From Ruminococcus sp. (lineage in GTDB: Bacteria; Bacillota; Clostridia; Oscillospirales; Ruminococcaceae), in the NCBI GenBank assembly GCA_017960805.1, contig JAGCYM010000080.1, positions 1-46,565 of the forward strand: a stretch of 46,565 nt of DNA, written 5' to 3'. This document shows, in pieces, positions 1 through 46,565 of the stretch. Made by a program: the position numbers and the translations under genes. How positions within the stretch are numbered: position 1 is the first letter of the stretch; each line of letters starts with the position of its first letter. The notes under the pieces are model-generated. The model did not search any database, was not told where the DNA came from, and saw only the letters and a list, made by a program, of their open reading frames with translations.

Positions 1-333
1 CCATGCATTCTGCTGATCGCTTACGAAGATACGAAGTACTGTAAGACCAAGTTCGTTGGCACCGTTACCGAATGCTGTCTGGACCTGAGCTGCTGTCATG
101 TCTCCGGGAGCTCCGTTCTGAGCGTTGTAGCTCTGCCACTCTGGGTGGTTCATACCGCCGAAGCCCTGGATACGCTGATATGTCTTGGTTGTGTTGATTG
201 TGCATGCACCTGCCGCATTTGCGTCAAGTTCCTTGGTGAATGTACCTGTTGGCATCACAGAAGCCGCAGAAAACGCCATAGTTCCTGCGCAGATGCCAGC
301 AAGTACAGACTTCACTGTTCTAATCTTGCTCAT
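1..333 (-). CDS. GH30 glucuronoxylanase, N-terminal part (runs off window)
   Basis: This is the first 111 codons of a secreted glycoside hydrolase; the rest lies left of the window. The ATG at 333 follows a strong GGAGGAAA ribosome binding site. Residues 1 to about 40 form a Sec signal peptide (SKIRTVKSVLAG, hydrophobic core, then Ala-rich). The mature start has IQGFGGMNHPEW, then a DMTAAQ..AFGNG segment and GLTVLRIFV. These closely match the N-terminus of bacterial GH30 glucuronoxylan/xylan hydrolases (XynC type), which cut the xylan backbone guided by glucuronate side groups. The catalytic glutamates and any dockerin would lie outside the window. It is divergent from an XylR-like regulator, which fits xylan use. 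GH30 is a confident call; the exact subfamily is inference. Confidence 0.85.
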   Translation of the reverse strand, partial: MSKIRTVKSVLAGICAGTMAFSAASVMPTGTFTKELDANAAGACTINTTKTYQRIQGFGGMNHPEWQSYNAQNGAPGDMTAAQVQTAFGNGANELGLTVLRIFVSDQQNAW

Positions 334-413
334 GATAGATTTCCTCCTTAAATTTTCCCTTTTCCCTGACTTATTATACTGCATATTAATTGCATTTTAT
401 ATATTATAAGTTC

Positions 414-442
414 ATTATACGTTAACAATCGCACCCGGTAAA
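414..442 (-). promoter_or_regulatory. possible promoter of the GH30 gene
   Basis: On the minus strand, TATAAT (414-419) lies 17 bases from a weak -35, TTTACC (437-442). Other AT-rich -10-like sites lie nearer the gene, so the start site is uncertain. Confidence 0.35.
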
Positions 443-506
443 CCCACAATGTGTAGGAAAGGTGGACAAAAAGGCTGACATATTAAGCTTTTATATCAAA
501 AAAGTA

Positions 507-535
507 TTGACACATTACTTCATATATTATATAAT
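507..535 (+). promoter_or_regulatory. promoter of the XylR-like regulator
   Basis: Consensus sigma-A type promoter: TTGACA at 507-512, a 17-base spacer, TATAAT at 530-535. Transcription should start near 542, at the edge of the left arm of the inverted repeat at 541-598. Confidence 0.8.
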
Positions 536-540
536 AAGTA

Positions 541-598
541 TAGTCACATTCATTTATGACGATTCAAGTGAACAATCCGTGATTAAATAATGTGACTA
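541..598 (+). repeat. 10-bp perfect inverted repeat in the regulator leader
   Basis: TAGTCACATT at 541-550 is matched exactly by AATGTGACTA at 589-598, with 38 bases between. It lies just downstream of the -10 box. It could be paired operator half-sites or a 5'-end stem of the mRNA. It also lies in the intergenic space shared with the GH30 gene. Apart from this repeat and the promoters, I see nothing else in the 334-647 gap. Confidence 0.55.
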
Positions 599-647
599 AA
601 AGGGATGACGTTCCGCAATTGGCGGACAATCGACCAGGAGGTCAAAA

Positions 648-2828
648 ATGAATAAACCAAAGCGACCGATCATTTGCGTCGTTTCCGCAGAAGCTAATAG
701 TATCGAACAAAGGCAGATACTTTTTGGCATCATCGAAAAGGCGCAGGAGTACGGCTATGATACTGCTGTGCTCTCAAACATATACAATCCTAATATAAGT
801 ATCAATTCTCTTGAATGCGAGAACAAAATCTACGAACTTGTCCAATCAGAACAGATATCTGCGATGATACTTATTTCTGAATCATTTGTAAATGAGGAAA
901 TAAGAGAAGCGATCGCTAAATCAATGCTCACTAAGGACATTCCGATGATCGTCCTTGGAGCCCATCTTGAAGAATTTACAGATTCTAAGTTTACATTTAT
1001 CAATACAAGTGACGAGAATGACACAGAAACAATAGTAGACCATCTTATTGATAAACACGGACTGACGGATATTGATTATCTGTCAGGCTACGATTATCTT
1101 GAACTCTCTCGTAAGCGCGCAGAGGGTTATAAGCGTTCACTTCGCAAGCATGGCATAAAGGTTAATGAAAAGAAGATCCATTACGGTGATTTCTGGATGA
1201 CCTCAGGTGAGGAGCTTGCAAAGAAGTATATTAATGGTTTCTTGCCTTTACCTCAGGCAATCACATGTGCAAACGACTATATGGCTTATGGCCTCTTGGA
1301 TGAATTCAGACGTCACGGTATACGTGTTCCTGAAGACGTTTCAGTTGTCGGATACGAATACATCAACAAAAGGCTCATGCATTATCCCCTGCTCACGACA
1401 TATCAGCGAAATCGTTCTGATATTGGTAGATGTGCAGTTGAGATAATACATGACAGACTTGAAGGAATTGAAGAACCTGAGTTCATTCCTCCCAAAGGAA
1501 GCTTCATTTACGGCGACAGCTGCCCTTGTGGAAAAGATCTAGAAAAATACTTTGAAGAACTCGATAATGTTAAGGTAAAAAGTGACTTTGAAGCATGGAA
1601 TCTTTTCAGCTCGCTTGATCAGGAGATCACAGAAAGCAAAAATCTGGACGAATTTGTTGAGATCCTCGGAAAATTCCACTGGCTGATCCGTGATGCATAC
1701 AATGTCATACTATGCCTGCAGTCTAACTGGTATGATCCTTCTGCTGAAACATCAGATATTATGACATGTCGTGATGTTATGCCGTGGTTAGATAATACTC
1801 CGTTTGAAGCCCACAAATTTGATTTTGCTGAGATATTCTCACGCTGCCAGGTTCCAGCGGTATACTACTTTAATCCGATTTTCTTCGGCCAGCGATTGTT
1901 CGGACATATCATAATACGATATGACCGTCCGGACACCTATGATGATATCTTCCGGAACTGGATAAAATCAGTATCGATATGCCTCGAATTCCTTCGAATG
2001 AAAAATGATATCCGCTACCTTACAAGCTGTCAGAATCTTTCTGAACAGCGTGATACACTCACCGGTATGTACAATGCTGCCGGTTTGGAGAAGTCATATA
2101 ATTCAGCAGTGCTTCACGGAAATAAAGAACTCTACTTTATTATGCTCAGGATCTGTCTATCTGAAGAGAGCATTTCCATTGAGAACACTGATGACAGAAT
2201 AAAAGCCATTCTTGACGCATCACGTGCGCTCGATGAATTCTGCGGCAACCATGATATTTGCGGACGAATAAACGACAATACTCTAATATGTGTAGTACAG
2301 AGAAATGCTCCTCCGGAATTACTGGCCGACTGTGTATCCGCGATATTGCTTCAGCACAAGAAATACATGGGATACTACGGTTCTGATTCATTTGTATGTG
2401 TTTGTGAGCAGTGCTCAGGTATACCATATAAAGACATATTTGAGAAGTGTTCTGCCGAAGCTGATGTAATGGCAAAAGCACTTGATGAAAAGAGAATTAT
2501 CAGTCATTACAGAGAAATGGCTGAGATACGAACTTATGTATATTCACGTCCGACTGAAACATTTGATAGCGAATCGTTGCATGATCTTTTCCCTGGAAGC
2601 ACTGGTTATCTCAGAAGCGTTTTCAAACAGTGCTTTGGGATCAGTTTCCATAAAGACTGCATAATCGCAAGAATCGCAAAAGCAAAATACTATCTATCAA
2701 CAACTACTCTGAACGTTATTGAGATTTCAGAAAAATGCGGATATCTTGATAGCAAGTATTTTCTCAGACAGTTCAGCATGGTAGTCGGAATGACACCTAT
2801 TCAGTACAGAGTTAGTATACAGTATTAA
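648..2828 (+). CDS. XylR-like regulator: LacI-type sensor, degenerate GGDEF-like segment, AraC HTH
   Basis: A 726-residue cytoplasmic transcription regulator with no signal peptide; GGAGG precedes the ATG at good spacing. Residues 1 to about 285 resemble the sugar-binding domain of LacI/GalR regulators (VVSAE start, CANDYMAYGLLDEF, VPEDVSVVGYE). A short Cys motif (SCPCGKD, about 291-297) follows. Residues 310-460 form a sensor-like region I cannot assign. Residues about 463-600 begin like a GGDEF domain (RDTLTGMYNAAGLE) but lack the GGDEF signature. The last 85 residues form an AraC-type helix-turn-helix (VIEISEKCGYLDSKYFLRQF, then GMTPIQYR). LacI sensor plus AraC HTH is the layout of E. coli XylR. 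Divergence from a GH30 xylanase suggests control of xylan use; that is inference. Confidence 0.8.
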   Translation: MNKPKRPIICVVSAEANSIEQRQILFGIIEKAQEYGYDTAVLSNIYNPNISINSLECENKIYELVQSEQISAMILISESFVNEEIREAIAKSMLTKDIPMIVLGAHLEEFTDSKFTFINTSDENDTETIVDHLIDKHGLTDIDYLSGYDYLELSRKRAEGYKRSLRKHGIKVNEKKIHYGDFWMTSGEELAKKYINGFLPLPQAITCANDYMAYGLLDEFRRHGIRVPEDVSVVGYEYINKRLMHYPLLTTYQRNRSDIGRCAVEIIHDRLEGIEEPEFIPPKGSFIYGDSCPCGKDLEKYFEELDNVKVKSDFEAWNLFSSLDQEITESKNLDEFVEILGKFHWLIRDAYNVILCLQSNWYDPSAETSDIMTCRDVMPWLDNTPFEAHKFDFAEIFSRCQVPAVYYFNPIFFGQRLFGHIIIRYDRPDTYDDIFRNWIKSVSICLEFLRMKNDIRYLTSCQNLSEQRDTLTGMYNAAGLEKSYNSAVLHGNKELYFIMLRICLSEESISIENTDDRIKAILDASRALDEFCGNHDICGRINDNTLICVVQRNAPPELLADCVSAILLQHKKYMGYYGSDSFVCVCEQCSGIPYKDIFEKCSAEADVMAKALDEKRIISHYREMAEIRTYVYSRPTETFDSESLHDLFPGSTGYLRSVFKQCFGISFHKDCIIARIAKAKYYLSTTTLNVIEISEKCGYLDSKYFLRQFSMVVGMTPIQYRVSIQY

Positions 2829-2830
2829 AA

Positions 2831-2863
2831 ACAGAGCTGCCGGTTAAAAAACGGCAGCTCTGT
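2831..2863 (+). terminator. stem-loop after the regulator
   Basis: A 12-bp perfect stem (2831-2842 with 2852-2863) starts two bases past the stop codon. The T-rich tail is delayed (2877-2882), so termination efficiency is uncertain. Confidence 0.6.
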
Positions 2864-2900
2864 TGGTTATTAACGATTTTTTATTTATCGCAAAATTATA

Positions 2901-2931
2901 AGAGCTGTGCATCATTCAAATGCACAGCTCT
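2901..2931 (-). terminator. terminator of the HU / DUF6465 operon
   Basis: A 12-bp stem (2901-2912 with 2920-2931) lies 22 bases beyond the stop of the minus-strand Lys/Ala-rich gene, followed on that strand by an AT-rich stretch. It faces the preceding plus-strand stem-loop, as usual between convergent genes. Confidence 0.65.
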
Positions 2932-2953
2932 CTTCTTAGTATATTAAGTCTAA

Positions 2954-3394
2954 TCAAACGAGATCAAAGCTGCCTGCCTTGTTGTCAACAACAAAGTAAA
3001 CCTTGTTCTCCTCAGGCTTAACGTAAACGTTTACAGTCTTGGGAGACTTAACACCAGATGCCTTCTTTGCTCTAGCAATGAGTTCAGCAGAAGTGATCTG
3101 AGCGCCAAGGTACTCAACGAAAACGTTCTCTGAAGCAGCAACCTTCTTTGCAGCAGGCTTCTTAGGAGCAGCAGCCTTCTTAGGAGCAGCAGCTTTCTTA
3201 GCAGCTGGCTTCTTAGCAGCTTCCTTCTTAGGAGCAGCAGCCTTCTTTGCAGCGGGCTTCTTTGCAGCAGCCTTCTTAGGAGCAGCAGCCTTTTTTGCAA
3301 CTGGAGCCTTCTTCTCAACAACCTTCTTCTCAGGTGCCTTCTCAGGTGCCTTTACCTCTGTAACTGCCTCTGGGGTCTTCTTAACATCAGCCAT
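2954..3394 (-). CDS. Lys/Ala-rich histone-H1-like protein with C-terminal DUF6465-type domain
   Basis: A 146-residue protein. Residues about 28-88 are repeats built from AAPKK, AAKKPAAKK and PKKEAAKK, resembling eukaryotic H1 tails and bacterial H1-like proteins. Such tails are disordered and strongly basic and normally bind DNA or RNA. The last 55 residues (ENVFVEYLGAQI, then VNVYVKPEE and YFVVDNKAGSFDL) match the small DUF6465 domain of Clostridia, whose function is not known to me. GGAGG precedes the ATG. It lies 20 bases downstream of the HU gene on the same strand, so it is probably co-transcribed, which supports a nucleoid role. The repetitive coding DNA makes the reverse frames look like long ORFs. 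Confidence 0.75.
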   Translation of the reverse strand: MADVKKTPEAVTEVKAPEKAPEKKVVEKKAPVAKKAAAPKKAAAKKPAAKKAAAPKKEAAKKPAAKKAAAPKKAAAPKKPAAKKVAASENVFVEYLGAQITSAELIARAKKASGVKSPKTVNVYVKPEENKVYFVVDNKAGSFDLV

Positions 3395-3414
3395 GATTAT
3401 TACCTCCGTTTAGA

Positions 3415-3690
3415 TTACTTATTAACAGCGTTCTTGAGAGCCTGACCTGCCTTGAAAGCAGGAGCCTTTGATGCAGGTGCAGTCATCATCTTCTTTGTCT
3501 GAGGATTGATAACCTGCTTAGCCTTTCTGTCGCGAACCTCAAATGTTCCGAAGCCAACGATAGAAACCTTCTCGCCGCTTGCGAGTGAATCTGTAATAGC
3601 AGCGATAACTGCGTTTACTGCAGCCTCTGCGTTCTTCTTTGTGAAGTCAGTCTTTTCAGCAACAACACTGATAAGTTCAGTTTTTGTCAT
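3415..3690 (-). CDS. hup: DNA-binding protein HU
   Basis: A 91-residue HU/IHF family protein, the usual HU length; it binds and bends DNA as a dimer. Visible features are the N-terminal helices (MTKTELISVVAEKTDFTKK), the core KVSIVGFGTFEVRDRKAKQ and the arm with PQTKK. An ATG five codons upstream (3705) overlaps the ribosome binding site, while GGAGG lies eight bases before the ATG at 3690, so 3690 is the start. A consensus promoter lies directly upstream and the H1-like gene follows. Confidence 0.95.
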   Translation of the reverse strand: MTKTELISVVAEKTDFTKKNAEAAVNAVIAAITDSLASGEKVSIVGFGTFEVRDRKAKQVINPQTKKMMTAPASKAPAFKAGQALKNAVNK

Positions 3691-3724
3691 ACCTGTATCC
3701 TCCATTTATATTTTTTATATATGC

Positions 3725-3753
3725 ATTATATACCTTTTATCTTGTTTTGTCAA
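3725..3753 (-). promoter_or_regulatory. promoter of the HU operon
   Basis: Minus strand TTGACA (3748-3753), 17-base spacer, TATAAT (3725-3730). A consensus promoter fits a highly expressed nucleoid protein. Confidence 0.85.
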
Positions 3754-3895
3754 GGAATTTGCGAAAAAAAGACATTTCGACCGATTCTACGCTATCTGCG
3801 GGCTGCTTTTTATCCAAATCGACCATAGAATTTGGCTATTTTTCGTTATAAGGCTTCGCAAACGTCGTAAACTAGCTGTTTTTTCTGTAGAACAA

Positions 3896-6496
3896 TCATC
3901 CTTTTTCAGCTGTAAGAACTCCGTCTACTAGATCAACATCTATTGTATCACCTGCTGATAAATCACACTGAATCATCTTCTTTGCAACTAACGTTTCAAC
4001 CTTGCTCTGTATGAAACGGCGAAGCGGTCTGGCTCCGAAGTTAGGATCATATCCACAGTCAACAATATAATTCTTTGCCTCATCACTTACATTAATATGT
4101 ATATGCTTATCATCAAGACGCTTCTGCAGATCCGCAAGCATTAGGTCCACAATGTTCATTATCTCACCCTTTGCAAGTGGCTTATAGAAAATGATTTCAT
4201 CCAGACGATTGAGGAACTCTGGTCTGAACTGCTTTTTGAGCAGATTCTCAACATTAGCTCTTGCTTCTTCAGTAATGTTTCCATTACTATCAATACCTTC
4301 AAGGATGAACGGACTTCCAAGATTTGATGTCAGAATTATTATTGTGTTTTTAAAGTCTACAGTTCTGCCTTGTGAATCAGTTATACGTCCGTCGTCAAGC
4401 ACCTGAAGCAGTATATTGAAAACATCCGGATGTGCCTTTTCAATCTCATCAAACAGAACTACAGAATAAGGTTTACGGCGAACCGCCTCAGTCAGCTGAC
4501 CGCCTTCGTCATATCCTACGTATCCGGGAGGCGCTCCAATAAGTCTGCTGACGCTGAACTTCTCCATGTATTCACTCATATCAATACGGATGATGTTTTT
4601 CTCATCATCAAAGAGTATTTCTGAAAGTGCTTTTGCTAGCTCTGTTTTTCCGACACCTGTAGGGCCAAGGAACATGAACGAACCTATTGGTCTGTCAGGA
4701 GCCTGTATTCCAGCACGTGAACGAAGTATTGCCTCACTTACTTTTTCAACCGCTTCATCCTGCCCGATTACCCGCTTGTGAAGAAGCTCGCCAAGGTGAA
4801 GGACTTTTTCCTTTTCTCCTTCCATGAGCTTTGCAACCGGAATGCCTGTCCAGCGGCAAACGATCTTTGCTATTTCATCTTCTGTAACTCTGTCGCGCAG
4901 CAGTCTCTCTCCCTTGAGATCCTCCTCTGCCTTATGTTCAAGCTCTTCGAGTTGTTTTTTCAGTTGAGGAAGTCTTCCGTATTTCAGTTCTGCTGCCTTG
5001 TTCAGATCATATTCTCTTTCTGCCTTTTCAATTTCTCCTCCCAGTGCCTCAAGCTCTTCACGAAGCTTCTGAACTTCTGAGATATCTTTCTTCTCATTCT
5101 CCCACTTTGCTTTCATCGCATTGAATTTTTCACGGAGTTCAGACAGTTCTTTCTGTATCTCTGAAAGATGCTCCTGTGAGATATTATCACTTTCCTTTTT
5201 AAGTGCAGCTTCTTCAATTTCAAGCTGAACTATTTTTCTTGAGATAACATCGAGTTCTGTCGGCATCGAATCCATCTCAGTACGTATTGTCGCACAAGCC
5301 TCATCAATTAGATCTATAGCTTTATCAGGAAGGAAACGGTCTGTGATATATCTGTTTGAAAGTACCGCAGCTGAAATAAGTGCATTGTCACTTATTTTTA
5401 CACCATGGAATACTTCATAACGCTCCTTAAGTCCACGAAGTATTGAGATCGTATCCTCAACTGTTGGTTCATCAACCATTACCGGCTGGAAACGTCTCTC
5501 AAGAGCAGGATCTTTTTCAATATACTGACGATACTCATTTAAAGTAGTTGCACCTATACAGTGCAGCTCACCTCTTGCGAGCATAGGCTTAAGCAGATTT
5601 CCTGCATCCATAGCTCCGTCAGTCTTACCAGCACCAACAATTGTGTGCAGCTCATCTATAAATAATAGTATCTGTCCGTTGCTGTTCTTTATCTCATTCA
5701 GAACTGCTTTCAAACGTTCCTCAAATTCGCCGCGATACTTTGCGCCCGCAACCAGAGCTCCCATATCCAGTGAGAACACCTTTCTGTCCTTCAGACTGTC
5801 TGGAACATCCCCTGCAACAATACGAAGAGCAAGTCCTTCAGCTATAGCAGTCTTTCCGACACCAGGTTCACCTATAAGAACTGGATTATTTTTTGTCTTA
5901 CGTGAAAGAATTCGAATTACATTTCGTATCTCACTGTCTCTTCCTATGACCGGATCCAGCTTGTTTCTACGGGCAAGTCCCACAAGTTCCTGACCATACT
6001 TAGTCAGTACATCATAAGTATCTTCCGGATTCTCTGATGTTACACGAGTATTTCCTCTAACAGACATCAGTGCTGACAAAAATCCGTCACGTGTTATATT
6101 GAAAGTTCTGAAAAGATTCTCAACGTCTCTGTCCTTGCACTCGATAAGAGAGAGCATAACATGCTCAACAGAAACGAATTCATCTTTCATATTTTCAGCA
6201 ATACTCTCTGCAGTTGTCAGTACACGATCAGCTTCCGCAGATAATCCGATGTTGCTGCTTCTTCCGCTTCCGGTAACTTTCGGAAGCATATTGATCTTCT
6301 TATCGACCTCACCATCAAAAATGTCCGCATCTATGTTCATCTTCTTGATAAGCTGAGGGATAAGTCCATTTTCCTGTTTCATCAGGCCTGCTAAAATGTG
6401 TATAGGTTCGATCACATTATTTGACTGCATCACAGCAATACTCTGTGCCTTTCTTACAGCATCAACTGTTCTCTGTGTATATTTTTCTGCATTCAT
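3896..6496 (-). CDS. clpB: ClpB disaggregase
   Basis: An 866-residue Hsp100 ATPase that, with DnaK, pulls proteins out of aggregates in the cytosol. Domains in order: double Clp-N repeat (1-145); first AAA+ module with Walker [10 protein letters not shown] and Walker [10 protein letters not shown]; the long coiled-coil middle domain (about 405-530) that separates ClpB from ClpA/ClpC; second AAA+ module with GPTGVGKTE and [14 protein letters not shown]-terminal small domain (FGARPLRR). The length is normal. AGGAGGATAAACGT precedes the ATG. I did not find a CIRCE element or an AGGTCAAA CtsR repeat upstream, so the usual Firmicutes heat-shock controls are not evident. Confidence 0.95.
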
Positions 6497-6611
6497 ACGT
6501 TTATCCTCCTTATCTCGCGGAACTCTTTTATTCCGTCACTTTTTTTCAAGTATAGTCCTCATTACATACAATAATACTATTCTTTTTCTATAGGATTAAT
6601 GCACCTTGTTT

Positions 6612-7256
6612 CTATACAATATACTTTTCAAGCATTTGTCCGTACCGCCTTTCCAGTTCAGGGGCAGCAGCTCCGAAATTTCGCGGGTCTGTGAAAAATG
6701 TCTTTACAGAAAGGTTGAGATTTTCAATGTACTTTCCAATAGCCTCACCTATCTGTTCATCTGTGACTTCACCCGAATTTAGAAGCCGTCTCGTAAAATT
6801 ACCCGAAGTCAGTTCCCATTCAGGATAATCACATCCCATTATTGACAGCTGTGCACTTTCTGCACGAACTCTGTAAACGAAGAAAGTGTTGAACAATTCA
6901 ATCAGTCTGTCACTTTGCGTTCTTATATGTACCCTGAGAGTACCCAGATACTTTTTGGGTGATCTTTCAAGTTCCACCTTATAGCTGATTGTCGGCCGAT
7001 ACTTATATTCCAGAGCCGTTCTCATTGTCAGAAGTGACGCCGAACGTTGCTGCTGTATCTGCATCGCACCACCTATGAATTCCTCAACGCAGGAAAAGAT
7101 ATCCCTCATACGCATTTCAGGTGTAACACACGAGAGTCTCTCGGCAAGGATCTGATTGATCAGGTTTGAACGACTGGTGCCTAGTCTGTACGCTTGCTCA
7201 TCAACAGCCTTGATCACTTCATCCATAAGAACAAGACTGTAAACACTCCGTTTCAT
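6612..7256 (-). CDS. ribbon-helix-helix N-terminal domain protein, function unknown
   Basis: A 214-residue protein. The first 45 residues look like a ribbon-helix-helix DNA-binding domain (MKRSVYSLVLMDEVIKAVD, then GTSRSNLINQIL). The remainder (about 50-214) is mixed alpha/beta with many Arg and aromatic residues (SPKKYLGTLRVHIRTQSDRL) and is not recognised. The ATG at 7256 is preferred because GGAGG sits eight bases upstream; an in-frame ATG at 7274 lies above that site. It may be a transcriptional repressor with a C-terminal sensing or oligomerising part, or a CopG-like protein. Neighbours (ClpB, the structured RNA) give no clear clue. Confidence 0.6.
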   Translation of the reverse strand: MKRSVYSLVLMDEVIKAVDEQAYRLGTSRSNLINQILAERLSCVTPEMRMRDIFSCVEEFIGGAMQIQQQRSASLLTMRTALEYKYRPTISYKVELERSPKKYLGTLRVHIRTQSDRLIELFNTFFVYRVRAESAQLSIMGCDYPEWELTSGNFTRRLLNSGEVTDEQIGEAIGKYIENLNLSVKTFFTDPRNFGAAAPELERRYGQMLEKYIV

Positions 7257-7344
7257 AAATATCGCCTCCTTCACTTATATAATATCACTGTATATATAAT
7301 TTGTCAAGCGGATTATATAATTTTGTTTGCAAGTTTTGAAATGT

Positions 7345-7371
7345 AAAAAAGATGCACCCCTTTCGAGGTGC
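7345..7371 (-). terminator. intrinsic terminator of the structured RNA
   Basis: On the minus strand GCACC (7367-7371) pairs with GGTGC (7354-7358) across a small loop, followed after a short AUC by six U (7345-7350). Confidence 0.8.
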
Positions 7372-7599
7372 GAATACGGTCCATACGATAAAAATCGTTT
7401 AGCACTGTTGGACCGAGCCATAGATATAGTTAAAATAAGTTATTGAGAATAGAAAACATGAAAAAATTACAAATGAAAGGGATTAGTTTTATCAAAAAAC
7501 TAATTCTGTTTCTATGGCGAGCAGTTGAATTAATATCCAGTATCGCGCACGTGAGAGGGGAGGGTACTCGATACTGAATACCAATTTTCTTCAATTGCT
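7345..7599 (-). ncRNA. highly structured non-coding RNA, about 255 nt, family not assigned
   Basis: No plausible ORF covers this stretch, yet it has its own consensus promoter and intrinsic terminator on the minus strand. Long-range complementarity is extensive. Near the 5' end AGCAATTGAA pairs with TTCAACTGCT (one mismatch) around an inner CAGTATCG/CGATACTG stem that encloses a C-rich loop. CCATAGA later pairs with TCTATGG and encloses ATTAGTTTT/AAAACTAAT. CGGTCCA pairs with TGGACCG and encloses ACGAT/ATCGT. Nested helices plus a C-rich conserved-looking loop suggest a functional RNA. Hypotheses: a raiA-type RNA, a divergent 6S RNA, or a new class. tmRNA, RNase P and SRP signatures were not seen. 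The rest of the 7257-7921 gap (7640-7860) is AT-rich with nothing I can support. Confidence 0.7.
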
Positions 7600-7605
7600 G
7601 TTATT

Positions 7606-7634
7606 ATTATATAGCAGAAGAATCTGCTTGACAA
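7606..7634 (-). promoter_or_regulatory. strong promoter of the structured RNA
   Basis: Minus strand TTGTCA (7629-7634), exactly 17 bases, then TATAAT (7606-7611). Predicted start is near 7599. Confidence 0.85.
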
Positions 7635-7880
7635 TATATATTTATACACTCAACTATAATATAATACACTTTTCACGGCTTTTTCATCATTTTTATTGTT
7701 AATTTTTTGTTAACATGTTTTTACTTGTTTCCCGTTAACAGTTTATTAATATAAATTCAATGTTCATACCTTGTTCTAAGTCCGTCTCAAATCTGATAAA
7801 AAAATTTGCATAATTGTATATACAAATCAAAAAATCTAATGATATTCTGTCGATATAGGCCTGTACCGCAGTTATAAATT

Positions 7881-7910
7881 TCAGCCGCAGAAGTTATCCC
7901 CTGCGGCTGA
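7881..7910 (-). terminator. terminator of the VTC/DUF4956/DUF4353 operon
   Basis: A 10-bp perfect stem (7881-7890 with 7901-7910) lies just past the stop of the DUF4353 gene, followed on the minus strand by an AT-rich tail. The U-run is weak. Confidence 0.6.
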
Positions 7911-7921
7911 TAAATCTTATA

Positions 7922-9223
7922 TTATCCGATTGTAAACTCATTCTTAGTGTCTGAGATCTTAAACTCTCCGGCACTCTTACCGTCAACTGTAAGAGAAACC
8001 GTATCACCGACACTTAGATCTGGTAAAAACATTACCGCTGACATAAAGTCTTTATGAGGAGTAAGTCTTCCCTGCTCCTTGCCGTTAACGTAGAATACAA
8101 GTTCGCTGTCTGCCGAACCGCCGTTTTTGAAACCAAATCCTACATAAGGTGCTGCTGAAGTCTGTGGTTCAGTAAACTTATTACCTGAAGCAAATACTGT
8201 TCCACCTGTATAATTGAAGGCTACAGCATATATTGAATGCTTTTCTTCCTTAGTTCCGCCTGAAATATGTATTGTACCGCCGTTGAAATTAACTGAGCCT
8301 TTGGATTTAACACCATTGGTTCCGCCCATGATAGTTACATCACCATCACTTATTGTAACATCGTCGTTTGCAATAATTCCTGACTTACGTGAATCTATTA
8401 TGTATGTACCGCTCTCAATAATTACATCATCATCAGCATTGATGCCATGTGACGCTGTAGCTGTGATGTTGAGTTCACCGCCGCCCTTAAGTCTGACGGT
8501 ATCATTTGAGAAGATAGCACCTGTATCCTGAACTCCTTTCTTAACCACATCACTAGTTACATAGTTTACTGAACCAGCTTTTGACTTGATCGTACACCTC
8601 TTAGCTTCTTCAATAAATATGGCCGGAGCTGATGAGTTCGATATCTTTACGCCGTTAAGTACAACCGTTACTTTTTCCTCGGATTCTCCTGTATTAACAC
8701 AGATCTGGCCATTATCAATGCTACCGGTGAATAAATAGTCTCCACCTGCTGTGATTGTAACAACAGATCCATCTACTTTAACATTGTTTCCTGTCACCTT
8801 AGGCGTTGATCCAAGAGTTATCTCTGCATCATATGTCTTTTCTTCATCATCAGAAGTAGTAGTTCCCTGTGAACTCTGCCCGCCAGACGAAGCTGCCTTT
8901 GTTGTCGTTGCTGAACCGCCTGAACTGTTTCCTCCTGAGGAGCTTCCTGCACTGGTTCCGCTCGATGTTGTACCTGCTTCCGCCTTTTCTGTTGTTGAAC
9001 TCGAAGATTTTTCAGTTGTCTTTGATGTCGTTTTACTTGAATTTTTTGAAGTAGTAGTTGTTCCTGTTCCATCAGACTCTTTTTCAGGATTTATCGATCC
9101 GTCTTCTGAAACAGAAGAAGTTGTACCAGCGGGATCTCCGCCACCCGACTCGCTTCCGCATGATACTGCCGAAGTGATCATTGTAAGGACAGCCGCAAAG
9201 GCTGCAAGTTTTCTGTAATTCAT
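7922..9223 (-). CDS. DUF4353 carbohydrate-binding lipoprotein (Cthe_2159-like)
   Basis: A 433-residue surface lipoprotein. Residues 1-22 are a lipoprotein signal ending at Cys22 (TSAVSC). Residues about 23-135 form a low-complexity Ser/Thr/Gly linker suited to crossing the wall. From about 136 a right-handed beta-helix-like domain follows, with short repeating strands (VTVVLNGVKISNSSAPAIFI, GGELNITATASHGINADDDV, ISDGDVTIMGGTNGVKSKGS), as in DUF4353 proteins. Clostridium thermocellum Cthe_2159 of this family binds cellulose and acidic polysaccharide. It is the last gene of an operon with VTC-domain and DUF4956 membrane proteins, a pairing common in fibre-degrading Clostridia. A substrate-attachment or surface sensing role is inference. 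Confidence 0.8.
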   Translation of the reverse strand: MNYRKLAAFAAVLTMITSAVSCGSESGGGDPAGTTSSVSEDGSINPEKESDGTGTTTTSKNSSKTTSKTTEKSSSSTTEKAEAGTTSSGTSAGSSSGGNSSGGSATTTKAASSGGQSSQGTTTSDDEEKTYDAEITLGSTPKVTGNNVKVDGSVVTITAGGDYLFTGSIDNGQICVNTGESEEKVTVVLNGVKISNSSAPAIFIEEAKRCTIKSKAGSVNYVTSDVVKKGVQDTGAIFSNDTVRLKGGGELNITATASHGINADDDVIIESGTYIIDSRKSGIIANDDVTISDGDVTIMGGTNGVKSKGSVNFNGGTIHISGGTKEEKHSIYAVAFNYTGGTVFASGNKFTEPQTSAAPYVGFGFKNGGSADSELVFYVNGKEQGRLTPHKDFMSAVMFLPDLSVGDTVSLTVDGKSAGEFKISDTKNEFTIG

Positions 9224-9255
9224 GGCAATTCTCCTTCATTCTATAATAATGGAAA

Positions 9256-9284
9256 TTGTCAGACCCGCCCAACAGGTCTGACAA
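9256..9284 (-). promoter_or_regulatory. intercistronic stem-loop between DUF4956 and DUF4353 genes
   Basis: A 10-bp perfect stem (TTGTCAGACC at 9256-9265, complement at 9275-9284) with a nine-base loop lies in the 105-base spacer. The stretch after it on the minus strand (TTTCC) is too poor in T for a strong terminator. It may protect or tune the downstream message, or terminate partly. Confidence 0.5.
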
Positions 9285-9328
9285 GCTCCATCGTAGGGGT
9301 TATTTATTTAAGGGGGAGGGTTGGTTTA

Positions 9329-10075
9329 TCAAGTCTCGTAAATCTTGTCATCATACTTGAAAAATACAAGATTTACTGTCATATTGCCATTAAGAGCACG
9401 GATCTCGTCGATGAATTTCTTCTGATCAACATCATCATTCACATCGACTGAATAGATAAGCTCAAACAGTGTACCAAAATTGGTAGTCTTAACTCTTCTG
9501 AGCTTGTGGAATGTTGTATACTTGCTGAGTACAGGATCGAATACACCCTGATAATCAAGATTCTCAGGAATTGTGATCTTGAGAGTCATATTCTTTGCCT
9601 TGCTTGCGCCAAATCCAATCTCTGTGAGGATAAACATCATGATGCCAAGAACGATAAAGAATACAAAAGCAAAACCTATGTATCCGATACCGCATGCAAC
9701 ACCCGTCGCCATAGCATAGAATATATATGCTATATCCTTTGGATCACCCGCGACGCTTCGGAAGCGCACCAGCGTGAATGCACCTGCAAGAGTTAGAGCT
9801 CCTGCTGTGGAATTGATTAGAATGAGGATGAGAGCTATTATTGCAGGAAGCATAATAACAGTCATCACATAACTCTGTGAATAGCCCTCCTTGCGGTGGG
9901 TCGCGATATAGATAAGACTGATAAGGAAACCAAGCACAAGTGCTGCTCCAACACATACGAAAAACTGTCCTGCGCCTACTGATGTATCAGATGAGCTGTT
10001 TGTAAAGATACTGGACTCGTCGTCGATGTCGTTGAGAATGTTTCCGAATAAGTTAATTGCTGTCAACATATTCAT
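9329..10075 (-). CDS. DUF4956 membrane protein
   Basis: A 248-residue integral membrane protein. Hydrophobic segments lie at about 36-58, 72-93 and 120-155 (two adjacent helices). The central LAGAFTLVRFRSVAGDPKDIAYIFYA region is the hallmark of DUF4956. The C-terminal 80 residues are soluble and probably cytosolic. The start overlaps the VTC gene stop by four bases, implying translational coupling. DUF4956 proteins almost always travel with VTC-like polyphosphate-polymerase-domain proteins and often with CotH or DUF4353 surface proteins. Biochemical function is unknown; a role in a membrane-linked phosphate-polymer or surface-modification machine is inference. Confidence 0.85.
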   Translation of the reverse strand: MNMLTAINLFGNILNDIDDESSIFTNSSSDTSVGAGQFFVCVGAALVLGFLISLIYIATHRKEGYSQSYVMTVIMLPAIIALILILINSTAGALTLAGAFTLVRFRSVAGDPKDIAYIFYAMATGVACGIGYIGFAFVFFIVLGIMMFILTEIGFGASKAKNMTLKITIPENLDYQGVFDPVLSKYTTFHKLRRVKTTNFGTLFELIYSVDVNDDVDQKKFIDEIRALNGNMTVNLVFFKYDDKIYET

Positions 10076-10863
10076 ACACTCCTGTTCATTAAAATGTTAT
10101 TCTTCACAACTGATATTCCCGAAATATAAATCTGTTGGTTATTTGATGTCTGTTCCTTTACAAAATTGGTGTAAGCCTTTCCATACTTTGAAAAACTTGT
10201 TTTGTAAATACCAAGCTCAGAGAGACGACGGATAAGCCATTCCGGCATTGAATCCCCAACTTTAATCTCCATTAAGCGTTGGTCAGCTCTTATTATCTGA
10301 TTGCCATAGCTTGCATAATCAAGTCCCAGATCATACCGGCGCTCAGTAATCTTTCTATCAAAAGTCAGTCTGAACTCGCTGTTATCCTTACCGAAAAAAG
10401 CCTCTCTCTGATAACTGATATACTGTTTTGGCTGTATCGGATAATGATTTAGAAAAGCATCTAGCTCACTGAATACCTGTCCTGTGATGTACTTTTTTGA
10501 AACCGGCTTTTTACGGGTTGCGAGATATTCCGCACTCTCGCCCAGAGTCATTGATACACGCCTCTTTGTAACAATGCCTCCGATCTTTTTCTTGATTTCA
10601 AGGAAAACAAGGGAATCCTCAGACGCAGGTGAATAATAACTGCGGAGTCTGATTTTTTCCTTGTAATATGGCTTTGAGAGGGATTCGCGAATGAGATAAT
10701 CATCCGGTGTATCATAATATATGTTATAGATCCCGTATTCCTTGCCGCCTACACAATATTTATCAGGTTCCATATATTTATGTATTTCTTCAATGAGCAT
10801 TTCGTACTGCTGCATATCAAGAAGAAACTTTATCTCTTTTCTCGCAAAAGAATTTATAGCCAT
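10072..10863 (-). CDS. VTC-type polyphosphate polymerase domain protein
   Basis: A 263-residue soluble protein matching the VTC tunnel-fold domain. Basic and acidic pairs expected to line the tunnel are present: RKEIKF near residue 8, EKIRLRSY about 68-75, LEIKKK about 88-93, KRR about 100, and MEIKVGD near 200. In yeast Vtc4 this fold makes polyphosphate from ATP; for bacterial homologues the activity is inferred. The ATG at 10863 is the first in-frame start before the family motif, but it has no ribosome binding site. The only good one (AAAGGAG) is about 60 bases upstream, in front of an ATG-TGA pair. It is first in the operon with DUF4956 and DUF4353. Confidence 0.8.
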   Translation of the reverse strand: MAINSFARKEIKFLLDMQQYEMLIEEIHKYMEPDKYCVGGKEYGIYNIYYDTPDDYLIRESLSKPYYKEKIRLRSYYSPASEDSLVFLEIKKKIGGIVTKRRVSMTLGESAEYLATRKKPVSKKYITGQVFSELDAFLNHYPIQPKQYISYQREAFFGKDNSEFRLTFDRKITERRYDLGLDYASYGNQIIRADQRLMEIKVGDSMPEWLIRRLSELGIYKTSFSKYGKAYTNFVKEQTSNNQQIYISGISVVKNNILMNRSV

Positions 10864-10914
10864 ACGTTTGTGAACACGACAGTTTTTCGGGGACGTGACG
10901 GCGTCCCTGCCGCT

Positions 10915-10931
10915 TCACATTCAACTCCTTT
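10915..10931 (-). promoter_or_regulatory. ribosome binding site with an immediate start-stop (ATG TGA)
   Basis: On the minus strand AAAGGAG (10925-10931) sits four bases before ATG (10918-10920), which is followed at once by TGA (10915-10917). This start-stop is in frame with the VTC ORF 55 bases later. Between them lies a GGGACG/CGTCCC hairpin (about 10889-10906). It could be a minimal upstream ORF controlling VTC translation, or a recent nonsense change in a longer N-terminus. Confidence 0.5.
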
Positions 10932-10948
10932 CGTGATTTTCTGATGTT

Positions 10949-10981
10949 ATTATATATTTCCAGTCTTAAAATAGTCTTAAA
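10949..10981 (-). promoter_or_regulatory. promoter with direct TTTAAGACT repeats
   Basis: TATAAT (minus, 10949-10954) lacks a good -35. In its place are two direct copies of TTTAAGACT (plus-strand AGTCTTAAA at 10962-10970 and 10973-10981) with an 11-base period. Tandem half-sites one helical turn apart at the -35 are typical of OmpR/PhoB-type response regulators. Confidence 0.5.
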
Positions 10982-11042
10982 GTATTACCTGAAAATAAGA
11001 TGACTCATAGTAATATATGTGAAAACTTTGTGGATTATTGTC

Positions 11043-12179
11043 TCAGTACCATATTGCTTGTGAATCTACATTTATGAGATACTTTCTCATCAGTACTAAA
11101 TCATACATATCGAGAATGTCATCATCATAGAAATCATATCTGTAAAAGCTTTCTCCGCCTGTCAATGCTTCCTTGTCACCGAGCAAATACCTGCTGAAGA
11201 TCACGAGATCAGACACCTTGCACCTATATGTTACTTCTGGCGCCGCAGTTGTTGCTGTATCTGTCGTGGTAATGGTTGTAGTTGTTTGAGTAGTAGTAAT
11301 TGAAGTAACCGTAGTTTCTGTTGTAGCCGGAACTCCGCCTCCAAGATAATTAGCAATGAGGTCATTCCAGTATGCACCCATAGCTGCATAACCGGCATTG
11401 TTCGGATGGACACCATCGAAAAGCTGATTCTTCACATCGGTTATTGCAGTCTGCACATAAGCGGGACGGACATTCTTATGCGTCGACTGTAACTTCTTCA
11501 CAGTAGTCTCAACCACCGTATTATACTCCGCGACAGCCTTGTGTATATTCGCCTCTGCCGTAGCGTCATCGTACTGTGTCTGCCAGTCCGCTGAGTGGCG
11601 ATAATTGCTGAACCAGTCATATACGCCCGCACGGTTTGGATCAAGATCAGGAATACCAGTCACAAACAGAACGGAATTCTCCGGAATATTCTCAAGAATA
11701 TAACTGATAAGCTCCTCAAGATCTTTTCCGCTCTCACTCATATCATGGTTATCTATTATATTATTCGTTCCTATCTGAAGTGTTACGATATCCGGCTTTT
11801 TTTCACTCAACCCCCCCGACTGCTGGAGTGTCTCAAGAATACCGTTTCTTCCAGGATATGCCTTTATCGAATATCCGCTGTATCCGGTATTTTCATTGTC
11901 AAACTCAAAACTTTCGCCAGTCATGCTGTCTGTATACGTTGGAATATACCCGCCATCCTTAGTGCCGACCATATCAATACTGTAGCCTTTTTCCTTAAGC
12001 CCATGGTAAATAAACTTACGGTAAGACCCTGTATACTCAGGAACGTATCCGTCTGTTATCGAATCGCCTATACACATTATTTTTATAGTATCATCAGCTA
12101 TAGTTTCATCTGATGGAAAAAACGGTATTGAAGCAGCCGCAATAAGTGCCGCCGCCATAGCTGTAATAAGCTTTCTCAT
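11043..12179 (-). CDS. secreted CE3-like SGNH esterase with C-terminal dockerin
   Basis: A 378-residue secreted esterase, probably removing acetyl groups from xylan. Residues 1-28 are a signal peptide. The SGNH domain (about 30-280) shows block I GDSITDG, block III GTNN and the terminal DGVHPN with catalytic Asp and His, as in CE3 acetylxylan esterases. A Thr-rich linker (about 282-310) follows, then a dockerin-like tail. The second dockerin segment has a calcium loop (DFYDDDILD) and helix YDLVLMRKYL. The first keeps the helix (VSDLVIFSRYLLG) but lacks the usual GDVNxDG loop. A dockerin means attachment to a cellulosome scaffoldin by cohesin binding. It is monocistronic with its own promoter. 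Confidence 0.85.
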   Translation of the reverse strand: MRKLITAMAAALIAAASIPFFPSDETIADDTIKIMCIGDSITDGYVPEYTGSYRKFIYHGLKEKGYSIDMVGTKDGGYIPTYTDSMTGESFEFDNENTGYSGYSIKAYPGRNGILETLQQSGGLSEKKPDIVTLQIGTNNIIDNHDMSESGKDLEELISYILENIPENSVLFVTGIPDLDPNRAGVYDWFSNYRHSADWQTQYDDATAEANIHKAVAEYNTVVETTVKKLQSTHKNVRPAYVQTAITDVKNQLFDGVHPNNAGYAAMGAYWNDLIANYLGGGVPATTETTVTSITTTQTTTTITTTDTATTAAPEVTYRCKVSDLVIFSRYLLGDKEALTGGESFYRYDFYDDDILDMYDLVLMRKYLINVDSQAIWY

Positions 12180-12205
12180 TTATTGCGTCCCTCTTTAATA
12201 TTATA

Positions 12206-12235
12206 AATATAGTATCAAAAATGCAAAAAGTCCAA
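12206..12235 (-). promoter_or_regulatory. promoter of the dockerin esterase
   Basis: Minus strand TTGGAC (12230-12235), 18-base spacer, TATATT (12206-12211), just upstream of an AAAGAGGG ribosome binding site and the ATG at 12179. Confidence 0.55.
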
Positions 12236-12344
12236 CTTAAGTGGCTAAAATGCGTGTGGAAAATTGTCATTTTCACCGTACATTATAATAGCACAGTTTG
12301 TATTCAATGTCAATTAAATGTAGTGTTATTACGAAAAATTAAGC

Positions 12345-12371
12345 AAAAAAGAGTCTCCCAAAGGGAGACTC
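12345..12371 (-). terminator. terminator of the pilin gene
   Basis: A perfect 9-bp stem (12351-12359 with 12363-12371), three-base loop and a run of six U on the minus strand (12345-12350). Confidence 0.9.
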
Positions 12372-12390
12372 CGCAATTTTTGATTATTCA

Positions 12391-12996
12391 TCAGCCGTCT
12401 GCTGTCGGATTGCTTGATTTGTTTATCTGTGTATACAGGCACATCAAAGGTGTTCCGCATGATGCACCAAGGTTAGCATCTCCAACCCATATCTCAATTG
12501 TCTGCGGGTCACTCTTTCTATAACCAATAAACCAGCGATTCATTATTCCAATGTTGGAATCCTTTGATTTAATCTTGATTTTTGATCCATTTGAGCTATT
12601 TTTAAAATCCAGACTATTGTTTAGTGCATCACAGAATTCCTGTTGATCAGAATCAACAGGAGTCCATATATTTCCGCTTCCATCAGTACCACTCAATCCA
12701 TCAAGATATGATACAACTACAAGATCATATTGCACCTTACTGAGATCATCAAACTTTGAATACTCAACGCTGCCTCCATTGTAGAATGCATCAGCTGCAT
12801 CTGTTTGATCTTCATCCGACATGACACCTATAACCTTTATATATATCTCTCTGGCGCTTGAAACATCTGATGCACGTTTTGACTTGTTTACATAACCTAT
12901 CATTGTAGGAATCAGTATTGCAGCAAGCACTCCAATTATTCCAATAACAACTATAATTTCTATAAGTGTAAAACCTTTCAGGCTCTTCTTTTTCAT
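12391..12996 (-). CDS. type IV pilin-like (prepilin) protein
   Basis: A 201-residue prepilin. The leader MKKKSLKG is followed by the class III methylation/cleavage signal FTLIE (cut after Gly8) and a single hydrophobic helix to about residue 32, then a KSKRASD turn and a globular domain. The ATG at 12996 is chosen over 13017 because GGGGGTG lies just before it and the leader then has normal length. No assembly ATPase, PilC or prepilin peptidase gene is in the window, so this is an orphan pilin. It has its own promoter and terminator. In ruminococci such pilins have been linked to fibre adhesion; that role here is inference. Confidence 0.88.
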   Translation of the reverse strand: MKKKSLKGFTLIEIIVVIGIIGVLAAILIPTMIGYVNKSKRASDVSSAREIYIKVIGVMSDEDQTDAADAFYNGGSVEYSKFDDLSKVQYDLVVVSYLDGLSGTDGSGNIWTPVDSDQQEFCDALNNSLDFKNSSNGSKIKIKSKDSNIGIMNRWFIGYRKSDPQTIEIWVGDANLGASCGTPLMCLYTQINKSSNPTADG

Positions 12997-13046
12997 AACC
13001 ACACCCCCAAGAATCAAGTGATCAGATCATATAATCCCACAACTAC

Positions 13047-13075
13047 ATTATAATACATTATGTATTGTTTGTCAA
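13047..13075 (-). promoter_or_regulatory. promoter of the pilin gene
   Basis: Minus strand TTGACA (13070-13075), 17-base spacer, TATAAT (13047-13052). Confidence 0.85.
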
Positions 13076-13202
13076 TAGTAAATGAACACAATATTGATAA
13101 ATAATTAAGGTGGTAATTTTGATAACATCTACTGAAGACAGCGGATTGTACATTTAGTATTTTTCTTTGCTGGTAAACGTTTAGTATTGTTAAGCTAAAA
13201 TA

Positions 13203-13231
13203 TTGACTTCAAAGCGATCTTACTGTATAAT
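13203..13231 (+). promoter_or_regulatory. promoter of the zinc-ribbon membrane protein
   Basis: TTGACT (13203-13208), 17-base spacer, TATAAT (13226-13231), then TAGGAGGAATCGCATA before the ATG. Confidence 0.85.
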
Positions 13232-13266
13232 AAATTCATAGTTCATGATGTAGGAGGAATCGCATA

Positions 13267-14235
13267 ATGAAAGATGAGCTTATCGCCTCCCTCTTGGGAA
13301 CAGCAATGGGTACAGCAAATAATGTTGTTAATAAAGTCGCCGAAGATCATAAACGTACTCTTGAAAAAGAGGAAGCAATCGCCCGTGAGCAAGAACAGAC
13401 AAAACGTGCTATAGCACAGGAAGAGGAACGCACACGCCGCGAATTTGTGGAAAAAGGCCTTGACAAGAGACACCGTGAGGAGATAAAAGAACTTCAGAAG
13501 AAACGTCAGGAAAACCCGATAAATACAGCTTGCCCTAGCTGCACAGGCGTTATGGACGTTGACAGGCACAAGGGCGTGCTCACCTGCCCTTACTGCGGAA
13601 ATACCGAGGTGCTTGACCCAATACACTGCTATGACCCTATTCTAGATGGAGACCTTGTTGACCTCAAGCCCAAAACTGTTCCAGAGCCCGAGGCAAAGCC
13701 CGAGCCTGCGAAGTACACTCCCGCGAGTGACCTAAAGGAGTCAACGAAGCAAAATGGCGTTACTATTGAGAAGCTCAACGTAAGGCCGAACAAGTCGTTC
13801 AACCCAGAGGCTTCAGGAACTGCAGTACATAATGTGGTAAGAATGGCAACAGAAGCTGATCTTGCTTCAGTTGATGAGACGCCTCTCCTGAACCAGATAG
13901 CTTCTGCGGCAACAAAGCCAAACGAGCCAATCCTAAACAAGGTTGCTTCAGCAGCAAAACTTGTAGACACCAAACCAATGGAGAATTTTGTCAAGCACGA
14001 AACACGCGGACTTGTCCTCTCTATTATATCGATAATATGTGGTATAGTCGGACTTGTAACATGCGGCGTACTTGTTGTCCCGGAAGTAATCGGATTATTA
14101 ACAGGAATAATACCACTGATAGGAAAAAAATCGAAATACGGAACACTGAGCAAAGTGCTCTCAGCAATAGGTGTAGTTGCTAGTCTTTCTGCTTGTGTAC
14201 TTATTCTGATTTCTGTATTCATTCTGAAAAAATAA
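13267..14235 (+). CDS. coiled-coil, zinc-ribbon, two-TM protein (DUF4190-like C-terminus)
   Basis: A 322-residue protein of unknown function. Residues about 25-80 form a highly charged coiled coil. A zinc ribbon follows with paired cysteines CPSC and CPYC (about 89-111, 19 residues between the pairs). A long Pro/Lys-rich flexible region covers about 125-235. The C-terminus has two hydrophobic helices (about 246-275 and 293-320) resembling the DUF4190 pair. The zinc ribbon and coiled coil should face the cytosol. It is monocistronic with promoter and terminator, and neighbours give no functional hint. Confidence 0.65.
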   Translation: MKDELIASLLGTAMGTANNVVNKVAEDHKRTLEKEEAIAREQEQTKRAIAQEEERTRREFVEKGLDKRHREEIKELQKKRQENPINTACPSCTGVMDVDRHKGVLTCPYCGNTEVLDPIHCYDPILDGDLVDLKPKTVPEPEAKPEPAKYTPASDLKESTKQNGVTIEKLNVRPNKSFNPEASGTAVHNVVRMATEADLASVDETPLLNQIASAATKPNEPILNKVASAAKLVDTKPMENFVKHETRGLVLSIISIICGIVGLVTCGVLVVPEVIGLLTGIIPLIGKKSKYGTLSKVLSAIGVVASLSACVLILISVFILKK

Positions 14236-14240
14236 TACAT

Positions 14241-14287
14241 AAAAAGAGGATCGGTCAAGTTGTTCGCTTGAACCGTTCCTCTTTTTT
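14241..14287 (+). terminator. terminator of the zinc-ribbon gene
   Basis: A long stem (AAGAGGA..CGGT.CAAG with its near-perfect complement) and a loop of about seven bases are followed by a run of six T from 14282. Confidence 0.85.
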
Positions 14288-14327
14288 CGCCTTGCTTAAT
14301 AAACTATTGAATCTCTATAAGATTCTC

Positions 14328-15641
14328 TTACTTCTCTGAGCAGAATTCAACTTTTTCGCCGTTAAGAATCATATTAGTCGTTCTTACAGCACACATCTTT
14401 CCACACATGGAGCAGGTGTGACGCTCAGAAACCGGAGTGCTCTCATAATATGCTCTTGCCTTGTCAGGATCAATACATATCTTAAACATTTCTTCCCAGT
14501 CAAGTTCGTGACGTGCCTTAGCCATTCTGTTGTCGATATCTCTTGCGTTCGGGATGCCCTTTGCGATATCAGCAGCATGAGCAGCTATCTTGCTGGCCAT
14601 TATTCCTTCCTTGACATCAGCTGCATCAGGAAGACGAAGATGTTCCGCAGGAGTTACATAGCAGAGGAAATCCGCACCATTTGCTGCCGCAATAGCTCCA
14701 CCGATAGCTGATGTGATATGATCATAACCAGGAGCAATATCTGTAACAAGCGGTCCGAGAACATAGAATGGAGCATTGTGACAAATGCGCTTCTGTAACT
14801 TCATATTTGCTGCTATCTCGTTCATAGCCATATGACCAGGTCCCTCAACCATGACCTGAACATCCTTAGCCCATGCTCTCTCTGTAAGAGCACCGAGCTC
14901 TATAAGTTCTGCTATCTGTCCGGCGTCTGTGGAGTCATCAATACATCCGGGACGAAGTGCGTCTCCAAGACTGATCGTTACATCATACTCGCGAAGTATA
15001 TCAAGTACATCATCATAGTATTCAAAGAACGGATTCTCATTGCCAGTCATCATCATCCAGGCAAACAGAAGAGATCCTCCGCGCGAAACTATATTCATCT
15101 TTCTCTTGTCACGCATGAATGCTTCAACAGCACGGCGATTTATTCCTGCATGGATAGTCATGAAGTCAACGCCTTCTTCAGCATGAGCTCTTACAACCTT
15201 AAGAAAATCCTGGGCTGTGATCTCAAGAAGATCCTTCTCAAGATAACCAATAGCATCATACATAGGAACTGTTCCGATCATAGCGGGAGACTTTTCTACG
15301 AGAGCCTTACGGAACGTATTGGTCTTGCCATAGTTACTGAGGTCCATGATAGCTTCCGCTCCGAACTTTATAGCCATGTCGACTTTATCCATTTCCATGT
15401 CATAATCGTTCTTATCTCCGGATATGCCCAGATTGACATTGATCTTGGTTCTCATATCCTTTCCTATTCCCTCCGGAGATATTGACTTATGATTGATATT
15501 GCATGGAATAGCAACTTCACCTGTAGCAACAAGGCCGCGAAGCTTCTCAGCATCCATATTCTCCTTCTCTGCTACTATCTTCATTTCGGGTGTAATAATC
15601 CCCTTCTTTGCTGCTTCCATCTGTGTGCTGTATTCTCTCAT
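14328..15641 (-). CDS. thiC: phosphomethylpyrimidine synthase ThiC
   Basis: A 437-residue radical SAM enzyme that rearranges aminoimidazole ribotide into HMP phosphate, the pyrimidine precursor of thiamine. The C-terminal cluster motif is CSMCGKMC, a CX2CX3C variant near residue 412; the E. coli form is CX2CX4C. Other family blocks are visible: [41 protein letters not shown] and [15 protein letters not shown]. The length fits the short ThiC form of anaerobes. It is the last gene of the TPP-controlled operon; GAAAGGAATTATATCA precedes the ATG. Confidence 0.95.
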
Positions 15642-15719
15642 TGATATAATTCCTTTCAGATTTTGATTTTTATGTATGATCAGGAAATAATTCCCGTTTT
15701 TTTATTTGTCAAACAGACA

Positions 15720-16571
15720 TTATCCGCGGAGCAAAAACGCATGATCCAACGGACCGCTGCCCTTTCCAAGATCCAGCATTGACTCAAGGGCGCCTGAAAT
15801 GTATTCTTTCGCACTTCTTATCGCAGCCTCAAGCGAAAATCCTTTTGCAAGTCCTGCTGCAATCGCACTCGACAGCGTACATCCTGTTCCATGTGTATTC
15901 GGATTATTGATTCGTTTACCCTCGAACCAGAATGATGTCCCATCCGGACAGCATAGAAAATCGCTTGCATCATTGATCATATGACCACCTTTACAGAGCG
16001 TTGCACAATTGTATTCATCCGTTATTGCCATGGCCGCTTCTTCCATATCATCTGCTGAAGAGATCTTCATGCCGGAAATCAGTTCCGCCTCAGGAATATT
16101 CGGTGTAATGACCTCAGCAATAGGGAACAGCAGTTTTTTCACTGCTTCATATGCAGAATCCGAACTCAGAGAAGAACCGCTTGTCGCAACAGCGACTGGA
16201 TCTACCACTATGTTTTCCGCTTCCCAGTATTTAAGTCTGTCTGCAATTATCTCGGCAAGAGCAGCAGACGAAACCATTCCTATCTTAACAGCATCAGGAC
16301 GGATATCACTGAAAACCGCATCGATCTGCGCAGCAAGAAATTCCGGAGGAGTATCAAGAACTCCAGTAACACCCGTAGTGTTCTGTGCTGTAAGAGCTGT
16401 TATAGCACTCATCGCAAAAACGCCATTCATGGTCATGGTTTTTATATCGGCCTGTATGCCAGCTCCTCCGGAAGAATCACTTCCTGCAATAGTAAGAGCA
16501 GTATGCTTCTGTTCTCGCTGGTAGTCAGAAAAACGGAAAAATCTCTCTGCTTCAGGATCAACTTTCAACAT
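15720..16571 (-). CDS. thiD: HMP/HMP-phosphate kinase ThiD
   Basis: A 283-residue ribokinase-fold kinase that phosphorylates HMP to HMP pyrophosphate. The family start ALTIAGSDSSGGAGIQADIK is present from about residue 24, followed by DAVKIGM, VVDPV and the C-terminal NTHGTGCTLSSAIAA with the catalytic Asp region replaced by the usual GTGC anion hole. The start gives a 23-residue N-terminal extension. GGAGGAGGG lies before this ATG, so it is kept. It overlaps thiE by seven bases, implying coupled translation. Confidence 0.93.
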   Translation of the reverse strand: MLKVDPEAERFFRFSDYQREQKHTALTIAGSDSSGGAGIQADIKTMTMNGVFAMSAITALTAQNTTGVTGVLDTPPEFLAAQIDAVFSDIRPDAVKIGMVSSAALAEIIADRLKYWEAENIVVDPVAVATSGSSLSSDSAYEAVKKLLFPIAEVITPNIPEAELISGMKISSADDMEEAAMAITDEYNCATLCKGGHMINDASDFLCCPDGTSFWFEGKRINNPNTHGTGCTLSSAIAAGLAKGFSLEAAIRSAKEYISGALESMLDLGKGSGPLDHAFLLRG

Positions 16572-17209
16572 TTTTGTATACCCTCCTCCGCTTTTTTCCG
16601 TAACAGTTCAGCTGCTGATCTGACATCATCTGAAGCGAACACAGCAGATACTACCGCAATTCCCTTCTGTCCGCATCCGTTTATCTCTGAAACATTTTCA
16701 GCAGTGATCCCTCCGATAGCACAGATTGGAATATCAACACATGATGCTATTTCTTTAAGGATCTCAGGAGTTATTCTAACAGCATTTTTCTTAGTTGGGG
16801 ATGGGAAAACAGCACCTACGCCAAGATAATCCGCTCCCATTTTCTGAGCTGAGCAAGCCTGTTCAACAGTCTTTGCTGTAGCACCGATAATAAAATCTTC
16901 CCCCACAATACGCCTTATTTCAGCAACCGGAGCATCCTCTATTCCAACGTGAACGCCATCAGCTCCGCTTAGCATCGCTGCATGATAGTCATCATTGACT
17001 ATCAGCGGAACACCATACCTGTGACAAATCGGAATTAAAATGCGTGCCTCTGAAACAAGGTCATCAGTAGCAAGCTCCTTATCACGAAGCTGTATGCATG
17101 TTACTCCTCCCTGAAGTGCAAGTTCAACCTGCTCAGCAAGATCTCGCCCACGCAGACAGGCGTTATCGGTTATTGCATAAAGAGTGAGCATTTCAGGTAC
17201 AAATTTCAT
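16565..17209 (-). CDS. thiE: thiamine phosphate synthase ThiE
   Basis: A 214-residue TIM barrel that joins HMP pyrophosphate and thiazole phosphate to thiamine phosphate. Key blocks are visible: CIQLRDKEL, LIVNDDYHAA with the metal-binding Asp, DGVHVG, FIIGATAKTVEQA, GADYLGVGAVFPSPTK and ICAIGGI. It begins at the last base of the tenI stop codon (TAATG), so translation is coupled. This is the catalytically complete member of the two ThiE-fold genes here. Confidence 0.93.
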   Translation of the reverse strand: MKFVPEMLTLYAITDNACLRGRDLAEQVELALQGGVTCIQLRDKELATDDLVSEARILIPICHRYGVPLIVNDDYHAAMLSGADGVHVGIEDAPVAEIRRIVGEDFIIGATAKTVEQACSAQKMGADYLGVGAVFPSPTKKNAVRITPEILKEIASCVDIPICAIGGITAENVSEINGCGQKGIAVVSAVFASDDVRSAAELLRKKAEEGIQKC

Positions 17210-17814
17210 TATTTGATAATCTCCTCTCTGAATCTGTCAAGATAAGCTTTCGGATCATCACATGTCATAATTCCACTCATTACACAGGCTCCCTCTGCCC
17301 CTGCATCAAGAACCGTTCTGAAATTTTCAGGACTGATCCCGCCTATCGCATATACAGGAATGTTCACTGCACTGCATACTTCACGAAGAAAATCAAGTCC
17401 CCGAGGCGGAAGTCCTTTTTTACAGTCAGTTTCAAAAACATGGCCAGCTGTAATATATGTTGCCCCTAACTTCTGTGCTTCAAGAGCATCTTCCACAGAA
17501 TGACAGGAAGCTCCAATCACATCAAAGTTTGACTTGATAACAGTAGAAAAATCACTCAATACATGTAGCGGAACATGTATTGATTTTTTGTTGAACTCCA
17601 TTGCAATATCATGAAAACTATGAGCAATGCATGGAACCTCATATTCATTACATATACTGACTGATCGTTCAAAAAAAACTTCATAGTCTTCAATCATCAG
17701 GTCTTTTTCTCTTACCACAATTCCTGCAGGCTTTGCAGCAGCTATCATTTTAAGCCTTGTAAAAAAATCATCTTTGCACAGGCTTCGGTTTGTTACACAA
17801 ATAATCTTACACAT
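17209..17814 (-). CDS. tenI: thiazole tautomerase TenI
   Basis: A 201-residue ThiE-fold protein that lacks the full ThiE substrate site. Its VREKDL, GASCHS and especially GHVFETDCKKGLPPRG segment match TenI. There the His of GHVFE is the residue linked to aromatising the ThiG product into carboxythiazole phosphate. The call is TenI rather than a second thiamine phosphate synthase. The start at 17814 gives MCKIICVTN, aligned with the family N-terminus; an ATG four codons earlier is also possible. It overlaps the end of thiH, with no separate ribosome binding site visible, so translational coupling is likely. Confidence 0.85.
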   Translation of the reverse strand: MCKIICVTNRSLCKDDFFTRLKMIAAAKPAGIVVREKDLMIEDYEVFFERSVSICNEYEVPCIAHSFHDIAMEFNKKSIHVPLHVLSDFSTVIKSNFDVIGASCHSVEDALEAQKLGATYITAGHVFETDCKKGLPPRGLDFLREVCSAVNIPVYAIGGISPENFRTVLDAGAEGACVMSGIMTCDDPKAYLDRFREEIIK

Positions 17815-19057
17815 ACAAATAATCATTCAGCACTGGCTGACGCCCCTCACCAGACATATCATCATACATCTTCTTAAGACTTCTGCCATCGTTTATCTCA
17901 AACTGTTCATCGCCGGCTTCATCATTTTCTTTTCCCGTGTACTTGCTTTCATGATCACCGATACCAGTTGATACTCCGGCTGATATCTTTGTCGCTGCGA
18001 TCTTTACGATACCATTTCTGAAGCTCTCGCTCTCACGCGATGATACAGTAATACCGCAGAAAGGTAAGAATATCCTGTACGCACAAAGCACCTGGCAAAG
18101 CTGTTTTTCATGTACATCCAGAGGATTTATCTTCTCGTTATTGACTATCGGACGAAGTCTCGGGCATGACAGTGATATCTCTGCATGCGGATACTTTCGC
18201 TGGAGGTAATATACATGAAGCGCGCTTGCAAGTGCATCCTTTCGGAAGTCAGAAAGTCCGAGGAGCGCAGAACATGCTATGCCCCTCATTCCTGCCATCA
18301 GAGCACGCTCCTGTGCATCAAAACGATACGGGAACACACGCTTATGGCCAAGCAGATGAAGCTGCTCATACCGGTCACTGTCATATGTCTCCTGGAATAC
18401 TGTAACATAGTCGACTCCGCACTCATGGAGATAACGGTACTCATCAGTATTTACAGGATATATCTCAATTCCCACAAGTCTGAAATACTTTCGGGCAAGC
18501 TTGCATGCTTCACCAATGTATTCCACACTGCTCTGAGCACGACTCTCACCTGTCAGTATAAGTATCTCCTCCATTCCGCTTTCAGAGATAACTTTCATCT
18601 CATGCTCAATCTGCTCCATGTTAAGCTTCATTCGACGTATGTCATTATAGCAGTTGAATCCACAGTATACACAGTAATTTTCACAATAATTGGCAATATA
18701 AAGCGGTGTGAACAGATATACAGTATTTCCGAAATGCTTCTGTGTTTCAAGTCGCGCTTTTTCAGCCATCTGTTCAAGGAACGGCTCCGCAGCCGGTGAA
18801 AGGAGTGCCTTGAAGTCCTCAACTGAACACGTGTCATGCCTCAGTGCGCGAAGCACATCCGCAGGAGTATATTTGCTGTAATCAAACCCCTGCATCTCAG
18901 AGATCACACGCTCACGAATATCAGAACTGATCTGTTCCATTCCTTCCATATATTCCATATGGTTGGTACGCGATGTCGGATCATTCTCGAGACGATGTTT
19001 CTTTTCAAGTGCAGATTCTGAAAGCTTATCTGAATCTACAAAATAATTATTGTCCAT
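17807..19057 (-). CDS. thiH: 2-iminoacetate synthase ThiH
   Basis: A 416-residue radical SAM enzyme that cleaves tyrosine to dehydroglycine for thiazole assembly. The cluster motif is CENYCVYC (CX3CX2C). Downstream are ILILTGES, VGIEIYPVN, VTVFQETYD and GDEQFEINDGRS, which favour ThiH over HydG. The ATG at 19057 is chosen because AAGGAAAG lies eight bases upstream; an upstream in-frame ATG at 19081 lies within the preceding small ORF. Only ThiH-type thiazole synthesis is seen in the window, which fits an anaerobe; no thiO was found. Confidence 0.92.
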   Translation of the reverse strand: MDNNYFVDSDKLSESALEKKHRLENDPTSRTNHMEYMEGMEQISSDIRERVISEMQGFDYSKYTPADVLRALRHDTCSVEDFKALLSPAAEPFLEQMAEKARLETQKHFGNTVYLFTPLYIANYCENYCVYCGFNCYNDIRRMKLNMEQIEHEMKVISESGMEEILILTGESRAQSSVEYIGEACKLARKYFRLVGIEIYPVNTDEYRYLHECGVDYVTVFQETYDSDRYEQLHLLGHKRVFPYRFDAQERALMAGMRGIACSALLGLSDFRKDALASALHVYYLQRKYPHAEISLSCPRLRPIVNNEKINPLDVHEKQLCQVLCAYRIFLPFCGITVSSRESESFRNGIVKIAATKISAGVSTGIGDHESKYTGKENDEAGDEQFEINDGRSLKKMYDDMSGEGRQPVLNDYLYV

Positions 19058-19073
19058 CTGTATTACTTTCCTT

Positions 19074-19325
19074 TTATTCAATATCTATCTTCATTATTTT
19101 CCCTATAAATCCATTTATATATTCGGAGATATAATGCTGCTCTATCCAGGCATACCCCCAGAATATCACCGGACAAATAAAGAGAGAATAGATTATCCTT
19201 TTAGTAATCAGGGCTATTATTAATCCGGTCGCAACAGTCATCAGTATACAAGTTGAAATGTTGCAGAAACAGCAGATGTCTGAATATATCAGGTCTTTTT
19301 TCGAACAATTCCTACTATTTTTCAT
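19074..19325 (-). CDS. 83-aa predicted membrane protein between thiG and thiH
   Basis: A small ORF filling the space between thiG (stop at 19339) and thiH (start at 19057). It begins MKNSRNCSKKDLIYSD and has a Cys-containing segment (CCFCNISTC, residues about 17-25). Two hydrophobic helices follow at about 23-46 and 48-60, and the tail is short and Lys/Ile rich. No clear ribosome binding site precedes the ATG, 14 bases after the thiG stop, so coupling would be needed. I do not recognise the family. It could be a small thiamine-related membrane protein, or a chance ORF. Same-strand fit into an otherwise closely packed operon favours a gene. Confidence 0.5.
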   Translation of the reverse strand: MKNSRNCSKKDLIYSDICCFCNISTCILMTVATGLIIALITKRIIYSLFICPVIFWGYAWIEQHYISEYINGFIGKIMKIDIE

Positions 19326-19338
19326 AACTGTCGCTTTA

Positions 19339-20109
19339 TCAGTCGTGCAGAAATCCTGTGAGAGTATCAGAAGGTGAAGCTCCACGTGTAAGCACACGTC
19401 CGAGACCGGCAAGATATGCTTTTCTTCCTGCTTCTATGGCCTGTTTGAACGCTTCTGCCATCACAGGAAGATTTCCTGCTGTTGCAAGCGCTGTATTTGA
19501 CATTACTGCAGCAGCGCCCATCTCCATAGCCTCGCAAGCCTGGGAAGGTCTGCCTATTCCTGCGTCAACGATTATCGGAAGATCTATCTCATCAATGAGT
19601 ATCTGGATAAAGTCACGGGTCGCAAGTCCCTTGTTCGAACCGATAGGTGAAGCAAGCGGCATTACTGATGCGGCACCGGCATTTACAAGATCACGTGCTG
19701 CGTTAAGATCAGGATACATATAAGGCATTACAACAAATCCTTCTTTTGCAAGTATTTCTGTTGCCTTAATGGTTTCCTGATTATCAGGAAGGAGATACTT
19801 TGTATCTCGCATTATCTCTATCTTTACAAAATCCCCGCATCCGAGTTCACGGGCAAGACGTGCTATACGCACAGCTTCCTCCGCATTTCTTGCTCCGGAA
19901 GTATTCGGAAGCAGTGTCACTCCCTTTGGAATATAGTCGAGAATATTCTCACTCTCTGCAGTATTCGCACGACGTACTGCAAGTGTTATCATTTCAGCAC
20001 CTGCATAGTTTACTGCTGCCTCAATAAGACTAAGTGAATACTTTCCTGAACCAAGGATGAATCTTGAATGGAATTCTTTTCCGCCTATGATAAGCTTATC
20101 ATCTTTCAT
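19339..20109 (-). CDS. thiG: thiazole synthase ThiG
   Basis: A 256-residue TIM barrel that condenses deoxyxylulose phosphate, dehydroglycine and ThiS thiocarboxylate into the thiazole. Family blocks are intact: [30 protein letters not shown] with the Schiff-base Lys, [12 protein letters not shown] and [10 protein letters not shown]. The length is normal. It follows thiF after a short gap, upstream of the small membrane ORF and thiH. Confidence 0.96.
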
Positions 20110-20123
20110 ATTCTATTCTTCTC

Positions 20124-20762
20124 CTAAACATCATATTCTTCAGCAATTATACGTATCACCATATGCGCCTCATGCGCTGCGCAGACCGCAACTCTTGCAG
20201 AAACAAGACCAAGTCCGTCCGCAACATCACTCTCACTGTCTCCGCAAATATAAAAATGCCGGGAAACTCTGCGTGTTATAATACTATTCGCAGACGAAAT
20301 GCCCGCCATTCCTGAACCCGAAACAAGATACTTGTCAGGAAGTTTCTCAAGAACTGTATTAACAAGCATTGCTTTCTGATCAGCTTTGTCGAATGCTTCA
20401 CAGATAATATCATCATTACATAACAGCTCAGGAATAATATCCTCTGTAAGTTTAACACAGTCGCGTCGTATATCACAATAAGGCGCAATACGCTTAAGTG
20501 TATCATAAAGAGCGTCCGACTTGTATTCTCCAAGCTGTTCCGGGAAATACTGCTGACGATTAAGGTTCGAGATGTCCACACGATCAAAGTCAAGGATATG
20601 AAGCCTTCCAACTCCGGCACGGGCTAGATGAATAGCTATATTCGAACCTAATCCCCCTAATCCGCACACCGCAACACCTGCTGACGCAAGCTTTCGCTGG
20701 AGCTCCACGCCATGACGTTCTTCAAGCGCATGGTACATTTCTTCCCTTGTTGGTACTGCCAT
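20124..20762 (-). CDS. thiF: ThiS adenylyltransferase ThiF (family 2)
   Basis: A 212-residue E1-like enzyme that adenylates the ThiS C-terminus before sulfur transfer. The nucleotide-binding GLGGLGSN and the DFDRVDISNLNRQQY block are complete. The short length and lack of zinc-binding CxxC pairs fit the anaerobe family-2 ThiF. GGAGG, eight bases before the ATG at 20762, lies inside the last Gly codons of thiS, so 20762 is preferred to the start at 20780. The stop of thiS and this ATG are one base apart. Confidence 0.92.
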   Translation of the reverse strand: MAVPTREEMYHALEERHGVELQRKLASAGVAVCGLGGLGSNIAIHLARAGVGRLHILDFDRVDISNLNRQQYFPEQLGEYKSDALYDTLKRIAPYCDIRRDCVKLTEDIIPELLCNDDIICEAFDKADQKAMLVNTVLEKLPDKYLVSGSGMAGISSANSIITRRVSRHFYICGDSESDVADGLGLVSARVAVCAAHEAHMVIRIIAEEYDV

Positions 20763-20763
20763 A

Positions 20764-20958
20764 TCAGCCGCCTCCGACAAAACGAACTACTTCAAGATGG
20801 TCACCTTCATAAAGAACTGTTGAATTGTACTGATCCTTCGGAACAATCGATTCATTGAGTTCAACGGCCACGCGCTGTTCACCATACCCCAGTTCAGCAA
20901 GCGCTTCCGAAACAGTCTTTCCGTTAAGGTCATACTCTCTGCCATTTATAGTCAGCAT
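20764..20958 (-). CDS. thiS: sulfur carrier protein ThiS
   Basis: A 64-residue ubiquitin-fold carrier. It starts MLTINGREYDL, has the VSEALAELGY helix, an acidic EGDHLEVVRFV end and the C-terminal Gly-Gly that carries the thiocarboxylate (the sequence ends GGG). It is the first gene after the TPP riboswitch; GGGAGGAATGAAGA precedes the ATG. Its terminal Gly codons double as the thiF ribosome binding site. Confidence 0.95.
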   Translation of the reverse strand: MLTINGREYDLNGKTVSEALAELGYGEQRVAVELNESIVPKDQYNSTVLYEGDHLEVVRFVGGG

Positions 20959-20975
20959 TCTTCATTCCTCCCAAC

Positions 20976-21001
20976 AAAAAAGGCAGCTATAAGCAGCTGC
21001 C
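20976..21001 (-). terminator. riboswitch expression-platform terminator
   Basis: A 7-bp stem (GGCAGCT with AGCTGCC, 20982-21001) is followed by six U on the minus strand (20976-20981). It lies between the TPP aptamer and thiS, so TPP binding should favour premature termination. Confidence 0.85.
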
Positions 21002-21019
21002 GCAAAATCACTTTGTTCA

Positions 21020-21099
21020 GCTCCCTACGTTGGCATTATCCAAATCAGGTATCAGGTCGAAGGTTTTACCTTCCTCTCAGCCTGTAACACAAGCTCCCC
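21020..21099 (-). promoter_or_regulatory. TPP riboswitch aptamer
   Basis: The THI box is clear on the minus strand: closing GGGGAGC and GGGAGC, ACAGGCTGAGAGG, ACCTGATACCTGATTTGGATAA split across the joining region, and GCCAACGTAGGGA. It directly precedes an intrinsic terminator and thiS. It senses thiamine pyrophosphate and represses the nine-ORF operon. Confidence 0.97.
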
Positions 21100-21109
21100 A
21101 GCAAAAAAT

Positions 21110-21138
21110 ATTATAGCATAGCAGGAGTTAAAATGCAA
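21110..21138 (-). promoter_or_regulatory. promoter of the thiamine operon
   Basis: Minus strand TTGCAT (21133-21138), 17-base spacer, TATAAT (21110-21115), about ten bases before the aptamer. Confidence 0.85.
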
Positions 21139-21165
21139 GCGATTTTTCAGTTTTTCTGAAATATT

Positions 21166-22077
21166 TCACGTTGTTTCTTCCTGTAGCTGCGTCATAAGTT
21201 CATCTATAAGCGGCTTTTTAGCAAGCCAGTCTGAAAAGACTGTAGCTCCACCGCACGCAGTACCTAGCTTAAGTGCATATTCACTTCCGTTAGGAAGACC
21301 TGCAACAAATCCGGCCAGCATTGAATCTCCGGCTCCAACCGAGTTTCTCAGTTCTCCGGAACATGCTCCCGCCTTGTGAATCACACCATTTTCATCAAGG
21401 AGAACAGCGCCTTTTTCGGCCATTGAAACGAGTACATTCTGTGCGCCCATTTCCTGAAGTTTTTTGGCGTATGAGACCGTCTCTTCTTCATTCTGTAGTT
21501 TAACCCCGAACATTTCCTCCAGCTCAAAATTATTTGGCTTAATAAGGAATGGCTTGTATTTAAGCACATTCAAAAGGAGTTCTCCTGTCGCATCAACAAC
21601 AGTACATATACCTTTTCCTTCAATCCGGCCAAGTATCTTCTCATAGATATCAGAAGGCAGACTGCTTGGGATACTTCCGGCAAGGATAAGCGTATCTCCT
21701 TCAGAAAGACGATCGATCTTCGTGAATAATTCGTCTATAGCTCGCTCATCTATTTCTGGTCCCTGTCCGTTAAGCTCTGTTTCCGCATCAGTTTTTATCT
21801 TGACATTAATACGTGAATTTCCGCTCTTAAGCCTTACGAAATCAGCTTCTATCCCCATAGAACATACACCGCGCTCTATAGCTATTCCGGTAAATCCGGC
21901 TGTGAATCCAAGAACGATAGACTGAACGCCAAGTTCAGCAAGAACTGCTGAAACATTAATACCCTTACCACCTATATATATTTCCTCGTAGGCAGATCTG
22001 TTGACTCCGCCTGTTCTGAGTTCATTCGTGTGTACCACATAATCAATCGCCGGATTGAATGTAACTGTATATATCAT
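21166..22077 (-). CDS. fruK: 1-phosphofructokinase (PfkB family)
   Basis: A 303-residue ribokinase-family sugar-phosphate kinase. The start MIYTVTFNPAIDYVV, the GGKGINVSAVL substrate loop, LAGSIPSSLP, LIKPNNFELEEMFG and the ATP-site SVGAGDSMLAGF with catalytic Asp match FruK, which converts fructose 1-phosphate to the 1,6-bisphosphate. LacC (tagatose 6-phosphate kinase) is the alternative. No fructose PTS or DeoR regulator adjoins it, which is unusual for fruK. AAGGAGTTAGT precedes the ATG. Confidence 0.85.
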   Translation of the reverse strand: MIYTVTFNPAIDYVVHTNELRTGGVNRSAYEEIYIGGKGINVSAVLAELGVQSIVLGFTAGFTGIAIERGVCSMGIEADFVRLKSGNSRINVKIKTDAETELNGQGPEIDERAIDELFTKIDRLSEGDTLILAGSIPSSLPSDIYEKILGRIEGKGICTVVDATGELLLNVLKYKPFLIKPNNFELEEMFGVKLQNEEETVSYAKKLQEMGAQNVLVSMAEKGAVLLDENGVIHKAGACSGELRNSVGAGDSMLAGFVAGLPNGSEYALKLGTACGGATVFSDWLAKKPLIDELMTQLQEETT

Positions 22078-22263
22078 ACTAACTCCTTATCAGTATTTTT
22101 CTGATCTGTCATTCAGATGTTATCACATGCATCTGATATATCCAATTATAGCCTTTATCGTCATATATGTCAACCCTTTGGTCATTCTTCCTAATAGATA
22201 TTTTTCACATTTGGAAGATATACTGCGGTAGTTGAAGTTTTATGATAAAACGGTCGTTTTCTC

Positions 22264-22292
22264 TTGCTATTTCCTTAATAATGTGATAGAAT
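22264..22292 (+). promoter_or_regulatory. promoter of the TIR / RCK-RyR operon
   Basis: TTGCTA (22264-22269), 17-base spacer, TAGAAT (22287-22292). A moderate match, followed by AAGGAGATAAGAC and the ATG at 22331. Confidence 0.55.
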
Positions 22293-22330
22293 TATCGTGT
22301 ATGTATATTTTTACACTAAGGAGATAAGAC

Positions 22331-25300
22331 ATGGAATACAAATACAAAGCCTTCATAAGCTACCGTCATCTTGAGCCTGATATGCAGGCCGCTGAAAAGC
22401 TTCAGAAACTTCTTGAAAGCTATAAGCCGCCGAAGAATATCGGCAAGACCAAGGAGAACTGGCGAATCTTCCGCGATGTATCAGAACTTCAGTCAAGCAG
22501 TGATCTAAGTGAAGACATTAAAAACGCAATTGAAACCTCTGAGTATCTCATAGTCATATGCTCACCTAAGTATACAGAATCAAAGTGGTGCATGCAGGAA
22601 CTTTCACGTTTCCGTGAGCTTCACGACAACACTAACAAGAATATCATAACTCTTCTCGTAAGCGGAGAACCCCAGGAGTCATTCCCAGAAGAACTCACTT
22701 ATACCGAGATGACCACCACTAACGAAAAAGGTGAGGAAGTTAAGGTAAAAGTTGAAGTTGAGCCCCTTGCTGCAAATATAAAAGCTGACACTCTCAAGGA
22801 ATCAATGAAGAAACTCAACACTGAATATCTTCGTATAGCAGCTCCTCTTCTCGGATGCGACTTCAACGATCTGTTCCAGCGTGAAAAACGTCGTGAAGCC
22901 GCTAAAAGAAGAAGGATATTCGGCGGAGTTTCAGCAATCCTTTCGCTGATAACTGTTATCAGTGTAGCTTCTGCTGTTACCATAAGCGGTAAAAACGTAC
23001 AGATAAAGAAACAGAACAGTCAGATCAAAGAACAGAATGAACAGATAGCGCAGAAAAACAGTGATCTGCTTATCGAAAATGCTGGTCACCTGGCAGTAGA
23101 ATCTGAAAATCTTTACAAAGAAAACAGCCTTATTCCAGCTATTCAGAAAGCAGTGGCAGCTCTGCCCAAAGACGGAGAAGACAAGCCTGTACTTCCTGAA
23201 GCTGAATACGCGCTTTCACGAGAACTTGGAATGTTTTCTCCCAGCCAGATTGTTCCTCAGCTTTCCCTGAAACATGAATGCTCAGTTGAAAAGCTCTCAT
23301 TTATGGGTGGAGGAAGATCTATAGTAACACAGGATGCCAAAGGAATATACTTCTGGGACGCTGAAAACGGAAAACTAATAAAGAAGATTTTAGCATCAGA
23401 CAGTGAATTCGCTTCAGCAAACGGCGGAAGCTCCAACGAACTAACCGCGTACTTTGACATCAGCGATGACAAAACAGGCACATATTTCAATTCCACAGCA
23501 ACTCCAAGCAGTGTTTTTTACGAGAACAGTTCAGTTTTCAACAAAATATATACTGACTTCGTCCATTCTGTAGAGGATGAAGAACCAGGAACCGGCGGCG
23601 ATGTATATATATATAATTCTGACAGCACTCTCTGGTGCCTTGATGGAGCAACCGGAGAGATAAAATGGAAAGTAGCTCCTTCTGAAAAAGCATTCATTTA
23701 CAATGATATTATTTTTGATGATCAGTATATTCTCCGTCCTTATCAGAACAAGACTGTCATGCCCAGCGGATTATCATTTATGGGAAATGATATGTACCTG
23801 GAGATACTCGATCGAGAAACAGGTAATGAAGTTGACACTGTTAAGATAACTTCCGCTTCAGGTTCATCTTTTGGATTTTTCGTGAATAATAAAATACAAA
23901 CAGTTAAAGATGGAGTTATATACATATACAATGACAATGATATTACTGTAAGAGCTTATGAAATAAAAGATCACGATATCGAACTTAAAAGTGAAGTATC
24001 CGCAGAAGCTCCTAACCCCGGAGGAGTACGTTCTGTTACAACACAGTTCATAGGTGATGACCCGATTATAACATCCTGCAGCGTTCTTGCTTTTGATCTC
24101 AGGACTTACTTCAGCCGATATGACAAAGACCTCAAGGAGGAAAAGTGGAAAACAGAATTACCTGTTAACTACATGAGTGAAGGCAGAATATTCTTTTTGC
24201 CTTCTGCAGATTCAGGATATAAATCAGATGTTCTCGCAATAATTACAAAGCGCACGCTCTCCCTGATAAATTATGAAAACGGAGAAATCATCAGATCCAT
24301 ACCGCTTGATGATGAGATTATCGATGCTTCATTTACACGTAACGGACTCATTATGTTTACTGTAAAAAGCGGCAGCGAATATGTTGTTAGTCTGAATCAG
24401 CTTGCCTCCAGCAATACATCCGACTATGCTGCTTTCAGAGTTCAGCAGATGAATACAGCTTTGTCGCTCTGCAGCTACAGCTGTGGCAGATACGTTACAG
24501 CTGAGAACTATTCCAATACTGCATATATCCAGTATGTTGACCAGAATCCGATGTATACTGATATTGACACAGGTGAATACATGTACAGCCGCAAAGTCCT
24601 TGCAGTATCAAGTAACGGAAATTATGCAGCTGTATCTTCAACATATTACCCTAACGGAGAATACAACGGAAGCAGCAAGCTGGTCCCGCACCTGTACATA
24701 TATGATGTCGGAAACAAAAAACTAAATGAAGTATCTGATCTTCAGGGTTATGAGGTTAACGGCGCAGCATTTATCGGTAATGACAAGCTCATTGTTAATG
24801 CGAAATCAAGACAGGCAGATGGAACTTCTTCTCTTGATGATACAACAATGTGCATAGATGTTAAGAACGGTACATTCAACGAAATCAGCGATGCTCCATC
24901 AACAAAGCGTTCAAGCGTCACGATGACTTCCACTGACAAAGGAGTCTTCTATCTTTCTGATTCAGAAAATAATATCGTGTTTGTTGAAGGAAATGGGAAG
25001 TTCACTTCCTGGGCAACATTTGATAATGCTTCCTATTCATTAGACAAGCAGATAATAAACCAGCTGTTCGCCGTATCCGATAACAGAGTTGCACTATATG
25101 CTCAGTTCAACAATGAGGAAAACAAAACTGCACTTATTATTCACGACTTCAGTATTAATCAGCACCTAACTCTTGATTTTGATCTTTCAACAGACTCAGG
25201 TCTTGAGGTGAAGCGCATCTTCTGGCAGAACAGCAATACTGTGGGAGTATTCTTCAGCAATCGTACAGTATCATTATTTGATGCATCTTCAGGCAAGCTC

Positions 25301-25756
25301 CAAACAACAGTTTCTCTTGATGAAACAAGCCAGGAACCGATATCAGTAGCTCCGTTAAGCGAAGACACTTTCGCAGTTCTCTGTCGTGACTCACGAATAT
25401 ATGAAATGAGCAACGAAGGATTTACAGGCAGAAGCTGCCGCCTAGACTTTACTCATGAAATTGAGAACAACATCCGTGAAGCTGACAGTTCCGACGCAGG
25501 CAAGTTTGAAATAAAGCCATCATCAGATACTAACCGCGTATTTGCAATCTGGAACGGATCTCAGGCGTGGCTCATTGATAACAGTAGATTTGTCAACCGT
25601 TTCAGAATAGACAATTTCGCTGCTGCCCCGGCTGATCGTGATATAGTTTTCATAGCTGATCCGACCAGCAACAAAGCTGGATATTTCCCGATATACTCCA
25701 CTCAGCAGCTTCTTGACGCAGCCAAGAAATACCTCGCTGCTCTCGGAGAAGCGTGA
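22331..25756 (+). CDS. membrane-anchored TIR domain protein with propeller-like C-terminal region
   Basis: A 1141-residue protein. Residues 5 to about 125 are a TIR domain: AFISYR, FRDVSEL, VICSPKYTESKWCMQEL. The Glu of the WCxxEL motif (residue 90) is where TIR NADases carry their catalytic Glu. A basic segment (QREKRREAAKRRR, about 183-195) leads to one membrane helix (about 197-217), then a Gln/Lys-rich coiled coil (220-248). Residues about 315-1141 form repeated beta-strand blades with WD/PQQ-like phrases (IYFWDAENGKLI, LWCLDGATGEIKW), so a beta-propeller sensor outside the membrane is likely. TIR domains cleave NAD or make nucleotide signals in antiviral systems such as Thoeris. The next gene follows after 13 bases. 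Activity and role are inference. Confidence 0.8.
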   Translation: MEYKYKAFISYRHLEPDMQAAEKLQKLLESYKPPKNIGKTKENWRIFRDVSELQSSSDLSEDIKNAIETSEYLIVICSPKYTESKWCMQELSRFRELHDNTNKNIITLLVSGEPQESFPEELTYTEMTTTNEKGEEVKVKVEVEPLAANIKADTLKESMKKLNTEYLRIAAPLLGCDFNDLFQREKRREAAKRRRIFGGVSAILSLITVISVASAVTISGKNVQIKKQNSQIKEQNEQIAQKNSDLLIENAGHLAVESENLYKENSLIPAIQKAVAALPKDGEDKPVLPEAEYALSRELGMFSPSQIVPQLSLKHECSVEKLSFMGGGRSIVTQDAKGIYFWDAENGKLIKKILASDSEFASANGGSSNELTAYFDISDDKTGTYFNSTATPSSVFYENSSVFNKIYTDFVHSVEDEEPGTGGDVYIYNSDSTLWCLDGATGEIKWKVAPSEKAFIYNDIIFDDQYILRPYQNKTVMPSGLSFMGNDMYLEILDRETGNEVDTVKITSASGSSFGFFVNNKIQTVKDGVIYIYNDNDITVRAYEIKDHDIELKSEVSAEAPNPGGVRSVTTQFIGDDPIITSCSVLAFDLRTYFSRYDKDLKEEKWKTELPVNYMSEGRIFFLPSADSGYKSDVLAIITKRTLSLINYENGEIIRSIPLDDEIIDASFTRNGLIMFTVKSGSEYVVSLNQLASSNTSDYAAFRVQQMNTALSLCSYSCGRYVTAENYSNTAYIQYVDQNPMYTDIDTGEYMYSRKVLAVSSNGNYAAVSSTYYPNGEYNGSSKLVPHLYIYDVGNKKLNEVSDLQGYEVNGAAFIGNDKLIVNAKSRQADGTSSLDDTTMCIDVKNGTFNEISDAPSTKRSSVTMTSTDKGVFYLSDSENNIVFVEGNGKFTSWATFDNASYSLDKQIINQLFAVSDNRVALYAQFNNEENKTALIIHDFSINQHLTLDFDLSTDSGLEVKRIFWQNSNTVGVFFSNRTVSLFDASSGKLQTTVSLDETSQEPISVAPLSEDTFAVLCRDSRIYEMSNEGFTGRSCRLDFTHEIENNIREADSSDAGKFEIKPSSDTNRVFAIWNGSQAWLIDNSRFVNRFRIDNFAAAPADRDIVFIADPTSNKAGYFPIYSTQQLLDAAKKYLAALGEA

Positions 25757-25769
25757 AAGGAAACGTTAA

Positions 25770-27728
25770 ATGAATAATAACAAAAGCCGAAAAAGAACCA
25801 CACGGCTGATATTCCTGCTAGCGTTGCTGTCGTTCCTGATAGCAACGGCTCAGGGACTTAGGTACTATCAGAACTATGAAACCTTCTTCAAGTTACTGCT
25901 TGTGCTGCAGAACAGTATCAATGCCTTCGGATTCAAAGCTTCTGTAACAATAAAAGATACTGTTGCCTTTATAAAGAATGATCCTTCTCCGCTGAATAAA
26001 GGCATAGGCTATGCATACTGCATTGCAGTATTCACCGCACCTTACTGCACGATTTCTTTCATATACAAGTTCCTGGAAAAGATTCTTCGTTTCATAATCT
26101 TCTTCCGGAGGAACAAAAACTGCAGACATATCGTGGTATTCGGATACAACAACGATATCCAGTCAATGCTAAAAAACAACACTTTCAATCCAAAGAAAGT
26201 GTGTGTTCATATTGTTACTGCAGAAACCATTAACAGTGAGGAAATATACCGCTTGAACAAATCGGGGTATATTGTTCACTCCGCAGATGTATTGAAAGCA
26301 AAAGATACCGAGCTTTCCTCTATTCTTGCAAAGACGCATATTGAAAGCGCAGAAAACATTATTCTCTTTGAAAACTCTTCAATTCGCAACTTCTCACTGT
26401 TACAGCTGTTCAAACTTAATGAAAACGACAATGAATGCAAGATCAAACTTGCGACAGGAACTAAAGTATCATGCAGATGCGAAGAGGAAGGTATAGGCAG
26501 ACTCATAGCTGAATACTACAACAGTGCTGCCGGAACTGATGTGCTCTTTGATCTCGAACTTGTTGGTCTGCCTGAAATGCAGATACATAAAATGTACTCT
26601 GACCACCCACTTCACACATTCTATAATGGCACTGATATTCCACTGAAAGACTGGACCGTTCATCTACTCGTGGCTGGCTTTGGTCAGCTTGGACAGCAGG
26701 CAGTTTTACAAGCTATGAACCTTGGAGTCGTTCACGAAAGCAACCGCATCACCATCGATGTCTTCGACTGCAGTATCAAGGCAAAAAAAGCTGTTTTCCT
26801 GAATCAGCTTAATCCGGAATCCTTCGATATTTCTGATGACAGGGTTACACTTAAAAGCTCAGTAGCAGACGGAGTACTTGAAATAGTCTTTCACGAACTC
26901 AATGTTTCTCATAACAACTTTTATGATCTTATCCGCAGCAAAATAAAAACTGATCCATATACATATGCGGTCATAGCACTTGAAAATATTGATTTATCTG
27001 TAAACTGCGCAATGCAGTTAGAAGAACTATTCTCGGAAAATAACCTGAAGCTTCCGATCCTGATGCGTATGGACACTGACAGAAGACTTGCAGGATATAT
27101 TTCAGCAGAAAACAGTGCACTTGCCGACGTAAGTCTTATTGATGACAGAAGTGTCGTGATAACACTTGAAATGATTATTAACCGAGCTATTGACCGAAGC
27201 GCTAAAGAGTACAATCACTTCTACAATAACATAGCACTCATCACTGCAGACGAAGAAGGAACTGCCAATAATTCTGACGAGGATCCTGAACAGGAATGGA
27301 ACCGTCTGCGTCTCTTCCGTCGCTCCTCAAGCAAGGCTGCAGCTTATCATGACGAAGTTAAAGATGATATCCTCCCTAAACTCGCATCAGAAAATAATGA
27401 GGATCTTACAACAAAACTAGAAAGCCTTATCGGAAGAAATGGTTCCATAATGAAATATACTGGCTCAGCATGGCAGATGATCGGTTCAGAAGAAGAACTG
27501 CTCGAAGCATTAAAAAAAGACAGCTTTGCATATAATCTTGCTTCTCTCGAACACCGCCGTTGGTGTTGCTACATGGCTTCAATTGGTTGGCGACCAGGAG
27601 AACGAAGCGACAAGTTCAGACGAAATCCATGCCTTGTTACTCAGCAAAAGCTCATGGAAACAAAACCTGAAATGTGCAAATATGATCTGATGTCACTTAT
27701 GGCAAGATACAAAAAAACAAACGGATAA
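25770..27728 (+). CDS. 2-TM protein with tandem RCK/TrkA-N-like domains and a C-terminal RyR domain
   Basis: A 652-residue protein co-transcribed with the TIR gene; AAGGAAACGTTAA precedes the ATG. Membrane helices lie at about 12-33 and 78-112, separated by an external loop. No K+ selectivity filter (GYG) is seen between them. Two Rossmann-like domains follow. One starts at RHIVVFGYNND (119-129), with a degenerate nucleotide loop. The other starts at VHLLVAGFGQLG (297-308), with an intact GxGxxG. This is the layout of RCK gating domains. Residues about 508-650 match the bacterial RyR domain, with LASLEHRRW (590-598), GWRPG (606-610) and a Pro/Leu tail. RyR domains are proposed to bind nucleotide-like ligands. 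A membrane effector or sensor for a TIR-derived nucleotide is my inference. Confidence 0.75.
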   Translation: MNNNKSRKRTTRLIFLLALLSFLIATAQGLRYYQNYETFFKLLLVLQNSINAFGFKASVTIKDTVAFIKNDPSPLNKGIGYAYCIAVFTAPYCTISFIYKFLEKILRFIIFFRRNKNCRHIVVFGYNNDIQSMLKNNTFNPKKVCVHIVTAETINSEEIYRLNKSGYIVHSADVLKAKDTELSSILAKTHIESAENIILFENSSIRNFSLLQLFKLNENDNECKIKLATGTKVSCRCEEEGIGRLIAEYYNSAAGTDVLFDLELVGLPEMQIHKMYSDHPLHTFYNGTDIPLKDWTVHLLVAGFGQLGQQAVLQAMNLGVVHESNRITIDVFDCSIKAKKAVFLNQLNPESFDISDDRVTLKSSVADGVLEIVFHELNVSHNNFYDLIRSKIKTDPYTYAVIALENIDLSVNCAMQLEELFSENNLKLPILMRMDTDRRLAGYISAENSALADVSLIDDRSVVITLEMIINRAIDRSAKEYNHFYNNIALITADEEGTANNSDEDPEQEWNRLRLFRRSSSKAAAYHDEVKDDILPKLASENNEDLTTKLESLIGRNGSIMKYTGSAWQMIGSEEELLEALKKDSFAYNLASLEHRRWCCYMASIGWRPGERSDKFRRNPCLVTQQKLMETKPEMCKYDLMSLMARYKKTNG

Positions 27729-27739
27729 GTATAACTATG

Positions 27740-27787
27740 AAACGGCATCTTCCCGGATCAATAATCAGGACGATGCCGTTTCCTTTT
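27740..27787 (+). terminator. terminator of the TIR / RCK-RyR operon
   Basis: A perfect 10-bp stem (27740-27749 with 27772-27781) is followed by CC and a T-run to 27788. It marks the operon as two genes. Confidence 0.8.
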
Positions 27788-27855
27788 TGATTTGGAATCA
27801 TTCAAAAAAGATTGATGTAAAAATTCCGCCTATTCAAAAACATACAGTTCCTTGC

Positions 27856-28626
27856 CTATATCTGTCTCTTATGTGTAAGAGGAAATGCTGCAATTACAAA
27901 GTTGACAGAAATAATGGCTGCTATAATAGCTGGTATTTTATAATCGGAAGGAACTAGTTCACCAGTGTACAATGAACCTATAGCGAGAAGTTTTGTAGGC
28001 AGGTACTCTGATACTTTTTTGGAAATACCTGCTATCATCATAACAAAATATAATCCTCCTGCTCCAAGTATCACCTGTCCGGCGGAAGATGCAATAGATG
28101 AGAAAAACACTATACTGCTTACCATCATAACTCCAAACAGCCACAAGCAGAAGCCTGCAAAAACCACCCCTTTAACAACCGAATTATCCCAATAGAAGTC
28201 ACCATAGAAATAAGTTATTCCAAAACATAGCCAAATTCCAATACTCCATGCGACAAACATAACTACATATTTCGACAGCACTACACTACTTCTGGAAAGG
28301 CCTTTTGTAAGCAATGGAATAAGTGTTCCTTTTGTGTATTCAGATGTATATATACCACTGAAAATAATAAGAGTTACAATAAGTACAATAGGCGTATTCT
28401 TCGCAAACTGAACCCATGAATCAAGGGCAGTTATGCTAATCTCATTTACTGTCATGCCCATAGAAGCCAATGAATCAGCTTCCATTTCCAATAACTTAGG
28501 CGTGAGTTTAGCGGTTGCTGGATTTAAAATGCCAACAGCAATGAATACTATCAGCAGTATCATCATTCTCTTTGTTCTGATAAGCTCACGAAATTCCTTT
28601 TCAATAAATGCGGTAAAGCCTCTCAT
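27856..28626 (-). CDS. ABC-2 type transporter permease
   Basis: A 256-residue integral membrane protein with six hydrophobic helices. It begins with a cytosolic FTAFIEKEFRELIRTKR segment typical of ABC-2 permeases of the NosY/CcmA-partner kind. FSGIYTSEYTKGTLIPLLTKG after the second helix is the family motif. The start overlaps the ATPase stop by four bases (ATGA), with GGAGG upstream. With the preceding ATPase it should form an exporter; the substrate is unknown. Similar exporters handle peptides or antibiotics such as bacitracin. Confidence 0.88.
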   Translation of the reverse strand: MRGFTAFIEKEFRELIRTKRMMILLIVFIAVGILNPATAKLTPKLLEMEADSLASMGMTVNEISITALDSWVQFAKNTPIVLIVTLIIFSGIYTSEYTKGTLIPLLTKGLSRSSVVLSKYVVMFVAWSIGIWLCFGITYFYGDFYWDNSVVKGVVFAGFCLWLFGVMMVSSIVFFSSIASSAGQVILGAGGLYFVMMIAGISKKVSEYLPTKLLAIGSLYTGELVPSDYKIPAIIAAIISVNFVIAAFPLTHKRQI

Positions 28627-29522
28627 TTGCTTATCACCTCCATGAAAAGATCTTCCTGGTCAACTTCATGCCTTTCGAGACGATTAATAGGTATCATCTG
28701 TGCTGCAAGATAAGACATTAGTTCTGCGCAGTCCTTGTCTGTAGCATTTTGAAAGACGATCATTCCTTCAGATACTGTTGCCTGCTTAAATACAGAAACC
28801 ACTTTTTCACAATCCTCAGGACAAGTCAGAGTAAGTTCAAGAGCTGAACCTTTCTTAATTTCACGAAGACTGTCAATGCTGCCTGAAAAAGCAATTTTTC
28901 CACCTTCAAGTAAAGCAACTTTGCTGCACACTCTTTCAACATCCGATAAAATATGTGTTGAGAATACGACTGATGTTTTTTCCTTTGCTGCACCTATTAT
29001 GTCAAGAATATCTTTTCTGCCAACAGGATCAAGGGCGGAAGTTGGCTCATCGCAGATTAGAAGTTTCGGACGGTTTATGAGAGCCTGGGCTATGCCAAGG
29101 CGCTGCTTCATGCCACGCGAATATCCTCCTATACGATGTTTTTCCTTATCAAGTCCAACAAGTTCAAGCATTTCAGAAATACGCGACTTCAAAGCAGCTC
29201 TGTCAATACCTGTTATACTACCACACAATTCAAGATACTCGCACGCATTCATATAGCCATAAAACTCAGGAACATCAGGAAGATAACCTATACATCCACT
29301 TTGGGGAGTACTGCCATATGTCACTTTCTCTCCACAAACATCTATTTCACCGCTATCAAGCTCAAGAAGTCCGAGAATAGCGCGCATAGTAGTGGTCTTG
29401 CCTGCGCCGTTTCTCCCGATGAAGCCGAAAACGCAGTTTTCAGGTACAGAAAAACTAACACCGTCTAAAACTTTTTTGCTCCCGAAGCTTTTGGAAATAT
29501 TCTTTACTTCAAGAACATTCAT
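28623..29522 (-). CDS. ABC transporter ATP-binding protein
   Basis: A 299-residue ATPase with Walker A GRNGAGKTTT, Q-loop region QSGCIGYLPD, signature YSRGMKQRLGIAQAL (a variant of LSGGQ), Walker B LLICDEPTSALD and switch His in VFSTHIL. The last 90 residues form the accessory domain usual in drug/peptide exporters. The ATG at 29522 is preferred to a GTG at 29531 because GGAG lies eight bases upstream. It follows the PLDc_N gene directly. Confidence 0.92.
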   Translation of the reverse strand: MNVLEVKNISKSFGSKKVLDGVSFSVPENCVFGFIGRNGAGKTTTMRAILGLLELDSGEIDVCGEKVTYGSTPQSGCIGYLPDVPEFYGYMNACEYLELCGSITGIDRAALKSRISEMLELVGLDKEKHRIGGYSRGMKQRLGIAQALINRPKLLICDEPTSALDPVGRKDILDIIGAAKEKTSVVFSTHILSDVERVCSKVALLEGGKIAFSGSIDSLREIKKGSALELTLTCPEDCEKVVSVFKQATVSEGMIVFQNATDKDCAELMSYLAAQMIPINRLERHEVDQEDLFMEVISK

Positions 29523-29527
29523 AGCTG

Positions 29528-29731
29528 TCACTCCTCTTCCTTACCAAATATCAGGTATAGTATAGGGCCAATGAAATTCATTAGCACCAGCACGATTATT
29601 AGCCATAGCATTCTGTTACCTCGCTTGTATGTCTTATGAGTAATAATATGAAAAAGCGTGTAACCAAGCAGCGAAAACTGCACGATAATAAGCGGAATAA
29701 TAAGTGGTAAATATTCTCTGAGTTCCGTCAT
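29528..29731 (-). CDS. PLDc_N (phospholipase D N-terminal) small membrane protein
   Basis: A 67-residue protein with two membrane helices (about 6-30 and 40-62). The NRMLWLIIVLVLMNFIGPIL and YLIFGK segment is the PLDc_N signature, the membrane module found before cardiolipin synthase domains and as stand-alone proteins with ABC exporters. It is the first gene of the exporter operon; GGGAGGAATTAGT precedes the ATG. Function of stand-alone copies is unknown; a helper subunit of the exporter is plausible. Confidence 0.85.
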   Translation of the reverse strand: MTELREYLPLIIPLIIVQFSLLGYTLFHIITHKTYKRGNRMLWLIIVLVLMNFIGPILYLIFGKEEE

Positions 29732-29749
29732 ACTAATTCCTCCCTAAAG

Positions 29750-29771
29750 TATTTAGAATATCATCTAAATA
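29750..29771 (-). promoter_or_regulatory. 22-bp operator-like palindrome in the exporter leader
   Basis: TATTTAGA (29750-29757) and its exact complement TCTAAATA (29764-29771) flank a six-base spacer. The same half-site recurs at 29808-29816, next to the -10, and at 29864-29872, upstream of the -35. A repressor of this exporter probably binds here; no regulator gene lies in the operon. Confidence 0.65.
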
Positions 29772-29816
29772 AAAATTCAAATATAAGACGGTGTATTTTG
29801 ATATCCGTCTAAATAT

Positions 29817-29845
29817 AATATATCACAGAAAAATTCTCTTGTCAA
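29817..29845 (-). promoter_or_regulatory. promoter of the PLDc_N / ABC exporter operon
   Basis: Minus strand TTGACA (29840-29845), 17-base spacer, TATATT (29817-29822). TATTTAGA boxes lie upstream, at the start site and in the leader. In the 29732-30043 gap I see only this promoter, these boxes and the stem-loop at 29942-29971. Confidence 0.85.
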
Positions 29846-29941
29846 TATTTATTTTGATGAGTATCTAAATATTAGTTAGTTAATTATAACTTGAATTAAA
29901 TATACTATTCTTTTTAAAGAACACTAAGCCGACTGTCAAGA

Positions 29942-29971
29942 AACAAGCCCACGCATTTGCGTGAGCTTGTT
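29942..29971 (-). terminator. stem-loop after the SplB-like gene
   Basis: A 13-pair stem with one mismatch and a tiny loop. It lies 73 bases past the stop of the radical SAM gene, followed on the minus strand by a T-rich segment. Probably that gene's terminator. Confidence 0.5.
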
Positions 29972-30043
29972 GAAAAGGTGATACAATTAAAATGGACAAT
30001 GATGCGTTCATCATTCATTTTTATAAATAATGCATAGTCAATA

Positions 30044-30907
30044 TCAGAAAAACGAAAGTTGCTCATACTTCTCTGGCAGTTCACTAAGATATGAAAATAT
30101 ACTCTCATTATCATGAATGATATCATTCTTTTCACAGATTGAGTGAAAAAGCTTCATAAGTTCTGAGTTATTCGGACTCTCGACTATATAGGAATCGCCG
30201 AACTCCCTATGGTACTTATCCGAAAGCCCTGGAAAATGTCTGTCAAGAGCATCAAAATAATATTCACGGTTTCCCTCACGCAGAGTCATTCCCATACCAA
30301 AACAAATAATACCTTTCACACCTGCACTGATGCAATAATCAAGGATACCTGTAAGGTTTTCGCATGTATCATTTATATATGGCAGTATCGGAGTTAACCA
30401 TACTACCGTTGGAATGCCATTGTCACGCAGCTTACAAAGCACCTCATATCGTCGTTTTGTGGTGCATACGTGCGGCTCAAGTATACGGCATAAACTCTCA
30501 TCATATGTAGTAAGCGTCATCTGAACGACTGCTTTCGCCTTCGCATTAATACTTAATAGCAAATCAAGATCCCGCAGTACAAGGTCAGATTTTGTGATAA
30601 CTGTTGCACCAAATCCGTACCTGTCTATTATTTCCAGACATCGACGCATATATTGTAATTCACGTTCAATCGGCATATACGGATCACTCATCGAACCTGT
30701 TCCTATCATGCAGAGTTTCCGTCTCGAACGCAAAGCCTTTTCCAGCATTTCAGGCGAATTCTGCTTTATCTCAATGTCTTCGAAGTCATGCACAAACTGA
30801 TAGCATTTACTTCTGCTGTCGCAATAGATACAGCCATGAGTACAGCCGCGGTAAATGTTCATACCGTTCTTGGATGATAACAATGTTTTTGCATTTACAT
30901 TATGCAT
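30044..30907 (-). CDS. SPL-family radical SAM protein
   Basis: A 287-residue radical SAM protein related to spore photoproduct lyase SplB and to Rv2578c-type proteins. The cluster motif is CTHGCIYC (CX3CX2C), preceded by MNIYRG and followed by DSRSKCYQ. Downstream are IGTGSMSDPYMPIE, TVITKSDLVLRDLDLL, VVQMTLTT and WLTPILPYIND. An in-frame TTG at 30982 would add 25 residues, but the ATG at 30907 matches the family N-terminus (MHNVNAKTLLS). A competing ribosome binding site lies before an overlapping four-codon frame. DNA-repair chemistry is not established for this subgroup. Confidence 0.85.
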   Translation of the reverse strand: MHNVNAKTLLSSKNGMNIYRGCTHGCIYCDSRSKCYQFVHDFEDIEIKQNSPEMLEKALRSRRKLCMIGTGSMSDPYMPIERELQYMRRCLEIIDRYGFGATVITKSDLVLRDLDLLLSINAKAKAVVQMTLTTYDESLCRILEPHVCTTKRRYEVLCKLRDNGIPTVVWLTPILPYINDTCENLTGILDYCISAGVKGIICFGMGMTLREGNREYYFDALDRHFPGLSDKYHREFGDSYIVESPNNSELMKLFHSICEKNDIIHDNESIFSYLSELPEKYEQLSFF

Positions 30908-31046
30908 TCTCCATCTACACGCTCCTCTCCTGATGCGATAAAATGCCTTTAAAAATATATCACCTGTTGCCTTTTTTATCAATCACACTTCACTTGAAAA
31001 TTAAGTTTTATAATATCTTGACATGAACTTACGTTTTTCTAGCTGA

Positions 31047-31706
31047 CTAAGCTTCTTTCATTGCATTGTCGAACAGATTATCCTCTGCATTTGAAATATG
31101 CTTTGCCGTAAGCTGTTCAGCAAGATTACCATTATGCTCTTTTATAGCATCAAGTATTGCACGATGCTCAGCAACGGTCTTTTCAGCTCTTCCCTCGGTC
31201 TGAACTGAAATGTCACGGGCTTTTTTGATGTAGTTGTGAAAGTTTGAAAGAGTAAAACGCAGCGGACGACTTCTTGATGCGTCATAAATTATCTTATGGA
31301 AATCTCCGTCAAGCTTCCATATCTGCTCAGTATCATTTTTCAGCAGATAGAACTCCTGCAGATCAACTATCTGTGAAAGGGCACGAAGCTCATCATCAGT
31401 AATGCTCTCAGCACAGAGCCGTGCTGCAAGTCCCTCAATACGAATTCTTATCTCGTAGATATCGTGTATATCCTGCTCTGTAACTCCAATAACGACTGCC
31501 CCTTTATTCGGGACATTCTTCACTAGCCCCTCAAGTTCAAGCTGCATCAGAGCTTCACGCACCGGTGTACGGCTGACACCCAATTCTTTCGAGAGCCTGA
31601 GCTCATTCAGGTTGTCGCCGTCCTTGTATTCTCCGTCAAGAATGGCATTTTCTATCGCATTGAAAACTCTTATCCGCAATGAACGATCATCTGTTTCCAG
31701 CAGCAT
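31047..31706 (-). CDS. GntR family regulator (FadR/FCD type)
   Basis: A 219-residue dimeric repressor or activator. The winged HTH (about 8-75) contains NELRLSKELGVSRTPVREAL and LEGLV. The FCD sensor domain follows, with metal-binding type residues (DGDFHKIIYDA and AEHRAILDAI), and would bind a carboxylate such as citrate or an amino acid. It starts two bases after the stop of the Re-citrate-synthase-like gene, with AAGGAGG embedded in that gene's last codons, so the two are co-expressed. A fitting operator lies at the operon promoter, suggesting autoregulation. Confidence 0.9.
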   Translation of the reverse strand: MLLETDDRSLRIRVFNAIENAILDGEYKDGDNLNELRLSKELGVSRTPVREALMQLELEGLVKNVPNKGAVVIGVTEQDIHDIYEIRIRIEGLAARLCAESITDDELRALSQIVDLQEFYLLKNDTEQIWKLDGDFHKIIYDASRSRPLRFTLSNFHNYIKKARDISVQTEGRAEKTVAEHRAILDAIKEHNGNLAEQLTAKHISNAEDNLFDNAMKEA

Positions 31707-31707
31707 T

Positions 31708-33102
31708 TCAATTCCTCCTTGCTATTTCAGGCATATATTTTTCAGTAATCTTTTCCAGCTCATTATCGCTGATAACCGTAATACGTCCACCTTCGTATTC
31801 TTTATCTATCCATTCTTTTATTTTTGCCACAGCAGGATTCTTCTTATCGATGCACTGTTCTCCAGAAAGTCTGTAGAAATTATTTATCCAGCACGCAATT
31901 CCTGCGAGTCCAGATGAAGCACTGACTGCCACTAGCGGAGGTCTGTTTAGCAATTTAGATGTATCGAAAATATTGTATATTTCCTCATCTTTCATTAATC
32001 CGTCAGCGTGTATGCCTGCGCGGGTAACATTAAAGCTTTTGCCGACAAAAGGAGTCATAGACGGCAAATCATAATTAGTCTCGTTGACGATGTAATCTGC
32101 TATCTCGGTAATGACTGATGTATCCATTCCGTTTAGAGTTCCTTTAAGGGAAGCATACTCAAATACCATAGCTTCAAGCGGCACATTGCCTGTACGCTCT
32201 CCTATTCCGAGAAGTGAACAGTTGACAGCTCCGGCACCGTAAAGCCAAGCAGTTGCCGCATTCGTTACTCCTTTGTAGAAATCATTATGGCCGTGCCATT
32301 CAAGCATATCGCTTGAAAAACCAGCGTAATGCTGCAATCCATATATGATTCCTGAAACGCTTCTAGGCAGAGCAACTCCGGGGTAAGGGATACCATATCC
32401 CATTGTATCGCATGCACGTATTTTTATTGGAACACCACTTTCCTCAGCCAGCTTCCTTAGCTCGATCGCAAAAGGCACGACAAAGCCATAGAAATCCGCA
32501 CGGGTTATATCTTCAAAATGGCATCGCGGACGCAGTCCTGCAGATATGCAATCTTTAACGATTCCAAGATATTTATCAAGAGCCTGACGCCTGTTAAGGC
32601 CCATTTTATTGAATATATGGTAATCAGAGCACGAAACGAGAATACCTGTTTCCTTGATTCCGATATTCTTCACGAGTTCAAAGTCCTTCTTGCTAGCGCG
32701 TATCCACGTTGTTATCTCAGGAAACTCATACCCAAGATCCATACACTGCTCCAGTGCATCACGATCGTTCTTTGAATAAACAAAAAATTCAGTCTGCCTT
32801 ATTATTCCATTCTTACCGCCAAGACGGTGCAGCATTTTGTAGATATCCACTATCTGTGCGGAAGTATAAGGTGCACGCGATTGCTGACCATCGCGGAACG
32901 TTGTGTCAGTGATAAATATTTCATCAGGCATATTCATCGGCACATGACGGTAGTTGTAAGCCACCTTCGGAACTTCTGTATAAGGGAATAATTCACGGAA
33001 CAGCTCTGGACGCTCAACCTCCTGTAATTCATACTCATAGGTATCAAAATCCAGCAGATTTGTGCTTTGGCTCAGACTGATATTAGGCTTTCTATGTTTC
33101 AT
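31708..33102 (-). CDS. Re-citrate synthase / isopropylmalate synthase-like enzyme
   Basis: A 464-residue DRE-TIM metallolyase. ITDTTFRDGQQSR carries the metal Asp and catalytic Arg, and EWHGHNDF and GERTGNVPLEA complete the site. There is no LeuA C-terminal regulatory domain; instead the end has the NVTRAGIHADGL and EEIYNIFDT segments typical of clostridial Re-citrate synthases, often annotated as isopropylmalate or homocitrate synthase. It would join acetyl-CoA and oxaloacetate to make citrate for glutamate synthesis. The ATG at 33102 has GGAGAGG upstream and avoids a 26-residue extension that runs into the promoter. Substrate choice is inference. Confidence 0.75.
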   Translation of the reverse strand: MKHRKPNISLSQSTNLLDFDTYEYELQEVERPELFRELFPYTEVPKVAYNYRHVPMNMPDEIFITDTTFRDGQQSRAPYTSAQIVDIYKMLHRLGGKNGIIRQTEFFVYSKNDRDALEQCMDLGYEFPEITTWIRASKKDFELVKNIGIKETGILVSCSDYHIFNKMGLNRRQALDKYLGIVKDCISAGLRPRCHFEDITRADFYGFVVPFAIELRKLAEESGVPIKIRACDTMGYGIPYPGVALPRSVSGIIYGLQHYAGFSSDMLEWHGHNDFYKGVTNAATAWLYGAGAVNCSLLGIGERTGNVPLEAMVFEYASLKGTLNGMDTSVITEIADYIVNETNYDLPSMTPFVGKSFNVTRAGIHADGLMKDEEIYNIFDTSKLLNRPPLVAVSASSGLAGIACWINNFYRLSGEQCIDKKNPAVAKIKEWIDKEYEGGRITVISDNELEKITEKYMPEIARRN

Positions 33103-33141
33103 TTCTGATCCTCTCCATATGTATATTTGTATTGCTGTATG

Positions 33142-33153
33142 ATTGTATACAAT
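33142..33153 (-). promoter_or_regulatory. GntR-type operator at the citrate-synthase-like operon
   Basis: ATTGTATACAAT is a perfect 12-bp palindrome that overlaps the -10 box and covers the predicted start site. It fits the FadR-class pattern (GT..AC core). The regulator encoded in the same operon is the obvious candidate. Confidence 0.65.
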
Positions 33154-33180
33154 TATACACTGAAATGTCATAGCTGTCAA
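33152..33180 (-). promoter_or_regulatory. promoter of the citrate-synthase-like / gntR operon
   Basis: Minus strand TTGACA (33175-33180), 17-base spacer, TATAAT (33152-33157). Confidence 0.88.
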
Positions 33181-33226
33181 TATGACAATTTAAACAAATA
33201 ATATCAAAAAATGAAAAGCAATAAAA

Positions 33227-33256
33227 AAATCGCGCTTCAAAAATGAAACGCGATTT
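33227..33256 (-). terminator. terminator after tRNA-Gln
   Basis: AAATCGCG and CGCGATTT arms (33227-33234, 33249-33256) and a run of seven U on the minus strand. A GCGCATATGCGC mini-hairpin lies between it and the tRNA 3' end. Confidence 0.8.
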
Positions 33257-33274
33257 ACAAAGCGCATATGCGCT

Positions 33275-33350
33275 TGGTTGGGGTGGAAGGATTTGAACCC
33301 TCGAAATAACGGAGTCAGAGTCCGCTGCCTTACCACTTGGCGACACCCCA
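33275..33350 (-). tRNA. tRNA-Gln (CTG anticodon)
   Basis: A complete cloverleaf of 76 bases on the minus strand with encoded CCA. The acceptor is TGGGGTG/CACCCCA, the D-arm GCCAAGTGGTAAGGC, the anticodon loop CTCTGAC giving CTG, and the T-loop GGTTCAAATCC. It has its own promoter and terminator. Confidence 0.95.
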
Positions 33351-33377
33351 ATATATGCTGAGTGATTCAGCTTTATT

Positions 33378-33406
33378 ATTATACCACCAGAGCTAACATA
33401 AGTCAA
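33378..33406 (-). promoter_or_regulatory. promoter of tRNA-Gln
   Basis: Minus strand TTGACT (33401-33406), 17-base spacer, TATAAT (33378-33383). Confidence 0.85.
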
Positions 33407-33448
33407 GCTTTTTCTATTAATTTTTATCTTTTAATTATTATTTTTCTA

Positions 33449-33477
33449 TTGAAAAATAGGCAGATTCAAGCTATAAT
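33449..33477 (+). promoter_or_regulatory. promoter of the lipid kinase gene
   Basis: TTGAAA (33449-33454), 17-base spacer, TATAAT (33472-33477), then AGGGTGG before the ATG at 33510. Confidence 0.8.
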
Positions 33478-33509
33478 TAAAATATAATCATCTATAGGGT
33501 GGCAATATT

Positions 33510-34457
33510 ATGCAGAAACTATACTTTATTGTAAATCTACTCGCGGGACGCGCCACCATCGGTGACAAACTCGGCGAGATAATATCCGAATTTAATAAAG
33601 CACACTTTGAGGTTACAGTGCATATCACACAAAGCGGAACAGATGCTGCAGAATCAGCAAATTACGCTTGTGAAAACGGATTTGATCTTGTTGTTTGTGC
33701 TGGAGGAGACGGTACTCTAAGCCAGTGCCTTCAGGGTATTATGAAGAGCCACAACAGAGTTCCGATAGGATATCTCCCTGCTGGCTCAACAAATGACTTC
33801 GCACGCAGTCTTGGAATTCCAAAAAACACTATGGACGCGGTAAAATGGATAACAGACGGTACCCCAACTCCCTGTGACATTGGAAGCTTCAACGACGACT
33901 ACTTCTCATATATTGTCGCGTTCGGAGCATTCACAAGTGTAGCTTATGAAACATCACAGCAAGTCAAGAATATTTTCGGGCATATTTCATATGTTCTTAA
34001 TGGTATGACTCAGCTTCCAACTCTTCGTTCAAAGCATATGCGCATAGAATATGATGGTAATGTAGTTGAAGGTGACTATATTTTCGGAATGGTTACTAAT
34101 TCCGCATCTGTCGCCGGTCTTCTTTCAATGAACGACTTCTATCTTGATGATGGTGTTTTTGAGGTTACACTGATTAAAAAGCCTTCAAACATTATCCAGC
34201 TACAACAGATAGTCTCATCTCTTCTCAATATTTCAGTTGAGATAGACAAGGATTACATCAAATTCTTCCGTACCAGTAAAGTCACATTCACGTCTTTAAG
34301 CGGCGAAGAAATAACTTGGACACGAGATGGAGAATATGGTGGAAATGCAGTTGAGAATGTTATTACCAACTGTCAGCGCTCAATATCTTTCATGATCGGT
34401 GACAGGGGAATGCCGGCTTATGATGATCCGATAGAGAACTATTTGTCTGAAGTATAA
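33510..34457 (+). CDS. diacylglycerol kinase-family lipid kinase (YegS/DgkB type)
   Basis: A 315-residue cytosolic lipid kinase. The N-terminal nucleotide domain has NLLAGR and GGDGTL (65-70); YLPAGSTNDFARSLGIP follows. The beta-rich C-terminal domain carries FYLDDGVFEVTLIKKP and a late DGEY. The family phosphorylates diacylglycerol or related lipids, recycling the product of lipoteichoic acid synthesis. It is monocistronic with promoter and terminator. Exact lipid substrate cannot be told. Confidence 0.92.
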   Translation: MQKLYFIVNLLAGRATIGDKLGEIISEFNKAHFEVTVHITQSGTDAAESANYACENGFDLVVCAGGDGTLSQCLQGIMKSHNRVPIGYLPAGSTNDFARSLGIPKNTMDAVKWITDGTPTPCDIGSFNDDYFSYIVAFGAFTSVAYETSQQVKNIFGHISYVLNGMTQLPTLRSKHMRIEYDGNVVEGDYIFGMVTNSASVAGLLSMNDFYLDDGVFEVTLIKKPSNIIQLQQIVSSLLNISVEIDKDYIKFFRTSKVTFTSLSGEEITWTRDGEYGGNAVENVITNCQRSISFMIGDRGMPAYDDPIENYLSEV

Positions 34458-34465
34458 TAATATAT

Positions 34466-34513
34466 GGGGATATCCGCAGTTTTAAGCAATAAACTGCAGG
34501 TATCCCCTTTTTT
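34466..34513 (+). terminator. terminator of the lipid kinase gene
   Basis: A long near-perfect stem (GGGGATATCCGCAGTTT with its complement having one mismatch) and a T-run at 34508-34513. The last bases abut the stop of the convergent acetyltransferase, so it may act both ways. Confidence 0.88.
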
Positions 34514-34947
34514 CAAAGCCACTGAGTAAAAGCTGTTTTATCAGTTCTGTTATATCCAGCACGCTCATAAAATCTGAGTGTGCTTTCTTCTTTTGAACCA
34601 GTTGCAAGCAAAAGTTTATAGCATCCTTCGCGCTCGGCTATTTCTTTTGCATAATCAAGACATGCTGTTGCCAGTCCTCTTTTTCGGTATTCACTGTGCG
34701 TAACAACATTTTCAACGAAAGCATGTGGTCTTAGACCGCGAGTCAGATTCGGTATGATAACGCAAACACAAGAAGATACAATCTTTCCATCTTCCTCAGC
34801 AACTATGATATGATGATTTGGATCGGCAAGGATGGTCTCCCATATCCCTAGCACCTTGTCATCTATCTCGGGAACTTCCTTCTCGTGGAGGTAAGTATAC
34901 AGTTCGAGCAGCCCCCTGAGATCATTTCTCGTTATCTCGCGTATCAT
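34513..34947 (-). CDS. GNAT family N-acetyltransferase
   Basis: A 144-residue acetyltransferase. The N-terminus MIREITRNDLRGLLELY is typical. IVAEEDGKIVSSCVC is the core strand, and VTHSEYRKRGLATACLDYA carries the acetyl-CoA pyrophosphate loop (RKRGLA). LLATGSKEESTLRFYERAGY is the C-terminal block. An upstream start would extend into the preceding gene, so the ATG at 34947, two bases after the TSCPD stop codon, is chosen. Substrate unknown. Confidence 0.9.
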   Translation of the reverse strand: MIREITRNDLRGLLELYTYLHEKEVPEIDDKVLGIWETILADPNHHIIVAEEDGKIVSSCVCVIIPNLTRGLRPHAFVENVVTHSEYRKRGLATACLDYAKEIAEREGCYKLLLATGSKEESTLRFYERAGYNRTDKTAFTQWL

Positions 34948-34951
34948 ATTA

Positions 34952-35209
34952 TTACGCCTTCGACTTATCATAAGCCTCGCGGATAGCAAGGCAGAGCTGA
35001 TCTGCGCATGATGTAGGACGAGCTCCGCAGGTATTGCCCTTGAGCTTTGCCTCTATCTCTTCAACTGTCATTCCATCAACAAGCTTTGAAACAGCTTTCA
35101 GATTGCCATTGCATCCACCGAGGAAAGAAACATCTGTAATAACATTACCTTCAATATTGAAACTAATCTGCTGCGCGCAGACCATTCTTGGTTTATATGT
35201 ATACTTCAT
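34952..35209 (-). CDS. TSCPD domain protein (TIGR03905 type)
   Basis: An 85-residue protein equal to a single TSCPD domain: ISFNIEGNVITDVSFLGGC, the NGNLKAVSKLV helix and CGARPTSCADQL. The domain also occurs at the C-terminus of class II ribonucleotide reductases, where it binds a metal by its Cys residues. Stand-alone copies have no proven function. It is translationally linked to the acetyltransferase. Confidence 0.88.
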   Translation of the reverse strand: MKYTYKPRMVCAQQISFNIEGNVITDVSFLGGCNGNLKAVSKLVDGMTVEEIEAKLKGNTCGARPTSCADQLCLAIREAYDKSKA

Positions 35210-35228
35210 TCTTTTTCACCTTTAAAGC

Positions 35229-35267
35229 TATCCCCGACATAATGGATTTTTCCTTATGCCGGGGATA
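35229..35267 (-). terminator. stem-loop between rpoC and the TSCPD gene
   Basis: An 8-bp GC-rich stem (35229-35236 with 35260-35267) extended by five pairs after a mismatch, six bases past the rpoC stop. There is no strong U-run on the minus strand, so rpoBC transcripts may partly read through. Confidence 0.55.
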
Positions 35268-35272
35268 TTATT

Positions 35273-38200
35273 TTATACTATGCCGTTGTTATTAATTGCG
35301 GTATTATGCTCACCGTAAGCCTCGTTCTTAACGACCTTAACGTGACTGTAGCAGTCCATACCTGTACCTGCAGGAATAAGCTTACCGATGATAACATTTT
35401 CCTTAAGACCAAGGAGCTTATCGCTCTTGCCTCTGATAGCAGCATCTGTAAGAGCCTTAGTAGTCTCCTGGAATGAAGCTGCGGACATAAAGCTGTCAGA
35501 GTTAGAAGATGCCTTTGTGATACCCTGAAGCACTGGAGTAACCTGTACAAGCTGTACATCATACTCACCTGAATCAATACGTGCCTGAAGTTCCTCATTG
35601 ATAGCATCGATCTCCTTGCGGTCAACAAGATTACCAGGAAGCAGATAACTGCTGCCAGAATCCTCAACCTTAACCTTACGGAGCATCTGACGAACGATAA
35701 CTTCGATGTGCTTATCGTTGATATCAACACCCTGTAAACGGTAAACCTTCTGAACTTCATTGATGATGTAGTTCTGAACGTCGTGAATTCCAAGGATATT
35801 AAGAATATCAGCAGGATAAATATTACCTTCAGTGAGACGTGTTCCCTTGGTGATCTGCTCACCTTCCTGAACACGGATCTTGAGGTTGTAAGGAATCATG
35901 TAGCTTTCGCTCTCACCTGTCTCATCGTTAGTTACAATGATATTACGGGTTGTCTTAACCTCTTCAATAGTGATTCTACCAGCGATCTTAGAAAGGATAG
36001 CAGCACCCTTAGGACGTCTGCTCTCGAAGAGTTCCTCAACACGTGGAAGACCCTGTGTGATATCTTCAGCGTCTGCAGAAGCAACACCACCGGTATGGAA
36101 GGTTCTCATGGTAAGCTGTGTACCAGGTTCACCGATTGACTGAGCTGCGATTACGCCGACAGCCTCACCGACTGATACAACATTATTGAATGCAAGGTTA
36201 GCACCATAGCACTTAGCGCACACACCGTTTCTTGCTCTACAGTTGAGTACGGAACGGATAGTAATTCTCTCAACGCCTGCATCAATGATCTTCTTTGCAT
36301 CAGCATCATTGATGAGCTTATTCTTGGAAACGATGAGTTCTCCTGCCTCGTCACGGAGATCCTCAGAAAGGAATCTGCCAACAAGACGCTCTGCGAAAGG
36401 CTCAACGATTTCGTTTCCGTTCTTGATCTCATAAACCTCGATACCGTCTGTAGTACCACAGTCTTCCTCACGGATGATAACGTCCTGAGATACATCAACA
36501 AGACGACGTGTCAGGTAACCAGAGTCAGCAGTACGGAGAGCTGTATCAGCAAGTCCCTTACGAGCACCACGAGAAGCGATGAAGTACTCGAGGATGTTAA
36601 GACCTTCACGGTAGTTAGCTCTGATCGGGATCTCGATAACAGCACCGGAAGTATTAGCGATAAGTCCACGCATACCAGCGAGCTGACGGATCTGAGAGAT
36701 AGAACCACGGGCACCGGAGTCAGCCATCATCCAGATAGGATTGTAACGGTCGAAGTTCGCCTTCAGTGCAGCTGTAACCTCATCATTGGTATTTGTCCAG
36801 AGTTCGATTACCTGCTTGGACTTCTCCTCAGCGGAGATGTATCCATACTCATAATCCTCTGTGATACGTGCAACTTCTTCATCAGCTCTGGAGAGGATCT
36901 CCTTCTTCTGAGGAGGAATTGAAGCATCACAAACGGCAACGGTAAGAGCTGCTCTTGTGGAGTATTTATATCCGAGAGCCTTGATACGGTCAAGTACTTC
37001 GGAAGTAGTTGTTGTGCCATGAATCTTTATGCAGCGCTCGATAATATCAGAAAGCTGCTTTTTACCAACGAGGAATGCAACCTCGAGATCGAACTGCTTG
37101 TCAGAATTTGTTCTGTCAACGTAGCCAAGATTCTGAGGAATATTCTCGTTGAAGATAAGACGGCCAACAGTTGCATCAATGATCTTGGATACCTTCTTGT
37201 CGCCGATATCCTTAGTGATCTTTACCTTGATATTAGCATGGAGTGAAACATCATGCTCATAATAAGCCATGAGTGCCTCGTTAACATCACGGAATACCTT
37301 GCCTTCACCAGGCTCGCCAGGCTTATCCATTGTCAGATAGTAAGAACCAAGTACCATATCCTGTGAAGGAACAGCAACAGGCTTACCGTCTGAAGGTTTG
37401 AGCAGGTTGTTAGCAGCAAGCATGAGGAAACGTGCTTCTGCCTGAGCTTCTGCTGAAAGCGGAAGATGTACAGCCATCTGGTCACCATCGAAGTCAGCGT
37501 TGAACGCAGAACATACGAGCGGGTGGAGCTTGATTGCACGTCCTTCAACAAGTATCGGCTCGAATGCCTGGATACCAAGACGGTGGAGCGTAGGAGCACG
37601 GTTGAGCATTACAGGATGATCCTTGATTACATCCTCAAGAGCATCCCATACCTTGTTGTCGGCACGGTCTATGAGTTTTCTTGCTGACTTGATATTAGCA
37701 ATTGCCTTCTTGTCAACAAGTCTCTTTAATACGAAAGGCTTGAAAAGCTCAAGAGCCATTTCCTTAGGAAGACCACACTGATACATCTTCAGCTCCGGTC
37801 CTACTACGATAACAGAACGTCCGGAGTAGTCAACACGCTTACCGAGAAGGTTCTGACGGAAACGTCCCTGCTTACCCTTGAGCATATCAGAAAGTGACTT
37901 AAGAGCACGGTTACTTGGACCTGTAACAGCTCTGCCATGTCTGCCGTTGTCGATAAGTGCGTCAACGGCTTCCTGAAGCATACGCTTCTCATTTCTTACA
38001 ATGATATCAGGAGCATCAAGTTCAAGCATTCTCTTAAGACGGTTATTTCTGTTGATAACACGTCTGTAAAGGTCATTAAGGTCTGATGTAGCGTAACGTC
38101 CGCCGTCGAGCATGATCATAGGACGGAGATCTGGCGGGATTACAGGTACTACATCGAGAACCATCCACTCAGGCTTATTTCCTGAGAGACGGAATGCCTC

Positions 38201-38995
38201 TATTATCTGAAGTCTCTTCAGGAGCTTAACCTTCTTCTGTCCTGAAGGAAGTCCAACAAGCTCATTCTTGAGATCATCAGATACTATTTCGATATTATTT
38301 TTCCACTCAATGTCAGTGAGCTCAGCAAACTTAGCGCATTCCTCACACTCACACTCAAGAGGATTGTTGAAACATTCAACGTGGCTGCTGCCGATATTGA
38401 TCTTACCAGTCTCGATGAGTCTGTTCTTCTGTGTATCATATCTGGCAGGATCATACTCATTGAGAAGCTTCTTTATAGCCTCAGCACCCATTTCAGCCTT
38501 GAAATCATCGCCGTACTTCTCAACATATGAGAGGTATTCCTTTTCAGAAAGGAGCTGCTTCTTCATGAGCTCAGTGTTGCCAGGATCAGTTACGATGTAC
38601 TTTGTGAAATAAAGTACTTCCTCAAGGCGCTTCTGTGATACCTCAAGCACCTGTCCGATGCGGGAAGGTGTTCCCTTAAAGTACCAGATATGAGATACTG
38701 GAGCTGCAAGCTCGATGTGACCCATTCTCTCACGGCGTACTCTTGCTCTTGTAACCTCAACGCCGCAGCGATCGCAGACTTTACCCTTGAAACGGATCTT
38801 CTTGAATTTACCGCAGTGACATTCCCAGTCCTTGGTAGGTCCAAATATTCTTTCGCAGAAAAGACCGTCTCTCTCTGGCTTCTGTGTTCTATAGTTAATA
38901 GTCTCAGGTCTTTCAACAACGCCATATGACCAGCTTCTGATCTGTTCGGGCGAAGCAAGACCGATCTTTATTGATTCAAAAGTCGTGTTTTCCAA
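35273..38995 (-). CDS. rpoC: RNA polymerase subunit beta'
   Basis: A 1240-residue catalytic subunit. The N-terminal zinc site ([19 protein letters not shown]), the active-site [12 protein letters not shown] that holds Mg2+, the bridge-helix region [17 protein letters not shown] and the second zinc site ([13 protein letters not shown]) are intact. The length is normal for Firmicutes without the large insertions of proteobacteria. It follows rpoB after 53 bases and is co-transcribed with it. Confidence 0.98.
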
Positions 38996-39048
38996 ACTGC
39001 TACCTCCTGCAATTTATTACCGATTCATTACGTATACCGACTGTTTTA

Positions 39049-42000
39049 TCAGCCTTCGTCTCCTTCATCATCGAGGTCGAAGCTGTCGAATACATCGTCG
39101 CCATCTTCCTCGTCATTGAAGTCGAGGTCATCTTCAGATTCGTCGTCGAAGCTGAACTCATCATCCTTATCGACACTGTCGAATTCATCGCCATCATCGA
39201 AACCGAAGCCTGCCTCACCAAGTTCATCATCAGAGTAGCTTGTTTCATCAGCAGTATCCTCATCAGCATAGGAATCTCTTGCAGGAATAGGATCTTCATC
39301 GAAGTTCTGCTTGAGGTCAATTTCCTCCTGATTGCTGTCGAGTACCTTAACATCGAGACAAAGCGACTGCATTTCCTTGATGAGTACCTTGAATGACTCT
39401 GGTATACCCGGAGTAGGAACGTTCTGTCCCTTTACGATAGCCTCATAAGTGTTTACACGTCCGATAGTATCGTCAGACTTAACTGTCAGGATTTCCTGGA
39501 GAGTATAAGCTGCACCATAAGCCTCGAGGGCCCAAACTTCCATCTCACCGAAACGCTGACCGCCGAACTGAGCTTTACCACCCAGAGGCTGCTGAGTTAC
39601 GAGAGCGTAAGGACCAACAGAACGTGCATGGATCTTATCATCTACGAGGTGGTGGAGCTTGAGGTAGTACATATAGCCCACGGTTACACGGTTATCAAAT
39701 TTCTCACCTGTACGTCCGTCGTAGAGAGTAAATTTACAATCATCTGTGAATTCAAGAGCCTTGGGGTTGATTACCTTATCCATTGCCTTGAGTTCAAACA
39801 TATCATCTTTATGCTCCTTAGCATAATCATTTGCCATCTTGAAGCATTCACGTATATCATCCTCGTGAGCACCATCGAATACAGGTGTCATGATATGCCA
39901 TCCAAGAGCTTTACATGCCATACCAAGATGTACTTCGAGCACCTGTCCGATATTCATTCGTGAAGGAACACCGAGAGGATTGAGTACGATATCAAGAGGT
40001 GTACCATCTGGGAGGAAAGGCATATCCTCCTCAGGAAGAATACGTGAAACAACACCCTTGTTACCGTGACGGCCGGCCATCTTATCGCCGACTGTGATCT
40101 TACGCTTCTGAGCAATGTAGCAGATAACACGCTTGTTTACACCTGCGCTGAGTTCATCACAGTTCTCACGTGTGAATACCTTGACATCAACAATAACGCC
40201 AGCCTCACCATGAGGAACCTTAAGTGAATTATCACGAACTTCTCTTGCCTTCTCACCAAAGATAGCACGAAGAAGTCTCTCTTCAGCTGTAAGTTCAGTT
40301 TCACCCTTAGGAGTAACCTTACCAACAAGGATGTCGCCGGATGTAACCTCAGAACCAATACGGATAATACCATTTTCATCGAGGTTTGCAAGAGCGTCAT
40401 CACCAACGTTAGGAATATCACGTGTGATCTCTTCAGGTCCGAGCTTGGTGTCACGGCACTCAATCTCGTATTCTTCTATATGAACTGATGTAAATACATC
40501 TTCTCTTACAAGACGTTCGTTAAGAAGAACAGCGTCCTCGTAGTTGTAACCTTCCCATGTCATGAAGCCGATGAGTGCGTTCTTACCGAGTGAAATTTCT
40601 CCGTCTGCGGTAGCAGGACCATCAGCGAGAACCTGGCCCTTCTTGACTTCCTCACCTGCTGTGACGATAGGACGCTGATTTACACATGTACCCTGGTTGG
40701 AACGCTTGAACTTGATAAGCTCATACTTGTGTTCAACGCCCTCAGAATCAATCATGTGGATCTTGTCTGCATCAACATATGTTATCTTTCCGTCATAATC
40801 AGAAACTACACATACACCTGAGTCAACAGCTGCCTTGTATTCCATACCTGTTCCGACAAACGGACGCTCTGTCTTAAGAAGCGGAACTGCCTGTCTCTGC
40901 ATGTTTGAACCCATGAGAGCACGGTTAGCGTCATCGTTCTCAAGGAATGGAATCATAGATGTAGCTACAGATACGACCATCTTAGGAGATACATCCATGT
41001 AATCAACCTTTTCACGGTCTATTTCAAGTATCTGCTCACGGAATCTAGCGTTTACACGCGGTCTCTCGAACTTGCCATCTTCTGTAAGCGGCTCGTTCGC
41101 CTGTGCAACAACGAAGTTGTCCTCAGTGTCAGCAGTCATATATACTACTTCATTTGTAACAACACCTGTTGCCTTATCAACTTTACGGTAAGGAGCTTCT
41201 ACGAAGCCATACTCGTTGATTCTAGCAAATGTAGCCAGATAGGAAATAAGTCCGATGTTAGGACCTTCTGGGGTCTCGATAGGACACATTCTTCCGTAGT
41301 GGCTGTAGTGAACGTCACGAACTTCGAATCCGGCACGGTCTCTTGAAAGACCTCCAGGTCCGAGAGCTGAGAGACGTCTCTTATGTGTAAGTTCAGCAAG
41401 AGGGTTATTCTGATCCATGAACTGTGACAGTGGCGATGAACAGAAGAACTCCTTCATAGCTGACGAAATAGGTCTGATATTTATAAGGGTCTGTGGAGTA
41501 AGAGTATTTACATCCTGTGTCTGGATGTTCATTCTCTCGCGGATACCACGCTCCATACGAGCATAACCAATACGGAACTGGTTCTGGAGAAGCTCACCAA
41601 CAGAACGGATACGTCTGTTGCCAAGGTGGTCGATATCATCAACAGTACCAACGCCCTCGCAGAGGTTGATGAAGTAGCTGATAGTTGCAAAGATATCATC
41701 AAGAATGATGTGCTTAGGAACGAGCTCATCAACACGCTTCTTGATATTCTCCTCTATTTCTTCAGCATCAGCAGAATTCTCAAGGATCTCACGGAGCACC
41801 TTGAATGAAACCTTCTCGTTGATGCCATACTTATCAGTATCAAAATCGACATAGCCCTTGATGTCTACCATGCCGTTACCGATGATCTTGACATTCTTCT
41901 CAACGAAGCGGATCTGTGTTTCACCACGGTCATTTGTGAAATACTCCTTGGCTTCAACGGTAACAAATGCGCTGTAAACACCAGCCTGCTCAATCTCGCA

Positions 42001-42951
42001 AGCCTTGTCGTAGCTTATTGTCTCGCCAGCCTCAGCCATTATCTCACCTGTCATAGGATTGATAACAGGTTCTGAAAGAGTACGTCCTGAAAGACGTGTA
42101 GCTATACCAAGCTTCTTGTTGTATTTATATCTTCCGAAACGGCAGAGATCATATCTCTTAGCATCGAAGAAAAGATTATTGAGGTGTGTAACCGCACTCT
42201 CGACTGTCGGAGGCTCGCCGGGACGGAGCTTTTTATATACGTCGATAAGGGCGTCAGAATTGTTCTTTGTCTGATCCTTCTGAAGGATTGTCTGTCTGAG
42301 TCTTTCGTCATCACCGAAGAACTCGAAGATCTCCTCATCGGAACCTATTCCGAGAGCACGGATGAATGTTGTTATCGGAATCTTTCTGTTCTTATCTATA
42401 CGGACATAAACGATGTCGTTTGAGTCCATTTCATACTCAAGCCAAGCACCACGGTTCGGGATAACAGTAGTATTGAACAGATCCTTACCTGTCTTATCCT
42501 TCTCGAACGCATAGTAAACACCTGGAGAACGAACAAGCTGTGAAACAATAACACGCTCAGCGCCATTGATAACGAAGGTTCCGCTGTCAGTCATGAGCGG
42601 GAAATCGCCCATGTATATCTCGCTCTCGCTTACAGCGCCTGTCTCCTTGTTGCAAAGAGTAGCAGTAGCCCTCATCGCTACCTGATATGTAGCGCCTCTG
42701 GACTTACACTCTGCAAGGCTGTACTTGGGAGTCTCATCGAATCTGTAGTCCTTAAAGTTGAGGACGAGGTTACCATTGTAATCAGTGATCGCGGTCATAT
42801 CGCGGAACACTTCTCTCAGTCCCTCTTCTCTGAACCACTTATACGAGTTCTTCTGTACCTCGATAAGGTTTGGCATCTCTAGAGGCTCGGTAATCTTACC
42901 GAAACTCATTCTGACGTTTTTTCCCAGCTGCTTAGGTGTTACATTCACCAT
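39049..42951 (-). CDS. rpoB: RNA polymerase subunit beta, with long acidic tail
   Basis: A 1300-residue subunit. The rifampicin region is present ([26 protein letters not shown]), as are [17 protein letters not shown], the catalytic [13 protein letters not shown] and the C-terminal [18 protein letters not shown]. After the normal end near residue 1210 there is a tail of about 85 residues made mostly of Asp, Glu, Ser, Phe and Gly. AAGGAGG precedes the ATG. A consensus promoter about 170 bases upstream drives rpoBC; rplL does not adjoin it in this window. Confidence 0.98.
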
Positions 42952-42975
42952 AGGCGGAACCTCCTTACTATTTTT

Positions 42976-43013
42976 ACTTCCGCAGAAGCGTCACTGCTTA
43001 CGGAAGTTTTTTT
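42976..43013 (+). terminator. plus-strand intrinsic terminator in front of rpoB
   Basis: ACTTCCG/CGGAAGT arms (42976-42982, 43001-43007) with inner AAGC/GCTT pairs and seven T on the plus strand (43007-43013). It would stop transcription running antisense out of rpoB. In the rpoB leader the same bases form a stem without a U-run, just above the ribosome binding site. Confidence 0.6.
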
Positions 43014-43056
43014 CACCTTAAAGTATCCATTACGGAAAATTTTTTTGAAAAAGCTA

Positions 43057-43086
43057 TTGACAAGAGCAACACATATGTGCTATAAT
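43057..43086 (+). promoter_or_regulatory. plus-strand promoter inside the rpoB leader
   Basis: TTGACA (43057-43062), 18-base spacer, TATAAT (43081-43086), directed away from rpoB. No ORF follows before a terminator at 43186-43219. Confidence 0.65.
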
Positions 43087-43092
43087 ATCTTG

Positions 43093-43219
43093 CAGAATAG
43101 CGATACTTTTCCATACTGATACATTATATTAGTATATCACTCCTCCACACCAGTGTCAAGCGGTTTTGGTAAATATCAGCAATGTTGCCGAAGTTTCATA
43201 TGAGACCTCGGCATTTTTT
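43093..43219 (+). ncRNA. candidate small RNA, antisense to the rpoB promoter region
   Basis: A transcript of about 127 nt is predicted from the plus-strand promoter to an intrinsic terminator: TGCCGA at 43186-43191, TCGGCA at 43208-43213, then six T. No coding potential is seen. It would overlap the first bases of the rpoB transcript and cross the rpoB promoter. The rest of the 42952-43260 gap is the rpoB leader and promoter. Confidence 0.45.
43131..43159 (-). promoter_or_regulatory. rpoBC promoter
   Basis: Minus strand TTGACA (43154-43159), 17-base spacer, TATACT (43131-43136). Start near 43124 gives a leader of about 170 nt. Confidence 0.85.
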
Positions 43220-43246
43220 GTATTTTAGTGCAACATAGCAAAATCA

Positions 43247-43283
43247 AGAAATCCCAAGGTTCATTTACGTCCTTGGGATTTCT
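43247..43283 (-). terminator. terminator of the rodA operon, overlapping the last codons
   Basis: A perfect 13-bp stem (43247-43259 with 43271-43283) begins inside the final codons of the small membrane protein gene and ends in TGATTTTG on the minus strand. Confidence 0.75.
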
Positions 43284-43548
43284 TACTTTTTAACTTTAAT
43301 ATCAGTACAGTTATAAGAAGAGCTGCTCCGATAATTATGGATAATGCCAGCGGCAGAAGTAAAATAATAAGCGGCACTCCGAGTCTGCTCATCAGAAATA
43401 TCGTAGTCGGGCCGTCCGCACCGCCTATGATACCGACAGTCTCTGTCGTTCTGCTAGCGCTGAGAACCAGATACAATACCATTGCAGCAGAACCGAGAAT
43501 TCCTCCTCCTAACAGCGCCGCTCCAGTTACGACCAAACCTTTCTTCAT
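43261..43548 (-). CDS. 95-aa membrane protein with the GGADGPT motif of decarboxylase beta subunits
   Basis: A small protein with two membrane helices (about 4-30 and 58-85). Between them is VGIIGGADGPTTIFLMSRLG, the signature seen in the beta subunits of Na+-pumping decarboxylases (OadB/GcdB), but the remaining helices of that family are missing. Short proteins of this type occur in Clostridia and are often annotated as decarboxylase beta subunits. The ATG at 43548 has AGGAG seven bases upstream, overlapping the rodA stop. It is the last gene of the rodA operon. Pump activity alone is unlikely; function unknown. Confidence 0.6.
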   Translation of the reverse strand: MKKGLVVTGAALLGGGILGSAAMVLYLVLSASRTTETVGIIGGADGPTTIFLMSRLGVPLIILLLPLALSIIIGAALLITVLILKLKSKKSQGRK

Positions 43549-43552
43549 CGTA

Positions 43553-44713
43553 TTACTCCTCATCCTCGTCATAGAATACGTTATACGCAACCGCACGGTG
43601 GCTATACGTACTGATAACGAGCCCGATAACAGCATACATACTAAGCATTGCCGTACCACCGCCACTCAGGAACGGCAGAGGAATACCGATAACAGGCGCA
43701 ACCTTTAGAACCATGCCGATGTTCATAAGGCAATGAGTAAAGAATAGTCCGAAAGCGCCCATACATATGAAACGTCCGAGACGATCACGGGTAATTCTGC
43801 TGTCAGCAAATATCTTAAGGATGATATACGCGAGAACTATAATGATTCCTATTGAACCTACAAATCCGAACACCTGTCCGACATGAGCAAAAATAAAGTC
43901 ATTATGAAGTTCGGGTACATAGATGTAATCTTTTTTTCCATCAAAGATACCTTTTCCAAATATTCCTCCGGATTTTATCGCAGCAAGTCCGAGATCCTGC
44001 TGGTACTCTATATTCTCCGGATCTGTCCCCGGATGGAACAGAATAAGAATACGCTGCTTATGGAAAGAACTCAGGAAGTTGAACCACATTACAGCTACCA
44101 CACCCGCAATCACAAACGGCGCAGCAACAAGATATTTCCAGGATATCTTCGCAGAAACTATCATGAATCCGAATATTGCCGCAAATATGATAGCCGTTCC
44201 GTAGTCACCCTGCAGTGCTACGATACCTATAGGTACAGCTCCATGTATAAGAAGTAGCAGCATATGAAGCGGCTTGTTCATATCCTCTTCATCGCGTGAA
44301 AGATGATAGCTGAAAGTAAGAATGAAAGCTATTTTCATTATTTCTGAAGGCTGCATACTAACGCCAAAAATACGTATCCAACCCTGGTCATCCGCACCAT
44401 CACGCTGATATCCCAGCGGTGTAAACGGCAAAGCGACAAGTATGAGTGTTATTGGCACGAACACCCACCATATCTTCACAAGTTTACGATAATCAATTTT
44501 GGATATGATGCAGGCGGCAACTATACCGAGGCCCATTGAAATCAGCTGAGTCTGCCAGTAGCTGTTTCCGACGCCCTCATTCTCACTAATACCACTTTTA
44601 ACTATTGACCAAATCAATATTGTACTTATACACGAGCATAGAGTAACCGCAAACAGAAGACCAAGGTCAAGATTATGTTTATTTGCGGGCAACTTTTTAA
44701 ATACTGATCCCAT
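43553..44713 (-). CDS. rodA: SEDS-family cell-wall polymerase RodA
   Basis: A 386-residue polytopic membrane protein with about ten helices. SEDS markers are present: WIRIFGVSMQPSEIMKIAFI, QGDYGTAIIF, the extracellular NDFIFAHVGQVFGFVGS and PLPFLSGGGTAMLSMYAVIGL. It polymerises glycan strands from lipid II with a class B PBP, which is not in the window. RodA is favoured over FtsW by overall motif fit; the context gives no divisome gene. It lies between a predicted membrane protein (43 bases) and the GGADGPT protein. Confidence 0.85.
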   Translation of the reverse strand: MGSVFKKLPANKHNLDLGLLFAVTLCSCISTILIWSIVKSGISENEGVGNSYWQTQLISMGLGIVAACIISKIDYRKLVKIWWVFVPITLILVALPFTPLGYQRDGADDQGWIRIFGVSMQPSEIMKIAFILTFSYHLSRDEEDMNKPLHMLLLLIHGAVPIGIVALQGDYGTAIIFAAIFGFMIVSAKISWKYLVAAPFVIAGVVAVMWFNFLSSFHKQRILILFHPGTDPENIEYQQDLGLAAIKSGGIFGKGIFDGKKDYIYVPELHNDFIFAHVGQVFGFVGSIGIIIVLAYIILKIFADSRITRDRLGRFICMGAFGLFFTHCLMNIGMVLKVAPVIGIPLPFLSGGGTAMLSMYAVIGLVISTYSHRAVAYNVFYDEDEE

Positions 44714-44756
44714 TTTTATTGTTTCCTTTATTTATTATCAAAATCGTCTTATCTTT

Positions 44757-45524
44757 TTATTGTATGTCAAACGGTTCATCTGTGTAGCCTGAGTCAGGCT
44801 CAAAAGCTTCTCCGTCAGGTAGTTCCGGAGATCCCATAGTCGAAGGAACAGGTGCCGCGCCAATAACCGGAATATCTTCCATTACCGGTTCAGGAGCCTC
44901 TATTCCTGTCATTTCCGGCAATACCGGATCCGTACTGAAACTATCCTCAGGTTCTGAAACAGAAGGAGCAATTCTTTTATCTTCCGGAGCAGTTCGGTAC
45001 TCAGACATATATCGCGAGGTAAACGTCGGATGTTCCATCGCCTCAGTATAATGCAGACTGAAATGAGGCCATCCTTCAGTATTACGCAGCTGATTGTAGT
45101 CAGAATACATTTTGAAGCATGGTGCTGTCAATACTACACCAATAACACCGATAATGAATGTTATTATACCAATTGTCGAACTATCAATCAAAGTCGCCAC
45201 AACTAGCAGAACATATCCAATAAACAAACCAATGTGTATGACTTTGAACTTTCCGAAAGCAAGGAATGAAGCAGCAGTAACCAGTATGAGCTCTGCGGTC
45301 TGAACAAAAAGGAACGGAACACAGGTCGAACATCCAAAAAGCGAAGGAATCCAAGATACAAGCGGCATTGCCGCGCCACAGTATGTTATGAACAGCATAA
45401 CCATACATACTCCAGCTGTATACACAAACACATTACGTGAAAACTCATAGATATCATTCTTGCGCGCTCCGCATATCGAATAATGACTATGATCAGGCTT
45501 TTCTTCGTATTTCGGATCAAACAC
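44757..45524 (-). CDS. multi-pass membrane protein with acidic Pro-rich tail, unknown
   Basis: A 255-residue protein, first in the rodA operon. It starts with GTG; GGAGG lies eight bases upstream. The first 28 residues are polar (ICGARKNDIYEF). Four hydrophobic segments cover about 33-150, including the Cys-containing loop SLFGCSTCVP. The last 95 residues are hydrophilic, rich in Pro, Glu and Asp, and probably cytosolic. I do not recognise a family. Co-transcription with rodA suggests a cell-envelope role. Confidence 0.65.
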   Translation of the reverse strand: MFDPKYEEKPDHSHYSICGARKNDIYEFSRNVFVYTAGVCMVMLFITYCGAAMPLVSWIPSLFGCSTCVPFLFVQTAELILVTAASFLAFGKFKVIHIGLFIGYVLLVVATLIDSSTIGIITFIIGVIGVVLTAPCFKMYSDYNQLRNTEGWPHFSLHYTEAMEHPTFTSRYMSEYRTAPEDKRIAPSVSEPEDSFSTDPVLPEMTGIEAPEPVMEDIPVIGAAPVPSTMGSPELPDGEAFEPDSGYTDEPFDIQ

Positions 45525-45560
45525 CGTACATTCCTCCTTTCAAAGCATTACAATAAATAT

Positions 45561-45589
45561 ATTATACCACTTATAGTGAAAAATGTAAA
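45561..45589 (-). promoter_or_regulatory. promoter of the rodA operon
   Basis: Minus strand TTTACA (45584-45589), 17-base spacer, TATAAT (45561-45566), just upstream of AAAGGAGG and the GTG start. Confidence 0.85.
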
Positions 45590-45630
45590 CAACAAATAGT
45601 TTATGATAAACACTCACATTAACCTAACAT

Positions 45631-45658
45631 AAAAAAGGACGCCATCAAACGACGTCCT
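45631..45658 (-). terminator. terminator of the SCIFF maturase operon
   Basis: AGGACG/CGTCCT arms (45636-45641, 45653-45658) and a U-run on the minus strand (45631-45635). Confidence 0.8.
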
Positions 45659-45675
45659 CTCCAATATCATAATAA

Positions 45676-46074
45676 TTAGTGATAGTATTCTAACTTGCTT
45701 CTGTAACCAATATAGACGATAACATCCCTATCGCCTTTGAAAGTTCCGAACTGCTCCTGCATCTCATCCCTAGTGTAAGGAATTAACTCGTCATCGGAGA
45801 GGTGTTTATAGCTCATCCACATCTCAGAGAATTCTCCATCCTTATACTTCATTATTATGTAGTAGGGCTTATTAGATTTATCACTAAAATAACTCTGATT
45901 TACACTACCAGGGAAAAAATTGCTCGGATCACTTACAAGTCCGTCAGGACCTAACGTAGCATATATAGTGTATTCCTTGTCGGCAGGAACAACCTTTTCC
46001 TCAGCTTCATAATAATCAGCTATTGAATTATTTATTGCTTTCATACACGTTGTCGCCAAAGAAACTACGTCCAA
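45676..46074 (-). CDS. hypothetical protein downstream of the SCIFF maturase
   Basis: A 132-residue protein of unknown family, soluble, no signal peptide. It begins at a TTG immediately after the maturase stop (TAATTG); the first in-frame ATG (46044) has no ribosome binding site. The middle has YTIYATLGPDG and YYIIMKYKDGEFSEMWMSYK, a beta-rich pattern; the end is VIVYIGYRSKLEYYH. The adjoining reading suggests coupled translation with the maturase. It might serve SCIFF peptide handling, but nothing in the sequence proves this. Confidence 0.6.
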   Translation of the reverse strand: MDVVSLATTCMKAINNSIADYYEAEEKVVPADKEYTIYATLGPDGLVSDPSNFFPGSVNQSYFSDKSNKPYYIIMKYKDGEFSEMWMSYKHLSDDELIPYTRDEMQEQFGTFKGDRDVIVYIGYRSKLEYYH

Positions 46075-46565
46075 TTATTCCTGTTCTCCGAAAGCACGTA
46101 CTGCCTTCATCATTATCGCACATTCAAGTCTCTTCTTCTCAAGCTGACATGATATCTTATGAGCTGCTCTGATATCTCCCATATACTGGTAATTATTGGC
46201 ATTGCAGCCTCCGCTGCAGTAGAATTTAGCCCAGCATTTGCGGCAATCCGGCTTTGAGTAAACATGAGCCGCAGCAAAATCAGCTTTCATCTCCTGATTG
46301 AAAGTACCTTCATCGATATTTCCCATCTTATATTCATCAATGCCTACAAACTGATGACAAGGGAAAATATCACCGTCAGGAGTAATAGCCACATAATCAT
46401 TTCCACAGCCACAGCCACGAAGTCTCTTGATAGCACAAGGCCCCTGATCAAGATCAAGCATGAAATGGAAGAAGTTGAATTTCTTACCGGTTTTCTCGTT
46501 GTCAATTATCTTCTGCGCAAGGATCTCATACTCCTTGAATACAGCAGGGAGTTCCTTTTCTGTCA
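46075..46565 (-). CDS. SCIFF peptide maturase, C-terminal SPASM part (runs off window)
   Basis: The last 163 residues of a radical SAM/SPASM enzyme; the N-terminus lies right of the window. The block GCGCGNDYVAITPDGDIFPC, then HQFVGIDEYKMGN, and CRKCWAKFYCSGGCNANNY hold the Cys ligands of the auxiliary clusters. ECAIMMKAVR follows. This pattern is that of the thioether-forming SCIFF maturase (CteB/ScfB), which links Cys to Thr in a short Cys-rich peptide found in nearly all Clostridia. The peptide gene should lie just beyond the right edge. Confidence 0.88.
   Translation of the reverse strand, partial: TEKELPAVFKEYEILAQKIIDNEKTGKKFNFFHFMLDLDQGPCAIKRLRGCGCGNDYVAITPDGDIFPCHQFVGIDEYKMGNIDEGTFNQEMKADFAAAHVYSKPDCRKCWAKFYCSGGCNANNYQYMGDIRAAHKISCQLEKKRLECAIMMKAVRAFGEQE

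What the first reader, a model, noticed from the sequence alone, without database searches (positions are those of the whole stretch)
22331..27728. Two-gene TIR-propeller / RCK-RyR membrane operon, a candidate NAD-derived signalling system
Seen: a TIR domain with the SxWCxxEL Glu, one membrane helix, a coiled coil and a large beta-propeller-like part. Thirteen bases later comes a 2-TM protein with two RCK-like Rossmann domains (the second with intact GxGxxG) and a C-terminal RyR domain. Promoter and terminator bound just these two genes. Known: TIR domains can cleave NAD or make signalling nucleotides, RCK domains bind nucleotides or ions to gate membrane proteins, and RyR domains have been proposed as nucleotide sensors. 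Inference: the propeller senses an outside cue, the TIR makes a nucleotide, and the RCK-RyR protein responds at the membrane. I know of no characterised system with this pair.
Basis: partly seen in the sequence, partly recalled or inferred. Interest (0 to 1): 0.85.

Follow-up and report, generated by a model that had tools for sequence, protein, structure and literature searches.

The report
TIR enzyme paired with RyR membrane receptor
Some gut and rumen bacteria carry a two-gene unit that probably makes an NAD-derived signal with one protein and reads it with a membrane protein bearing the nucleotide-binding domain known from animal ryanodine receptors.

Summary
In detail: a 1141-aa TIR / one-helix / tandem-propeller protein and, 13 nt later, a 652-aa membrane protein with two Rossmann-like domains and a C-terminal RyR domain. 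The genes are neighbours in 29 of 38 homologous loci and, at 21% identity, in Fusobacterium, another phylum. TIR E90 is invariant in 28 of 28 aligned sequences, RyR pocket H595, W598 and D639 in 37 of 37. Five of the 9 other loci have a different TIR gene nearby. In a class-wide search 7 of 23 RyR loci have a TIR gene within 1.5 kb (0.06 expected); a methyltransferase control gave 0 of 69. A 2026 preprint shows phage RyR domains bind or cleave the TIR products 2'cADPR and 3'cADPR (PMC13232231). Best reading: the TIR makes an NAD-derived nucleotide that the RyR domain reads to act at the membrane. Catalysis, ligand, channel activity and cue are untested, and a key preprint on TIR systems could not be read. 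New variant of TIR signalling; high interest.

The parts
22264..22292 (+). possible promoter TTGCTA-17-TAGAAT with TG before the -10
   Evidence: consensus match 9 of 12; such matches are no more frequent than in shuffles
22318..22323 (+). ribosome-binding site AAGGAG of the first gene
   Evidence: read directly in the sequence
22331..25756 (+). TIR - membrane helix - coiled-coil-like helix - tandem propeller protein, 1141 aa
   Evidence: ORF; Pfam; model
22331..22735 (+). TIR domain, residues 1-135; E90 codon at 22598-22600
   Evidence: Pfam TIR_2 3.4e-14; E90 invariant in 28 of 28 aligned sequences, the window's included
22922..22990 (+). single membrane helix, about residues 198-220
   Evidence: hydropathy segment 194-223
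22991..23116 (+). coiled-coil-like helix, residues 221-262
   Evidence: model helix 208-263
23246..25753 (+). tandem WD40-like beta propellers, residues 306-1141
   Evidence: model, pLDDT mostly 70-94; Foldseek hits to WD40 proteins; PQQ_2 1.7e-6
25757..25763 (+). ribosome-binding site AAGGAAA of the second gene, in the 13-nt gap
   Evidence: read directly in the sequence
25770..27728 (+). membrane - Rossmann - Rossmann - RyR protein, 652 aa
   Evidence: ORF; profile search of PDB sequences; model
25794..26105 (+). membrane part: helix about 9-33, short helix 38-53, helix 74-112
   Evidence: hydropathy for the first helix; model for the others, block pLDDT 40-78
26115..26645 (+). first Rossmann-like domain, residues 116-292 (FGYN motif)
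   Evidence: model; G125 and N127 invariant in 37 of 37 aligned sequences
26646..27194 (+). second Rossmann-like domain, residues 293-475, GxGxxG at G303-G308, D333
   Evidence: model; these residues invariant in 37 of 37
27510..27725 (+). RyR domain, residues 581-652; pocket H595 (27552-27554), W598 (27561-27563), D639 (27684-27686)
   Evidence: profile hits to PDB RyR chains; pocket invariant in 37 of 37
27739..27788 (+). intrinsic terminator: 11-bp stem with inner stems, then CTTTTT
   Evidence: fold of 27730-27800 at -23.6 kcal/mol

Best explanation
A two-component signalling unit in which a membrane-anchored TIR enzyme makes an NAD-derived nucleotide (a cADPR isomer or relative) and a second membrane protein reads that nucleotide through its RyR domain and acts at the membrane, probably by opening an ion path. 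Steps: (1) the tandem WD40 propellers of the first protein, placed outside by the charge pattern around its single helix, change state on a cue (inferred); (2) this brings cytosolic TIR domains together so that E90 cleaves NAD (inferred from family knowledge; only conservation is shown); (3) the product binds the pocket of H595, W598 and D639 in the RyR domain (inferred from phage and animal RyR structures; only conservation and genomic linkage are shown); (4) the two Rossmann-like domains couple binding to the membrane helices and change membrane permeability, for growth arrest, cell death or a protective response (inferred). Phage defence is the likeliest role, an envelope-stress response the next (inferred).
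For: Adjacency in 29 of 38 homologous loci, spacing -11 to +19 nt counted to the start of the tblastn match. Same gene order 3 nt apart in Fusobacterium vincentii, another phylum. Among the 24 genus genomes both genes occur in the same 6 and neither in the other 18; in one of the six they lie on separate contigs. Flanks of 26 pairs are mostly different, while the two proteins diverge in step: distance correlation 0.93 over 25 pairs, 0 of 2000 permutations as high. Different TIR proteins near the same RyR family in 5 of the other 9 loci. TIR_2 within 1.5 kb of 7 of 23 class-wide RyR loci, 0.063 expected, P about 1.5e-13. In 5 of 7 further genomes of the phylum a TIR_2 match lies within 2.1 kb of a RyR hit (an eighth, G834, had a weak match outside the RyR domain and was not followed). 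Control N6_Mtase: 0 of 69 matches near a TIR_2 match. Rows of membrane RyR protein, second RyR protein and TIR gene in G362, G429, G513 and, in another order, G651. E90 invariant 28 of 28, RyR pocket 37 of 37, HxxW in 26 of 26 selected RyR domains. Preprint PMC13232231: RyR-domain proteins bind or cleave 2'cADPR and 3'cADPR through H75, W78, H100 and D117.
Against: No biochemistry. The RyDEP phosphate-contacting residue H100 is N in the window's clade, H in L043-L046 and T in L051, so the ligand or its grip may differ. Sixteen of the 23 class-wide RyR loci have no TIR_2 match within 3 kb. Of 54 membrane RyR proteins labelled for, 16 had no TIR neighbour seen in the stretch held. Some RyR-bearing genomes have no TIR_2 match at all: G342, G489, G494, G236 and G240, G735 and G851; some of these are incomplete. 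Propeller-TIR relatives occur without a detected RyR in 17 of 30 genomes. The unit is rare: it was in 2 of 197 family genomes, the window's own included. The TIR part of the model has pLDDT mostly under 50, so its pocket could not be inspected. No potassium-channel filter is seen between the helices, and the membrane part is modelled with low confidence. The fold search for the second protein was never accepted.
Confidence: 0.66

Rival explanations
1. The RyR domain is an off-switch: it hydrolyses or soaks up the TIR product, as phage RyDEP proteins do, and the membrane protein limits or resets signalling instead of executing it.
For: The RyDEP catalytic pair H75 and D117 is kept as H595 and D639 in 37 of 37 aligned sequences; RyDEP uses these residues to cleave cADPR isomers. 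Small free-standing RyR genes sit beside TIR genes.
Against: Here the RyR domain is fused to a membrane and double-Rossmann protein, which suggests coupling rather than degradation; in the preprint 6 of 8 tested homologues bound the signals but none of these eight cleaved them, so the residues do not predict hydrolysis.
Confidence: 0.13
2. The TIR does not make a messenger: it depletes NAD or is a scaffold that contacts the second protein directly, and the RyR domain senses ordinary adenine nucleotides such as ATP, ADP or NAD itself.
For: Some TIR domains deplete NAD or only scaffold (general knowledge). The animal RyR R12 domain binds AMP-PCP and ADP (abstract of PMC12627627). TrkA responds to ADP and ATP (start of the abstract of PMC6987127 in a search listing).
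Against: TIR proteins of different make-up recur beside RyR genes, which is easier to explain by a diffusible product than by protein contact.
Confidence: 0.13
3. The linkage is only clustering of mobile or defence genes, and the membrane protein has an unrelated housekeeping role such as ion homeostasis.
For: Relatives without a TIR neighbour lie among what look like core genes (G270, G422, G464). The pair is patchy, 6 of 24 in the genus.
Against: The window's flanks are ordinary genes, and flanks mostly differ between genomes; N6_Mtase genes show 0 of 69 near TIR genes in the same genomes; spacing of -11 to +19 nt is operonic; the order recurs across phyla.
Confidence: 0.05

Closest known systems
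Thoeris anti-phage systems
   Same: A TIR protein that makes an NAD-derived signal, next to an effector that reads it; Pfam ThsB_TIR matches the first protein at 1.4e-7.
   Different: Thoeris models match the first protein weakly: PADLOC ThsB 1.7e-4, NCBIfam ThcB4 24.6 bits against a cut-off of 220.
RyDEP and other phage RyR-domain proteins (PMC13232231; abstract, results sections, passages and extended-data legends seen)
   Same: RyR domain with H, W and D pocket residues; those proteins bind or cleave TIR products.
   Different: RyDEP is a phage counter-defence protein; here a bacterial membrane protein sits beside the TIR gene, and H100 is N in this clade.
Animal ryanodine receptors and cADPR signalling
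   Same: A membrane protein carrying the RyR (R12) nucleotide pocket; a long-discussed link with cADPR (stated in PMC13232231).
   Different: Detected similarity is limited to the RyR domain; the membrane part and the Rossmann-like domains differ.
RCK/TrkA-gated channels and transporters
   Same: Membrane helices followed by two Rossmann-like domains, a layout known for RCK proteins (recalled).
   Different: No TrkA_N match in the window protein and no TVGYG-like filter (motif recalled); a RyR domain is added.
Bacterial TIR-WD40 proteins
   Same: The first protein belongs to this broad architecture; similar proteins were found in 30 of 291 class genomes, two of them weak hits.
   Different: A RyR-protein partner next door, which most of those lack (17 of 30 have no detected RyR at all).

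Membership tests
TIR domain (Pfam TIR_2) | profile match above the curated cut-off | tested here: met
   53.8 bits against a cut-off of 28
Catalytic TIR NADase | conserved catalytic glutamate in the SxWCxxE region | tested here: met
   E90 invariant in 28 of 28 aligned sequences; a Glu aligns in 12 of 12 TIR sequences of different types (a 13th row, L097, left out because the stretch used there missed most of its TIR match)
Catalytic TIR NADase | NAD turnover | not testable with these tools
   needs an enzyme assay
Thoeris | effector of a known Thoeris kind (SIR2, SLOG, macro and the like; list recalled) beside the TIR | tested here: not met
   no such Pfam match in the second protein; no PADLOC or NCBIfam match to it at E up to 1; effector types of the unread 2025 preprint could not be checked
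Thoeris | protection against phage through an NAD-derived signal | not testable with these tools
   needs phage challenge
RyR domain (PF02026) | profile match above the curated cut-off | tested here: inconclusive
   window protein 16.9 bits against 27.4; relatives L044 and L045 pass at 33.6 and 33.4, while L038, L046 and L051 fall below and L047 has no match; family profile finds PDB RyR chains
RyR domain (PF02026) | ligand residues equivalent to RyDEP H75, W78 and D117 | tested here: met
   H595, W598 and D639 in 37 of 37 aligned sequences
RyR domain (PF02026) | residue equivalent to RyDEP H100 | tested here: not met
   Asn in the window clade, His in L043-L046, Thr in L051
RCK / TrkA_N domain | profile match to TrkA_N | tested here: not met
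   none in the window protein; below cut-off in distant relative L091
RCK / TrkA_N domain | Rossmann fold with GxGxxG | tested here: met
   two alpha/beta domains in the model; G303, G305 and G308 invariant; no fold search could be run
Potassium channel | TVGYG-like selectivity filter between two membrane helices | tested here: not met
   no such motif between residues 33 and 78, read in the sequence
Tandem WD40 propeller | propeller fold | tested here: met
   model and Foldseek hits to WD40 proteins including the Utp21 tandem WD domain

The most novel reading that the evidence does not exclude
Bacteria have a general TIR-RyR signalling axis: TIR enzymes of many kinds make ADP-ribose-type messengers, and RyR domains are their dedicated receptors, fused to membrane Rossmann proteins as messenger-gated channels, with free-standing RyR proteins in some operons as built-in off-switches. 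The animal cADPR-ryanodine receptor pathway and the phage RyR counter-defence proteins would both be relatives of this axis. The window holds one of its most stable two-gene forms.
Probability: 0.4. Interest if true: 0.92.

Novelty: new variant of a known kind. Interest (0 to 1): 0.8.

Why it matters
Whether cADPR really acts through the RyR protein is a long-standing question in animal physiology. A bacterial operon that pairs a TIR enzyme, able by family to make cADPR isomers, with a membrane protein carrying a RyR pocket gives a small, expressible system in which this can be tested directly. It would also add a new class of effector to TIR-based signalling and suggest why phages carry RyR-domain proteins: they would be mimics of the host's own receptor.

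Tried and rejected
Promoter evidence was rejected: consensus matches were as frequent in shuffles. Viral origin: no relative of the second protein among the pattern matches in viral contigs and none of the first in phage records at 1e-5. Plasmid searches gave one useful hit for the second protein, the Fusobacterium record, and eight RyR records, of which I opened four: one lies in an island with a TIR gene (Priestia), two look phage-like by their neighbours (Acinetobacter, Endozoicomonas), one is unclear (Prescottella). Literature: eight searches listed no paper on this pair by title or abstract start. PMC7016017, PMC8195603, PMC7159879 and PMC9503650 were only searched for terms, and the passages shown held nothing on bacterial RyR domains. 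Not held: the 2025 preprint on systematic discovery of TIR-based systems, the 2015 survey of nucleotide-centric systems and a 2020 review; their titles come from the RyDEP reference list (the first) or recall (the other two). So absence from print is not established. The fold search of the second protein was never accepted. I considered calling the pair a Thoeris system and rejected it because no known Thoeris effector is present.

Limits of the counts. In the 38 loci the first gene is interrupted in L018 and L030 and cut by a contig end in L020; the second is interrupted in L041, partial in L037 and broken or partial in L052. One search counts TIR_2 matches only; at 500 bp it is 5 of 23. The N6_Mtase control covers 69 matches in 27 genomes, 53 of them in genomes that have a TIR_2 match; the nearest same-contig pair is 34 kb apart (G651); it was compared with the TIR positions by eye, not by script, and some of the 69 are weak matches. 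The phylum hits were found with a profile of the window's wider family, so they are less independent than those. The genome co-occurrence test includes two weak hits (G409, G426), species of one genus are not independent, and no matched negative control was run for it. In the tree 34 of 54 sequences were used, 20 near-identical ones being left out; long branches make the deep order unsure, and 'no TIR neighbour' means none seen in the stretch held, which is short for some.
Full report
What is there. The first ORF, 22331-25756, encodes 1141 residues; the second, 25770-27728, encodes 652; the gap is 13 nt and holds a ribosome-binding site. Both neighbours run the other way: a PfkB-type sugar kinase on the left and an ABC transporter on the right. 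A stable hairpin with a T run closes the unit at 27739-27788. A promoter-like site exists upstream, but such matches are as common in shuffled sequence.

Protein 1. The TIR domain matches Pfam TIR_2 at 3.4e-14 and also ThsB_TIR at 1.4e-7. One hydrophobic helix lies at about 198-220, with more net positive charge on its N-terminal side (6 K/R and 3 D/E in 15 residues before, 3 and 2 after), which would keep the TIR inside and put the rest outside (topology inferred). The AlphaFold2 model shows a helix from 208 to 263 and then beta structure to the end, mostly at pLDDT 70-94; the TIR part itself is mostly below 50, so its pocket cannot be judged from the model. Foldseek matches the model to WD40 proteins, including the Utp21 tandem WD domain. 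Over 27 aligned sequences the TIR has mean pairwise identity 0.82 and the propellers about 0.46: a constant output and a diverging sensor.

Protein 2. The model (mean pLDDT 84.9) shows helix 4-32, a short helix 38-53, helix 74-112, two Rossmann-like domains and a helical C-terminal domain. The C-terminal domain is a RyR domain: the family profile finds ryanodine receptor chains of the PDB, best a two-repeat chimera at 3.1e-8, RyR3 at 1e-4 and bacterial 'putative ryanodine receptor' entries at about 2e-3; some relatives pass the Pfam cut-off, though the window protein does not. In 37 aligned sequences, down to 30% identity, the invariant positions include E594, H595, R596, R597, W598, C599, G606, W607, Y638 and D639. 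H595, W598 and D639 stay invariant when the Fusobacterium protein and two members of another family are added (12 of 12). I call the middle domains Rossmann-like; RCK remains a plausible label, not a demonstrated one.

Conserved pairing. A scan of the species-genome collection with the second protein gave 38 loci, mostly titled Ruminococcus, with some other Oscillospiraceae, Lachnospiraceae and unplaced Clostridia. In 29 of 38 the first protein's homologue lies directly upstream on the same strand, with -11 to +19 nt between, counted to the start of the tblastn match. Among the 24 genus genomes both genes occur in the same 6 and neither in the other 18; in one of the six they lie on different contigs, so they persist together even unlinked. 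In a family-wide draw of 197 genomes only the window's own and G135 had the second protein, so the unit is rare. Flanks of 26 pairs mostly differ: the same flanking genes recur only in small groups of two or three loci, such as L028, L029 and L039, while distances in the two proteins correlate at 0.93 over 25 pairs, with 0 of 2000 permutations as high. The pair is the unit that is kept together.

Across phyla. A tblastn of the second protein against plasmid records found one record, a 2.1-Mb Fusobacterium vincentii replicon, at 21% identity over 87% of the query. Immediately upstream, 3 nt away, is a TIR-WD40 protein of 1018 residues. The same two-gene order thus exists in Fusobacteriota and Bacillota.

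Partner swaps. Nine of the 38 loci lack the propeller TIR next door. Five of them have another TIR gene nearby: L043, L044 and L052 a TIR protein of about 350-360 aa in convergent orientation, L047 a TIR gene overlapping the end of the RyR gene, L051 a TIR gene about 830 nt downstream (TIR_2 matches). L038, L045, L046 and L048 have none next to them in the stretch held; the genomes of L038 and L046 have no TIR_2 match at all, that of L045 has two elsewhere, and that of L048 has a propeller-type TIR elsewhere. L043 and L044 are near-identical and not independent.

Unbiased test. I searched Pfam RyR in 291 genomes of the class: 20 had it, with 25 matches, or 23 loci after merging neighbours. TIR_2 was then located in those genomes. 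Seven of 23 RyR loci lie within 1.5 kb of a TIR_2 match (5 within 500 bp); 0.063 are expected from the number of TIR matches and genome sizes, P about 1.5e-13; the other 16 have none within 3 kb. The window's own protein is below this search's threshold and played no part in the count. A search over 398 genomes of the phylum with a profile of the wider family gave eight further genomes with matches; one, G834, had a weak match outside the RyR domain and was not followed; in five of the other seven a TIR_2 match lies within 2.1 kb of a RyR hit. As a control for clustering of defence genes, N6_Mtase was located in the 27 genomes: 0 of 69 matches (53 of them in genomes with a TIR_2 match) lie within 30 kb of a TIR_2 match. 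At genome level, propeller-TIR relatives and RyR co-occur more than expected (10 observed, 2.0 expected, P 2e-6), with the caveats given under Tried and rejected.

A wider family. Four genomes (G362, G429, G513, G651) carry a membrane RyR protein, a second RyR protein and a TIR gene in a row; the second RyR protein is free-standing and about 100 aa in three and 730 aa in G651, where the TIR gene lies in the middle. In G435 a propeller TIR is divergent from a free-standing RyR gene. In G624 and G735 the membrane RyR protein is followed by a gene of about 600 aa that looks SLOG-like by eye, without test. Profile comparison joins the window's second protein to three other membrane RyR families at 99.6, 97.9 and 97.1% probability. 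In a tree of 34, TIR neighbours other than the propeller type need seven changes of the label; long branches make the deep order unsure.

Mechanism. The literature supplies the chemistry. A preprint of May 2026 (PMC13232231; [quoted passage not shown] With the genomic linkage this makes a TIR product the most likely ligand of the window's RyR domain. What it does next is inferred: Rossmann-like domains beside membrane helices suggest gated permeability.

What speaks against. The H100 equivalent is Asn in this clade. Many membrane RyR relatives and many propeller TIRs occur without a linked partner, and seven RyR-bearing genomes have no TIR_2 match at all. No potassium filter is visible. Nothing has been shown biochemically.

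Novelty. Eight full-text searches listed no paper on this pair, but the 2025 preprint on TIR-based systems and the 2015 survey of nucleotide-centric systems are not in the library, so it may already be described there. By kind it is a new variant of TIR-based signalling with a new type of reader.

Noticed in passing
L093:2152-7378, L095:1-4658, L101:3625-7114, L164:5312-10566: Gene rows of membrane RyR protein, second RyR protein and TIR in four genomes; the small free RyR protein resembles phage RyDEP in domain and could be a host-encoded off-switch.
   Followed up: partly
L126:3909-7504: A propeller-TIR gene divergent from a free-standing RyR gene; no Rossmann membrane protein was seen in the 12.5 kb held.
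   Followed up: partly
L165:2341-5972 and L166:4486-8130: Membrane RyR protein next to a protein of about 600 aa that looks SLOG-like by eye, in one case (G735) with no TIR_2 match in the genome; perhaps another signal maker for the same reader.
   Followed up: no
L083:4663-7341, L168:4519-8147, L169:3977-7602: A RyR protein of 578 aa without obvious membrane helix (possible HD-like part, by eye) directly beside a TIR gene.
   Followed up: partly
L097:1118-7982 and L100:489-8227: Islands with a phosphatase-like gene (by eye), a kinase-like gene (Pkinase match in L097), a free RyR gene and a TIR gene.
   Followed up: no
L145:653-8862 (Priestia plasmid NZ_CP128553.1): Pycsar effector family, cyclase-annotated, RyR and TIR genes in one stretch.
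   Followed up: no
L085:6420-9059: An 879-aa protein with a C-terminal RyR domain and what looks like an ATPase part by eye, in a genome without a TIR_2 match.
   Followed up: no
L136:6199-10338: Propeller-TIR gene followed at once by a 551-aa protein with weak YspA-type SLOG and DUF4231 matches (below cut-off).
   Followed up: no
window 35273-42951: RNA polymerase beta and beta-prime genes about 8 kb from the pair: it sits in an ordinary core region of the chromosome.
   Followed up: yes
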